A stretch of 64,000 nt of DNA, taken from contig FMBT01000292.1 of the NCBI GenBank assembly GCA_900095095.1, positions 868,001 through 932,000 of the forward strand, read 5' to 3'. The translations under genes were made by a program, and so were the position numbers. Shown one piece after another: positions 1 through 64,000 of this stretch. The notes beneath the pieces were generated by a model, which worked only from the letters and a program-made list of their open reading frames with translations, made no database searches and had not been told where the DNA came from. Each line of letters opens with the position of its first letter. The first letter of the stretch is position 1. The stretch comes from Fragilariopsis cylindrus CCMP1102 (Eukaryota; Bacillariophyta; Bacillariophyceae; Bacillariales; Bacillariaceae).

Positions 1-660
1 GTCCGACGTTCCTAGTTGCTATACCATCTCTCGCAATTAATGCGTTATGTAGTTCCGGGTCGTTATAGGCTAAAGTACGAGTGACAAAAGAATTATTGTT
101 ATTGTTATTATCATTTAGACCTGCACTTTCGGATAAAACGGAGCTACCCATCCTGCCATGGGATAAAGTATCTGGAAGAGAAACAGGATCGAGGTGGGTC
201 TCTCTATCTTCATCTTCTGAGTGATCTGCTGAAGATGATATTTTTATTGAGTCGGTGCCGCCAAGAGGAGTACTCATATTTTGATATTGACTGCAGTTGA
301 ATATCGGGAGCGTTAATATTATGGTACTGTGCGTCTCTTTATCGTGAAGATCAAAAATAAGAGTAAGCCTTTCTATTAATCGAAATCGCACTCGCTTCGA
401 GATTATAAGACGTCGGTTAGCTTCTTCAGAGCAAAGTGAAAATTTGACTGGATCAAATACAACCTTTATCATGTGAGAACTCACAGAACGGAAAACATAT
501 CGTGTGGAGTAGCAGTGCCCCAGCATTGGAATTTTCCAACCATAATCAACGTATAGTGGTTTACGTTGGTATATTATACTAACGCTCCAAATTTTCCGTT
601 TTTTCTCAATTTTTTGCTGGTCGTACTCGCAACACAAAAATATAGAGACGCATGTTTTCA
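1..660 (-). CDS. Partial unrecognised protein, exon running off the left edge
   Basis: Read on the minus strand, one frame stays open from about position 660 to the window edge without a stop, about 220 codons. Upstream, at 661-666, the minus strand reads CTACAG, a plausible splice acceptor, and an in-frame TGA lies just before it, so this looks like an internal or terminal exon. The first part is basic and hydrophobic-mixed (motifs such as KPLYVDYGWKIPMLGHCY); after an internal Met at 277 it becomes Ser/Asp-rich with a run of asparagines, then ends in LAYNDPELHNALIARDG at the edge. I recognise no domain. An alternative is a shorter protein starting at the Met at 277, but the upstream composition looks coding. 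The upstream exon, possibly within 697-966, could not be placed. Confidence 0.5.
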
Positions 661-1434
661 CTGTAGAGGTTCATAACACGCCAATTTTTGTTTTCGTTAC
701 ATAGTATGTGTGTGTTCGAGAAAAACTGATGTGAAGAAAATTTTGTTAGGCGAAAGAATAATCTTGCTTGTGCTTGTACGACGCCTTTTATCTTTCCCTC
801 GTAAAACTTCAAACTCTTTTTTGAGCAACTCAAAAATGTTTTTCCACAAAAAAGCTTGAAAAATGAGGTCACAGCCAAATGAACCACGTTTGAAAATGAG
901 GGTCATATTATTATTAAGATGCGTCAAACGTGGATAATTTTTTTTGCCGGAGGCCTGACAGGCCATTTACAGCTAGAAAACAATGAAAGTATCTTAATAG
1001 AAGTACTGTAGCAGAAAGGAATCACGTACTTACCGGTAGGCCCTACTACTGTACTAATAGTACTCAATTGGGTTGGTGGTACAGTATGGTACGACTGAAA
1101 AAAAGGTTGACATCAGAAAAAAGTAGTAAAGTACACTACAAAGTGAAATTCTTGCTTTGATTTCTGCCTAGATTCATTCATTCGCATTCTTGAGGTGATC
1201 GCCCTCGTGCCCTTTGCATGGTCGTCATCACATTGAGCCATCAGATTTTGTTCTTTGATAGAATTATTCTGCAATCTTGTTTTTTCCTACCTTCCTTCGT
1301 TTTGAACTAACACTAGCAACAACGATTAATTTTGCGACATAAAGTCCGGAATGAATTCCTAAAGAAACAAGCTTTAAGAATTTGTCCTTTAAAGATTTGA
1401 GTTGAGAAGAAAAGCAAATCTAAACTGATTCAAG
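661..1434. other. Intergenic/5' region between divergent genes
   Basis: This gap may hold the missing 5' exon of the left-edge gene: a minus-strand frame at 697-966 begins with Met and is rich in Lys and Phe, but its splice link was not resolved. The rest is AT-rich with a TACCGGTA palindrome at 1031-1038 and several short GTAC/GTACT motifs. No RNA gene was seen. Confidence 0.4.
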
Positions 1435-3065
1435 ATGGCTTGGAGGAGTAGTGGAACAACGAATAATGAGATGGTTGATAATCTGAAGCGTAAGTGATAT
1501 ATTCAAAGAAAAGAAAGAACAAGAACCTATTTGATATACTCCTGATTATTGTTCTACTTTCTATTGTTAAGGACTATTACTTACGAAGCTTACCCCACAC
1601 TGGAAGATGGGATGGGAAATCTAGTGTTGATTTGTTTGATATCTATCTATTCATTTCTTATCAAAGAACAATGCTGTTTCTGTATTCATAAAGTATATAA
1701 GCGTTGTAACCTCTCCTTCGACCATACATTTGTCGGACTGAAAAACAGCCACCCTTTTGACATCCTGCTTTGTTTCGTTTGCATTATTTTTCTCATCATA
1801 TAATGCATTATTGCATACCTTCCATTTCTCTTCAATTTTCGTTTCCTTTTTAGGTTTTCATGTGATCTCATCTGACGAAGTTGAAGCTGGATTCCGTAGT
1901 GTTGATCGTAGATTATTCGTTCCGAAGGTAAGGTACTTGTATATCTACAGATACATGCTTATTCGCTAAATGTGCACATTGCGTATCGTAAGATCTGCTA
2001 AAACAAATCACATCTAACTGGTAAAATTGCTTTGCTTCTGTCTGGATCTGCCCCTACACTGACTGATATCACTTACAAAGAACTGTCAAGATCTTGCGCA
2101 CAAGGATCAGCCTATCAGGGAAGATAATATCCATATATCTGCCCCACACATCTATGGAAGTGTATTAGAAGCATTGGATCTCAAAAAAGATGCTGGGCTT
2201 AGCTTTTTAAATGCTGGATCTGGAACATGCTACCTAACTTGTATCGCTGCTTCAATCTTAGGCCATCGATCGGTACATTATTGCGTTGAGATCCACGAAG
2301 ATGTCCTTCGTCACTCGAAGGAAGCAATTACTGCATGGAAGAAAGGTTTATCTCCTGGTCATACAATTCCAAACATTGAACTTATCCATGGGAATGCTCT
2401 GGAATTGAATACAAACAAGGGTGAATGTGCTCTAGGATTTGACCGAATTTACATTGGTGCAGCTATTCAGAAGTACAGTTTACCCATGTTCAAAAAAATG
2501 CTAAAACCGGGTGGTATTTTAGTTGGTCCAGGTGAGTCTCCCTACTACTACGTTGTTGTTGTTGTTGTTGTTGATGATGATGATACTTCCTCTCGCTCTG
2601 TCTCTCTGTCTCTCTCTCTCTCTCTTGGTCTTCTTACTAATAGCGAATAATTAATCACCTTTTTCCTGCCTTGTTTTGTTTGTTTTCCATCACAGTTGGT
2701 GATGAACTTGTCAAAGTAGTGCGAAGTCAGAGTTTGAGCCCAGAGACGATTCAGAAATTTACCACCCATGTTCTATCTGGTGTTCGCTTTGCCCCGCTCC
2801 TCGCTGATCCGGACATTCAAACTATAATTCCTGCACGAGTTTGGGATCCCTCTAAACACCACTTGTACCCTAGTAGCTTTCGTGGGGCGTGCAATGAATT
2901 ACTCTTGTGCTCCAATGCTAGTAGAAATCAGCCAGTTAAAATTCGTCCACAAGAAAAAATTAATGTGGCATCAATGTTACCTCGAGCATTATGGGTAGAG
3001 GTTTTGTCTTTTGCTCACCATGATTGTGAGTGAACAATCAAAGAGATACCTCCTCGCTTTGTATG

Positions 3066-3106
<41 letters not shown>

Positions 3107-3758
3107 TAGCCTAGGATATTGTGTGGTGTATTATAGGATCTCTTTACGAAACCGTTTCTTCTAAACTAATATCTTTTTTCTTCTTCTCCGTTTCATACGA
3201 ACAGGGTTCGATCAACCTCTAACCGAGGTTGAGTTCTTACGCAGAAGATTGGTAGAAGAACAGGCTAAAGCAGAACAAGCTAACCAAGCCAAAGAGGAAG
3301 CAGAATCTCGGTACCGACTCGCAGAAAAGGAACGAGATGTCTATCTAGTTTTAGCACGGACATTAAGAACCAGACTGATCTCTACTAGGCGCGAGGAAAG
3401 TCATGGTACCGAGACCATAGAAGAAGCTGCGGCGGCGATGCTCTTTGGTGGGATGGGGTCTTTGTCGCCTTTTGGCCTTGATCGCATGTTACGACATTTG
3501 AGAGCACCTCCAGCAGAAGGAAATGACGAAGAAATGGGGGAAGAAGGGGATGAACAGTTTGAGGATGAGATGAGCGAGGATACGGATGATAGTGAAGAAG
3601 ACGAAGAGGACAGCGATAGTGATGACGACGATGACGATGACGATGAGTCTCTTTCGATAGTATCAGATCACCAGGATTCTACAATTGAAGATGATATAAT
3701 TTCAAAGAATCGAAGAGCTCAAGTTCGAAAAATTTCACTCTCCGAAGAAGATTTGTAA
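1435..3758 (+). CDS. Protein-L-isoaspartate O-methyltransferase-like protein with coiled-coil acidic tail
   Basis: Five exons: 1435-1489, 1854-1927, 2081-2531, 2696-3025 and 3205-3758, giving 487 residues in one continuous frame. The N-terminus (MAWRSSGTTNNEMVDNLKR) matches the family start, followed by a SAPH motif (residues about 57-60) and the S-adenosylmethionine loop LNAGSGTCYLT. The family repairs isoaspartyl residues in damaged proteins by methylating them. The catalytic core is about 250 residues. Beyond it the protein has a motif SFAHHDWF followed by a charged coiled coil (heptad-like EEQAKAEQANQAKEEAE) and an Asp/Glu-rich tail near residue 430. That tail is absent from ordinary PCMT and suggests a PCMTD-like adaptor role, which is inference. 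Intron 3 carries GTT, GAT and CT microsatellites. The gene converges with the lipase gene 190 bp downstream. Confidence 0.88.
3066..3112. repeat. TA microsatellite in intron 4
   Basis: A TA-dinucleotide tract interrupted by single CA steps lies within the fourth intron of the isoaspartate methyltransferase gene. It is a simple repeat with no coding potential. Confidence 0.9.
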
Positions 3759-3947
3759 TAAAACTTCCAGAATATCTTTCTTTCCTATCCTTCTCGAGGT
3801 ATTGAAAGTTCCAAAGAAAAGACCCGTATTCAGTCACCAAAATGTATATACTACACACACTGCATATTACTATAAATATTCATATTTATAATTTATATCA
3901 ATAGTAAGTAATAAAAACAATTCATAACTGTATTAGCACATAATATT

Positions 3948-6900
3948 CTAGTCTTCTGTGTTTTCGAAATCTGTATGGCTCTTCCACTTCTGTCTCTGTA
4001 AGATCGAGGAAGATCCGTCATTTTCTACACCTTCCATTTGCTCGCCATGGCTGAGGCTTCTTGTTATCCGATCGAGGCTATTGCCACCGTGAGGTAATTT
4101 TCTGTAGTAGAAGCTCGCCATATTCGTTGTTTTTAAATAGGATTTGTTATCATCTTGTGAAGAGGTTTTTGATGATATTGAAATTGTTTTCCTTCCTGGC
4201 AATGATGGGGTGTGATTTGTTTGCTCACCAGGTACTTGCTCCTTTGCATGGTCGTCGCCTTCAATGAACAAACCTGAAGCGATTGATGTAGAACTCCCGA
4301 GGCTAGTGACTGAATGTCGGTTTCCATGGAGACCAAGTCCAGACCAGCCTGGTTTAATATCAATCGGCAGACTGTCCATTTCTGGTACTTTTGGATTCGG
4401 CTCGAAAATATGTTTTCGGGGAGTCGGCGAATTCTCTCTGTTGTGCAACTGCTCGAAATCTTCTATAAGGTTTCTATCAGAAACGCCAAGACCACCAAAA
4501 TTGACAAGTGAAGGGCTTGTAAAAAAGCTAGGGACTTTTGCATCCATCTTAGCGCTCATAGAGTTATGCTTTCGATGTTTTTGCCAGGACTCCGATACGA
4601 TTCTTTTCCGTAGTCGCTGAACGCATAGATCCAAAGTAATTTCTTCTGCAACGTGACTCTTGATGGCAGGGATGTGCTTCCATGTTTCGCGTTGAGCTGC
4701 TTCTATCCATGTCTTGAATTCAGGTTCACTCGGATTGTACAAAGTGTGCAGTAACGCACTAAAAAGACCACGATGACCAAGCCAGGGAATCAATGAGATA
4801 TCACAACTACGTCCTTCGTACTCTTGGACAAAGAACTTGGCACCAATTGTACGCGATGTAGCATGCTGTGGAGCAAATCTTCCAGCACCTACCATTTCTA
4901 CCACATGTGACAGCCAAGATCGACATTGATCCTTCAAAAATATTAAGATAGAGTTGACGAGGCCTGTTAATGGGCTTGACCAAATTGACTTCAAATGTGA
5001 ATAAGAGGCAAACATCACAGCATGTGGATTAGCTTGACTAATGATGAAATGATTAACATTGAACATTTCGCTAAGTTGTTGCATTGGCAAATCTTGCTCC
5101 ATCGATCCATCAGAAAATCGAGCACCCTCCGCACATTCGTAACGGACAGTTCCGTCGGCATCTTTCACCATCAGACGATTCGATTCAAAGACACCTGGGA
5201 GGGACGAAGAAGCAACTGTTGCGCTCCAAACAAGGACGTGGGGGGCGGTGAGATAATTCAATAATCTTGGCGGATCACTGGAATTGTTTGGAGTCACTGT
5301 AAGAAGTTGAATTGAATGTAAAAAGAACAAAATGAAAATAATAGTGAGCCACAGAGTTATCCTTTCCAATCAATTAAATTATATAGGTGTGCTAAATTCG
5401 ATCCCAAACTTACCAGTGATATTGAGTATACGTCCAGTCCGATCAAATGCTTCCTGGAAGGTAAAATCGCCCACATTGATTCGTAAACATTCTCGAAAAT
5501 GTTCTGTGTCGCTCATTAAAAGTTCTTGTGGTCGGGTCTTGAGAGTCAGAAGATCGTAAAGAATTGAGGTGAGGTTTCTAAACGGAATCGGTATAAAGAC
5601 TTGCCATGTTCGTTTGGCATCGTGAAAGAACCCCGCATTATTTTTATAAACCTCCCCGATATTTATACCCGTTGCAGATTCTCGGTGCTCCTGGTGATCA
5701 TGTTCAGGTTCATCGTTGGCCATCCTAGGCATATTGAGAGGTCTAAAAAAATTGAACTTGATTTTTCCGCTATGACCTGGTGCTATTGTTCCTTTAACGT
5801 TGAATAAATCGTTTGTACATTCTTCGTCGGTTCTAAAGATGGAAATAAGTTTGGAAGGGTCGTCAGATATGATTGATAGAGAAAGTAAATGATTTCATTC
5901 AACTACAAGGAAAGAAAACGTCGCTTACCGTGTGCCAACCATCGCACATACGATTGAGCCAGCAGATGATCCACCCAAAACTCGTGGCATAAGTCGATTA
6001 TCCATAAGAGTCTTAACAACCCCGATATGATAGAAGCCCAACGCTGCTCCACCTGAAAGAAGGAGTGCCGAACGTCCGTAGGAATGCCGAGTCTCGTTGA
6101 AAAAGGCTAATCGGGCGTCAGTTGGTATGGGAATTTCACCTTCTGCAACAGGAGCATCACAAACAAAGTCCAATGAAGCACAGACCACATTGTGGTATCT
6201 AATAATTGAGTCCGGAAAGTCAATCAGTAGTTTAAAAAAAATCCAAGATAAATAAATAATAATCACATAATATTCTCGAAATTTGTGAGTTTATGGTAAC
6301 ATTTTCATCCCATCGAACAAGAACAACAGTGTAACTCAAAACAAAACAGCAACGAAAATTAATAGAATACGACCCCAAATTTAGAAATATTTTCTTCCAC
6401 TCACGTTTCTACTAAGACTTTAGTTCCTGCCATGGCTTTAGAAAAAAGTCCTTCATGTAACAGTCCAAATCTGTTTCGTCCAATCCCACCCCTAAGGACG
6501 AACATCAATTCAAAAATATCTTGTCGACGCATTAGATGAACAAATTCATCAATACGAGCTGAAATACGACCTCGTTCGTATAATTGACTATCATTATTCG
6601 ACCTCCATATGTCATTTCCCTGAATGCTGTCTATGCGTTCAGCCAAGTCCATCCATTCATCCTGTGATAATGCTTCATTTTGTTGTTTTTGTAGATTATT
6701 AATTAGTCGAGAACGGGAACTAAAATTCGCCAACAGTCTATTGACAATTGCAAAGAATTGACCAAATGTGACCATCCCAGTTTCCAATGCAATTGCCTTA
6801 CATAACAAGATGGAGAAGAATGAGAAGAAGAGGAAGAGGAATAATAGAAGATTCAAAGGTGAATGAATATATACCAAGTACGTGTAATGATTTCAAATAC

Positions 6901-7416
6901 ACAATGCATAGTGATACTCTATGAACTACCAAGCGATGACATGCTTACCAACGCCAATTGACGCCCCAAGGTTTTGGTGGCAAATATTGTTTCTTCAAGC
7001 GAGAAAGAAGAAAAACAAAAGCAAGGACAAGAAAAACGACGTGGTGCATTTTTTGTTAAGATAAAATTTCAAATAAATAGTAGAGTAACAAGAAACAAAC
7101 AATACGAAGAAGAAGGAGAAGAAGAAAGACAACGCATCTCGAAATTCTTACCTAGTGCTTCTAGTGTTGCCTTTTTGAAGAAGGGGAAATTACCGATTAT
7201 GAAAATTGCAGTTCTGGAAAATGATAACGAGAAGAAAAAAGGACCCGCCGTGAGAGACGTGAGATAGAATGTAAAGAACGACCATTCGATACTGCTTGGT
7301 ATTCAGCATTCGACAATCAATCAATTATCAATGCAATGCACTCACTCATCCAACACTCGATGAAGTATTTCGATATAAGGATCTTTGCCGTTTTTAGATG
7401 AAATTGTTTTTGCCAT
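3948..7416 (-). CDS. SDP1-like patatin triacylglycerol lipase
   Basis: Seven exons on the minus strand: 7416-7346, 7213-7152, 6992-6949, 6796-6405, 6198-5929, 5832-5414 and 5296-3948. They join in frame to 868 residues. Order along the protein: a hydrophobic N-terminal segment, a DUF3336-type helical region (about 60-190), then the patatin domain. The patatin catalytic elements are present: glycine-rich oxyanion loop at G239-G244, nucleophile motif GGSSAG with Ser268, and the partner Asp482 in SDGSM. The motif NVNHFIISQANPH and the DETRHSYGR-like entry match plant SDP1 and yeast Tgl3/4/5 lipases, which release fatty acids from storage triacylglycerol on lipid droplets. The C-terminal 250 residues are Ser-rich and likely regulatory. 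Start Met at 7416 was chosen because it opens an exon that ends at a GTGAGT donor and keeps frame. Confidence 0.9.
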
Positions 7417-7898
7417 GATCAATATAAATTATTATTCTCTGCTTTTTTTTTGCTTTTACTGGAAAATTAATACCGATGATTATTATAACGTATGTCGAGG
7501 CAAGATAGGTGGATATGAAATATTTTATATTGAATGAAAATGGAAAAAATGTGAAAATCTTAACGGCCCAAACTGATCGTCATTCCCAATACAAGTATTA
7601 CACCGTACTATGAATACTTCTCTTGAATGTCGTCGTCGGTTGATTAAATAAATTAAATTCCGATTTTGAGGTGATGTTATGAATGTCAAGGATGATTGTT
7701 GATTGTTCGCGCAAAGAATACTAAAAGAAGGTTTGTCACTGTTTTTATAGTGTCAATAATTATTTAGGGGTACAGTAGTACGTGATTCGATTGATTCATT
7801 CGATTTGAATGAATCACGATCGCTTGAATTCGAATTTGAAAAAAAAATCCAGAAATAATAAATTCGAAAATGATACAGTACTCATACTGGCAAGTGTA
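7417..7898. other. Intergenic, promoter side of the lipase gene
   Basis: AT-rich sequence between the lipase start and the MITE. It contains short repeats of GAATGAATC and GATTCATTC near 7790-7830. No gene or RNA was recognised. Confidence 0.4.
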
Positions 7899-8115
7899 CT
7901 TCCTCCGGGTAACGCTTAACTCAACCGCGCTATCGCTTGGAATTATTAGATGATAAATGCACGTTGAACACTAAAAATATTCTTAAATTTTCGCTTATAT
8001 ATTTTTTTTTTCGTACATTTCGCATTTTCTGAGTAGAATTAAGGTTTTGGCGTTCTTTAGATCGTCTTAATTTTCAAACGATAGCGCGGTTGAATTAAAC
8101 GTTACCCGGAGGAAG
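7899..8115. mobile_element. 217-bp MITE with 37-bp terminal inverted repeats
   Basis: The left end (7899-7935, starting CTTCCTCCGGGTAACG) and the right end (8079-8115, ending CGTTACCCGGAGGAAG) are inverted copies of about 37 bp differing at two positions. TA dinucleotides flank both sides (7897-7898 and 8116-8117), as expected for insertion at a TA target. The 143-bp interior is AT-rich and has no ORF. This is the anatomy of a non-autonomous miniature element of the Tc1/mariner type; the superfamily is inferred from the TA target only. It sits 75 bp upstream of the FkbM start codon. Confidence 0.8.
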
Positions 8116-8190
8116 TATAATAAAAGGAAGAAAGAAAGAAGTTAACTTTAAACAAAAAACAAAAATAAGTTGCATTAACATCAACCGACG

Positions 8191-9621
8191 ATGATGAAGA
8201 GGATGATATATCATAATTTTTCAACAGACGTTTCGAACAACAAGCGACGTGGTGGTGTCTTCTCTTCCTCTTCCTTTCCTCTTCTTACTTTCATGTTGAA
8301 ACATTATACTGTCGCTTTTGCGTTCTTTGTAGGAATTCTTGTTGGTTTGAATCTAGATAGAGGAGTTGGATTTTCCTCTTCCTACTCGACACAAACACAA
8401 ATACGCCATCTTGAAAATAACGAAGATTATACAATAACAACCAGAGCGCTACCGTTACGAAGTTCTTCGATAATAAGTCCACAAACAACTGTTGTAGCTC
8501 CAGAGGATGAACATGATACATTTGGATGGAAGACAATACAGGTATTTTATGGTTCTACCGAACATATGGAGTCACTACTTCCAAACGATAAGATATTCTT
8601 CTCGCAAGCACGACAAGACGAGGTAGTTCTAAGCTTACTTAGAAATAAAAGGAATGGATATTTTGTTGATTTAGCTTCTAATGATGCTACACTGTTGAGT
8701 AATTCGTATGCTTTGGAAAAACATTATGGTTGGAAGGGACTATGTGTAAGTTTTTAGCTTGTCGATCGTATATTCGATGATAATATGGCTCTTATTTTAT
8801 TTTGTACAAGAGTAAACTGCTACTAGCTAGAGAGAAACAACAAGTACCTCCAAACCGCGGCGTATTTTTCTTCTTTTTTCTTTCTGTGTTTCTCAGTTGG
8901 GAATGTTTCAACTCTCTCTTTCTCTTTCTCTCTGGCAAAAGATCGAACCCAATCCGGTACGTACTCAATTTTTCTCCAGTACTTTTAGAAGAAATTGGAA
9001 GCTTTTATAATATTTTATGTTCTAAACCACATTGTTTCTTAATCTTTGCGCTACTAGAATTACTGGTACAACCTCACTCATACACGAACAAATTGTGAAC
9101 TTATAGGAGCCGTTGTGGGAAAAAATCGAATGGATCAGGTCGATTTCAAATTTGATGGGTTAGAACACGGAGGAATAATAGGAGCAGATTTTGACAATGA
9201 TCGACCCCATCTGAAAAAATCTTCCAATAAAGAGTATACAGTTACTTTATTAGAAATCTTCAAGAAGTTCAAAGTTCCGACCGTAATTGACTACTTAAGT
9301 TTGGATGTAGAAGGTGCCGAGGAGTTTATTATGAATGAGTTCCCACTGAAAGCATATCGCATAAAAATTCTGACCATAGAAAGACCTAAAGAAAATTTGC
9401 GAAGGTATTTAGAATCGCATGGCTATTTAGAAATTCTCAGACTTTCTCGGTGGGGCGAAACACTTTGGATTCATGGTAGCTTTAAGGAAGAAATGGACAT
9501 GACAAATCTTCAAGACTTTCATGGTAAAAGACAGTACGAAGAGCAAAAGAGAGCTCAACAACAAAAATTGACTGTATCAACAACTACTGGTATCATAAAG
9601 TCATATGATTCAAAACTTTAG
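8191..9621 (+). CDS. FkbM-family methyltransferase, membrane anchored
   Basis: Three exons: 8191-8745, a 15-nt microexon at 8942-8956 and 9058-9621, together 377 residues with every junction in phase 0. The microexon encodes IEPNP, the family's S-adenosylmethionine-binding segment; it is flanked by an AAAG acceptor and a GTACGT donor, and the next exon continues NYWYNLTHTRTNC then IGAVVG. The conserved LSLDVEGAE motif lies near residue 252. A hydrophobic stretch at about residues 29-50 predicts a type II membrane anchor, so the enzyme probably acts in the secretory pathway. FkbM enzymes O-methylate sugars or small molecules; the substrate here is unknown. The gene converges with the giant ORF 82 bp downstream. 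Confidence 0.85.
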
Positions 9622-9703
9622 CATTGGAGAACTTAAGTTCGTATTAGAAAGCTTATAACCTCTTCTATATTATACAGTATTAAAATAGATCTTATCTACA
9701 ATT

Positions 9704-12700
9704 TTAATCAGTTTCGAAATAGCTTTCAAAATAGCTCAAAATATCAGGTGTGCTAACACTTTGCTTCAAATCAAATTGCGCACCACCCACACTGCACAGT
9801 TTTTGAATACGATTACGTCCAACACTGGGTGCCAGTTTTTCCAGGCTGGTACCTGGTTCATTTTTCGGTGCCAAGCACATAAGCTCAAATCGTAACGTAA
9901 GACGAATCCTGGCAAACCAATTTATACCATTCGTCTCCGTTTTCAGCGGAACCCATTCTTCTAGTTGTCCACCAGAACCTAAGCCATTCAATTTAATATC
10001 AGCTCCTCCCAGATAGCTGTCACTCATAAATTTCTTCTCATATACTGAAATTTGAAGGACAGATGGGGGTCCTTTGAACAGGGACTCACAATCACTGTCA
10101 TAGCATTTTCCTTCGATGTCTGTATTCTCTGGAAGTGGATATCTAAAGCGAACTAAGCTGCCCCATGATGCAGGTGCGTTAGGCCCACTCGTTTTAGATA
10201 ACTTAATTGGATCTGTGCTTACACTGTCTAATGTTCTGGCTTTGGAAGTCAAAGGGGCGCCGGATCGAGCCCGTTTTAATCGGAGAAGTGAGTAGACAGT
10301 TAAAGTCAACGACCCACCAGGAGAAGTAAGGTTCTTAAGATCAAGTAATTCCACTTGGATCAATGCCACATATCGCTGAGGAAGTTGAAGCCTGTTAAAA
10401 ATTAAATTTCGGTAAAGGTGCTCCCTAATCGAGTTGTCATAAACAGACGGTTCGGCGTTGACTCCGTCGCATAACAAAAGATCCCCTCCAGCAGAGCGTT
10501 CCCACGGAGCTTGAACGGTAGCAATGGACTTTGTGAGGGATATACCACCTTTTAAAGTCGTCCATAATTCCAAGAGATGAAGCCCTCCAAGTGACTTTAG
10601 TATATCTTCACACGAAGATGTAGCCCTGGTAAGACTGAACGCAAGGAGGTGTTCTCTTCCAAGAGAAGCGCCTTTAGTCTCGGCTTCACGATTCTCCAAT
10701 GGTTCCACTTCCCATGGGTCAACTAGTCGATAACGAATTCCGCTATCAATTGAGGCTTCGCCTTCAATTGGAGCATTCTCGTCGTCTTCTGATTTCTTCT
10801 TCTTCTTCTTGTAAGCTTTTGGAGCTAAGAGTCGAAGGTCAACAGCTTCGATGATACGGCTTTTTTCCATAAAGTTCAATCTGTCTACCGCATCTTCTTC
10901 ATCCGTTTCGACACCATTGTTCAAGAACCAGGCCACGGCCTCTTTTTTACTAAATAAGACTACCATAGCATTTTCACCTCCGTCTCCGAGACGTAATGTT
11001 CTAAATTCAACACCAGAATCTGGCTGTATCATTCGTCGTATAATAAGATCTCCGCCATCCAAAGTGTTTGATTTTTCGGATGTTGATATTTCAATGGCTG
11101 TTTCCGACTCTTCTAAAGAAATTGATTGAGGTGACTCAATTGAAGTGGTATAATTCGAGGAAGGAGCTAGGAAGCTGCTGACTTCAATTTCCATCATTCT
11201 GCACCAGATTAGAAGTGGTCTCATAATTCTAGAAGCAATGGCGTATTCTTGTTCCACTCCTATGTCAACAGAAACATCAGAAATGCTACCGATTGAATCG
11301 ACGTCATCAGTTGCATCATCCAACCATTCAGCACTGTCATATTCAGCTGCTGCAACAGCACTCAATTGCTTTCGCAACCCATGGAGTAATACGAGTTCGA
11401 AGAATAATCCAAATATTTCCCTCTTATCTTCATTGCTTTCTTTGTGATCTTCGATGTATTCTTCGTTCCATTCATTAACAAATTGACTGTCATTTGTATT
11501 ATTGGCCGGATCAGCCTGGAGCATACCCAATTTCCGAAGAAATGTTGAGTTGGGTGATGGCTTTGACCCTTCTTCCTTTATTATTCCCTCTGTTGGAGGA
11601 AGATCAAAACGCAAGTTGAAGGGAAGGGACGAAGATACTGCTTCTAAAAGGTCCATCAAGGTTCCAAATGGACCAAAAGATCCGCACCTGAACCCTGAAT
11701 CTGATAAGCGTACAATGGCATGCTGAACAACATCGTCTCGTTTGATTGGTCTAGATTCAGAGGGTGGCTGCGGTACTGGTGGAGGTTTTGGTCGTTCTTC
11801 CGTATTATTGCTTGATTCCACCGAGGCATTTGGTTTGACTCCTCTACTGTCCTGTGACGGAACTAAATTTGTTTTGAAACTAATCGTGAAAACACCGTGA
11901 TCTTGAGGGTGAGGTCGAATAATAAAAGACCCAGTTGGCCGTTCACGTAGTAGCTCTGTAGCACGTGCACGACGACAGTCAACAAGGAATTCCCAGCCTC
12001 CGCTACCAGTTCCGATCACATTTTTTTCTCTTCCTGCACCTCCTGATATTATCTTTAGGCTAGACCAAAGCTGCCTTCCAGCACCTTCATCAATTAAACA
12101 GTCGGGAGGTTGTTTCATCATTAATTCTTGCACTTTGAAATCACGATTCCAGCTTGCTACGAAGTAACCGATCCGAACTGAGCAAATTGCTTCGTTTAGT
12201 GCAAGCCCAGACAATGGCAGCGCTCCCCCTCGATGTATCCACAAGCATAGTTCAAGTTGCCAGCTCATGTGGGCCGCAAATTTCTTCGATGAAAGGGTTG
12301 ATAAATGTGCCGCGCAACGCCGACCATTAGCCACGTGACTATTGGAAAACGCATTTGAATAGCATCTCTCGACGAGAGATTGCGCTGCCATCCTCAAAAC
12401 ATCCTCTGCAAGCTCCACCTGCTTGATTGCAGCGAGCAGTAAAACCACATAAAGTGTCCTGTAGAACTGGTAAGGAGTATATAGAAGTTGAATGGCGCGT
12501 TCTACAACCACCTTGCATTCCAAAGCAGTAAGTTTGGATATATTTCCTATCACCTCGCGAACATCCTTGATTAGTACTTCGCCATCACAATGAAAGTGGA
12601 GAACCTGAGATGCGTCCGAAGTCATAAGAGGCTGTTCGCAGAAATCTCCTTTGTCAAATTCATCGCAGTAATAAGGAGCACAGAGCGTGGACAACTCTCT

Positions 12701-15700
12701 AATAAGCCTTCTGGCAGCAGCATCGCAAATAAGATCTTTTTGCCATTCAATCCACAGAGAAGGAGGTGATCGCAGCTCTTTGGTCTCGGGTAGAACTTCA
12801 TCGCTACCCTCGACAAATTTCTGTGAACGATTATTTGTTTCAGTGGATTTATCAGCGTTGGGGGTAGCTATTCCTTTCGAAGATGGGCTTGCGTCAAATG
12901 TATCGAATATGGAGGATTCCATTGCTCCAGATGACGTAGAATTTAGCTTCATTGGGCGCGGAGGATCGAACGAGTCGAAAATCGAAGAGACCATACCATT
13001 ACCAGCCGACGCTGCAATCCTTGGCTTTGGTGGGGGCGCATCAAAGGAGTCAAAAATGGACGATGTCATATCGCCCGAATTAGCAGTCGAAGCTGGCTTT
13101 GCTGCAATCTTTGGCTTTGGTGGGGGTGCATCGAAGGAATCAAAGATGGACGATGTCATATCACCCGAATTAGCCGTCGAGGCTGGCCTTGCTGCAATCT
13201 TTGGCTTTGGTGGGGGTGCATCGAAGGAATCAAAAATGGACGATGACATATCACCCGAATTAGGCATCGGCGTCGAAGCTGGCTTTGGTTTCGCGGCAGG
13301 TGGAGCGTCAAAAGAATCAAATATTGAAGACGAAAGCTGATCAGATGGAGGAGTATGTTGTGGAGCCTTTCGCTGCTGCGGAACATCAAATGTATCAAAT
13401 ATAGATGAAGTAGGAACATTCTGTTGTTTTTCTATCCTTGGTATGGCAGTAATGCACGTATTTTGATATCCTTCTTTTTCGAATTTAGCTTCATCCATAT
13501 TTTTCATAAGTGACCGGAGAGCGGACACTTCTATTCCAGCACTGACAAGTGAGCGGCATAAAGCAAAAGTTGATGCCAATCTTGTTCTTTCACTGGCCTT
13601 CATCATCTTCAATAGGACTGGACCTGAAACTAGATTGATGCAAGAATTCATCGTAAACACTGTAGAGTCTCGACTCTTTTTGGCCATCGCACTAGGTCTA
13701 TGTAGTTGAGGAAAAGTAAGATCTTCAACAAAGTATGGCAGATCCTTCCCATTATAGTCTACCAGTCCCGATAGCCAATTGAAGGCTTCGTCAAAACGTC
13801 CCAACCATATAAGCTGGACAGCAGACAAGCACGTATCATTATGTGCACTTGGGAGGCCTCTATCGAGAATGAGACTTTTAGCTACTGGTCCAAGACGGGG
13901 TTTCCAATCTTTAAAAGTCTCCTTATCCTTGGTGACTTCCAATATGGGGGGTCCAGATCCAGCAAAGCCTCCGCCTCCTCCCAAGGTACCGCCGAACCCT
14001 AGACCAGCGCTTTGGCCTGATGACGAGAGCGAGTTTCCAAGTAAACGCGCAACAAGAAAAGCCAGATCGATATCCTCCATTTTTGTGGCAATGGTTTCAA
14101 CCGCAGACTTTAGTATGGGAGGATCTGCGAGAAGGAAAAAAGCAGCAGCAGAATCATATTGATTCTTTCGAAGCAAACTAAATGCGTTCTTTTCAGCAGC
14201 TACACGACCACGTTCACTCGAAAAGTCGTAATTTATAAGAAACTTGTGAAACTTTCTACCACTCATGCTCATATCAGCCGCAGCCAAGTTCTTTAGCGTT
14301 CTCATCTTCCTTGCTATTATGAAAAAGATGGCCGATTTTAATATATCTTTGGATTTTCTGTACAGGTTTTGCCCAATCTCTTCGGATAATTGGCGTAGTT
14401 TTTCATCGGATCTGAGCCAAAAAGGAATCCTTAAGTTTCGTACTGTCAACCAGTCAAGCTTTTCTCCTGGCTGACGAATTGTGTCAACTAATAATTGTTG
14501 GTAATCACTTGATAAGGCGGCTAAGCAGCCTGCAGAAGCATTTTGTGGATGCAACTTCGGCCTGTCAGCCTCTAACTTCATTTGGCGTTTAGCATGATGA
14601 AAAGACTGCATAGACATGGAAGATTTGGAAGTGGATTTTTCTTCGTCATTTTCAATATTCTTATATTCTCTGTGTATGGCATATATTGTCAACGTCAATT
14701 GACCTTGAGGATCGAGCTTTCCATACTTTGGGGGCTCCATAGCAACACTCAATATAGCTTGAAGTACCCGTAGTTCGTTTGCATGCATTGTTGATAGGAT
14801 TTCAGGGATATTTACAGGATCCTCCTCGTTGATGCCATTTCTCGGTATATGCTTATCCAAAACATCTTGAAGTCTTTTCAATCTTCTTTTATCCTTGTCT
14901 ACGACATCCGAAGTTCTCGAACCGCCAATTGTCATGCTAGCCATGAGACTCGCAGCACTTTCTTTTCCATCATTGTTTGTATCTATCGACGCATCTACAA
15001 CTTCACTTCCCCATAAAGCTAAAGGAGCAACAAGGAGGGGAACATTTGAAGAGAGGTTATCCTCCGGTGACCCATCGATCTTGTCAGACAACCACAGTAG
15101 AACGCGCTTTATATCACCTGTCAACGCTAATTTTGCGCCTTTCTCTTCCATACAAAGAAGGGTGAACATCGTCTCGGGATGCCAGTCTGACAATAAATAA
15201 TGTTTCTCATCGTACGAAGAAAGAGTTGCGCGTATCAATCTCATTAAATGGGGGTACGTATCCATTGGCCTATCCCCGGAAATTCTCCCAACACACTGAT
15301 TAAAATTGGATTGCCTACTTGATGTAGAAATAGCTGGGTAAGGCAGTCTTATAATTGGAGTCCATTTCTTGCTACCTCCTCGTCGCTGATAGACAATGGC
15401 TTCAGACGTCAGAAAGGCTACGATTGTAGGGAATGCCTCAAGGTAACCAGTTTTAAGAAAGCAAAAGTCGACAAGCTCCGAGTCACTTTCGGAAGGATCC
15501 ACTACAATCGTCGATTCGTAGTAGTCCCTATTAAAATAATCATCATTGATGGTACCGTTACCTCGAAGGTCTCTTGGGGACGGATCTGGTCTAGCGTGCC
15601 ATACTTTAATGGAACATCGGGGATTTTCGCTTTTTTGGATCGCAGCTAGAATGCTGGGACATGAAGAATGCAACCGAAAATCGCGAAAGTCGTTACCAAC

Positions 15701-18700
15701 ATCAATTATGTGATACTGCTGGTGTGACATTTCGAAAGCTGAACCATCTCCCGTATTTGATGATTTTTTATTTGAAAAGTTCAGATACAGCAACCTAAGA
15801 CCGCCTAGACTATCCGAAACTACGAAACACCATCTCTCTCCAATGCTTTCTACACATGCTATCGTTCGAATCACATATCTGTCATTATTACCTATACCAT
15901 TTCTCGTTTGTAGCATATCGATTACACCCAAGTCAAATTTTTTTGCCTTATCCAGACCCGTTCTAGTCGGAAGCTCTACCCGCCGAACTTGAATCTTACT
16001 CCCAGATGCATGAAGCATCAGAGCAGCAGCCCGTATCCGTCGTTGAGATGATGTTGTTGTCTCGTTATTCCACGGGAGAATAATAAATCTATCGGCAAAG
16101 TCATCCCCATCGACTGATGGTACAGCTTTCCTGATAACAGCAATCACCCGCCCAAATTCCTGTTGCGCTTCGGCTGAATTGCTGAAGAGCATAGCAGCTA
16201 AACTTGCTGTATCCTGTGACCCCCCACGTTGCGAATTTATATCTGAACTCTTTTCATTATTTTGACTAGCATTAGAACGATCAGATGATCGCGCACTGAA
16301 CGATTCTTGGACAACCGCACTATTTTTACGACTACGGTCGAATGGAACAGGTCTAAACGTCATTTTAAGCGGCTCTCCAGGTCCAAGCTCGGTTCCGACG
16401 TGACGAACCGTGGCTATGATATCATCGAAAGTTGTATTCTCTAGGTTCACACCATTAACGCTTAGCAGCTCATCACCTAGCTTAATCATTCCAGTTTTCT
16501 CCGCAGGAAGTATGCCATCGTTAAGCGGATTTTTCTTGAAAGAACCAGCAATTGCAGGAAGACCGTCCATTGGAGACTCGAGCCGTAGGCCAAGACCAAA
16601 ATCGGGATGAGGCGTCACTAAAACATCATAGTTTTGACCTGTCATTGTGGCTTCTTCGTCATCACTTCCGTCTTCGGCTATGGCAGTATCGTAGAGCTCA
16701 GTTCCACTGGCGATTGAAGACTGAGGATTAGCCGAATCAAAATTCGGCATAGTGGGTTCGAGAGCGAACAATGGAGGCGGAATTTCATACACAAGGATGG
16801 TTTTCGACTTCGTAACCGCAACGAGCAAAGGAGGGCCACCGAAACTATCATCAGGCCACCACTTAATCGCGATAACAGTATCCTCATTGGCGGAAGTTGT
16901 GCCTTTCGGAAGTTTAAGTGGTGGTAATGCCAATGGAACAGGAACAAGACTCATATCGAAAAGAAGATCAGGAGAGTCTGGTATAACTATCTCATTATTT
17001 TTTCGTAGAAAAACTGTGTTCTCTTCCCCCCATTGCGGCGAGTACGTCGACATACAACCCTCTTTGCGCCAAAACAATGATATAGATCTACCCTCAGATT
17101 CTATCTCTGCACAAAGACGACTTGATTCGTAATCCATTGACGCTACGATCAATGTCGGTTTCTTTCGTTCTTCTCGTAGGGAGCATACTGCCGATAGTGC
17201 CAAAACATTACGTATAGGACTTCCTAGCTCCATGGCCCCAAATTCGTCTTCACCCCAAAGTGGAAAGTCCATCAAGACAAGATGACCATTTTTGGGATGA
17301 GAAGCCACAAGTCTCAATTCAGTAGGTGGGCTGTGCGTGCCTCCCGAGTAGTATTCGCCAAATGTGCCTTGGCTTTTGCTTGGCGGAGGGACGGATGACA
17401 AACCTAAAAATTTCATTGCAGATCCACTGAAGCCATTATCCGACTCGTTACCAGACGGCTCAGATAACCATGGATTCCAAGCAGGCCAGACCCCCTGTAT
17501 TGAAAGGCCCATATCATCAGCATTTAGAACACTCTCTGCAATAATAGAGCCAGCTGGCAAAATAGCAGCAATACTTTCGAAGTGCGCAGGCTGAGAATCG
17601 TCGTTACCTCGTTTCATATAACTCAATCGGGATAATCGAAGAGCAGGATATGCTTCTCGAAAAGTAATTTCTGCAATCCATGCACCAGCATCGCTGGTTG
17701 GAGATCCAGTTCCAGATGATCTGAATGTTCCTGCTGGTTGTAAACCGGAACTAATTGAACCCGTTGCGCCCGATAAATCAGAAGATATACTATTCGGACG
17801 ACTTTTTCCGGCACGAAGTGCTCGACTAGACGTAGATTTTGTTTGCGATTCCAGATCTCCTAGACTAAAGGCTGAAGATCCACGGATCCAGTCTGCTCGA
17901 GTATTTGGTGGTGTAGCCCACAGCATTAATTGGCGCCATGAATTCTGGTTGAAAATTCGAGCTGACGAATCTTCTTCACAATAGGTTAGCAGCAAGTCAT
18001 TTCCATCCATTTCTTCAGGATTGGCAGATGGCGTGACATGTCCCAAACCGCGAAATGACATACGAGTTACGGGTGTGGTGTGTTTCAGATATGGTCCCGA
18101 CTTAAAAACTATTCCAGTCGATGCTACTGAGGCACCTAGGCTACTACTACCGTCATCCTTGTCGTGTAAGAAGGTCATGGCACCGAAATTGTCGTCGTCG
18201 TCAGGCTGGTCAATAACTGCAACTACCGCTTGTCCGTCTCCCGATATTTTCGCATTGACTACTTTCGATGAAAGCATAGTCGTCCACAATAGTGTTGCAG
18301 CGTTATTTGTTTTGATAAAACTATAGATTTCGTTATTATTTCTATCCGTGTCGTCGTCTACTTTAGGTATAGGTGGGAAAGCTTCAAAGACAGCCAATTG
18401 TTGCCGATGAGCAACAAGGATTTTGTAATCATAAGACGAGGAAATATCTATGAGATCTCCAGCTTTACTGTACCGTCGATCACAAAATTTTACCGTTTCT
18501 TCGCCGGAATGATGATAAAAGACTTCGGCAGCATTAATAGTAATGCAATCTATCCATCGGAACCTTCCAAAGACTGATTTTGGCTTTTGTGTTTGTTTCT
18601 CTTCAAAATTGGAGGGATCGGTTTGTACGGGGATGTAGGTTTGAATGATACCATCCTCGTGTGCAACTATAATCATGCCAGATGAAGAATTTGAGGTAAT

Positions 18701-19444
18701 AGACACCACAGGGGCTTTCGAAGCAAGATTAAGTTTCTGAAAAAGAAAATTTGTCCTGGAGCAAACTCCTGCTATAGCTCGATGGGAAATAACATAAGAA
18801 AATACAACCTCCATACCACGGTAGATCACAGTAGTAAACATGGACGAATCAAGAGCGATGTTGTTCTCCTCCTCGTTGACCTCACTGCAACTACTAGAGG
18901 AAGCAATTCTCTTCGCAGCCGCCGCCGCTGCTGCTGCTGACTTGATTGCTTTCACGGCGAGAAACGACCGTCTTCGCGATAATTTGTTCAAATTGGCCAA
19001 TGCGATGGTTTTTTTTGGTGTATTTACGGATTCTGTAGCTGATGAATTGTTGTTTTGTGTACTTTTGCTCAAAGTATCTTCCACCTGCCCAAGTACTTCT
19101 GGTGGCATGTGAAAACCACTACTGGTAATCTGAGGCAATCCACCTACATCACGATCAATATTTTGAAGATTGGGTGCATTACCGCTTATGGGAGGAGTAC
19201 GTATTCCATAGTTCATATCTTTGTTACTGCTATTTGTTGTGTTGCGACTTGAATCATCTCCTTCGTCGTCCGTAGAAGCAGCAGCAGCAGCAGTGGCAGG
19301 TGGTACGTTGGAACTTCTGGACCGGCTAGTTGTGTTCGACCTGCTACCGACCCGATGAAAATTATCTGCCGCACCAGAGACTCGCAATCTCCTTTCAGTG
19401 GAGGAGGAAGAAGAAGGAGCAGAAGAATTATGATTCTTTTTCAT
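9704..19444 (-). CDS. Giant Rav1/DmX-like protein with PDZ, SH2-like and C2 domains
   Basis: One uninterrupted 3246-residue ORF. In order: a low-complexity N-terminus; a WD/propeller-like region (about 200-500); a PDZ-like segment (about 945-1035, with GLGLRL and KLGDELLSVNGV); a Rav1 C-terminal-type helical region (about 1500-1800, with LRIPFWLRSDEKLRQL, YRKSKDILKSAIFFIIARK and NAFSLLRKNQYDSAAAFFLL); seven SSIFDSFD repeats (about 2013-2185); an SH2-like fold (about 2486-2613, with GSFIIRPH and VQHAIVRL); and a C2 domain (about 3024-3186). Rav1/rabconnectin-3 proteins assemble the V-ATPase on endosomes and vacuoles in the RAVE complex, so a role in V-ATPase assembly or membrane trafficking is inferred. 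The added PDZ, SH2-like and C2 parts are not standard for that family. A coding stretch this long with no intron is unusual for this window. Confidence 0.8.
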   Translation of the reverse strand: MKKNHNSSAPSSSSSTERRLRVSGAADNFHRVGSRSNTTSRSRSSNVPPATAAAAASTDDEGDDSSRNTTNSSNKDMNYGIRTPPISGNAPNLQNIDRDVGGLPQITSSGFHMPPEVLGQVEDTLSKSTQNNNSSATESVNTPKKTIALANLNKLSRRRSFLAVKAIKSAAAAAAAAKRIASSSSCSEVNEEENNIALDSSMFTTVIYRGMEVVFSYVISHRAIAGVCSRTNFLFQKLNLASKAPVVSITSNSSSGMIIVAHEDGIIQTYIPVQTDPSNFEEKQTQKPKSVFGRFRWIDCITINAAEVFYHHSGEETVKFCDRRYSKAGDLIDISSSYDYKILVAHRQQLAVFEAFPPIPKVDDDTDRNNNEIYSFIKTNNAATLLWTTMLSSKVVNAKISGDGQAVVAVIDQPDDDDNFGAMTFLHDKDDGSSSLGASVASTGIVFKSGPYLKHTTPVTRMSFRGLGHVTPSANPEEMDGNDLLLTYCEEDSSARIFNQNSWRQLMLWATPPNTRADWIRGSSAFSLGDLESQTKSTSSRALRAGKSRPNSISSDLSGATGSISSGLQPAGTFRSSGTGSPTSDAGAWIAEITFREAYPALRLSRLSYMKRGNDDSQPAHFESIAAILPAGSIIAESVLNADDMGLSIQGVWPAWNPWLSEPSGNESDNGFSGSAMKFLGLSSVPPPSKSQGTFGEYYSGGTHSPPTELRLVASHPKNGHLVLMDFPLWGEDEFGAMELGSPIRNVLALSAVCSLREERKKPTLIVASMDYESSRLCAEIESEGRSISLFWRKEGCMSTYSPQWGEENTVFLRKNNEIVIPDSPDLLFDMSLVPVPLALPPLKLPKGTTSANEDTVIAIKWWPDDSFGGPPLLVAVTKSKTILVYEIPPPLFALEPTMPNFDSANPQSSIASGTELYDTAIAEDGSDDEEATMTGQNYDVLVTPHPDFGLGLRLESPMDGLPAIAGSFKKNPLNDGILPAEKTGMIKLGDELLSVNGVNLENTTFDDIIATVRHVGTELGPGEPLKMTFRPVPFDRSRKNSAVVQESFSARSSDRSNASQNNEKSSDINSQRGGSQDTASLAAMLFSNSAEAQQEFGRVIAVIRKAVPSVDGDDFADRFIILPWNNETTTSSQRRIRAAALMLHASGSKIQVRRVELPTRTGLDKAKKFDLGVIDMLQTRNGIGNNDRYVIRTIACVESIGERWCFVVSDSLGGLRLLYLNFSNKKSSNTGDGSAFEMSHQQYHIIDVGNDFRDFRLHSSCPSILAAIQKSENPRCSIKVWHARPDPSPRDLRGNGTINDDYFNRDYYESTIVVDPSESDSELVDFCFLKTGYLEAFPTIVAFLTSEAIVYQRRGGSKKWTPIIRLPYPAISTSSRQSNFNQCVGRISGDRPMDTYPHLMRLIRATLSSYDEKHYLLSDWHPETMFTLLCMEEKGAKLALTGDIKRVLLWLSDKIDGSPEDNLSSNVPLLVAPLALWGSEVVDASIDTNNDGKESAASLMASMTIGGSRTSDVVDKDKRRLKRLQDVLDKHIPRNGINEEDPVNIPEILSTMHANELRVLQAILSVAMEPPKYGKLDPQGQLTLTIYAIHREYKNIENDEEKSTSKSSMSMQSFHHAKRQMKLEADRPKLHPQNASAGCLAALSSDYQQLLVDTIRQPGEKLDWLTVRNLRIPFWLRSDEKLRQLSEEIGQNLYRKSKDILKSAIFFIIARKMRTLKNLAAADMSMSGRKFHKFLINYDFSSERGRVAAEKNAFSLLRKNQYDSAAAFFLLADPPILKSAVETIATKMEDIDLAFLVARLLGNSLSSSGQSAGLGFGGTLGGGGGFAGSGPPILEVTKDKETFKDWKPRLGPVAKSLILDRGLPSAHNDTCLSAVQLIWLGRFDEAFNWLSGLVDYNGKDLPYFVEDLTFPQLHRPSAMAKKSRDSTVFTMNSCINLVSGPVLLKMMKASERTRLASTFALCRSLVSAGIEVSALRSLMKNMDEAKFEKEGYQNTCITAIPRIEKQQNVPTSSIFDTFDVPQQRKAPQHTPPSDQLSSSIFDSFDAPPAAKPKPASTPMPNSGDMSSSIFDSFDAPPPKPKIAARPASTANSGDMTSSIFDSFDAPPPKPKIAAKPASTANSGDMTSSIFDSFDAPPPKPRIAASAGNGMVSSIFDSFDPPRPMKLNSTSSGAMESSIFDTFDASPSSKGIATPNADKSTETNNRSQKFVEGSDEVLPETKELRSPPSLWIEWQKDLICDAAARRLIRELSTLCAPYYCDEFDKGDFCEQPLMTSDASQVLHFHCDGEVLIKDVREVIGNISKLTALECKVVVERAIQLLYTPYQFYRTLYVVLLLAAIKQVELAEDVLRMAAQSLVERCYSNAFSNSHVANGRRCAAHLSTLSSKKFAAHMSWQLELCLWIHRGGALPLSGLALNEAICSVRIGYFVASWNRDFKVQELMMKQPPDCLIDEGAGRQLWSSLKIISGGAGREKNVIGTGSGGWEFLVDCRRARATELLRERPTGSFIIRPHPQDHGVFTISFKTNLVPSQDSRGVKPNASVESSNNTEERPKPPPVPQPPSESRPIKRDDVVQHAIVRLSDSGFRCGSFGPFGTLMDLLEAVSSSLPFNLRFDLPPTEGIIKEEGSKPSPNSTFLRKLGMLQADPANNTNDSQFVNEWNEEYIEDHKESNEDKREIFGLFFELVLLHGLRKQLSAVAAAEYDSAEWLDDATDDVDSIGSISDVSVDIGVEQEYAIASRIMRPLLIWCRMMEIEVSSFLAPSSNYTTSIESPQSISLEESETAIEISTSEKSNTLDGGDLIIRRMIQPDSGVEFRTLRLGDGGENAMVVLFSKKEAVAWFLNNGVETDEEDAVDRLNFMEKSRIIEAVDLRLLAPKAYKKKKKKSEDDENAPIEGEASIDSGIRYRLVDPWEVEPLENREAETKGASLGREHLLAFSLTRATSSCEDILKSLGGLHLLELWTTLKGGISLTKSIATVQAPWERSAGGDLLLCDGVNAEPSVYDNSIREHLYRNLIFNRLQLPQRYVALIQVELLDLKNLTSPGGSLTLTVYSLLRLKRARSGAPLTSKARTLDSVSTDPIKLSKTSGPNAPASWGSLVRFRYPLPENTDIEGKCYDSDCESLFKGPPSVLQISVYEKKFMSDSYLGGADIKLNGLGSGGQLEEWVPLKTETNGINWFARIRLTLRFELMCLAPKNEPGTSLEKLAPSVGRNRIQKLCSVGGAQFDLKQSVSTPDILSYFESYFETD
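12890..13412 (-). repeat. Coding repeats of an SSIFDSFD motif
   Basis: Seven copies of [ST]SIFD[ST]FD spaced 24-30 residues apart by Pro/Ala/Lys linkers. The two central copies, each 90 bp, are nearly identical at DNA level (around 13030-13210), indicating recent unequal exchange. DSF/FDxF-like peptides resemble short linear motifs that bind trafficking adaptors; that function is inference. Confidence 0.85.
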
Positions 19445-20183
19445 TTTGTCGTTATTGTTGTTGTGAGTTCTTTTGTTTGTGTTTCATCAATTTTCTATCC
19501 GAGATCAGGATGCTGGAATCGGATTTTTGGGAAGTACAAAAAAATGGCCAACTCCTTCTATTTCCAACAAACACCGCAAGCTAATATAGAGCCAGGTATA
19601 TAAAAGAGCGTACCGGTAGTAGGCAACCCGAAGCTGAAACAGCTCACAGCGTCGTTGATTGTGCCGTTAATTTTTAAAGCTTAGTACAGCACAAGCACTT
19701 GAATTGAAAGTCTTTCTTTTTAAAAGATTTCTTCTTAAAAGATATGTGTATTTGTTATTTGTTGACATTGTTTGTACCGTACCGTACATCTCATCTTACA
19801 ATCAATCGACACAAATCAAATCTTACCGGTAGAAATCAATGAGAATCGAATCAATCCCAATCCTTAGTTTGAACAATATTTAAGCCTCAAAATGCGTCGT
19901 GCGCGAGCGGTCAAACGCGAGCAAAAAGATTAAAAAGGAATTGGAAACATACCGACAACATGATCCATACAGTACAGTGAGTACAGTAGGTATGAGAAAG
20001 GAAACAAATAGCTTTCATACGACACCAACTTTGTCACAAATAAGTTTTTAATTGCTTCGACCAGCAACATTGAAACAAACAACCACAGGTTAAACCACAG
20101 CAGACAGTATCTTAAACAAAGTAGCATTATAATAAACAGGCCCAGGTTTTCCGTACTGTAGAAAGGAAACAATATACACAGTA
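19445..20183. promoter_or_regulatory. Divergent promoter region
   Basis: This gap separates the starts of the minus-strand giant ORF and plus-strand PHF5A. It contains a TATATAAAAG stretch at about 19597-19606 in plus orientation, two TACCGGTA palindromes at 19611-19618 and 19824-19831, and a GTACCGTACCGTAC repeat near 19777. No transcription start can be fixed from sequence alone. Short ORFs inside look like chance. Confidence 0.35.
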
Positions 20184-20818
20184 ATGGCGAAACATCATCC
20201 AGACCTTGTGATGTGCAGAAAGCAACCAGGTGTTGCTATCGGACGACTTTGTGAAAAGTGTAAGCAAAAAAGATCGTATGACATCTCGATTTGTTGATTG
20301 TTGCTCTCTCTCTCTCTCTCTCCCCCCTCCCAGTGTTAAATCTGATTCTGCTCTATTCTATCTCTTTCCTTTTGGTTTTTTCAATTTTTTCTTTTCAGGC
20401 GATGGAAAGTGTGTGATTTGCGACTCATTTGTGAATCCACAAACTTTGGTTCATATATGTGACGAATGCAACTACGGGAGCTACGAGGGAAGGTGCGTAG
20501 TATGCGGTAATTCTGGTGTAACAGACGCTTACTACTGTAAAGAATGTGTCCAACAGGAGAAAGATCGTGACGGATGTCCTAAGGTTGTGAATCTTGGAGC
20601 GGTAAGCAAAAACAAAACACTTGTGTCTTTTAATGTTTTATGGTGGTATTCTATTGATTCGATTTCGATTCGACCAGTAATGGGTTTTTTTTCTGTCTTG
20701 GTAGGCTCATTTTTTTTAATCGGTGCTTGTTTTTCCTTGGTGTGTGTGATCTTCTCGTTTGCAGACGAAAACAGATCTATTTTATGAACGAAAGAAATAT
20801 GGTTTCAAAAAGAGATAA
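20184..20818 (+). CDS. PHF5A: PHF5A/Rds3 splicing factor, SF3b subunit
   Basis: Three exons: 20184-20259, 20399-20601 and 20765-20818, encoding 110 residues, the same length as the human protein. The sequence is close to invariant across eukaryotes: it starts MAKHHPDL and contains the CxxC zinc knuckles [30 protein letters not shown] and YYCKEC, ending [13 protein letters not shown]5A sits in the SF3b complex of U2 snRNP, where it helps recognise the intron branch-point adenosine. All three introns' boundaries are GT-AG. Its presence in spliced form also confirms the intron rules used elsewhere in the window. Confidence 0.98.
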
Positions 20819-21333
20819 CGACGTTCCCCTCCTCCTTGGGTTTGAGAAACTAGATTTCGACTGCGGGTTCGTGTTTACGACGGCAGAAAGATAAGAAGGT
20901 AGGGGAACGATAGAAGTAGATTATAATTAAATGGACTAAAAATACACATTGGCAATGGAATAATAGCTCGAAGAAGTTGATATACTTTCAGTTGGATTAA
21001 GAATGAATCTGTAAGCGCGCTTTTATGATCTTTCTGAAGCTTGTAAATTTGATTCAGGCTTAAATTATGATGATGGTTGTAGCTTTATGTTGAAACAGTC
21101 GTCATTTCTTAGAAGATTCCTGAAATTAGATACGCTGTTGAATCATTGAAAAAACATTTCGAATTCCCCGATTGAGGGATATGTCAATCTAGTTTCCATC
21201 TATTGCAGTTGCATACTGAAGGCTGGCGCGTCTATTTAGAAACAAAATCGAAGTCTATTTTTCTGAGAATTAATAGTTCTCAGAAGTATTTTCGTCCGAA
21301 GCTATGTATTATGTTTGCGTTTTTGAGAGGAAT
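20819..21333. other. Intergenic between convergent PHF5A and RsmE genes
   Basis: Downstream sequence of two converging genes, AT-rich, holding their 3' untranslated regions. No further gene was recognised. Confidence 0.4.
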
Positions 21334-22242
21334 CTATTTTGCTAGATTGTATCTTCTGCTGGGATTAGTATTTCTAGCAACCTCTTGTTCATCTAGTATA
21401 GTAGAAACAATTCCTAGTCCTGCAACAACTGCCGTGTCAACTCTCAAGATTGATTTCCCCAGAGATGCAGCGTGAAATCCTGCCTCTTGAAACAATCTAG
21501 CTTCGTCTTCCGTCCAACCTCTTTCACTGCCAATTGCTAAAACGACACAATTTGTACTTTCTAGTGTTGTAGTAGCTACGTCACTTATGTTTTTCATGAC
21601 AACACGATGAAGTGGAAGCGGAGGCGAAGATGCCTCATCGCCACAATCTAAAACAATCTTTATATCACTAGTAGTGCACGGAAGTTGAGATGAAGTCGAT
21701 CCGCTCATCGTCAATCCAAGCTTATCCAGCACCGCTCGTGACAATACATCCTCGACCTCTATGTCAACAGTCACCTCTTTCGTATGACAACCCTGGCTCA
21801 TACCTTCCTCAATAAGTGGTCGGTATACTTTGGGCGTTATTGAACTACTTTGGGCGAAACTAGAATCTGACAATGAACCTCGAACAACACACACACGTGC
21901 CACTCCCATCGAAGATATCTGCGGCCATAGATTCTTCAGACGTTTTGGAAATGGCATTGATAGGACAAGGACTATTTCATGATTGACACATTTACTGCTG
22001 CTATGGTCTATAACAACGGATGTGTCAAATTCGAAATCTAACCGTCTCTGACAACCATCACCAACGTAGTACCGCACAATTGCATTGCCCTGTCGTCCAG
22101 AAATAATACCAGCAGTCACCGTGTCACCGTCGCATTTTTTCAAATGATCGAAGATATGTTTCGTCCGTGGATCTTTGCTGTCTAATTGTACCGACTTTCC
22201 GTCGTCTGAGATTTCACTGCGTTTAAAGAGGATGAGATTCAT
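21334..22242 (-). CDS. RsmE-type rRNA uridine N3-methyltransferase
   Basis: A single-exon 302-residue protein. The family fold is a small N-terminal barrel followed by a SPOUT methyltransferase with a trefoil knot. The knot signature is visible near the end: AIGSERGWTEDEA followed by LGKSILRVDTA, equivalent to the bacterial IGPEGG and LG-x-RILRTETA motifs. Bacterial RsmE methylates N3 of U1498 in 16S rRNA, so an organellar small-subunit rRNA is the likely target. The N-terminus (MNLILFKRSEI) starts directly at the fold with no obvious transit peptide, leaving the compartment unclear; the Gly-Pro-Glu of bacterial enzymes is Gly-Ser-Glu here. Confidence 0.85.
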   Translation of the reverse strand: MNLILFKRSEISDDGKSVQLDSKDPRTKHIFDHLKKCDGDTVTAGIISGRQGNAIVRYYVGDGCQRRLDFEFDTSVVIDHSSSKCVNHEIVLVLSMPFPKRLKNLWPQISSMGVARVCVVRGSLSDSSFAQSSSITPKVYRPLIEEGMSQGCHTKEVTVDIEVEDVLSRAVLDKLGLTMSGSTSSQLPCTTSDIKIVLDCGDEASSPPLPLHRVVMKNISDVATTTLESTNCVVLAIGSERGWTEDEARLFQEAGFHAASLGKSILRVDTAVVAGLGIVSTILDEQEVARNTNPSRRYNLAK

Positions 22243-22648
22243 GTTGGTGCTACATCAAGATGATCATGTCTACGGCAGCATCTACGGTATGTAGTTTCGG
22301 TAGTTTGAAAGCGAAAGTTTTAGTTTGGAAGTTGAAAGTACTAGATTTTATTTGATTTTCAATGGATTTGTTTGATTTTTGGCTCGATCTACAATCTACC
22401 ATCAGTAGTATCAAGTATGGGGGAATATTGGAATAATCCCCCGAATCGCATTCAAATCGCAATCTAGGGGTGATAATTTTTATTACCCCTACTTACCTGC
22501 TCACATCGACTGTGAGGAAAAAGGATCCAAAAATCAAGGGAACAAGATTTCATCCATTCACATTTTGCTTGTCGAACTTCGTTATTACAAACAGCAACTC
22601 CTGTGCTCTCTTACAAGTTCTAATATTTATTGTATATACGGCAGAGCA
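22243..22648. other. Divergent intergenic region with two near-perfect hairpins
   Basis: Between the divergent RsmE and small membrane-protein genes lie two inverted repeats. The first, 22419-22442, pairs GGGGGAATATT with AATAATCCCCC. The second, 22466-22490, pairs AGGGGTGATAA with TTATTACCCCT around a 3-nt loop. No ORF here is convincing. Confidence 0.6.
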
Positions 22649-23100
22649 ATGTTTGCGTCGACGAGTAGAAGAGCAGTACAAAATATTGCAAGGCCGAGGG
22701 TAAGACGATGTAAAATATGCATGGATGATTAATAATCTACTGTAGCTTCAAAAAATAACTACCTTCCCTTTTTTCTGTTTCATTAACGACGAACTCATCA
22801 CATATTATTATTTGGGCTATTTTTGGTTCATTACGCCTGTCAATAAACAATTTTATATCCATTTAAAAGTTACGTAGAACATTTGCTGATGACGCAAGCC
22901 CGGTAGTACAAACATCTCAACCCCATGGTGGTGGAAGAATCAGAGGATTTTTTTCGAGAGTATCATCATTTTTTGTCGGCGCTGGATTCACCGCTCTTTT
23001 CACTCAGTACTACATTTTTCAGGAATTAAAAGATGGGAACAAGATGATGATAGAGAAACAAAAAGGTATCGAAGCAAGACTGAAGAAACTCGAAAAATAA
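22649..23100 (+). CDS. Small single-pass, probably mitochondrial protein
   Basis: A two-exon gene, 22649-22699 and 22870-23100, encoding 93 residues. Exon 1 (MFASTSRRAVQNIARPR) ends at a GTAAGA donor, and exon 2 follows a TTTAAAAG acceptor in phase 0 and continues LRRTFADD. The N-terminus is rich in Arg, Ser and Ala and lacks acidic residues until residue 22, typical of a mitochondrial presequence with a processing site near RTFA. A hydrophobic segment around residues 50-67 (SSFFVGAGFTALFTQYYIF) predicts one membrane span, followed by a charged helix rich in Lys and Glu. I do not recognise the family; it resembles small respiratory-complex or inner-membrane subunits in layout only. Confidence 0.7.
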
Positions 23101-23229
23101 CGAGGAGGTTCCAGGTTCGTTTTGGTGCGATCCTAATTCATTTTTTTCATTCCTAGAAGTATTTATTTTAAAATAGTTCAGTGTTTAGTTTAGTCTTAAC
23201 TATCTACAGTACAAAGGAAGTTGTTCTAT

Positions 23230-26200
23230 TCATATCAATATTATAAGTCTTCTATATTTAAGATTGCAACAACTCCAATTGTTCCGCTTTATGACATAGA
23301 GCGTTACAAGCCACGGCAATATTAGGGACCATTTCTGGTTCTTCTGTGAACCCTCCATGGACCGCTCCCCGCCAAACACAAGATTTGAGGTCGCCTTTCT
23401 CCTCAAAAAACTCTTGTCAACTATGTCAGCGTTAGATATTGGAACTCCGTTCGATCGAAGGTACGCCTCTACTTTTTCAGCTGGGATCAAAGTATCCTTG
23501 TCCCCGAGGAAAATGGTGCAGGGGACATTGATTTGTTCCAGGAATAGTACAATCCAAGTCCACGGAAATGCGCGTTGTATCGTCCAGTTGACCATCATAT
23601 CTGTCCGAACTATGTAGGCAATAGATCCGGGATCTGGGCGGCGATAGACAAAGCTCTTGGTCAGATGAGGATGATATAGGCAAAAGCAAATCGGATCTAA
23701 GAACAGTAGTGCTGCTACTACACTATGAGCATATTTACAAACGTACGATAACCACGAGGTTCCGTATGAGTGACCAACGAACGTCGCCTTATTGTAGCCA
23801 TGGTAAGCTAACATTGCCGTCATCTAAAGTATCGCATGGAAGAGAAAGTAAATAATACCACAAAAGATTGATGAGTTACTTTGGTGCAAGACACAGCTTT
23901 AAAAAAACTAATCAGTAGCAAGATGGAAAAATGAAACGTACCGTACTTGCAACAACAGCCGGTGACAGAACAGCAGACGAACTCTGCCATGGTCGAAAAC
24001 CACTAACATACGGAATTTCTGGTAGAAGTAATGGACGTCCTGATTCCAATAAAGCATCGATCAAATTAATATAAACAACAAGACCAACTCCAATACCATG
24101 AATAAAAACAACCGGTGTACTTTTAGGAGACTCACGAGATGGAAGGCCGTACACTTCAGTATTGTCTGTGTTTATCAAAGGAGAGGAAGATTCTTTCCCT
24201 GGATGATAATAATATGCCACAGGTCCTATCGATCGTCGTTCAAATCCGCGTCTCTTTAGCATGATTCGCAAAGAAAATTCTGATGCACTAAAAAGAAACA
24301 AATTTATACCAAGTGGATACGTATAATTCCCAAAATTGGATCAGACGAGTATCTGGCATATCGCTTAGGCTTTTGTTGCTTGAAGAGAGAATTGTCTGTC
24401 AATTTTCCAGCAGCACTTAAAAATCCATCTCGCGCAGTCACTTCTATTTTTTCCAATGCCTCGTAAGATTCTGTAATTTTTCTCATGATACCTGCCATTT
24501 GTTTCGAATTCACTGCGTAAGACATTTCCCGCATACGTGTTAACATTGCTCTATTTCCTCGCGCCTGTTGCATTAAGGCTTTTCTTTGCTCACTTAAAAA
24601 GTTCGCCGTCTCTAAACGTTCCTTCATTCCTTTGACAGAATTCCAGGCCTCGGTAAGTTGGGTGTATGTGGCACTACTTAAGGCAGAAAGATGTTTATCC
24701 ATCTGAGATCCAGGCTGAACAAAAGTCTCGTACATATTCTCAGCAGATTTCATTGCAGACTCTTCTGCCGAATGTGCAGTCTTAGCGACTTGCTGTGCCG
24801 TTTCAGCGACAAGATGACTCAAATCTTGAACAGGGTGAAAGTCGGCTTTTTCTATCATGTTCTTATATCTATCATATCGAATTTTGTAGGCCTCGTAAAG
24901 GTTGGAGAAATAGTTTGGTCCTTCTCTTTCAATATCTCGCCGGAACCGAAATGCTGAAGGAAAAACAAAACAAAAAAAGTTGAGGGAAGAAAAAAAAGAT
25001 AAAGACGGCGTTAATTTAGGTTTCATCGTTCGTTTTCATCCAAAGATTTATAAAAAGAGGCAGAAAAGACTGCATTATACTAGCTTTCACTCACACTTTT
25101 CTGGACGCGGGCGCTCGATCGATAGTATACTGAAGCTAGATTCAGATCTACGTGTAGATATTGAATTAGGCGTTCTTCCTCCTTCGATCGAGCTTCGTCT
25201 GAATTTAGACCTGAGAGGAGATTCATATCTCGTCTTGTCAATTGAATACGAGTCATAGCCGTTGTTGCTGTCCGTGTCAGCCGGGGCGGTAGCGACATCA
25301 GAGCTTGTCCTATTCCGATTCGTCGTTACATCGTAATCACGTGTCGTGTTATCCTTTTCTCCTCCGTCTGAAACCATGGATTCAGTCACTATCTCCTCCT
25401 CCTCCCCCTCCTCCACGGCGATTCCATACAAATGTATCGAGATACGATATTCAAGATCTTCAACGAAACCTTCCAAGTCATTCAATTCTTGTGTCGTCAA
25501 ATGTTCTTGGTTTCTTCCGTCGAACAACGACCAACATAAAAAATCTAAGATGTCGTAGATTGATATTGAGTCGATAGGTGGATGATCTAAGAACCATTCC
25601 GAAATCCAAGTTGGGTCGGATTCAACTGATACTATGCGCTCCCATAGTGCCCTGCGTTCATCCGGATCTAACATTGGAGCAGCGCTGAGAGACGCCTCTA
25701 ACGGATCTTTCGATTGTAAATATCGAATTTTGAGTTTGAATGCTATAAAAAAGAGTGCCTCAATGACGCACCACACATCAAGGAGACGATAGCCATTATA
25801 AGATTTCATCGCCGTAATCAGTTTATCCAACATGGGAAGATACTGTTGGAGTGGTTGTTGAATTGATTCTGGAGAGTATTCACAAAGATCTCTCAATAAC
25901 ATCAGGGTGATGTAGACATATGCTAACGGTGCGACTAGAAAAAAACAGTACCATATAAATGCGAAAGGCGATCGAAAGCCTATGTAATTCGGTTCCATAG
26001 GTAACTATTGCCATTGATGTCACCAGGAATAAATTATATGAGGAAAATGAGTATGAGAAAGATGAATTTGCCAAAGTTGCGACGAAAGAATAGAAAAAAT
26101 GTGTATGAGGAAGATGAGTTTGCCTAGGTGCGACGAAAGAAAAGATAAGATAAGAAAGAAATCTTACATCATTGGTTTGGATCTGAATGGAATGTTTTCG

Positions 26201-26302
26201 TGTGAAGTATTTTCGAGATAGATCAGGGTCGCCACATTGGACGTTATTGGGAATACGACGAGATCTTCGTGTGGTCGACGATCTTTGTCGAACAGATTCC
26301 AT
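23230..26302 (-). CDS. Alpha/beta hydrolase with long membrane N-terminal region
   Basis: Five exons on the minus strand: 26302-26168, 26004-25095, 24953-24321, 24279-23942 and 23823-23230, joining in frame to 869 residues. The N-terminal part has a hydrophobic pair near residues 55-85 (FIWYCFFLVAPLAYVYITLM) and a conserved region LWERIVSVESDPTWISEWF. The middle is helical and basic. The C-terminal hydrolase domain shows the oxyanion strand PVVFIHGIGVG and the nucleophile elbow GHSYGT (Ser), with FLGDKDTLIP as the likely acid region. Family members are membrane-associated serine hydrolases of unknown substrate. The last 40 residues are poorly conserved in look and the catalytic His was not pinned down. 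The junction of exons 3 and 4 is the least certain. Confidence 0.78.
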
Positions 26303-27140
26303 TGCTATTGGTATTGCTATATTTGTACCGTCATAAGATTTTGATTTTTTTTAAGATATTCAATTCAATATTCTTCAATTCAATATTCAGTTCTCGACGT
26401 TTCTCGTTTTCTGTAGATACCGGTCACTTCCGTCTATCTCTGCCTGATTTTCAAGGGTGTGGACGATCGATGAGAGTGAATGGTGATTATGTGGGTGATT
26501 CTATCTTCTTGTTTCTTGACTGATACAAAGAGATGCAGTTGTAAGGTTATGTACTGTCTACATACGAATCGAAAAACGGTTGTGTAAATCTAATTTTGAT
26601 CCCTAATTTTGATGTGGGGGAATGAGTTGCATGATTGCTTTCGCTCATCTCCTTACTAAAAAATCGAGACGTGCTTTTTAATAGAAGCTGGGGGAAATTG
26701 TGCATCTATATTTGTTTTACAACTAACTGAACTGGGGGAAATGAAAAAGGAGGAATAAAATAATATGGTCCCCTTTTACCTTGCTTTGGCATACCCTGAA
26801 AATCTAAAGCCAGCACGCATTTTAAAAAAAGGACGTTGCCCAATGGAATTACTTCGTGGCACGTCAGGCGCCAAGATTGTCACAGAACGAAGCCAAGTAA
26901 CGTCGTCAGGTAATTTGTGTGGCTTGAAAACTCCTAGCCTTTTCACAAGGAAAGTAGTCCTGTGTTAAATTTTCTTGTTTATTCATCTCGGTACCGGTAA
27001 TGTGAATAGTAGTGACAGTGACAGTGCTTTTAGAATGTCATAATTCGCTCCATTTTCAACTCTCTTCTCAAAAAATACAAAATCAAATATATTCCAACAT
27101 AATAAGGAATTATTACAGTATAAACGATAAATAAATTACT
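26303..27140. other. Intergenic between divergent hydrolase and importin genes
   Basis: AT-rich promoter-side region with several TGGGGGAA(A) copies (about 26613, 26690, 26731) and a TACCGGTA palindrome at 26992-26999. A 67-codon ORF at 26765-26968 has no recognisable feature and is probably chance. Confidence 0.4.
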
Positions 27141-29207
27141 ATGGCAAGCCAAGAGAATAACGAAAAATTTGGCGATGTAAGTTTTATGGGGGAAAAGATT
27201 CCAAAACGGAAAATAAAGCGTTGAAGATGGAATGTGATGGCAGCAGCAGCGTCTAGCTAGGCTAGAAAGTAGAAGGATTGTTTGACTGACTGACTTCTTC
27301 GTCTGTACAAGTAGTTGTTGTGTTATTAAATGTGGTGTGGAATGGAATGGAATGGATTGTGTTATGAATGTACCGTATGAGCCGCTTACCAGTCGTGGTG
27401 TAAATGTTATTACTACTACTTCGAAGTAGTGTACCGTATATAATTTTTTTTGTGACGCGACGAAGAAGATATTTCAAATTGAAAATCATCCCTCGGTGAT
27501 TAAATTTAATTTCTCTGTACTAATATTATCGTATCTATTTTTGCTTCCTTTTTTCTACTGCTATAGCGTAAGAACGCCTTCAAAAAGACCGTCGATGCAG
27601 AAGAAGGACGTCGTCGTCGTGAGGAGACTACTTTACAAATTCGTAAAACAAAGAAGGATGCTCGTTTAGCAAAGAGACGTCAAATGCCCACTGGTGGACT
27701 ATCAGCACCTACTCCTGCTGGTATGGCCGCCGCCAACATGCTGATGAGCACTGGTGACAACACGTATTCACATTTAGCTATGCAGCAAAATACGGGTGGT
27801 CAGGTACGAGCTATGGCTCAATCCAAACTCGAGCAACTTCCTGCAATGGTAGAGGGTGTCATGGGTAACGATCCGGCAGTTCAAACCGAATGTACGACCC
27901 AATTTCGTCGACTGCTGAGTATCGAAAAGAATCCACCGATTCAAAATGTAATCGATGCGGGCGTTGTCCCTCGATTTGTCGAATTTTTACAACGAGATGA
28001 TAATCCAGCACTTCAATTCGAAGCAGCCTGGGCTCTCACAAACATTGCGTCAGGTACAAGTGATCACACCAAGGTTGTTATGGAAGTTGGAGCTGTCCCC
28101 ATCTTTGTTCGTCTTCTTTTAAGTCCCAACGACGATGTCCGTGAACAGGCAGTATGGGCTCTCGGTAACATAGCTGGTGATTCACCTCCATGTCGTGACT
28201 TGGTTTTACAAGCTGGAGCAATGCAACCGCTTCTTCAGCAACTCCACCAAAACTCAAAGCTTAGCATGTTAAGAAATGCCACCTGGACACTTTCCAACTT
28301 TTGTCGTGGAAAACCACAACCTGACTTTGAGATGGTTCGACCTTCCCTTCCGACTTTGTCGCAACTTATTTTTAGTCCAGACGAGGAGGTTCTCACCGAT
28401 GCATGTTGGGCTCTCTCATACCTATCGGATGGACCTAATGAAAAAATTCAGGCAGTTATCGAAGCCGGTGTTTGCCGACGACTTGTAGAACTCTTGTTGA
28501 ATCCTTCGCCAGCCGTGCAAACACCAGCCTTAAGAACCGTCGGTAATATCGTCACAGGAAATGATCTGCAAACTCAATTCATTATCAACAATAATGCTCT
28601 TCCCTGCTTGTTAGCTCTTTTGTCGAGTCCCAAGAAGGGTATTCGTAAAGAGGCCTGCTGGACTATCTCCAATATTACCGCAGGTAACAAGGAACAAATC
28701 CAAGCTGTTGTCGAGAACAATATCATCCCACCATTAATCCAGTTGCTTACCAATGCGGAATTCGATATCAGAAAAGAGGCTGCCTGGGCTATCAGCAACG
28801 CAACGTCGGGAGGTAATGCTCAACAAATCAAATTTTTAGTTCAACAGGGATGTATTCGTCCTCTTTGTGACTTGCTTACTGTCAACGATCCTAAAATTGT
28901 TACGATTGCATTGGAAGGCTTGGAAAATATTCTTAAGGTCGGTGAAGAAGAATCCAAGGCAACGGGACAACCCAACGCAATGGCTATTTTTGTTTCAGAA
29001 GCTGAAGGTCTTAACAAGATTGAAGATTTGCAGCAACACTCGAACAATGATATCTACGAAAAGTGTATTAAGATTCTTGAAGCTTACTTTGGAGTTGAAG
29101 AGGAAGAAGAGATGGCTGCACTTGCGCCCCAAATGGAAGGAAATACATTCGGATTTGGAATGGATCAGCAACAAACTCCTGGAACATTCGATTTCACTCA
29201 GTCATAA
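27141..29207 (+). CDS. Importin alpha (karyopherin alpha)
   Basis: Two exons, 27141-27176 and 27567-29207, encode 558 residues. The first exon supplies [12 protein letters not shown]; the second starts with the importin-beta-binding segment ([20 protein letters not shown], about residues 13-55). About ten armadillo repeats follow, with the conserved Trp-Asn arrays visible as [45 protein letters not shown] and WAISNATSG. Those Trp and Asn residues form the two grooves that bind nuclear localisation signals. The acidic C-terminal patch ([12 protein letters not shown]) matches the CAS exporter-binding end. It carries cargo into the nucleus with importin beta. The 390-nt intron after 12 codons means a start at the later Met (27684) would wrongly remove the IBB domain. 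Confidence 0.96.
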
Positions 29208-29865
29208 ATAATGTCTGCCAAGCCCCAAGCGAAACGTCTTGTGTGTGGGGCGGGGGGTCGCAATTGAAGCGTTGCGTGTTCCTTCCTTCTGCAAGATGAT
29301 CGCATTCATAATGAATCTAAAAATTACTGATAGGTTGAACTTGTGTAATTTTTTATGATACAAAAACAACAAAAGAGAGCAGCCACATGTCGTGATGTCG
29401 CTCTGGATTGAACAATGTATCAATAACAACAAAACTACACAAACGCACGATGGACCCAAACAAATTACTAGAACAACAATATTAGACCAGTATTTTGTTT
29501 GGCTGCATCTTTCCCTATTACTACAATATCACCGACCGAAACAAAAAACGCAATCAGTATTTTGTTTCGTTCGTGTATGGTACCTATTTCGTTTATTGAA
29601 GATAAATAATAAAAGGAATAGATAAATAATCCATAAATTAATCAAAGAAAGATCTACAAAATAACAACCAATATATTTAATTCATTTGAACCAATATTCA
29701 TGCGTTTGTTATGATTGACCCATTTAGTGCATCCACCATTAAAGGACAGCGTTAACCTTAGTCATCATATCATTATCTTTGTAAGGGCGTTAACGCGCAA
29801 ATACTAATAGTTACTTATCAATACTATCCACAGTATAAATTTTTATCATTATCATGGCATTCTTT
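29208..29865. other. Intergenic, convergent 3' regions
   Basis: Sequence after importin alpha and before the end of the next minus-strand gene. It holds 3' untranslated sequence, an AT-rich core and no convincing gene. Confidence 0.4.
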
Positions 29866-31615
29866 TTACGAGGTATCATGTTTAGATATCATTGGTGATG
29901 GGTTTTGAAAGCACGCGTCAAAAACAAGAGTTAAAGGTTGTCGAGAGCTACTATCACCAAATTCTCCATTCGGTCTAGCACATCCTTGCAATCGAATTAA
30001 AACATGTCCGGATGAGCTAGAATTTTGTTGAATAAATTCGACGATTGGTGAGGGAGGAATATTACTTTCTTTTCCTGCTGTCGTTACTCGTTCATCAAGA
30101 TCCACATCATCCTTCTCGTTCTCCTCATTTCTTTTAACATCGTTCTGATTCTGTTCCGACGACCTTCCTAAATGATTCAAGACACCACCACTCCTAATCG
30201 GTTGAAAATCAAAGTAGGCTCCCCTTAATATATCTACATTCCAACGAGGTCGTCGCGGAGGTGGAAATAGCAGAGGGGATGACGTGAAATTTGTACCATC
30301 ATCGTCATCGTCATCATCGTCGTCGTTGTATATCGTTCCCAATTGGTTGTGTCCATTATCTATAGATGATAGTTTCAATACCTGTCCTAAACTCTTCGCA
30401 AGACGCTCCTATTATGATGGCATTTAAAAGTAAGAAATAGAAATATAATGTTTTAATAAGTAATACAGTTCACAAACAAAGGAAGAAGGAAGGAGCGAAC
30501 TATCTTAATGATTTCGACAAAGTAGAATAATTCGTTCTTACCATGACTGTGAGGTATAACGTTAAATTATGGTCCCAATCGATGTTGCCATTGTTTCTAC
30601 CAATATTATCTTCACCGTTACTGATGTTGGCGTCATCACTCGATGGGGGTGGTAAACATGAATTGGTAGAATCTTTACGACGAACCCGCAAATGAAGAGG
30701 AACCTTGCTATTGCTGTTGTTATCATTATTTTCATTGTTATAATTATGAAAGGAACATTCGACCGCATCCGGTCCGTAATGACGCAGGAGAGCATCTGCC
30801 ATATCAACACAGTGTTGAAATAAAGCCGGAGGTACACCATGTCCATTCAATAGAACAGGTTCGCTATTTAACGTCCGGGCTGCCAATAAGAAATCTTTCT
30901 TACCACGTAAAAGACGTCTTGCAGCATCGGTGCCACTAATACTTCTTGACGCGTTATTATTCACGTGTGGAGATCCCTTACAGTAATTCAAAGGATCCAG
31001 AAGGGCAGAAGCATTCATGGACTGCATAATGTTTGCGGTATTGGGATTCTTCTTTTTCTTATGGATAGTAGATGATGACCAAGAGACCGCCGAAGTTGAA
31101 GCGCTATTTCTTCTATACGAGTATTGAGAATGTTGGACGAGTGAAGACGAATATTCATTGCTCTCTCGTTGTTTCTGCTGCTGCTGCTGTTTCCGTCGCC
31201 GAATCTGTCTCGATTCTTTTCGTTTGGGATTCTTTAATCTCTTACTGGTATTGCTTATATCATTACTGGTGTAGTTTTGTCCTTCACTGTGCTTTCCTGC
31301 TCGGTGTTCTTCTCTCGATGAAGGCGGCTCCCTGGAAGATAGAAAGCAAAGTTGATACGAAGGTCTCTTCATATTAGTTGAACTATTATTCCAGGAGAAG
31401 GATTGAAGATTTTTAGTAAAAACTGCGGTGCGTGCAGCAGCTCTATAAGAGCGACTAGCAATCGGTATCAATGTCATTCTAGGATTCCTGTAGTTCTTAT
31501 CCCGTTCTTTTCTTCGTTTCGGTTGGTTCGTAGAAGTATGATGTTGCACTTGTTGTTCTACTTTCGAACTTGTGCGGATACTACTATTGTTCAGTGTGAA
31601 TTTTTGAATATTCAT
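29866..31615 (-). CDS. Unknown protein with weak 2OG-oxygenase N-terminal-like segment
   Basis: Two exons, 31615-30542 and 30408-29866, give 538 residues. The first 170 residues are Arg/Ser/Asn/Gln-rich and disordered-looking, perhaps with a targeting role (RSYRAAARTAVF). A conserved-looking block follows: KDFLLAARTLNSEPVLLNGH then GVPPALFQHCVDMADALL. It resembles the N-terminal helix and NHGV strand of isopenicillin-N-synthase-type dioxygenases. The HxD...H iron ligands of that family were not found downstream, so the protein is either divergent or lacks activity; the similarity is only suggestive. An Asp run of ten follows the intron. The exon joint (ATG then GTAAGA donor, AATAG acceptor) keeps phase 0. 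Confidence 0.6.
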
Positions 31616-32141
31616 TTCGGAGCTTTCGAAGTTCGTTCTTTGATGTCAGGACCAAAGTTGTTCTGGTGAATTAAATTTCCGTTGAATAAAAAGAAACTAA
31701 TTTATTCAATTTGCTTAGTCCCGAGTGAATGAGTCCATTTTAAAAAAAATATAATATTTACTTTTTAGAAAATAATATGGAGAAAGTCGGATCAGATCCC
31801 ATACATTCCTCTTACTACAAATCAAAAATTTAGGAAACAGTGTTATCAATTCATTGTCATTGTAATCATAGAAACACATATCGAAAAATGTTTTTCGAAT
31901 TTAGCAACAACAAGCATTAATGAAACATGTTAATGTGTACATACATACTTGTGGGACGTACGAATATTTAGTGCTAATTTAGTATAAATATATAGATATT
32001 GTTGAGTCGAATCAAAATTGATCTATAGAAAATTATTATCATAAATGGTCGACGGGTAGACAGGCCCACCTAGTCTCCTTGAAGAGTCCCTAAAAGATAC
32101 ATATTTCCCTGTGTAATTTCAAGCCCGTGATCTATATCTAC
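31616..32141. other. Intergenic
   Basis: AT-rich gap upstream of the preceding minus-strand gene and downstream of the CDC20-like gene. Nothing recognisable. Confidence 0.4.
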
Positions 32142-33907
32142 TTAGCGAATAGTTGGCATACCAAATGTTAAGTCTCCCATGGGCAATACAGAGGACCGTC
32201 TACTTGGTGCGGATCCAAAAATGTTCCAGAATCGTAGTGATTCGTCGGCTGCTGCCGAGACAACAGTACTACCATCTGGACTACACGCTAAACTCAATAT
32301 ACGGTGAGTATGACCTGTCAGCTCTTTCACTTTAGTTAGACTGGACCTGCTCCCGTATTTCCATAGGATCAACTGATTCTCTGAGAAGCCATGCGAGCTA
32401 CATAGCTCACGTTGGTGTTTGCTCCAGAGGATAGAGCATACTTGAGAACCCGTATCAATTGACTTCAACATAGCTCCACTGTTTGAATTCCATAATTTAA
32501 TGCTACGGTCTGCTGTCCCTCCACCACTAGCCAATAGTCCACGGTTAAAAGGACACCAGTCTAATGCTTTGACGGCGGCCTTGTGCTGTTTCAAAACCAA
32601 TCGAGGGGAGACATCAGAAGAAAAAAGGTTACCTCTATTTCGGCTTCGAGATGACATGGATGCATCCCAAATACAAAGATAATTTTCATTTCCTCCACTA
32701 GCTAGACTGGTACCGTCCTCTGCACAAGTGGTGTGTAGTAGTGTGTAGTAGTGTGTAGTAGTGTGTCGGAGTGTGTAGGAGTGTGCGGTAGTGTATAGTA
32801 GTGCGTAGTAGTATGTGGTGTTGTTGGTGAGTAAAAAAAAAAACGTATATTACCAAAACATTGACGCAGGAGCAACGTAACAACAGAAAAGAATAACAAA
32901 TGTAACGCATACGACAACATACCATTCCACTTCAAACCACAGACTTCTTGCTCGTGAGCTTTGTATCGAGATACCACATGATTGGCAGATCGTACATCAT
33001 GTTGGATAATCAATGAGTCTCGGCCACCAGAACTCAACCAATGCTGATTCCATGCCATCGAAGCAACTCGTCCAGAATGGCCACGAAGGGTCCTAACTAA
33101 TTTCGAAGCTTGAGTGTCCCAAAGCTGTACCTTATTAGAATTTGTACCAATTGCTAAATATTTTGATTGTCCGGAAATGGTACACCATGCCACAGACGTT
33201 ACATAGTCATCATCTCCTTCGATAGTGGTAAGATGATGAATCTCACCAGATCCAGCGTTCCATAAATAGACGCAGTGCGCGAGTGCAACTGCTAAAATAT
33301 TATCAGAGCTCCAGCTAATTAGATTCAGATAATAGTCATCAACAAGATCTGGAGCATCTAATATCCTACATGGTTGGCTTGGAATTTTGCGATTAATTAC
33401 ATCTGAATTCCTTATTGCAGAAGAAAATGTATCATCAATGGACTCAAAGTTCTGTAACACTCGCAGACTATCATGACGGTACGGATCTTCCAGTTGCATA
33501 CGACTCGTCCTCCAAGGCGATTTCCCACCATTAGTAGCAGGATAATAATTTTCGTTGGTATTGCTAGATGAACCTCCACCGAAATTTAAAATACCACGGG
33601 GCTGAGCATCTTTATCTAACACATCTAGGGGGACATTGCACAGCGAGCTGAGCATACGACGTTTATATTCTTTTTGCACAGGTGTTTCTGCTGGAGTTTG
33701 TGCCTTTTCGTCACTACTACTGCCATTATTATTATGGTTGTTGTTATCGTTGGTACGATTCGTCTCCTTTCCATTTCCACCACAATTATTGTATTTATCG
33801 TCTGACAGCAATACTTTGCGACAGAGATCAATATTCATTCCACGACGTGAAGGAATAAATCGATCTCCTCCACTATTACTACAATATGACGATCCCGATG
33901 GTGTCAT
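32142..33907 (-). CDS. CDC20/fizzy-family activator of the anaphase-promoting complex
   Basis: Two exons, 33907-32923 and 32719-32142, give 520 residues. The C-box DRFIPSR is at residues 15-21, and the C-terminus is the Ile-Arg tail (FGMPTIR) that docks onto the APC/C. Between them is a seven-blade WD40 propeller with [26 protein letters not shown] and [15 protein letters not shown]. The C-box context ([16 protein letters not shown]) and the following [10 protein letters not shown] block look more like CDC20 than CDH1, though the family assignment is firmer than the subtype. It recruits mitotic substrates for ubiquitination. Start is uncertain: Met 33907 leaves only 14 residues before the C-box, and a different-frame ORF with SP/TP motifs lies just upstream (33928-34128). 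Confidence 0.88.
32729..32820. repeat. 10-bp minisatellite in the CDC20-like intron
   Basis: About nine degenerate copies of GTGTGTAGTA and relatives fill the 3' half of the single intron (32720-32922), ending right before its CAG acceptor. On the coding strand this makes a pyrimidine-biased ACACTACT tract. Confidence 0.85.
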
Positions 33908-34559
33908 GAGTTGACTGGAGGAGCGTCCTAAAATGTTTGGTGACGGGGATATTCTCGGCTTTTTGTTACTGCTTCTCGGTAGATTACGGGACGTAGTTCT
34001 AGAGGTGACCGAAATGGCGACGACGTCGTCAACGAATGTCGTTTCTGATGAGATCGTGGAGGCGTCTTCATCATCAACGAAGATGATGTCATATATCTTC
34101 TATCTTCCGCCATACTACTACTTTTCATCCAGATATTTTTTGCTGTAAAGATTAAGTCAGCTACCGAATATTTAATTCTTTTTCTCTACTAGTACGTTTT
34201 TACATACTTCAGACTTTGTCTTGTCTCGGTTTTCTTGAGAGAATATAATATAATAAAATCGAATAATCGGCAATAATCATCGCTAATTAAAATAATAACG
34301 GATTACCTAACCCTAACCCTATAACTATATTTTTGGGTTCCACGTGGACTATCGTAGAAAAAAAAATTTGTCAAACAACTTCGGAAGAACTCATTCTTTA
34401 TGATTTTAGCCTCTACTACGGTCTACTAACGTTACGGTGTATCAATACTGTACTTCTACATCAGTCAGTCACTACAGGCATACTCGTAAATTTCATTAAA
34501 TTTGATCAGCACGACGCCAATGGAAACATTCAACTAGACATCAATGCATCTATCGTCAC
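33908..34559. other. Divergent region with telomere-like motif
   Basis: Separates the CDC20-like and FAD synthase genes. The CDC20 side (33928-34128 minus) has a 66-codon ORF in a different frame, possibly an upstream exon. Two and a half CCCTAA units occur at 34305-34321. The rest is AT-rich. Confidence 0.45.
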
Positions 34560-36734
34560 ATGTATCTCCAGTATCTCCTAATCCTATTCACTTGTCAGCA
34601 GGGGTATTGCAAAGCATTCAACCCATTTTATTCCGATTTGTTGGTGAAAAAATCTCACTCTATATGCGGTATGTTGACATCAGGATATTCGTCACCGACT
34701 GTACTAGATAACGATTCGGGACCTACTACTACTACTATGTCGTCGTCGGCGGCGGCGGCGTGTCCTACCATTTCGAATTGGCGAGACGTGCCCAAACAAG
34801 CAAATGGTGATGATTATCAAAATTATTTGGTCCGAGAAGAATGGAAACTCGAACAATTTAAGGAATCGCTTGATTTATACGAACGATTAATGAACTGTAA
34901 AGACTCTTACGTAAGTCCAGCTATTCAGTCAGCACTAAACACATTGGATCATGCGTACAGATTATACGGACCAAGCTCTGTTATCTGCTCTTTCAATGGT
35001 GGGAAAGATGCTGTTGCTATTCTACATTTGGTCCGAGCAGCTCATGCCAAACACTACAATTCTACTGGTGAAACTCCCATTAGGCCTAGGGCAGTATATT
35101 TCAACAACGACGATGAGTTTTCAGAGATTACTTCCTTCTTACAGGACACTGTTATTGAATACGATCTGGATATGATTGCATTTGAAAATGGAGTCGGATT
35201 TGCTTCGGGGCTTGAAATCTTAGTGAAGAATAATTATGTTCCAGGAACAAATGCGGTCTTTCCCATGGCATTCGTTTTAGGAACTAGAATTAGCGACCCC
35301 AACGCTGTTGGACAAAATCACTTTTCACCTTCTTCACATTGGATGCCTGCATTCATGAGAATTAATCCAGTCTTGAGTTGGAATTACGGTAATATTTGGC
35401 ATTTCTTGAGACTATTTAAACTTCCCTATTGCTCTCTTTACGATCAGGGTTACACAAGTTTAGGGACCGTCAAGGATACACTTCCTTGTCCAGCTCTTGC
35501 TATTAACCGAGGAGTAGAACACCATGATGGCGATGACGAGACGGTAACAGCGAACAATAACAATCTACCCAAGTTTTGGCCGGCATATATGCTTCGCGAT
35601 TGGGATCAAGAACGCGCTGGACGTATCAAAAAGAAAAAACCCACTGATCAAGGAAGTAGTAGCAAGCAAAGTTCTCCGACAAGGAAAGCAATGGTTCGTT
35701 CAACAAGTGGCCTTACGGCTGTATCCGATCTTCGTCTTGTAACTGATGGGCTAAAAAACTCGGAGGAAGTTTCCGAAAATAATGCAACAGAAGATGAGTG
35801 TGGTACAGAGCAATCGCTAGGAACAGACGATTACAATAATTTTGGTCCAACCAAGACCGTAGGTATTCTCGTCGTGGGGGATGAGATACTGAAAGGGATG
35901 ACAACGGATACCAATACCAAAACTGCAGCCAAGGCTCTCCGAAAAGAATGCCTGAAGCTTTCACGTGTGGTCGTTGTATCTGATGATGTTCATGAGATTG
36001 CCACGGAAATTCGTCGACTACGCAATGAAGTTGATGTTGTTATAACTTCGGGTGGTGTTGGACCAACACATGATGATGTCACAATCAAGGGTGTATCAGA
36101 AGCTCTGGATCGAGATCTAGTTTATAACGAAGAAATGGCAAAGTTACTACAGAGGAAGATGAATAACGATTCCCTAAGTAATGAATTGTCTTCCGCTCAA
36201 ATCAAAATGGCAACATTGCCCTCTAATGCAAAGTTACGATACCTGTCAACAGATGAATGGCCCGTTTTACAATGTAAAAATATATTCATTCTTCCAGGTG
36301 TACCTGCATTTTTCGAAAAGAAGATTGAGAATGTAGCAGCATATCTTTCCTTTCAGTTAGAGCGAAGTGTAGAGTACAAAATCGTTTTGAGTGTTGATGA
36401 GCCATCAATTGTTGATATCTTAAATAATGCCGTGAAAAATCATCCGAAGGTTTCCATGGGAAGTTATCCCTTCGTGAGTCACCCTGATTTTAAAACGGTA
36501 GTAACTCTTGAAGCCAATTTGGTTGATGAATTTCATAATAACGAGGAATCTTCATCGTCAGATATACCGGTATTTGGATCAAGGAACTCTTTATTCCTTG
36601 ACCGTGACGCAGTAATTCTATCTAAAGAAACAAGGGATCGGAATGTTCGATTAGCATTGGATAATTTGATAAATGAACTTCCTAAAGGAAGCATTCTACG
36701 TGTGGAGAATGAAGATTTTGATCCTTTTACTTAA
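34560..36734 (+). CDS. FAD synthase fused to molybdopterin-binding domain, FLAD1-like with reversed order
   Basis: A single-exon 724-residue protein. The N-terminus is a hydrophobic signal (MYLQYLLILFTCQQGYC) followed by KAFNPF, similar to the ASAFAP motif of plastid proteins in diatoms. The FAD synthase domain (about 130-330) belongs to the PAPS-reductase-like fold, with the PP-loop CSFNGGKDAVA and the later YDQGYTSLG. A MoaB/CinA-type molybdopterin-binding domain (about 435-605) follows, with VGDEILKG and TSGGVGPTHDDVT. FAD synthase adenylates FMN to FAD. Human FLAD1 has the molybdopterin domain first and FAD synthase second, so the order here is inverted. If the leader works, this would supply FAD inside the plastid. 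A later Met is possible as a cytosolic start. Confidence 0.85.
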   Translation: MYLQYLLILFTCQQGYCKAFNPFYSDLLVKKSHSICGMLTSGYSSPTVLDNDSGPTTTTMSSSAAAACPTISNWRDVPKQANGDDYQNYLVREEWKLEQFKESLDLYERLMNCKDSYVSPAIQSALNTLDHAYRLYGPSSVICSFNGGKDAVAILHLVRAAHAKHYNSTGETPIRPRAVYFNNDDEFSEITSFLQDTVIEYDLDMIAFENGVGFASGLEILVKNNYVPGTNAVFPMAFVLGTRISDPNAVGQNHFSPSSHWMPAFMRINPVLSWNYGNIWHFLRLFKLPYCSLYDQGYTSLGTVKDTLPCPALAINRGVEHHDGDDETVTANNNNLPKFWPAYMLRDWDQERAGRIKKKKPTDQGSSSKQSSPTRKAMVRSTSGLTAVSDLRLVTDGLKNSEEVSENNATEDECGTEQSLGTDDYNNFGPTKTVGILVVGDEILKGMTTDTNTKTAAKALRKECLKLSRVVVVSDDVHEIATEIRRLRNEVDVVITSGGVGPTHDDVTIKGVSEALDRDLVYNEEMAKLLQRKMNNDSLSNELSSAQIKMATLPSNAKLRYLSTDEWPVLQCKNIFILPGVPAFFEKKIENVAAYLSFQLERSVEYKIVLSVDEPSIVDILNNAVKNHPKVSMGSYPFVSHPDFKTVVTLEANLVDEFHNNEESSSSDIPVFGSRNSLFLDRDAVILSKETRDRNVRLALDNLINELPKGSILRVENEDFDPFT

Positions 36735-38914
36735 ATAACCTACTAGATTCCACAAATATAATTATAATACACACGACTTTTTTTCGTTGAAAGTTTTAAT
36801 AGTTTTTGCTTTTTTATTAGATGCGAGACCTGTGCCTTTTTGTATAGTAAGATATTTTGAATAGAACCCCATATACAGCCACCTTACAAATTTAGGCTGT
36901 AGTTAGTTTTTGCTATTTGGAGCTATATGTTATGTTGTTATCAGCTAATCAGGTATGGTCATTGAATTCAATGAAAATGATTGAGTTCAATGAAGTTACT
37001 GGACGAGTAGGGGAAGAAAAAGACCTCAAGATAAAGTTAATTGAATTCAATGACATTGTTCCGCACATTCATCCTACCAATATAACTAAGTTGATTCATT
37101 TATAATTGAATTCAATTGGTTTGTAATTGAACTTATACTACTGTTATTTTATTTTCCATTTTAGGCTAATGTAAATGAATTTTGTGATTGGAAAATGTCA
37201 ACGCCAAAACTCCCTAGGCACACGCTAATTCACCATAATTTCAAAATTTCGAAAACATATTCTCTCACCAACACATCATTAATGTACTGTCAACTTTCTA
37301 TATATATAATAATAACTTATTAGTTAAATGCTGCCGCTTTGCTCTTCTCTGTCTTAAAAACACTGAAGAGTCAGCAGTCAACCAGCCTATTGTTCTATAT
37401 TATTGTCCTCTGTTTACATTGGTTTGTCTCCAAACTGATCGTCAATCGTTTGTATCTCTACTTCCAATATTGTTTTTGCCCGGCTAGTGGATCTCTTTTT
37501 CCCCAATTTCATATACATTTTCAAAATAATGTGGTTCATCTTGTACTTTGGTTTTTTCGTCTGTATCACTCTGCTAGGTGATCTTTTCTTTGGTAGTATT
37601 TTGTACACATCATTAGTGAGCGGATTATTATACAATTTCTTCATCATAGCATTTTTTCCTCTTTGTGAAGTGTTGCCAGATCAGTTTGCTATTTTATTCT
37701 GCCAGTTCTTTCACTCTTTTCATGCTGTGATCTATTACTAGCTTCCATCTTAATAGCCATTTCTTCAATTGTTGATTTGTGTCATCTAATTTTACTTCCA
37801 GTTCTTCATCGAATATTTTCATTTCATCCTCTGGCAGTACCATTTCCTTCACTGTGTATAGTTGTGTTACTTTCTTCGATAGAGAATCATATTCTGCTAC
37901 TATTCATCCCCCTAATCAGGCGTGTTTCTATCAATGCATCTGTCCGTCTATATCTCTTGTATGATGGGTATGATAGCTTCAAAGAACACATGAAAAGCTT
38001 CTGTTTTGTTCTTCCTCTTTGGTTTGGTTTCGTCTGCTGCATCTTTTCTCTTCTTGCTCCTTTGCAATCTAGCATGCCATTCTATTCACATACGCTTTTT
38101 GTTATATTTTTCATTGTTTTTAGAGCTTTCCCCTCAGTAGGTTGTCCCAGCCTATCACCACTTGTTCATCTATTTAGTAGATTGTATCTTTCCATTCCTA
38201 GAACCACACGTAGAGTCTATAAATATAAAATCAGATTATAATCTCTTCCTGAGACAACAATAGGCTATGGTATGATATTGGTGGTGGTTATGGTTGTTTG
38301 AAGACTCGTGTCAGTAGCTGTACATACAGCTCAATGGTGCGCCAACAAAAATTCTCCTATTTGTTCTTTCAAAAACAAAAACAACAACAACTGATTGGTT
38401 GGTATACTGATCATAATAGAATTAAAATAGATCAATGATATCAGAATAATGTGGGAGGAATGATGATGGAGATGGTGGTCCATTTAGCGGCATGGAGGTG
38501 CGGTACTTATTGGTGGGTTTGTTGATGCGCCTCCAACAAGACGGCATATCATTATCAATATCAATCGAATTTCTTAATACTCCATCAATGGACGGAGATT
38601 ATGTTGTAAGCTTCGATGCGCGGAAAAAATGATTTTTTGGATTTTTTTGCGCGCTACTGTACACTAGCTCTTGATAGCACGTACAGTAGGTAGGTAGTAT
38701 TTACGCTGTGGTTCTCAACTCTCAACAATATACCGATGCTATGATTGATTCTTTAGAGTAACGGATCCCATTAAATGGATACAGCTTTGACAAACCAAAG
38801 GGAGCCAACTCTCTTATAACCTCCAATTAGCCACTAGAGCTAGCTAGAGAGCATTATTCTAATCTTACTGAAGAACTGCCCGATATTGCAATACACAAAC
38901 GCAAGAAACACACG
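36735..38914. other. Gene-poor 2.2-kb stretch with palindromes and decayed coding sequence
   Basis: Three exact ATTGAATTCAAT palindromes lie at 36961-36972, 37040-37051 and 37105-37116. From about 38190 down to 37600 the minus strand holds broken protein-like frames described separately. Plus-strand ORFs over the same bases are hydrophobic shadows of those Lys/Glu-rich frames. The last 600 bp before 38915 is promoter sequence with no visible RNA gene. Confidence 0.5.
37600..38190 (-). pseudogene. Decayed ORF, helical Lys/Glu-rich protein
   Basis: The minus strand reads a clearly protein-like frame around 37885-37700: VTQLYTVKEMVLPEDEMKIF, then DEELEVKLDDTNQQLKKWLL and RWKLVIDHSMKRVKELAE, then a stop, and in the same frame NSKLIWQHFTKRKKCYDEE before two more stops. 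Upstream (about 38090-37960) other frames read GARREKMQQTKPNQRGRTK and AFHVFFEAIIPIIQE. Several frameshifts and stops separate these parts. This pattern suggests an old gene or transposon protein, not recognised. Confidence 0.45.
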
Positions 38915-41900
38915 ATGCCAAGTCAGTCAAGTCCTATCAAGCACATTAATTTGTTAGATGACGAGGTAGAGGAAAAAAGCGATAAACGACAGGATAGTCA
39001 GGAGTGCGAGGAGATAGCTAACATTGCTGTGACTAATAATAAGAAAAACGAAAATGTAGGCGATGACGAAAAAGTGGAGGAGCTGATTATGCAAATGGCA
39101 GAATACGAAGTAAATCAAGATCCGTATAGAGGTATTTCATTCTTGGGTAGTGTGAACGATAAAAAGAAAGAAACCAATGGTGAAGCAGGCGATCTTTCTT
39201 CTGATTCCCCTGCTGTAGAAAGCACTTCTGGAGCGGGAGATAGAAATAAGATTGTCTCACCCTGGGATATCTGTCAATGGGGGATTCTTTCTTCCTTACC
39301 AAAAAACGCTACACAGCAAGAGTTTCGTCAAATAAGAGATGTATTGCTAGATCCAAAAAATCCAAACACAATGGTACGGCATTTGACCGAATCTTGCTGC
39401 CCTTCCATACTCGCTTGGACGGAGCAATATTTAGAGGAAGAAGCTAAAAAATCTCAAAAAACAAAGAAACGAATAGCGAACAAGCGGAATCGGTCCCAAT
39501 CGTCATCATCAGCCGCCGATGCCCCACGTGCGTATCTAGGAAAGCGTCCCTTAGATCGTCTTTACCGATGCCCCTGTGACTCCAACCCGTTCTGTCTAGC
39601 TTCTATGGGAGGATTTATGAATCAATTATTGATAGAACGATGCCAGAATACCACCGCCGTTGCAATTGGTTCAGACGACGGCGACGACGACAATGATTTA
39701 ATCTCCAGCAAGAACAAACGGCCAAGGGCCTTGGGATCATTTAATAGTAACAATAGAAACGAAAATAGCAAGAAACACATAGGGACAGAAGTCATAGATG
39801 TGACATGTTCAGATACATTGGCACATTGCAACGATGTTGTGGATGTGGATTTGGAAGCTCAAACGGAATCAGGAGAAAACAGCGATGTCTTCGCATTCAT
39901 GGGCAGTGAGGATGTATCCAACACTAATAAGAACGACGTTGATGCTAGAACCAAAGTCAAAACTTCCACCTCAACCACGACTCTAACCTGCAAGCGGCTT
40001 GGACCGGATTGGAGCAAACCAGCAATAGGAGATCCGGCAGAAGTTTTTCTAACCAACGAAATCGAAAACCAACATCTGAACGAGACAGAGTATTCAGTCA
40101 CAACCCAAGATGATATTGACAGACTAAGAGGATATCAGGACATTGATTCTTCCAAAATTCGTGACTATGTCGAGAAAATCTTTGAGGTATCGGATTGTGG
40201 TAAAATCACAATAGATGAATACATCCAAGCCATCAAGGAATGGCACAAGTCTCTTATCTTTGTAAATCCAACCAACTGTGAGCATGATGTAGCGAACGAT
40301 CGCATAACGATTGCTCTCCCTCCAGGGATACAGAATCTAGGCGCAACATGCTACTTAAACACACAGCTTCAATGTTTGGCACAAAATCCTGTTTTTCTCA
40401 ATGGAATATTTTCATGGCGGCCAGTTAATAGCAGTCACAACATGAATGGAGTAATGACTAAACTCCAGAAATTGTTAGCGGAGTTGCTGGTTGGCGTGGA
40501 TGGAAAATACACTTCTCTCGACTTCTCTAATGCTCTGGGTCTTGAGCACAATGAGCAACAAGATCCTAACGAATTTGCAAGATTACTATTCGATCGGATG
40601 GAGGAATCTTTCCAGCAATGCAGTAGTGATGTCGGTACTGGTGGGGATGATTTGGGTCGATTACTCCAGCGGATCTTTCATGGGACGACTACCTACGAGA
40701 CAACCTGCATGGAATGTAACAAAATTTCGGTTCGGAGTGAAGGATTTATGGACTTGAACCTACCTATTGTTCAACGTCAATCAAACGAAGAAGACGATAC
40801 AGGTAACTCCGACGGAAGCGACAAAATCGGTAAGGATGCCGCCGCATTTACCAAACGTAAGCGACGAAAGCAGGGGTCGATAAAAGATGCATTTGCAAAG
40901 CGTGGAGATACCGACGTTCAATACTGTTTAGACCAGTATACAAAGGCAGAGATGTTGGACGGAGACAACCAATATTTTTGCGACTACTGTAAATGTAAGC
41001 AAAATGCAAAACGAGTAATGAAGCTGACCGAGTTACCTCCCGTTCTCAATATACAACTTTCACGATACGTATTTGATCGTGAGAAGTTCGTTAAAAAAAA
41101 ACTTATGGATAAAGTTCGTCTACCGACAGTTCTAAATGTTAATCGACATGGAAACTCTATATCTAAGAACAAAGAAGAACCTGTTGAGAAAAAATATATC
41201 CTATGCGCTGTCATGAGACATCAAGGGACTTCTGCCTACTCCGGTCACTATGTGGCAGAAGCAATGGACTGGACAACGGGTCAATGGTATGAATTTAATG
41301 ACGAAACTGTCAAAGTACTATCTGAATCTTCTAGTAGCTACGTCCCGGGCAATGTTTCGGACGACGAACCAATCGTGAATGGGGATGGGTTAATGGGAAA
41401 TATCAAAAGCTTTTGGAACGGCAATCAACGAGGCAATAAGGCATCAACGGCTGGAAGTCAAGATGCGTATAATATGTATTATGTAGATGAAGAATACCTG
41501 GCCAAAAACTCAGTAGAGACTATAGATCGGAGACAGAGTTTGAACGCTGATACTAATCATGGTGGATTTAATGATGATGTGCTCAGCAATCTGATTCGAA
41601 AGAAAGAAAAGAGGTACGGAGATTTGACAGAGTAAGTGAGATCTAGAACGAAATAATGGGCACTGTACTTTCATTGTATTTGTCTCACGTTTTCTTATCG
41701 TTGTGCAGAATGTGTTTACAAGATTACGTTGTATCTGACAGACTCAGGCGTCGAAAGGACGGGATTCAGAAATACATGTTCGTAGATCCCAGTTCTCTAC
41801 TTGTTCAAGAGAGCAAAAGGAGGAAGAATAATGAACCGTATTTTTGGGTTGATGGTGACGCTCTTCGACAATTCTTTGCTTGTGACCGCAGTTTAGATGA

Positions 41901-44760
41901 GAAATTACGATCGAATAAGCCGATAGTTTGCACAGAAACATTGCTTTGTCCCCACGACTGCCTTCATCCACGTGATGCCAGACGAGGAAAGCTGCTACGA
42001 AAGTCTCTCTACGACTCCTATGTGTCACTTCTTAAGGCAGAACGGAAATTTTTGTCCGAGACTAGTGAATTTGAAGATAGTGATGTCGTTGGTTGTGTAA
42101 TCACTCCGGACGAAAAATTGAGTTGCGTTGAATGTTCTAAGCAATATTGTAATGAATTGGCAAAGAAATTGGAATTTATTAAGAATGTAAACGATTTATA
42201 TGTTCATATGAAAGACAAAACAAAATTAAAATTCGTTGAACACGAAAGGGAGTATTTATATATATTGTCGAAATCGGCTGTCACAGCATTCACATCACTT
42301 GTCGATAAGTTAAGAAAATCAACGGAAGCCTTCAGCAAAGGGGCCAACCTCGATAGAAGCTCCACCACAATTACCTCTGCAAATTTTCTAATTTTGAATG
42401 GGATTGACGATATTGATATCTCTTCTTTTCCGGGTAGTCCGACGTTCGTCGATCCCGGAAGCACGAGTAAAATAGACGAAAAATTCAATACCAAGTTTAC
42501 ATGTAAGAGATCAAGCATGCTGCTGTTTGTTGCGTGTGTTTATTACATATATATGATCGAACTAATATCTCTTTTTCCTCCTTCTGCATGCAATTTAGGT
42601 CCACACGGAAATTGTAGCGAGTTTGGCTTGAATGCTGTCCGCTACGTTCCATACAAAATATGGGCGATGGTCAAGAATGTTTTCCCCGATGCTATCGAAC
42701 ATAAAGTACTGATTCATATTGAAGGTGAAGGTATTCGTAAGCCAAACCACGAGCACGATGGTTGTAAAAATTGTCGTGAGGAAAAGGATGCGATCAAGAA
42801 CCTAGCTTCAGATATTGATAAATGGCTGACGAATACGAAGCAGGATTCTGTGTTAAAAAAAGTACTTGATGAAAAACGAGTTTCAAGGGGTGAAACAGTA
42901 GTTCATAACTTCGATTGTATACAGAATGGCTGCCGGCTAGTCCATTGTGATGACATTGCAAATTTTTGCAAATCAGTGAAATCACTGACCAAGAAGAACA
43001 TCCCTGACACAACCGTCGACGACTTAAAGAGTTTCGTTGAGAATAAAGCATTTCCCAGTTACCATTCCGTTGTCCTTGACTTCGAAAAGCAGCCTAGTGG
43101 AAAGTTGTTACAGAGTATAAGATCCCTCATCTGCTGCGAGCACAAACTTGCTATTAAAAGTGCCATTGTTGACTGTTCTGACGAGGACAAAGAATTACAA
43201 AAACGACATCGATTGTCAAGTTGTGTTGCTGTTCTTTCTGCCGAAGAATACAATGCTTACATTAGTTCTTTGACAGAATTGCTAAGCATTCTGAATTGCG
43301 ACTATCAGAATCCCCGAAACATAGAAGAGTCTTTACAAGATGACACCTCCGCACTGCTTGACGAAGTGAAGATATTTGCTGACTCCTGTCATCCAACAAT
43401 TGAAATGGCAGCGAAACAAAGTACGCCATCTGATGAAGTTCTTATAATTTCTGTTGATGGAAACTCCAAGGAATTCTCAACTGTACCTGGAATTTGCGAC
43501 TGTGAAACATGTATTAAAGAGTTCGTCCCTTTGCTTCAAAAGAATGACTCTGATGTAGAAGATATCATAGAGAGTGTTTCGGACGATGGTAGTAAAGGAC
43601 AAAAAAAGGAGATGCGTAGATCGAAGGATCATAAAAGAGGATCAGGTGCATTGGACCCAATTCTAGTTGAATCTGACTTTGAAGATTGCACGGAGCTCAC
43701 GGGTGATACCCAGAAGATTAAAGTCTTTCAATACGAGAATGATTCGGAACTGAATGATGCTCTTGGATCACTGAGATCAGCCGCAGGTTTGCCTAGTAGC
43801 GGCGAGACTGACTATGGGTTGGATTATAGTCTCCGGAGATCAAAGCGAAAGCGCAAAACATTATACCCTATTGGTTGCATTACCGGTGAAGAAACTATTA
43901 ATATCGGTCTGCATCATAACGTTGCAGCGCTCCGTTTGCTTCTTTTACAAAATTGCCAGATCCCACTTGAGTGCAGAATGAATATTGCTGTAACTTTTGA
44001 CGATGATGTCTCGCCGCCACGGGGCCTCGAGATTGCTTTTGATTCGAATACAAAATCCTTGCAAGAACTAATCGATGAATTGAAAAATCTTGAGGGGATT
44101 AGCGACTTTCCTACTTCAAATCCTTCTGAGAATGTTTTTCTGCTGTATCAAAATTATAAGGATGGCGAGTATGAAGACCTCGAAGCGACGCTTATGGACA
44201 CGTTGCTTCAGATGTCAAATATTGTGCATCCCGATTCTGATAATAAGCATGGCAAAGGGAAAGCGAAACGAAATAGAGCCTCAGAACGTGGATTTCGGGG
44301 TACGCTTCTTCAATCATCTACCTCATCGGCCGCCGAAAATAATGCCCATAATGGTGCAACAAATTCGAGTGACTCTAGCTGTCAAATTGAAACTTCAATG
44401 GAGGCTGTAACGAATAAGGTTGAAAGCCGACCAAGATCTAATACTGTTGAGATATCCGAGGATGACGTAGGAACCGAATCCGAAGAAGAAAACGACGCAA
44501 TTCAAACACAAAGGGCACACCCGATAATGACGAATGAAGCTTCGTCAGATTTCAGTGATAGAGAACAAGTCATTGGGCCCCCAGACGATGATCGTAAAAT
44601 GAAATTTGTCGGTAAATTGAAAGAGATTACAAGCAGCAAAGATGAGAGCGCTTGCTTCGAGGCTGTATCATGGGCAATGCACAACAATCCTGGATGTTAC
44701 GACGATAATTTGATTATCGATATTGCTCTCGCTAAATTTTTTGATACTAATTCGAACTAG
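38915..44760 (+). CDS. USP48-like ubiquitin carboxyl-terminal hydrolase
   Basis: Three exons, 38915-41631, 41709-42502 and 42599-44760, give 1890 residues in one frame. The first 470 residues are acidic and disordered with a Lys-rich patch. The catalytic USP domain follows (about 470-870): Cys479 in the Cys box QNLGATCYLNTQLQC, the zinc-binding CMECNK and CDYCKCKQNA pairs, and the His box with His778 in YSGHYVAEA and Asp796 in EFNDETV. A DUSP-type region begins in exon 2 (YFWVDGDALRQFF, CPHDCLHPRDARRGK). This layout matches USP48, a nuclear deubiquitinase that acts on Lys48 chains and histone H2A. The C-terminal part is acidic with a region near 1700 that could be ubiquitin-like. The second intron is 96 nt without in-frame stops, so unspliced transcripts would still code. 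Confidence 0.9.
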
Positions 44761-44999
44761 GGGGCAGTCGTGTGACAATTAATTGAATATTTATTTGACA
44801 CCATTTATGTGGATAAAATGCAAGCCTAAAAATAATGATTACTTAATCTATATGTACACTAGATCCTTCTTTGAATTCATCTCGTCTATTGAATTTTTCT
44901 TTATCAACTTTACATACCGCATGATCATCTGATGATCATATCTAATTGAAGTAAGACTTTTTAGAAGCCTGTCGGAATCACAATCATACAGTGATATTT
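44761..44999. other. Convergent intergenic gap
   Basis: Short 3' region between the USP48-like gene and a membrane-protein gene. It contains a TGATCATCTGATGATCA inverted repeat near 44922-44939 and no ORF. Confidence 0.5.
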
Positions 45000-46256
45000 C
45001 TATGTTAATAGATGTGAATTATTGATAATTGTGTGATCTTCTTTCTCAGTACTTGACGAGGGCCACAGGATTCCTGACCTACTACTGTCGTTCCTATTCT
45101 CGCCTTTCGTCGTCTCTAGGGTCGATGGGTCTATTTCTGTTTCTTCGTTGACGTTGTTTTCCAAGCTCATTTGTTCACCTGACCATACCGCACCCAAGAA
45201 ACTTCCTAACTCCACGCTTTTACCAAGATCTTTACGGATCTCAACCATAATAATTAGCATAGATAATTGATGCACACATATACCAAAATTTGATAGAACG
45301 GGAAACAAACGTGGTCCAAGCATTTGCCCTGCAAACATAGCGACGGCCCCAACCAGCGGAGTCATCCAAGGATTGAAAATTGAAGTATATATAGTCATCG
45401 ATAATTCATTTCCGTATCTCCAAAGTAGGACGGCAAAGTATAGACATGAAATTGAGGTAAAGAACATTGACAGCAATGCTAAAATAACATGAGACAGTGA
45501 GGATGGATTCCAATCTTTTGTTTTTGTCATTACAACCGTGATCCAACCTGCTCTTCCAGCTACATCTGCATCACTCCAAACAACATCAAAATTAACTATA
45601 ATGCTCAGTACAAGTTGTACCAGGGCAACTATACGCATCCCAATCACCAACACTTTCGGTTGAATCAATGGCTCTGCTGCTATCTCATCATCCTCATCTT
45701 CCTGGTCGTTGTTTGCATCTTGTTGTTGTCCCCCCTCTAATTGTTCGTTGTCATTTGGTTTTTTTCGTCGACGACGACTTCGTCGAACGAAAAAAAATGG
45801 CATTGACCGGATCCGGTAGGCAATAAATGTTAACGTAAAATTGGAGATAAAAATTCCTGGTGCTACCAAAGCTTCCATTATATAAAGAGTAATCGCAATC
45901 GATGATGGAAACTTCCCTCTTATTGATTCGTCTACGCATAATGCTAGGCATTCTATAGCCATAAAACCAGATATTGCTGGTAGTATAATTGAAATTGCCC
46001 TCCATTCACGGAAATCTCTAACTGTAGAATTTATGCGGATTGTGAGACAGGATATAGAGAAAAAAGAAATAATCAGAATAACATAAGCCGTAATCATGAC
46101 AATATCCGAACTACTTCCATTGAAGTATGACGACTCGACATAAATATCATCGTTGTCGTCATTATCGTCATTCCCAGTATCAAGATACGACAGGAATCGT
46201 AATGACTGAAGTTTTGTCGTAGTTTTCATTCTCTTCGTCAAGTTTATTATGTACAC
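45000..46256 (-). CDS. Multi-pass membrane protein, unknown
   Basis: A single ORF of 418 residues, or 409 from the second Met. Hydrophobic spans appear in this order: ITAYVILIISFFSISCL, AISIILPAISGFMAIECLAL, ITLYIMEALVAPGIFISNF, VLVIGMRIVALVQLVLSIIV, LSHVILALLSMFFTSISCLY, YTSIFNPWMTPLVGAVAMFA and VLSNFGICVHQLSMLIIMV, so about seven passes. A long basic and Gln/Asp-rich loop (RRSRRRRKKPN onward) lies between spans three and four. The tail is hydrophilic and acidic, rich in Asn, Glu and Ser. The arrangement resembles seven-span receptors, but I see no conserved receptor motif and assign no family. Confidence 0.7.
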   Translation of the reverse strand: MYIINLTKRMKTTTKLQSLRFLSYLDTGNDDNDDNDDIYVESSYFNGSSSDIVMITAYVILIISFFSISCLTIRINSTVRDFREWRAISIILPAISGFMAIECLALCVDESIRGKFPSSIAITLYIMEALVAPGIFISNFTLTFIAYRIRSMPFFFVRRSRRRRKKPNDNEQLEGGQQQDANNDQEDEDDEIAAEPLIQPKVLVIGMRIVALVQLVLSIIVNFDVVWSDADVAGRAGWITVVMTKTKDWNPSSLSHVILALLSMFFTSISCLYFAVLLWRYGNELSMTIYTSIFNPWMTPLVGAVAMFAGQMLGPRLFPVLSNFGICVHQLSMLIIMVEIRKDLGKSVELGSFLGAVWSGEQMSLENNVNEETEIDPSTLETTKGENRNDSSRSGILWPSSSTEKEDHTIINNSHLLT

Positions 46257-46721
46257 AAGTTCTTGTAATAGTCTACTCCTTTTAGCGTGACGAAATGTTC
46301 ATTCTCTTGCTTCATTCTCTTTGATTGAAAAAGCAACGAAAAAAATATGTTATGTATGAACGAGATGAACGAACGAAAGCAACACGAATCGTGAAAACAC
46401 ACGAAACGTGAAAACATGTCATTTTGAAGATTCTTCATTCACTCGTGCATCATCACGCATCCTTTTCCTCACGACAAATTTTACAACCATCGTGTCTGGG
46501 CTTTTCTTTTCCTTTCTTTCTATTCAATTATCTATCAGTAATATTTACTATCTTAGTACATCGGCAACATTCATAATATGACTTCTTATCTTTTATAAGG
46601 GTACCATAGATTTCTGGATCTAAAAGAAGACAAATTAATTAGGATAAACTTTTATTATTAATTCAGTAATAAGATTAATTTCTTTTCGCATTTTGAATTT
46701 TCTAATAAGATATCATGCAAG
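46257..46721. other. Intergenic
   Basis: Upstream of the membrane-protein gene and downstream of the Q-rich gene. AT-rich, with an imperfect direct repeat of AACACGAATCGTGAAAAC and ACACGAAACGTGAAAAC near 46380-46415. No gene recognised. Confidence 0.4.
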
Positions 46722-49700
46722 TTAGAACGAAATGAAAGAAGACGCAGTATATGCCTTATGATACGGACCACCAATAGAGAGCTCGGAACCCATCAGCAGA
46801 TCTTCAACCTGGAGTTTGGCTTTTTTAGGAACCCGTCCTAAAGGCGGATCTTTCGCCTCTTTACCCCCAAAGACTTCAAAGGATCGCTTAGCCTGATATT
46901 CTGCTTTTTCAGCTCCTTCTTTTAGAAGAGGTCTCCAGGAAAGATCACCCATACTAGTCGCCTCTTGGAGGGTATCGTTGTTCAATTCTCTAGCGCGCAT
47001 AGGAATTCCTGTTTGACGCTCAAGGGCTTCTTCCATTCTTTTGACTGTCATCGCGGCGTTTCCTTGAGCTTGGGCAACTTGACGTGAGACATCACAGCCC
47101 AATCGTAAAGATAGAGGTGGCTTTTTTGATTTGTCATCCTTCGAAAGGTTCAGAGCAGTAGAGTTTATATTAGAAGAAGTCGTAGAAGTTCCCTTACTAA
47201 AAGTATATTGCTGATGCCACAGGCGAATTCCATCGAGGTTTTGTCGCTGTCGAGCACATTGTATAGTTTTCTGTAGAACACCCTTGAGATAAATTTGGCA
47301 ACCTGCCGATAAGAGAGACAGGGCTGCATCCTGTTCTGCAGTTTCTTCGTTAACCCAATATCCTTCTATTTCTGGTTTGGTGGCAGAGGTGGTAGAAGTA
47401 GCAGCATCTACAATTGGAATTGCAGCAGCCGACGTAGACAGCTGCTGATCCCGAGCTACGGAGGTAGAAAGTGATAACAAGCCACCCGCAACTATTGGGG
47501 AAGGATTTGATGCAGCTCTTTTCCGGATTTTCAACTCCCTCAGTCGAACTCTGGCCCAAGCCGAACGAGCTGAAAGGACATTGGAACGCCCCCATCCAGG
47601 TCGCACTTCGCGATTAACCTTTTTGTCAAGTTGCCCTTCGATTTTTACGCTTACATCCTGTCCTTGAGGTGTTTTGCCACTAGTTTTACTGATCGAGGTT
47701 CTCTTTTTCGTTTTCGCTGACGGTTCTGGTAAATCTCCGTACAGTAGTAGATGCTCTTCCTCGGTAAGCTTTAAATCTGATTTCGCACCCAACAATTGTC
47801 CGACAGAGGGCCAATCATAGTCCACGGCATGGTCAATCAATTCCATTAATTCTTTGTATTCGCGGGGGGGTTCCTCTACTACAACGCGTTTGACAGGAGC
47901 TGCTGCTGCTGCTGTGGCTGAAGCAGCTGCTGCTGTCTTCGATCCTGCCGCACTACCCCTGCGGGCCGTGACTGTCGAGGATTCACCAACAGATTTCCGG
48001 CGAGGCGCCTTCTTCGTACCTCCCCCTTTGCCTTTGGTAGCAGCTGTGGTATTGGCAGCAATTGCGGCTGCCGTACTACGTGCGGCTGATTTCGACTTTG
48101 ATGCCTTTGAACTAGTAGGTACTTTGGCAGTTTGCATGGTAATCTGTTCCCGTTTTTCTTGAATCTCTTGCTGTATTGCAACTAAAGGGGACGCAACAGC
48201 TGTTCGTTGTTTGGACGCCTGATCTTTCTTTAACCTTTCCTTTTCCAAGGATTGTAGACGGAGACGTTCACGATCTTCCTGTTCCTTCAGACGTCGTCGT
48301 TTATGGGCATCGAGCTGTTGCTGTTGTTGCTGCTGCGCACTACTACTACTACCACCACTAGATCTACTCCCCCCTCCACTACTACTTCCACCAGCAGCGG
48401 CCGCAGCATGTTGCCTTCTTTTTTGTTCAATAAAGTGGATCAAATAATCATTGGCCTTTTTCCAATAATGATCACCCACTAGTTCTTTGAGCCGACGTTT
48501 CATCGATTCAGTAACACTTTCGTATCCAGGTTCCTGCCGCTTGTTACGTTCAGCGCAATCTTTGATAATGATCTTTGCTTGATGGTGCATACGTTTGTCT
48601 TTCTAAAAAGACAGAAATAGAAGAGGGCAAATTATTATGCATAAATACATATACATATATGTTGGAAAAATGGTTAGTTTGCATGTATGTATGATCGAAT
48701 GGGTAATAGTTTGTTGTTGTTGTTGTGTCATAGCTACATACGCACCTGTTCAAGGTACTTGATAAGAACACGAGTAAACATAAGAAATTTTTCCTTTTGC
48801 TTTTTAATATCCCGTTCTCGACTACTGTTACCGCCGCTGCTACTTGAGCCACCAACTACCTGTTGTGGCATCCTTGGAGAAGGTTGAGTAGGTTGTTGAT
48901 GCAATCCCGGTTGTTGTTGTTGTTGGTGGTGCGTTCTTGATCGATGTTGATTACTTTGTTTGATCTGACTGAGCGGTGTTGGCGCAAAGGGATCGACGAC
49001 AGCCGCGGCCTGATGCAGTTGTTGAGGCTGAGAGCTAGTGCTACGAGATGAATGCTGCACATTCCCACGCCTGTGTACTTGTTGCCTATGCTGCATTTGT
49101 TGCTGTTGCTGTTGCTGGTGTTGTTGTGCTGGTTGTGACGACGATGGACGTTGATGGTGTGTTTGCTGCGGCTGCGGCTGCTGTTTTTGTTGCTGACTGT
49201 ATTGTGTTCTTTGTGAAGATGATTGAGAGTATTGCTGGGGTTGTTGCTGGGGTTGTTGAGGCCTCTGTTGAGGTTGTAATCGAGAAGGTGGGTGCATTTC
49301 TTGCTGTGGCGGCGGTTGCTGTGGTTGCCGTGATTGCGGCTGCTGCTGCTGTCGTTGGTTTGACTGTTGCGGCGGTTGCGACTGTTGATAGACTTGCGGT
49401 TTATGTTGCGGATTCTGGTATTGAGTCGGCGCATGTTGAGTCGTCGTTTGCTGTTGTCTTTGTTGCTGGGGCGCCTGCTGCTGCTGAGGAGGCGGTTGTG
49501 ATATCTTTGGTGCCGTAGGAGTACTTGGAGTTCCTGGACCACTACTACTACCAGTACCGCTATTTGCGTTGGTATTGGCATTACTCGAAGCAGTGGATTT
49601 ACTAATGCTATAGAGACTTTTTAACCTAGCCATTTGATCAGCCTGACTAGATTTAGCAGGAGGAGCAGCAGCGGGCGCGGGAACAGGAGGAGCAATAACA

Positions 49701-49957
49701 GGCGCGGGGGCAGGAGCCGCTGGAGCAGCAATTGGAGCTGCTACAGGTATTGGTTTTGCAGGAGACTGGGTAGGAGGAGGAACAGAAACAGAAACTGGTG
49801 GTGGAGCTGCCGCCGCCGGAGGTGGAGCTGTTACGGTCACCGCAGAAGCTGCCGTAGTTGCTGTACCTGTTGGGACGTTGACTTCTTCGTCGTCTGATTC
49901 ACCGGATGAGGAGTCATCTCCGCCCATCAGCAACGATTCCATGTTGTTCCCACTCAT
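46722..49957 (-). CDS. Gln/Pro-rich nuclear protein, possible transcription coactivator
   Basis: Two exons, 49957-48746 and 48602-46722, give 1030 residues in phase 0. Residues 1-380 are low complexity: Pro/Ala/Val runs, then long Gln/His/Ser tracts. At the exon joint a conserved-looking helical domain reads KEKFLMFTRVLIKYLEQ, KDKRMHHQAKIIIKDCAERN and MKRRLKELVGDHYWKKANDY (about 385-470). It is faintly KIX-like, the kind of helix bundle that binds activators in MED15 and CBP. After it come Ala/Lys/Ser-rich linkers, a second helical block (AQGNAAMTVKRMEEALERQ) and a short end. Gln-rich composition and basic linkers point to a nuclear scaffold; a role in transcription is inference, and TAF4 or MED15 identity could not be shown. 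Confidence 0.65.
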
Positions 49958-50399
49958 GATGATCTGTTTTCACGGTGATCTTAAATGTGTAATTAGAGAA
50001 AAAATTGTATTTACCGTACTATCAACTCTCAACACAACTTTAAAACTGCTCTTTCAACAATAAAACTTCGGTTTCAAAAACTTTTGTCTTGGATTATCCT
50101 TCGTCAATTGAATGATCGCTGTTGCTGCTGATGCTTCTTGCTTCAATACGATGGATGTGGTGATTGGTGATTCTAAAAGAAGGCGCTAATAAGACGATTG
50201 TAATGTGTAAGCATGTCGATGTGTCAACAATCTCTTGTAAATGATGATGTTAAAAAATCGGCATATCGTAAATTGAAAATTTTGTGCCGTGTGAGATTTT
50301 TTTCGATTTTTGTTCGTGGTCTAAGATCGATGAGAGAACGAAGAAAAAAAAGAAAAAATTATTATTTAAATAATCACTTCCCCCTAAAATAATAGTGCA
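49958..50399. other. Intergenic upstream of the Q-rich gene, left flank of the transposon
   Basis: Promoter-side DNA for the minus-strand Q-rich gene, AT-rich. It ends at the target duplication of the inverted-repeat element that begins at 50408. Confidence 0.45.
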
Positions 50400-50913
50400 C
50401 GGTAGACCAGGGGTAATAATATACGGGGTGCGTCACTGCGCGATTTCGATTTTCCCTATGTTCGTCCAAATAAGGAAATTGGACCCAAATTAATTTTTGC
50501 GCATTTTTTTCTACTAGATATTACTAGTTAAAAAGTGATTAAAAGATGTCATTTATGTTTGACTTCCTGTACAGCTCTGACCCCCTGAACACGCTTGGTA
50601 GATTTTACTCTCTTCAATGTTTCAACCATTGACCTCCATTCACGACAATCTACAGTGGATTGGTTTGTTCTGGTGGATTAAAACACGGATAGGATATTTT
50701 TTATAATAATTTTTTCAAGACATGAGTTAGTTTTTTTAAGGACATGATTTAGTTTTTCCGCGTTATTTTTTAACAAAAATCACACTTTAAGAGCATATAT
50801 TTTCCCTTATTTGGTTTTATTTGCCATGTCCCAGGGTTCGAATTCGTCGCAGTTCTACTAGTAATAATTTCATCGACGCTTACAAAGCCCACAAAATTCA
50901 GAATCATGCCTAT

Positions 50914-51786
50914 ATGTATAGGGTAGGGTCGCCGAACAAAACTGAAATTTGCAAAACTGAAAATTTGATTTTTTTACTAGTACAAACTCAGAAAGTGTTG
51001 CCTGCAAAAATTGAAACTTTGATTTCTTTACTAGTACAAACTCAGAAAGTGTTGCCTGCAAAAATTGAAACTTTGATTTCTTTACTAGTACAAACTCAGA
51101 ATGTGTTGCCTGCAAAAATTGAAACTTTGATTTCTTTACTAGTACAAACTCAGAATGTGTTGCCTGCAAAAATTGAAACTTTGATTTCTTTACTAGTACA
51201 AACTCAGAATGTGTTGCCTGGGTGGGCAGTGTTTCATGCAAGAAAAACAAAAATGAAGGAAAGGTTCAGACGTAAAGATGATGAAGACAAATATGCAGAA
51301 TTGACTAAAGAAGTTGAATTCCTTTCATCAATGAGAATGTATAGGAGTGAAGCAGCTTTAAGTGACCACTATTTGGAAAATTGTTATCATGATACAATCA
51401 GAACATCAGATAGAGGACACTTGACTCTAATAAGGGAGGAGTATTTTGAGTTTGGGTACATGTTGATGGATAATATATCATCCTCTGTGACTGAAGATAT
51501 ATTACTGTCAAAGATGGATGTTTTAAGATTAGTGAAGGAAGCACTACTCAGTAACGACCCATTGTGGGAGATGTTTCTAGTGTCATCTAAGAAGGTTGAG
51601 TGTGTTACTGAGGGTGACAGGAAGAAACTGTTTGAGTTGGTAGTGGAGAAAGCAATACATGCTTTGTTTGAAGATGTATTGAAAAGATTGCGTGCGAAGC
51701 ATACATCCCGTGGAACCAAGCAGAATATAACTGGTCAGGGTTTCAGAGATGAAATCAAAGGGATGACCAGAAGGAGAAAAAAGTAA
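50914..51786 (+). CDS. Unrecognised transposon-borne protein with 18-residue repeats
   Basis: The open frame runs from 50791 to a stop at 51786; the first ATG is at 50914, giving 290 residues. Residues about 20-100 are four and a half tandem copies of an 18-residue unit (LLVQTQKVLPAKIETLIS) encoded by 54-bp DNA repeats. The remaining 190 residues are non-repetitive, charged and helical: ARKTKMKERFRRKDDEDKYA, then YFEFGYMLMDNISSSVTED, and a basic C-terminus ending MTRRRKK. No DDE catalytic pattern, zinc finger or BED domain was recognised. The stretch after the repeats looks properly coding (balanced composition, no stop for 190 codons), so the protein is probably made. A spliced upstream exon is possible because the codons before the ATG also read open. 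Confidence 0.6.
   Translation: MYRVGSPNKTEICKTENLIFLLVQTQKVLPAKIETLISLLVQTQKVLPAKIETLISLLVQTQNVLPAKIETLISLLVQTQNVLPAKIETLISLLVQTQNVLPGWAVFHARKTKMKERFRRKDDEDKYAELTKEVEFLSSMRMYRSEAALSDHYLENCYHDTIRTSDRGHLTLIREEYFEFGYMLMDNISSSVTEDILLSKMDVLRLVKEALLSNDPLWEMFLVSSKKVECVTEGDRKKLFELVVEKAIHALFEDVLKRLRAKHTSRGTKQNITGQGFRDEIKGMTRRRKK
50976..51220. repeat. 54-bp tandem repeat, about 4.5 copies
   Basis: Units start at 50976, 51030, 51084, 51138 and 51192, each beginning ACTAGTACAAACTCAGAA. Copies are identical apart from an A/T change (AAAGTG versus AATGTG) that divides the first two from the last three. A diverged half-copy precedes the array. Being divisible by three, unit number can change without shifting the reading frame. 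Confidence 0.95.
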
Positions 51787-52199
51787 GGACGTAAATAAAA
51801 AAGTAAAATCTATTGAACCTTATTAGTATAACATATTTAAAACAGATCTATATGTATTATTGTTTTTATTTTTATAGTAAATAAATTAGTGTTTTTGTGG
51901 TGTAATGTTTTTCTAATTTTAGGCTAGTTAGTTATGAATGAAGGATATTTTCAGAATCGGCATAGAAATACGGTCTAGAAAAGTGTTTTGAATTTTTTTA
52001 TTTTACCTTTTTTTTGTATGTTATATGTGGTCCAAGTTGGTATAGTTAACTAGTAATATCTAGTTGAAAAAAAGGGGAAAAAATTAATTGGGGTCCAATT
52101 TCCTTATTTGGACGAACTTAGGGAAAATATTTGTGCGACGAATTTAACGCGACGCGCGGATCGTGACGCACCCCGTATATTATTACCCCTGCGGTAGAC

Positions 52200-52651
52200 A
52201 CTATCTTGAGACAGCACTGTTTGTAGTAGTGTTGTACTGTAGTGTGGTATGTGAAAATGTATTTGTATTCATATTCATATTCATATTCATATTCATACAT
52301 ATATATGTATATATGCGTATTTATATCTACATATGTATAACAATTATGTATCTTGGAGAATCCACAACTAACTGAATGGTATTATTACGCTCTCATCCTC
52401 TTTTCCGAACAGATCTGAAATGGATAGCTTGGTCTGTCCGCTCTTTCAACCTGACTATTGTTCAAGAATTAAAACAAGTCCGTTTCTATCTGAAGACTAA
52501 AGAATCAGTGCAGTACAGTACCAGATGGACTACAAATGATAATATGTACAGCAAGAGCCAGTAAAGCAAAACGACAAATTTTTATCAAAAGATATGTTCT
52601 CTATACATAGTAAAAATCATTACTACTGTAGTAAATTGTAGACTGCTTTCA
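52200..52651. other. Intergenic with ATTCAT microsatellite
   Basis: Right flank of the transposon leading to the end of the IGPD gene. An ATTCAT hexanucleotide array of about six units occupies 52265-52297 and is followed by TATATG-rich sequence. A 62-codon ORF at 52376-52564 has no recognisable feature. Confidence 0.6.
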
Positions 52652-54121
52652 TTACACTGATAGCGTTCCCTTGCTACTTGCAGTAGTACCCGCTCGACGT
52701 TCGTCGACCATAGAACACACACGAAGGGCGCGTCCGAATGCTGTAGCGGTACAAAGGACTACGTCTGCCACTGATGATACCTGCTCACACTCGGCATTCG
52801 ATTTTTCTACGATATGAACTGTCATATGGCTATTCATCACTAGAGAGTCCAAACAGTGTTCAAGCATTTCACATGACAAGGGATTACTTTCACCACCTTC
52901 AACGACATATTCTTGTCGACCAAGTGTTTCATGAAGATTGTGTCCAAAGTAGGGACGATTAGATAAGTCCATCGTGACTTCTACCTTCGCAGCTGATACA
53001 TCAGACCCTGCCGTTTCTCTTGTAGCTTCTGATACCCACATTCTGTTCAAACCAGCTTTATTTCCCAATGCTTGGTTAAGGCATTGACCGATCGCGATAC
53101 TCACGTCTTCAGCCGTATGATGGTCATCGACCCACAAGTCACCTTTGCAATTAATCTTCAGTGTCATACATGCTTCTTTTGCTAGTATAGTATAAAATGT
53201 ATTCAAAAAGGGAATACCAGTCTCGACAAGAGTATCTTTGCTACAACCATTCAGTAGAAGGTGCACCGATATTGAGGTTTCTCTTGTCGTTCGTTCAACT
53301 TTACCCTCTCGTTGGAGGGCCACACTGGCTAGATCATTAGGACTTCTTTGGTCCCACATGTCAGGTGGATCCAAATAGACTCGCAAGGCTCTAGAAAATG
53401 CCTTGAAGGAACTTTCAACTGTTATGTGACATTTTAAAAATTAAGTCCTCGGTAAGCAAAATATGATTTATATTCTATATCAAACAACGTAGACGACGCA
53501 GGAACATATATATGTATACATACCTATATGATGAGCGTTATCACCACGAATTTTATCCAAAGAAATTACAATACCAGCCGATGTCGCTAGAGCCTTCCAG
53601 AATGATTGGATTGCAAATATTTCCAAATTTCCGATTTTTGTTCTACCGACACCCCTTGGGTATATTCCAAAAGGAGCCAAACTGTACTTTGCTAGATCGT
53701 ATTTTTCATCCCTAATCATCTCATTATTATTTTCACCTGAAGAAATAAGACATTCCACCAATGCTTCATCAAGTGGACAACAGAATCGAGATTTGGACGG
53801 TGATGTTTTCGGCGCGGAAATCAATACCTTCCGTAATTGTTGACCCAATGCTTTCCCTACAGCTGCACAAAGTTGGACTTGATTCTCATTTGCAAAGCGA
53901 TTATGGTCTGCGTCAACATCAACTTTTGATTCGTTATTATTTTGTATCTCGAGCGCCGTACATAAGGATACTTCCAAACCGACGCCGACCTGTGCGTGTG
54001 AATTCCATTGATCAATCATATGATCGAGGTATCCAATTCCCGTAAGAATCGGAACAGCGACCTTCGCCTCGTTGACGCAAACAGCATTCTGAACATGAAA
54101 GGTAGCTGTCAATGATGACAT
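52652..54121 (-). CDS. Tandem double imidazoleglycerol-phosphate dehydratase
   Basis: Two exons, 54121-53524 and 53418-52652, join at HHI-V to give 454 residues, about twice a normal IGPD (near 200). IGPD converts imidazoleglycerol phosphate to imidazole-acetol phosphate in histidine synthesis, using Mn ions bound by HHxxE and HHTxED motifs. Domain 1 (about 1-215) has DHM (Asp33, His34), His42, CPLDEALVE and GDNAHHIVE (His197, His198, Glu201) but lacks HHTxED. Domain 2 (about 240-440) has DDHHTAED (His299, His300, Glu303) but reads FLNTFY instead of the DHM motif, has no DEA, and AECEQVSS instead of HHxxE. Together they hold one full set. No transit peptide is evident. The two-domain reading is seen directly; cooperation of the domains is inference. 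Confidence 0.85.
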
Positions 54122-54839
54122 TATTCTGTTACTCGTTTTCTACGAATGTTACAACTATATTCAGTCTCCGAGTGTTTGTTTTCTTGTTTTGTCGTCTACG
54201 GTATGTTGTCGTTTGTCGTATGGCATACTAAGTTTTTTTGAAGTTACTGGGTAATAATTCGATAATTAGTTGATAGTTCGTGAATCAATCAGGATGGAGT
54301 ACAGACTGCCCTAAAAATTTCTACCCGAAAATATCCTCGGATTGAAAATCCATTATCCAATTGATTACTATATCGGCATGTTCAATATTGAATATAACGA
54401 AATTCATTTAATAAAGTAGAAAATGCAGCTATACCCAATACTAGAGGATTTCGATTTAAAGCAGTCAATGTATGCAAAGGATTACAACCAAGCTAGACAA
54501 AATTGTATTGGTAGTCAAAATCATTAAATTAGTAGACTAGTCTGAAGTCTGGAGTTGACAACGATAGATAGGAAAAAAGTACGCATACATAATGTAGGTG
54601 GAAAACCATTGAAATAATAGTTGAAATTGGCCAACATATTCAATGATATCCGTGTTCTTTCTGTACAACATCTTTGTACGTATTCAAAATACTGATATTG
54701 AAGGTGTGGTCCGTCGAAATTGTCTTTAATATTGAAGTTAGTAGAAAGAGTGAAACACATGGCTGCCTGAGCGACCAGTCCAGGGAAGAGAACCAGACGA
54801 TAATTCATCATCAAAGAAATAGGGTGACTCTTGATAGGA
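54122..54839. other. Intergenic; possible extra 3' coding for the next gene
   Basis: Directly after the stop codon of the 54840-55898 gene, 33 more in-frame codons read protein-like (SYQESPYFFDDELSSGSLPW) before a TAA at about 54741-54739. The rest is AT-rich and serves as 5' region for the IGPD gene. Confidence 0.4.
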
Positions 54840-55898
54840 CTAGTCAGCAGTACGGGAAAGTTCTTGGGTTTGTACTTTGATCGATCCGAATCTCTTTTTA
54901 TGCTTATCTGAGAAAATCTCATCGAAAGGAATATCAGCACCAGAATCAAAACTACAGTCAAAACTGTCCCCATCACTACTTTGTTCATCTGTTGGATAAT
55001 GCGACGAAGACCCATTGCTTCCCCAGCTTCTCGCGGTAACAGTCTCGACGACAGTCTTCATGGGTGGAAGAGTAAAGTTTTCTCCTTCGAGAGAATAATT
55101 GGTTTCCATTTCTGTCCACAAATCAGTAACGGCGTCTCGGTTCACGCCACCATGGAGCAAACAACATCTTCTTGTATAAGCAGGATGCGGGAAAGATGTC
55201 CCCAGTGTTTTGGACTTACGATGACATGGTAGAACATCATCTGAATACACGCTGCATAGCCCCCTTTCGATTTGTGTAGTATTGTCATCATGGGAAATAT
55301 TAAAGGAGGGAGAAAGAGAATCGACCCTATCGTAATCTCTAAATGGACATAGGAAAGGGATACGGATTTTTCTAATTCGTCGGCACTGGAAGCGGATACC
55401 CAACGAGTTTCTTTTTGCAGAGTGTAGGATAGTATCATAGATTACTTTTTTCGTCTTATCAGATATGCGACTCTCCCATATATCGTTAGTATCGATCTCA
55501 TCCATACTCGTTGTGCTTTCAATTCGTAAAGATGACGTTTCATTGCCATGAACTCTTCTAAGATCGCAAAGCAAATATTTGGATAGCCTAGAACGAAGTG
55601 CATCTACCCGTCGGAGTTGTTTGTGTTTGTGTTTACAGCTTTCATCACCAACTTCTACATTTTCTTTCTTCGATTCGTCATCTACACTTTCGATGGTGGT
55701 TGCCTCCATTTGCTCAGAGCTACCCGCATCCACAATATAGTAGAGCGGCTTCAATATCTCGTCCCTTGATTCGAAATCATCCGACGAAGAAAAGAAAGAC
55801 AAGATCATATCGATCAGTCGCATTTCATTGTTCCACCCATCTTTATTTCGGATTGATCTTCTCATTCTAATTCTTGGTCTTTGATTCATTCCGTACAC
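54840..55898 (-). CDS. Unknown basic/Ser-rich protein
   Basis: A single-exon ORF of 352 residues starting MYGMNQRPRIRMRRS. Composition is basic at the N-terminus, then mixed with a central block of Arg/Cys/Phe (IRFQCRRIRKIRIPFLCPF) and an acidic Ser/Asp-rich end (DSFDCSFDSGADIPFDEIF). No domain, signal peptide or membrane span was recognised. The central block, with its clustered aromatic residues and Cys, may be the conserved part. The same bases read on the overlapping frame give a hydrophobic stretch that I treat as a shadow. Confidence 0.6.
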   Translation of the reverse strand: MYGMNQRPRIRMRRSIRNKDGWNNEMRLIDMILSFFSSSDDFESRDEILKPLYYIVDAGSSEQMEATTIESVDDESKKENVEVGDESCKHKHKQLRRVDALRSRLSKYLLCDLRRVHGNETSSLRIESTTSMDEIDTNDIWESRISDKTKKVIYDTILHSAKRNSLGIRFQCRRIRKIRIPFLCPFRDYDRVDSLSPSFNISHDDNTTQIERGLCSVYSDDVLPCHRKSKTLGTSFPHPAYTRRCCLLHGGVNRDAVTDLWTEMETNYSLEGENFTLPPMKTVVETVTARSWGSNGSSSHYPTDEQSSDGDSFDCSFDSGADIPFDEIFSDKHKKRFGSIKVQTQELSRTAD

Positions 55899-56207
55899 TA
55901 TTCTCGTTTACAACAATTGTTCTACAATGAGTAGAACACGAACAGCGGTAACATTGAATATGAAGAAGAAGAAAAAACTTTGTGCAATGGACATTTGCAT
56001 TGAGCAGTATGGCGAGTGAAGACGTTGACTTACTTATTAATTGCCTATTGTTCGATTGTCTACGATAACAAATAGAACGAACGGAAAGAATTTTCTACTC
56101 GTTTAACTAGGGGCAGTCTGACGAGCGTGGCGCGAAAGAGGTGCATGAGTAAGAATAAACGCCGACTCCAACCTTTTTGCTTGTCTCATCTTTTTACGCA
56201 TCATGGA
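55899..56207. other. Intergenic
   Basis: Short gap on the promoter side of the unknown protein and the 3' side of the methyltransferase gene. Nothing recognisable. Confidence 0.4.
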
Positions 56208-58076
56208 TCAACTCTCAATACGCGTCGAAGGTGGCATTCTACGCTTTGATAATTTACTTGCGTTTTTTCCTTTTTTAATTGAAATTTTTGGCTCAGTAAA
56301 CGGTTCTTCATCAACTAAGTTTAAGTGCATCCACTGCGCTAATTTATGTTGACTTATCCCATGAAGAGACGCTAATGATCTGATTTCTTGCCAAATCGCT
56401 TCTGTATCAGGTTTCTTATCTCTATTGACAGACCTATTTCGGATTGCTGTAATCATTACATTTTTACTTGTGTGTTCTCCTCCTATAAATTCGAAAACTT
56501 TTACCTGGTAACCGGCATATTCTAGAAGCAAAGCTCTCAGGCTGTCAGTTACTTGTTCACTGATTCGATCGCGATATACACCGTGTTTAAGAATAGATGA
56601 TAACGGATGAGTCTGGCGTGTCGACGAAAAGTGAGCATTCAATTGGGGTCTAACTTGCTTGTGGCAACACGGCGCCACAACAATGACATCGGCTTTCTGA
56701 GCAATACCAGAATACAATGCGTCGTCTGTAGCTGTATCACATGCATGTAATGCGACAAGGATACTAAGTGAAGGATCATCATCATCATCATCATCATCAT
56801 TTTCTTCTTCTTGTCGCTTAGTAGTAGTAGTGGAAGCTTGCGTAACAAGATTTTCAATCGTTCCTTCTTCAAAATTCAACGTGTCAAAGTTACCACCCAA
56901 TCCCTTAGCAATGCCATTAATTTCATTAATTAGTTTAGGTCGTACATCAATACCTGTTGCAGTTATCGACTCGTACCGTTCATTTAAATAATGATGAAGA
57001 CTGAAAGTCAAATATGCTCGACCACATCCCATATCAACGAGATTTATTGTATGATGATTTTTCTGTTCTTCTCCTTGTAGCTCATCCACTATCTTGCCAA
57101 CAATTTCAACGAACTTTTGACACTGTCTCAACTTTCCCTGCATTTTTGGTTTCGGTTTTCCATTCTCATTTGTGACTCCCAACGCCTTAAAAAATGCTGC
57201 CTGATTCGAAAGCGGAACCATCTTGATACGGTCATGAGATTGTGGTATAGTTGAAGTAGAGGCTTGTATAGAAGTAGCGTCGTCGTCAGCAATTGCTTTT
57301 TTCTCTCGCAGTGATGGTGACTTGGTGTCTAATCTTAAGTCAAAGATAGTATCAGTCGTCGTCAATTGAGCACCCTGAATAGGTTGCGCTTTTAAATTTA
57401 TGATACCCCATTCCGAAGCTAATGCTGGATCGAGAATTAGATCGTAAATTGTTTTCGCAACATCTTCAATCGGTACATTTTTACAAATATCTGTCGCTCC
57501 GTGGTATTTCAGTGTAATTTGAAAAAGTAGTATCGAATCGTCATCGATGTTACTTGTGTCATCAAGATTATTTTGTCGATTCGTCTTTTTATTCCTGGAC
57601 TTGGAAGAAGATGCAGCTCTAATGATTCGTCCAGATACTTGTCGGATCGATCCTCGTAACAAGTCATCGTCGATATTACTTTTTTTCTTCTTTTTCTTGA
57701 CTCCTCGAAGAACGAGTGACACAAAATTACTTTTTTGGATGGATTCCTCGACCGAAGAAATAAATGTTTGAACGAGTTCCGATTTCGATTTTGAATTAGG
57801 ATCCTGTGTATGATGATCTACGTCGTCTTTTTCTTTCACTTGCCGCCGCGTCGAGCCAACCTCTCTCCATCTTGATGTTATCGTCGATGACCGTGTATAT
57901 ACCGGTAGTTGATGGCTATGACTTGAGTATACATCTTTTCTAATACTAAAATGATGTGGTACTCTTCCGCTGCCGCAACTATTTCCCGGCAAGAATGCAA
58001 CGACACAATAATCATAGTACAAGTATACTATAATCGCATGAACGGCCAAAAACTCGAGACGTAGCATCCTGATCAA
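56208..58076 (-). CDS. METTL25-like methyltransferase with plastid-type leader
   Basis: A single-exon 622-residue protein. The C-terminal half is a Rossmann methyltransferase of the Methyltransf_32/METTL25 kind: VDMGCGRAYLTFSLHHYL is the S-adenosylmethionine motif I, followed by ATGIDVRPKLI, VALHACDTATDDAL and VVAPCCHKQVRPQ. The PCCHK block is characteristic of this group; human METTL25B methylates ribosomal protein RPL8, but the substrate here is unknown. The N-terminus (LEFLAVHAIIVYLYYDYCVV) is hydrophobic and followed by AFLPGNSC, like the signal-plus-ASAFAP presequence of diatom plastid proteins. A linker of Lys and Asp runs lies between leader and domain. An Asp run of eight (near residue 435) interrupts the domain. 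Confidence 0.8.
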   Translation of the reverse strand: MIRMLRLEFLAVHAIIVYLYYDYCVVAFLPGNSCGSGRVPHHFSIRKDVYSSHSHQLPVYTRSSTITSRWREVGSTRRQVKEKDDVDHHTQDPNSKSKSELVQTFISSVEESIQKSNFVSLVLRGVKKKKKKSNIDDDLLRGSIRQVSGRIIRAASSSKSRNKKTNRQNNLDDTSNIDDDSILLFQITLKYHGATDICKNVPIEDVAKTIYDLILDPALASEWGIINLKAQPIQGAQLTTTDTIFDLRLDTKSPSLREKKAIADDDATSIQASTSTIPQSHDRIKMVPLSNQAAFFKALGVTNENGKPKPKMQGKLRQCQKFVEIVGKIVDELQGEEQKNHHTINLVDMGCGRAYLTFSLHHYLNERYESITATGIDVRPKLINEINGIAKGLGGNFDTLNFEEGTIENLVTQASTTTTKRQEEENDDDDDDDDPSLSILVALHACDTATDDALYSGIAQKADVIVVAPCCHKQVRPQLNAHFSSTRQTHPLSSILKHGVYRDRISEQVTDSLRALLLEYAGYQVKVFEFIGGEHTSKNVMITAIRNRSVNRDKKPDTEAIWQEIRSLASLHGISQHKLAQWMHLNLVDEEPFTEPKISIKKGKNASKLSKRRMPPSTRIES

Positions 58077-58649
58077 TATAACAAGCCCGCAATGTTGGTG
58101 CAGTATGGATAGGTTGGTAGAGTATAATGTAAAAAATACGGTTTAAGTTGAAAGTGGACGACGAGGTGTATGTCTTGCTGTACTTCAAACTTTGGATTGC
58201 GGTAACTCAACATCAAAAAATCATGCCGGCACAAATCAGCCATCACCATCACTCAGTATTTTGTTTACATACTCCTTTTTAGCAGATATCTCGAGATTTT
58301 GTCAGTCACAGATGGATGGTCGTCATGGTGATTTCGATTTTCTAACCCTAACCCTAATCTATATTGGGACTAAAACTTGAATGGATCATTCTCAATCAAT
58401 TTGATCGATATCGATCTCAATAATGATAAGGCATCACGTACATGCAACAGCAATGGTGTCGTGAAAGAACGATTCTAAAACCTATGTTGAAACTATTGAT
58501 ACATATGATGATGATGATGCTTTGGAAGAGAACGATGATATGCTGCATTTATAAAATACAAAGTGAGAAATAACAGCAAAATGCCTGATGCTAATAATAT
58601 AAAAAGTAACTTCACATTTTATAAATGGTGCGTATACAGTAGTAAATAG
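58077..58649. other. Intergenic with telomere-like motif
   Basis: Upstream region of the methyltransferase gene. Two and a half CCCTAA units lie at 58342-58357 (CTAACCCTAACCCTAA). The rest is AT-rich with a GATGAT tract near 58505. No gene recognised. Confidence 0.5.
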
Positions 58650-60608
58650 TCAAATATATTTAGCAGTCTTAGGTTTCTCGTTCATTTCAATTTTCTTTTC
58701 TCTTCGCTGTACAAGTCGTAGGAATTGAGATTCTATATTAATTTGTTCCATTGTCTGCACATCAACACTGTATCGTCCTCCAGAAAGCATAACAATTCGA
58801 TTATTTAATTGTTGGTCCTCCTTCTCTTTCGCTGTTGTCGTTGTCGTCGAATCCAAATGGAGTGCTTGAAATGCATCTTCAAGTTTTTGACTACTTTCAA
58901 CATCATATGGAATGTAACCAACATCACCATCTGCATCGAACCACCATGTTGGAGAAACAACCTTCTCGAGGACTTGTGATGCAACATGTTCCCCACGGTT
59001 CAATTTTAGAACCTCATCAGTAGTAAGTAAATTATCGTGTTTTTTTTCCATTTTACAAAATGTACATGAGTCGTTCGAGCCCTGTATGATTCGTTTTGGA
59101 ATACAATTTGGACACCACCAATCACCTTTACGAAAAGAGGATCCAGAAGAATCTCTTTGAGGCTGCTGTTGATTTGATTGATGATGGTTATTGTTTGTAC
59201 TATTGTCATCTTCTTTTCCTTCTTCTTCTTCAGCACTCGATAGTCGAAAATCGATATCATCTCCTCCTAAATTTTGGATAATATTATTATTATTATTACT
59301 ATTAGAGCATGGTAATATCGATTCAGATTTGGATTTAGATTCAGATTCTTTCATTATCAAATTGTGACGTACACCACCACGTATTCGTACCCCAACTCCA
59401 GAATTATCTACAACGTTACATCCATTCATTATTAAGGATGATGTTTTCTGCTGCTGAATGATAATATTGTATTTATCATTTGTCTTATTATTATTATTAC
59501 TATTGTTTTTACTGTCTGAAGTACTACTACTACTAGGTGTTGGTGGTGTTGTTATTATCGAGGCTGTAGTTTTAACAGCTGATGATACCTCTATAGCAGC
59601 CATATCTTCTCGGCATGTACCAGATACGGTACAACCATGTAAGTCAACAGATGCATTTGCATATGCGTATAGTCCTCGTACAGCAGAATTTAGAATAGAT
59701 GTATTAATTAATTTGATTTGACATTCACCACGAGCACAAACGCCATGTACACCTGATTCCATTATAGTACATTCATTTGTTAATAATTTTGCATTACCAA
59801 AACATACCAATGCTGATCGTAATGGTGAACGTAAATAACACTGATTCAAATCAATACTAGATTTCTGTACAGCCCAACAACAAAATCCAGCATGACTAAT
59901 AATCGAACAATTTGTAATTTTTGTTGATGATTTGTATCGTAAATTAACAGCGGCACCAACTTGACTTCCAACATCATCTACATCCTCATGAACCAATTCT
60001 ATATCGTGTAATGTCAATTTACTATGATTATTAAGAAGAAATAGATTATGAATTTTCCCTGAAATCTGGATTCTTTTTTTTCTTATTGAGGATGACGACG
60101 ACGACGATGGCGACGATGACGACGAGGGTTGTTTCTCCTCCTGCTTCGATGATTCTTCTTCTATTATTCCTCTACCTCCTCGAATAGTAAGATGTTCACG
60201 TTTTCTTAATAGAATAGTATCAGGTAGATCTTTTATATCTTGTAATAGAAATAATGTTCGATGTGTTTCTACTGCAAATTGACACGCCTCTTCAAAAGTT
60301 GTTCCCTGTTTTAATTGTTGCTTTTGCTGTTGCTGTGATTGTAATTGTGATATTATTATTCCTTCATTATCATCATTATAGTTATCATTCCTATCGAATT
60401 CTTGTATGACATCGTTATCACAACATAGTTTTGGAGGAAAAAATATAGGATTATCATCATTATTATCGCCTACTACTAACATCGCTTGTGAAGATAACGA
60501 CGGCGATGACGATCTCACGTTAATATGATTATGATTATTATTGTGGTTAGAATTCTTGTTCGCTGTCATGGTAAATAGTACATGTATGGCACTTAAAAGC
60601 AAGTGCAT
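58650..60608 (-). CDS. Right-handed beta-helix protein with RanBP2-type zinc finger
   Basis: A single ORF of 652 residues; the Met at residue 14 (MTANKNSN) may be the true start. After an Asn/Gln-rich N-terminus, residues about 165-340 form parallel beta-helix rungs, each with an aliphatic-turn pattern: SGKIHNLFLLNNHSKLTLHD, TKITNCSIISHAGFCCWAVQ, IDLNQCYLRSPLRSALVCF, ECTIMESGVHGVCARGE and LINTSILNSAVRGLYAYANA. This is the F-box/SHCBP1-type NosD/CASH fold. A zinc finger with WWCPNC and CTFCKM (about 500-525) matches the RanBP2 type, which binds ubiquitin or RNA. Homopolymer Asn, Ser and Gln runs connect the parts. The role is unknown; ubiquitin-related scaffolding is a guess. Confidence 0.72.
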   Translation of the reverse strand: MHLLLSAIHVLFTMTANKNSNHNNNHNHINVRSSSPSLSSQAMLVVGDNNDDNPIFFPPKLCCDNDVIQEFDRNDNYNDDNEGIIISQLQSQQQQKQQLKQGTTFEEACQFAVETHRTLFLLQDIKDLPDTILLRKREHLTIRGGRGIIEEESSKQEEKQPSSSSSPSSSSSSSIRKKRIQISGKIHNLFLLNNHSKLTLHDIELVHEDVDDVGSQVGAAVNLRYKSSTKITNCSIISHAGFCCWAVQKSSIDLNQCYLRSPLRSALVCFGNAKLLTNECTIMESGVHGVCARGECQIKLINTSILNSAVRGLYAYANASVDLHGCTVSGTCREDMAAIEVSSAVKTTASIITTPPTPSSSSTSDSKNNSNNNNKTNDKYNIIIQQQKTSSLIMNGCNVVDNSGVGVRIRGGVRHNLIMKESESKSKSESILPCSNSNNNNNIIQNLGGDDIDFRLSSAEEEEGKEDDNSTNNNHHQSNQQQPQRDSSGSSFRKGDWWCPNCIPKRIIQGSNDSCTFCKMEKKHDNLLTTDEVLKLNRGEHVASQVLEKVVSPTWWFDADGDVGYIPYDVESSQKLEDAFQALHLDSTTTTTAKEKEDQQLNNRIVMLSGGRYSVDVQTMEQINIESQFLRLVQRREKKIEMNEKPKTAKYI

Positions 60609-60978
60609 GGTACATGCTAGGTAAGAGACTTTGAGACGACAGAAGATACAATGTTTAAAAATTAATAATGTAAGAGTTAATTATTTCATAAATTATTTCC
60701 GAAAATATTTAAAAGTCTAAAATTGATTGAATTAGAACGAGGGACGGACGGAGCTGAGTGATTTTCCTTGAGATTTTCGTATTGAATTTCGAATTCGACA
60801 TTCGACAAGAACCATTTTCGACATCCGAACGTCATATGAATGTCATTGTATTTGTATTATTAAATTATCAATTAAAATAGTGATAGTACATTGTACAACA
60901 ACTGTCGAACTGTACTCATATATATCTTCCATTACTATATAGACATTAGGACTATACGCTTCTATTCCTCGTTTCACC
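60609..60978. other. Divergent promoter region
   Basis: Gap between the divergent beta-helix and MYCBP-like genes. AT-rich, with repeated TTCGACAT/TTCGAATTC motifs near 60785-60825. No gene. Confidence 0.4.
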
Positions 60979-61777
60979 ATGGCGTCTTACGCACAGGTAG
61001 GTTTACACGTGCATTTTTGGATCGGTGTTATGTGTATGTTGAAAAGTTGCTAGCCGCACTGTACGAGCACTCAGAGCTTTCTTGTTCCATTGTTGCGTAC
61101 TGCAGTTACTCTTCCTTTTAATTTTTCTTGCGTTTTACGGCACTACTGATTTTTCCTACTCTTCTTCGTAATCTCATCTCCAATTTTTCAATCTTCATTC
61201 AATCTAATAATAGCAAGCGAATTCTTCAGGAAAAGATTCAGGAATCAACAGTAATAACCACAACAACAGTAACCACAATAATAGCAGTAATCATTCTTCA
61301 TCATATTCGGCTTCAAATCACAATCACAACAGCAACAGCAACAATAATAACAGCAGTAGCAATAACAACAACAACCACAACCACAACCACAATAATAATA
61401 GTTCCTCTTCTGATGGTAGTAAGAAAGATGAATTTCGTAAATATTTAGATAAGACAGGTGTATTAGATCAATTAACAAAAGTATTAGTGGGATTATATGA
61501 AGAACCAGAACGACCAACAAGTCCAATGGATTATATTAAACGATATATTGGTGCACCAAAAAATATTGATGTTGATGGATTAAAAAGGGAAAATGAACAA
61601 TTGAAAAGACAATTAGCTGCCTTATCATTACAACAAGGTAGCAATGCTAATACTAATACTACTACTACTACTAATAGTCAAAAAACATCGGTAGTAGGAG
61701 TTGATGGCGGTGAAAAAACGAATACAACAACAACAACAACAACAACATCTGATAACAAGGACAAAAAGAAAACATAA
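60979..61777 (+). CDS. c-Myc-binding protein (MYCBP/AMY-1) homologue
   Basis: Two exons, 60979-60996 and 61214-61777, give 193 residues. Exon 1 encodes MASYAQ and ends at a GTAGGT donor; the acceptor AATAG keeps phase 0. Human MYCBP is 103 residues and begins similarly. The core is well conserved here: KKDEFRKYLDKTGVLDQLTK then VLVGLYEEPERPTSPMDYI, followed by a coiled coil (LKRENEQLKRQLAAL). An insert of about 65 Asn/His/Ser residues sits between exon 1 and the core, and the C-terminus has Thr/Asn runs. In other eukaryotes MYCBP binds AKAP and ciliary proteins; its role in a diatom is not known. Confidence 0.88.
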
Positions 61778-62024
61778 CATAAAACAACACAACATCATTA
61801 ACAAAAAAGTAGCGTCGGTAACGTTGCTTCTATAGTATTTAATAAATCTATACGGTATTGAATATTAAGGGATAATTATTATTTACTATGAATTAGAATT
61901 TAAAAAATATATATTAATAGAAGAGATACTGATTTTACTCATTTTGCTATAATACTTCTATATATAGCAAATCGATTCCTTTACTATTAATTCCCAGCAA
62001 CACATACATTACTATCCCTCTATG
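61778..62024. other. Convergent intergenic gap
   Basis: AT-rich 3' flanking sequence between two converging genes; no feature recognised. Confidence 0.4.
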
Positions 62025-62145
62025 CTAATGCTTTTTACCGTCAGAAGAAGAAGAAGTTCCACCACTGTGTAAAAATCGTTCCCAAAAATGAGCTGATAAT
62101 TTATCGAGAGAAGGAGATTCGATCACGTGATTCGTTATTATCTTT

Positions 62146-62180
<35 letters not shown>

Positions 62181-63342
62181 CTCATTCTTGTTGTTCTTGT
62201 TCTCACACTGTATTATTGTGATTTCTATTTTGAAACATCCTATACATAATTTATTCTTAATTCGATTACGAATACTACGTTTCAAATTAGAATATTCTTG
62301 TTTACAGAATTTATCTCCCACGACAGGATATCCTTCATGACGAAAAAAATTACAGATACTACCAGAAGATGGTTCAGATGTAATAACTTCCACCGTAGAG
62401 AGTGTTGTTGTTTTTGTTGTTGTGTTTTTTCGTTGTGGTTCTTTGCAATTATTATTATTATTATTATTATTATTATTTTGCTTGTCTGGATATTCTTGAA
62501 CGGCCATCGTTGTTGATTCCTTGGGTGTTATATCAATACTTGTATACACAACCTTCTTTTGATGTTTTTGTTCCTCTATTTTTAACGACGAAGACTCTGA
62601 CTCTGATTTAGAAATAATTTGCTTTCGTTTCTTGTTCATCTTTTTCTGTCCCCATTTGGCTTCTACTACCATTTGTACTCCTGTACGAAATGGAAACCAT
62701 ACGTCGACAGGAAGTAGTTCACCATGAACTAGTACCGTAACAAAATTCCGGATAGATATTTGATTTTTATTATTGTTTTCTTCTTCTTTAGCGGTTTTAA
62801 ATTTAACTAACACACACAGTCCTGGACACGACGTTTCTAAAGAAGAAAGACTAACGTAACGAATCCCTTCTTGTTCCGAAACATTCGTCTCTAGTGTTCC
62901 TGGCTCAGTACCCTTCGTTCTCATTCCTGACGGTTTCAATGCTACTAACCAATCGAGAAACGAAGACGAGCGTTGAACAATTTCAATTTTTGTTGATTCC
63001 TGTACTTCAGTTTTTGGATCGCAACCCCTGTCGTCTTCGTAGTAGTAATAGTATTATTAAATGTACAATCACCTCTCTTTCCTTCTTCTTTTGCCCCCCC
63101 ACAATACACACTTTATCTTGAGCATTAAGTATCCGACTCGAGTCCAGAACGATAGTTCCATTAATCATGACTAGTCCAGCCTGTATTGCAGATTCGACAA
63201 GACGTTTGGTAAATTGGTATTCCTTGGTTTTTGAATGGTGCAAAAACCATCGTAGGCGTTTTCCTGATGATCTTTCGGAACGATGAGAACTGTTCCACCT
63301 GAAGGAGTCTCGTGATCGGGCTGTTGCAGTTGTTCTATTCCG
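62025..63342 (-). CDS. Degenerate RluA-type pseudouridine synthase with S4 domain
   Basis: At least two exons. The upstream one, open from 63342, encodes an S4 RNA-binding domain: LRWFLHHSKTKEYQFTKRLV then AIQAGLVMINGTIV and DSSRILNAQDKV. The downstream frame (from about 63000 to the stop at 62025) reads LDWLVALKPSGMRT, equivalent to the synthase strand DKPAGLLV, and later SSGSICNFFRHEGYPVVGDK, equivalent to GRTHQIRVHLxxxGHPIVGD. The intron joint between them (near 63090-63020) could not be fixed, and the 5' end is unresolved. The catalytic signature HRLDxxTSG is replaced by SSLETSCPG, so the essential Asp is missing. Asn and Asp homopolymer runs interrupt the protein. Activity is doubtful; RNA binding may remain. 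Confidence 0.6.
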
Positions 63343-63583
63343 TCACTTGAAGATTCTAAGGAAGAAAGAATACGCTTGACATTCTGCTCTGATTCTTTCT
63401 TTTTGATTCCTTGGTGCGAGATGTCACGGATGAGAGAATGCTGGCCATCATCATCACCATCATCATCATTGTCATCATCTACAATAATAACCGTTTGAGC
63501 CCACGCGGTACGTACCGGTAGTGCTAGGTGCTCCTTCAGCTCAATCTCCGAATCGAAATTTCGTTACAAATTGAACAAATCAT
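63170..63583 (-). other. Possible zinc-finger reading frame with an apparent frameshift
   Basis: An ATG at 63583 begins MICSICNE, a C-x2-C start. Two bases out of register, the next frame continues FDSEIELKEHLALPVRTAWA and runs open to about 63170 through an Asp-rich stretch and KRILSSLESSSDG. Dropping two bases near 63565 would join them into a C2H2-like finger. It overlaps the S4 frame of the neighbouring model, so at most one reading is coding at each point. It may be a true frameshift, an assembly error at the AAATTT run, or part of a spliced gene. Confidence 0.3.
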
Positions 63584-64000
63584 TTTCTTGTCATCGTTGC
63601 ATAGTGTGCTTGATTTACCCCACTATTAAATTTTGTGATATCATTATCATCAATCCTACTGGCTTCTTCTTTCTTACTATCTTTAGCGGCAAAAACGAAA
63701 TGCATCGATCCCGATACACTCACGTCTTTAGTGTTCGAGGATCCTTTGAACGTATCTCCTTCTGTGCGACGATGTTGATATCCGTACTTTCCCAAAAAAT
63801 GACAACTTAGTTTGCCATTACGATATCGACGAGGAGCAGCAAAGTGGGATTCAATTTTGGCAGCTTCCGATATATTTCCACTACCAGTTGTCAACCCCGT
63901 CGTCATCGTTGTATTGTTACTGTTACTGTCACAGTCAGCAGCATCTTCATTGTTATCGCTCCACACATTAGCAAAGGGTTTCGAGTCAGATATTGTTTTG
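63580..64000 (-). CDS. Partial unrecognised frame at the right edge
   Basis: The minus strand is open from the window edge at 64000 to a TGA at 63582-63580, about 139 codons. It reads SKPFANVWSDNNEDAADCDS near the edge and then AAPRRYRNGKLSCHFLGKYG, YQHRRTEGDTFKGSSNTKDV and SGSMHFVFAAKDS. The middle looks coding, with aromatic and basic residues mixed; no domain was recognised. It may be the upstream exon of the zinc-finger or pseudouridine synthase gene. Confidence 0.4.
   Translation of the reverse strand, partial: KTISDSKPFANVWSDNNEDAADCDSNSNNTTMTTGLTTGSGNISEAAKIESHFAAPRRYRNGKLSCHFLGKYGYQHRRTEGDTFKGSSNTKDVSVSGSMHFVFAAKDSKKEEASRIDDNDITKFNSGVNQAHYATMTRK

Follow-up and report, generated by a model that had tools for sequence, protein, structure and literature searches.

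A tandem IGPD gene of Fragilariopsis cylindrus whose two domains retain complementary parts of one active site

The window, a stretch of 64,000 nucleotides from the diatom Fragilariopsis cylindrus CCMP1102, contains a spliced open reading frame that runs on the minus strand from position 54121 to 52652 and encodes a protein of 454 residues (followed by a stop codon) and 49.6 kDa with an intact frame. The initial annotation placed a double IGPD here, and its coordinates, 52652..54121, are correct. The description as a tandem pair also holds, as the Pfam IGPD family (PF00475) matches two stretches of the spliced protein, with 180.3 bits for the whole protein against a cut-off of 27. When each exon is searched alone, domain 2 scores 109.4 bits and domain 1 scores 48.5 bits, each above the cut-off by itself. 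No other Pfam family was found in the protein at E values up to 0.001, and it contains no histidinol-phosphate phosphatase domain. Exon 2 is a single open frame that spans the last helix of domain 1, the linker, and domain 2. The fusion of the two domains is therefore independent of the splice call, and the idea that the exons belong to separate genes fails, because exon 2 alone joins the last helix of domain 1 to domain 2.

Predicted structures show the IGPD fold in both halves. The two exons were folded separately, which left the domain 1 model without its last helix. The linker between the domains comprises about residues 216–234 and has low pLDDT in the predicted structure. Domain 1 carries three insertions with no counterpart in the aligned IGPDs (residues 52–65, 96–104, and 128–145), and model confidence is partly low in the first and third of them. 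The residues named for both domains were checked and agree with the DNA. No 5′ exon with the usual RxTxET motif was found in frame within 900 bases upstream, where three frames were read. An out-of-frame KRVTE just ahead of the ATG was considered as the missing motif; its spacing is wrong, and it was taken as a chance occurrence. The parts of the gene, its active-site residues, and other features of the window are collected in Table 1.

Table 1. Features of the tandem IGPD gene and of other parts of the window. Subunit roles are those named in the passages of the structural papers that describe the site, carried over to Arabidopsis numbering by alignment.
Feature	Window positions	Strand	Arabidopsis equivalent and role	Remarks
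Exon 1	53524..54121	minus		Residues 1–199 and base 1 of codon 200; domain 1 as far as HHI of HHIVE
Intron	53419..53523	minus		105 nt with GT..AG ends; three stops in frame; the C615 copy is 2 nt shorter
Exon 2	52652..53418	minus		From the second base of codon 200 through residue 454 to the stop codon; domain 1 last helix, linker, all of domain 2
Domain 1 H34/Q38/H42	53996..54022	minus	H47/Q51/H55, role A	Kept; T/I/E in domain 2
Domain 1 D118	53768..53770	minus	D108, role A	Kept; S in domain 2
Domain 1 H197/H198/E201/K205	53402..53533	minus	H169/H170/E173/K177, role A	Kept; split by the intron; lost in domain 2
Domain 2 E246	53279..53281	minus	E21, role A	Misfit; by alignment, secure in domain 2 only
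Domain 2 H299/H300/E303	53108..53122	minus	H73/H74/E77, role A′	Kept; N/R/N in domain 1
Domain 2 R325	53042..53044	minus	R99, role C	Kept; S in domain 1
Domain 2 R354	52955..52957	minus	R121, role C	Kept; A in domain 1
Domain 2 H387	52856..52858	minus	H145, role A′	Kept; S in domain 1
Domain 2 S447/K449	52670..52678	minus	C-loop S199/K201, role C	Kept; linker without C-loop in domain 1
Methyltransf_32 frame	56208–58076	minus		622 aa; domain match of 124 bits
WWE frame	58650–60608	minus		652 aa; C-terminal WWE domain of 32.4 bits; weak beta-helix match below the cut-off
Tandem repeat	50953–51220			Five 54-bp copies with 98% matches; each strand has an open frame through them; no Pfam match in the plus-strand frame
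Long open frame	9704–19444	minus		3246 aa

A PF00475 search of the 67.9-Mb assembly (818 contigs) returned four matches, namely the two domains of this gene and their counterparts on contig C615. This 26-kb contig is 99.55% identical to the locus (contig C324) across a 7.8-kb alignment, and the encoded protein is identical at 454/454 residues. There are no coding differences between the two contigs, and the flank and the intron differ. Among the 104 light-harvesting matches in the assembly, equal-scoring pairs lie on separate contigs. These pairs suggest that other stretches are doubled as well, so C615 looks like an alternate haplotype copy. One light-harvesting match, on contig C66, closely resembles FCPI-7 of 6ly5 and Lhcr11 of 6l4u, structures from the diatom Chaetoceros and its two hits at E 1e-60. 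Another, on the contig of the window, fits chains named for several systems, and a third had no hit at 1e-50; together these matches point to a diatom as the likely source. The initial annotation had called for a check for a second, normal IGPD gene; the search of the 818 contigs found no single-domain IGPD and nothing beyond the redundant C615 copy. Searches with other his families were positive in 4/4 cases, with matches to HisG, HisI, and HisD and two matches to HisA/F, so the IGPD step is presumably needed. The HisG and HisI frames have no obvious targeting presequence by eye, and the HisD frame has a hydrophobic stretch before its first Met that could be a presequence. The frame that holds the HisI match (contig C78, locus L011) has 524 aa; its N-terminal part is long, and by eye it seems to include a HisE part, an arrangement that recalls yeast HIS4.

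In yeast, IGPD is encoded by the HIS3 marker gene. Its active sites adjoin the two-fold axes of the 24-mer and lie between subunits A and A′, with C as a third neighbor (PMC6029752). In the description of the Acanthamoeba structure 6FWH, the ligands of Mn1 are H67A′, H40A, H162A, and E166A, and those of Mn2 are H66A′, E70A′, H138A′, and H163A (Rice et al., PMC6029752). Further site residues in this description are K170A, H48A, and D101A, together with R92C, R114C, S191C, and K193C. The passages on the Arabidopsis enzyme add Q51A and E21A to the site (PMC4509728). According to Del Duca et al., both HHxxE motifs are present in all 535 sequences of their set (PMC7284861). The metal-free IGPD of some species is described as a trimer, and the IGPD of Medicago is reported to stay whole in EDTA (PMC7284861, PMC10978614). 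In the present analysis, the subunit letters A, A′, and C were moved from Acanthamoeba to Arabidopsis numbering by alignment. As far as these published descriptions name the residues, role A comprises E21, H47, Q51, H55, D108, H169, H170, E173, and K177; role A′ comprises H73, H74, E77, and H145; and role C comprises R99, R121, S199, and K201.

Domain 1 keeps LDHM (H34), PLDEA (D118), and NAHHIVE (H197, H198, and E201), and it reads HNRFANE at the position of HHTxED. Domain 2 keeps DDHHTAED (H299, H300, and E303); its LDHM has become LNTF, and PLDEA and the second HHxxE are gone. The initial annotation had assigned DHM, CPLDEA, and GDNAHHIVE to domain 1 and DDHHTAED to domain 2, which is borne out by the sequence and the alignment, and had counted one metal-binding set per protein, which agrees with the presence of all eight ligands, four in each domain. 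The partition also covers H145, R99, R121, S199, K201, K177, Q51, and H55, which had been missed. By the published roles as described above, domain 1 keeps H47, Q51, H55, D108, H169, H170, E173, and K177 of role A and, in the main alignments, 0/8 residues of roles A′ and C. Domain 2 keeps 8/8 residues of roles A′ and C and 1/9 of role A, which is E21. The role-A score of domain 1 is 8/9 when E21 is counted as lost and 9/9 if E18 is accepted as E21. An unrecognized HHTxED in domain 1 did not come to light, as the motif is whole in neither alignment and the main ones give N, R, and N at H73, H74, and E77. A gapped profile alignment of low certainty puts the single His of HNRFANE at H74 and an Asn at the Glu of HHTxED, and a domain 1 His at H74 in that alignment would blur the partition.

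With E21 counted against the partition, a one-sided Fisher test gave 3.7e-4 for the 17 residues taken as independent, 0.014 for the 8 metal ligands, and 0.048 for the 9 motif blocks. The counts were entered by hand, and E21 was scored as kept in domain 2 only. Residues within one motif are lost together, so the block p value of 0.048 is the fairest, and it is borderline. Almost all motif blocks are present in exactly one of the two copies, a regularity that the block p value does not include. In these alignments, the retained residues fit very well a sorting by published subunit role, beyond there being one set in total. The partition indicates that, of two pseudo-symmetric sites, one is kept and the other is erased.

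Glu21 is the misfit in this partition. In the Arabidopsis description, it belongs to chain A along with E173, Q51, H55, and K177 (Bisson et al., PMC4509728), and the same source states that the E21Q enzyme was crystallized with substrate and had no activity. In domain 2, Glu21 sits in RTTRETSISV. In domain 1, the strand at this point is degenerate, and the position falls on H9 by one alignment, on E18 by two MAFFT alignments (with a long deletion), on about Q11 by a structural alignment that shows only a range, and on M1 when counted by hand from the Cryptococcus loop. This stretch is the least confident part of the predicted domain 1 model, with block pLDDT of 39 and 52. By these alignments, the metal and phosphate ligands are complete, and the acid-base Glu is secure in domain 2 only.

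Contigs were scanned for relatives with two motif patterns, and the best 80 of 591 were kept; these are bacterial or archaeal by title. Because the scan used two motif patterns, the set is biased to ordinary IGPDs. Both HHxxE motifs occur in 80/80 of these best 80 of 591 loci, and each of the 80 has one IGPD match within 2.8–4.7 kb. For the comparison table, 28 of the 80 loci were picked for diversity, and 15/17 active-site positions are invariant in 28/28 rows. Q51 is Q in 24/28, and position 145 in these prokaryotic rows is Glu in 25/28 and His in 3/28. An earlier table of 67 of the 80 loci, from which a motif filter had dropped 13, gave 64/67 for Q51 and 65/67 for position 145. Viral contigs scanned with the whole protein and with the alignment contained no encoded relative. 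A tree was built from 34 rows, comprising the 28 loci, four solved eukaryotic IGPDs, and the two domains. The branches of the two domains are 10 and 7.7, against a median end branch of 0.41. Domain 1 stands beside a cyanobacterial row with weak support (47/41), and domain 2 shares a fork with two prokaryotic rows and with the IGPDs of the fungi and the amoeba, also with weak support (83/62). The tree was set aside as evidence for the origin of the halves because of the huge branches and weak placements. Such very long branches would also be expected from decay or from relaxed constraint on half a site.

The double IGPD is probably the sole IGPD of the alga and an obligately composite enzyme with one site per chain. 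It would have arisen by tandem duplication of an IGPD followed by fusion. Domain 1 would have become specialized for role A, giving half of the metal ligands, the substrate-side Lys and His, and E173. Domain 2 would have become specialized for roles A′ and C, giving the closing C-loop, the two Arg that bind phosphate, and the metal ligands that domain 1 lacks. Since the sites adjoin the two-fold axes of the particle, one domain can take the place of A and the other that of A′, and the halves are predicted to meet in this way. Each interface would then hold one site complete in metal and phosphate ligands, while its two-fold mate would have no ligands from either side. The composite site would bind two Mn and catalyze dehydration, and each particle would contain twelve chains. 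The initial annotation had proposed that duties are split within a covalent pair that forms half the number of sites. This proposal fits very well with a partition that follows subunit role but is only partly supported, as Glu21 has no confident place in domain 1.

In a particle that retains the cube-like form, the eight corner trimers could alternate, with four built from domain 1 and four from domain 2. Eight cube-corner trimers are two-colorable, so such a particle would be tetrahedral and would have twelve sites, each chain accounting for one. The alternating-trimer model requires C to be the three-fold mate of A′; C as a mate of A would break the symmetric model but not the composite site. 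The Cryptococcus IGPD structure paper is said to describe two kinds of conserved patch per trimer, which would fit the alternating-trimer model. The conversion of a homo-24-mer with 24 sites into a tetrahedral particle of twelve chains, with 12 live sites (one per cube edge), 12 erased partner sites, and a change of symmetry from 432 to 23, is possible and is put forward tentatively.

It is rather unlikely that the composite site forms and binds Mn, and perhaps IGP or the product, but is non-catalytic without Glu21 of the A half, in which case the protein would serve as a sensor or catalyze a different reaction. The Arabidopsis E21Q enzyme, crystallized with substrate yet inactive by the published account (PMC4509728), is a precedent for such a site, and the structural range places about Q11 at Glu21 in the domain 1 model. 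However, this region is the least confident part of the model, MAFFT gives E18 there, and the assembly, which has HisG, HisI, HisA/F, and HisD matches, yielded no IGPD gene but this one. The same assembly is divided into 818 contigs, so that a normal IGPD gene might be missing from it and the double gene might be a decaying or repurposed paralogue, with which the very long branches of both halves are consistent. This is regarded as improbable, because the gene has 454 open codons, consensus splicing, and an identical coding sequence in two contigs, the other his family searches matched in 4/4 cases, and losses sorted by subunit role are not predicted by random decay. The partition by role makes plain decay unlikely as the cause of the losses, and catalytic activity of the composite enzyme is predicted.

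A hetero-oligomer of two chains, cleaved or made separately, instead of a covalent pair appears very improbable, because one frame of exon 2 covers the last helix of domain 1, the linker, and domain 2; the low pLDDT of the linker (about residues 216–234) is in keeping with two chains, and the two ORFs that a review gives for the IGPD step in P. tricornutum (PMC3901274) might each encode one half or might be different gene models. An artefact, with two genes joined by misassembly or by a wrong gene model, is hardly credible: the arrangement is identical on C324 and C615, and the 2-nt intron difference between these contigs would break the frame if the intron were translated.

If the double IGPD is composite, it would be a natural case of a symmetric homo-oligomer turned into an obligate hetero-assembly. 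The composite reading predicts one site and one Mn pair per 49.6-kDa chain, and a change in either half should destroy function. As a metalloenzyme, IGPD is highly symmetric, and it is a herbicide target; the double IGPD tests whether Glu21 is truly indispensable.

Diatom amino-acid pathways have been reviewed, reportedly by Bromke. The passage of this review on the IGPD step gives two ORFs for P. tricornutum, and one gene per enzyme is given for T. pseudonana (PMC3901274). In the open-access literature searched, no paper on a tandem IGPD was found by title or abstract start. Compared with eukaryotic IGPD/HIS3/HISN5 (PF00475; Acanthamoeba 6FWH, Arabidopsis 4MU0, yeast 6EZM, and Cryptococcus 1RHY), the fold is alike in both halves, and the pooled halves have all eight metal ligands and the phosphate contacts. 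The eukaryotic IGPDs described are single-domain homo-24-mers, and both HHxxE motifs occur in the 535 sequences of Del Duca et al. and in the 80 loci compared here, whereas the double IGPD has one HHxxE per domain. By profile and predicted fold, the protein is a clear member of the IGPD family, and the rule of both HHxxE motifs per domain is broken in each domain. The bifunctional HisNB likewise contains an IGPD in a fusion, but its partner is a histidinol-phosphate phosphatase and not a second IGPD. The herpesvirus single-chain dUTPase is a duplicated and fused subunit with one composite site formed from complementary surviving motifs. The double IGPD can be likened to it, although dUTPase has an unrelated fold and reaction and a trimeric ancestor. 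In the ancient gene elongation of the IGPD family, a half-domain was likewise duplicated in tandem and fused; according to its description each half gave one HHxxE and the result was one domain (PMC7284861), whereas the double IGPD consists of two whole domains with complementary losses.
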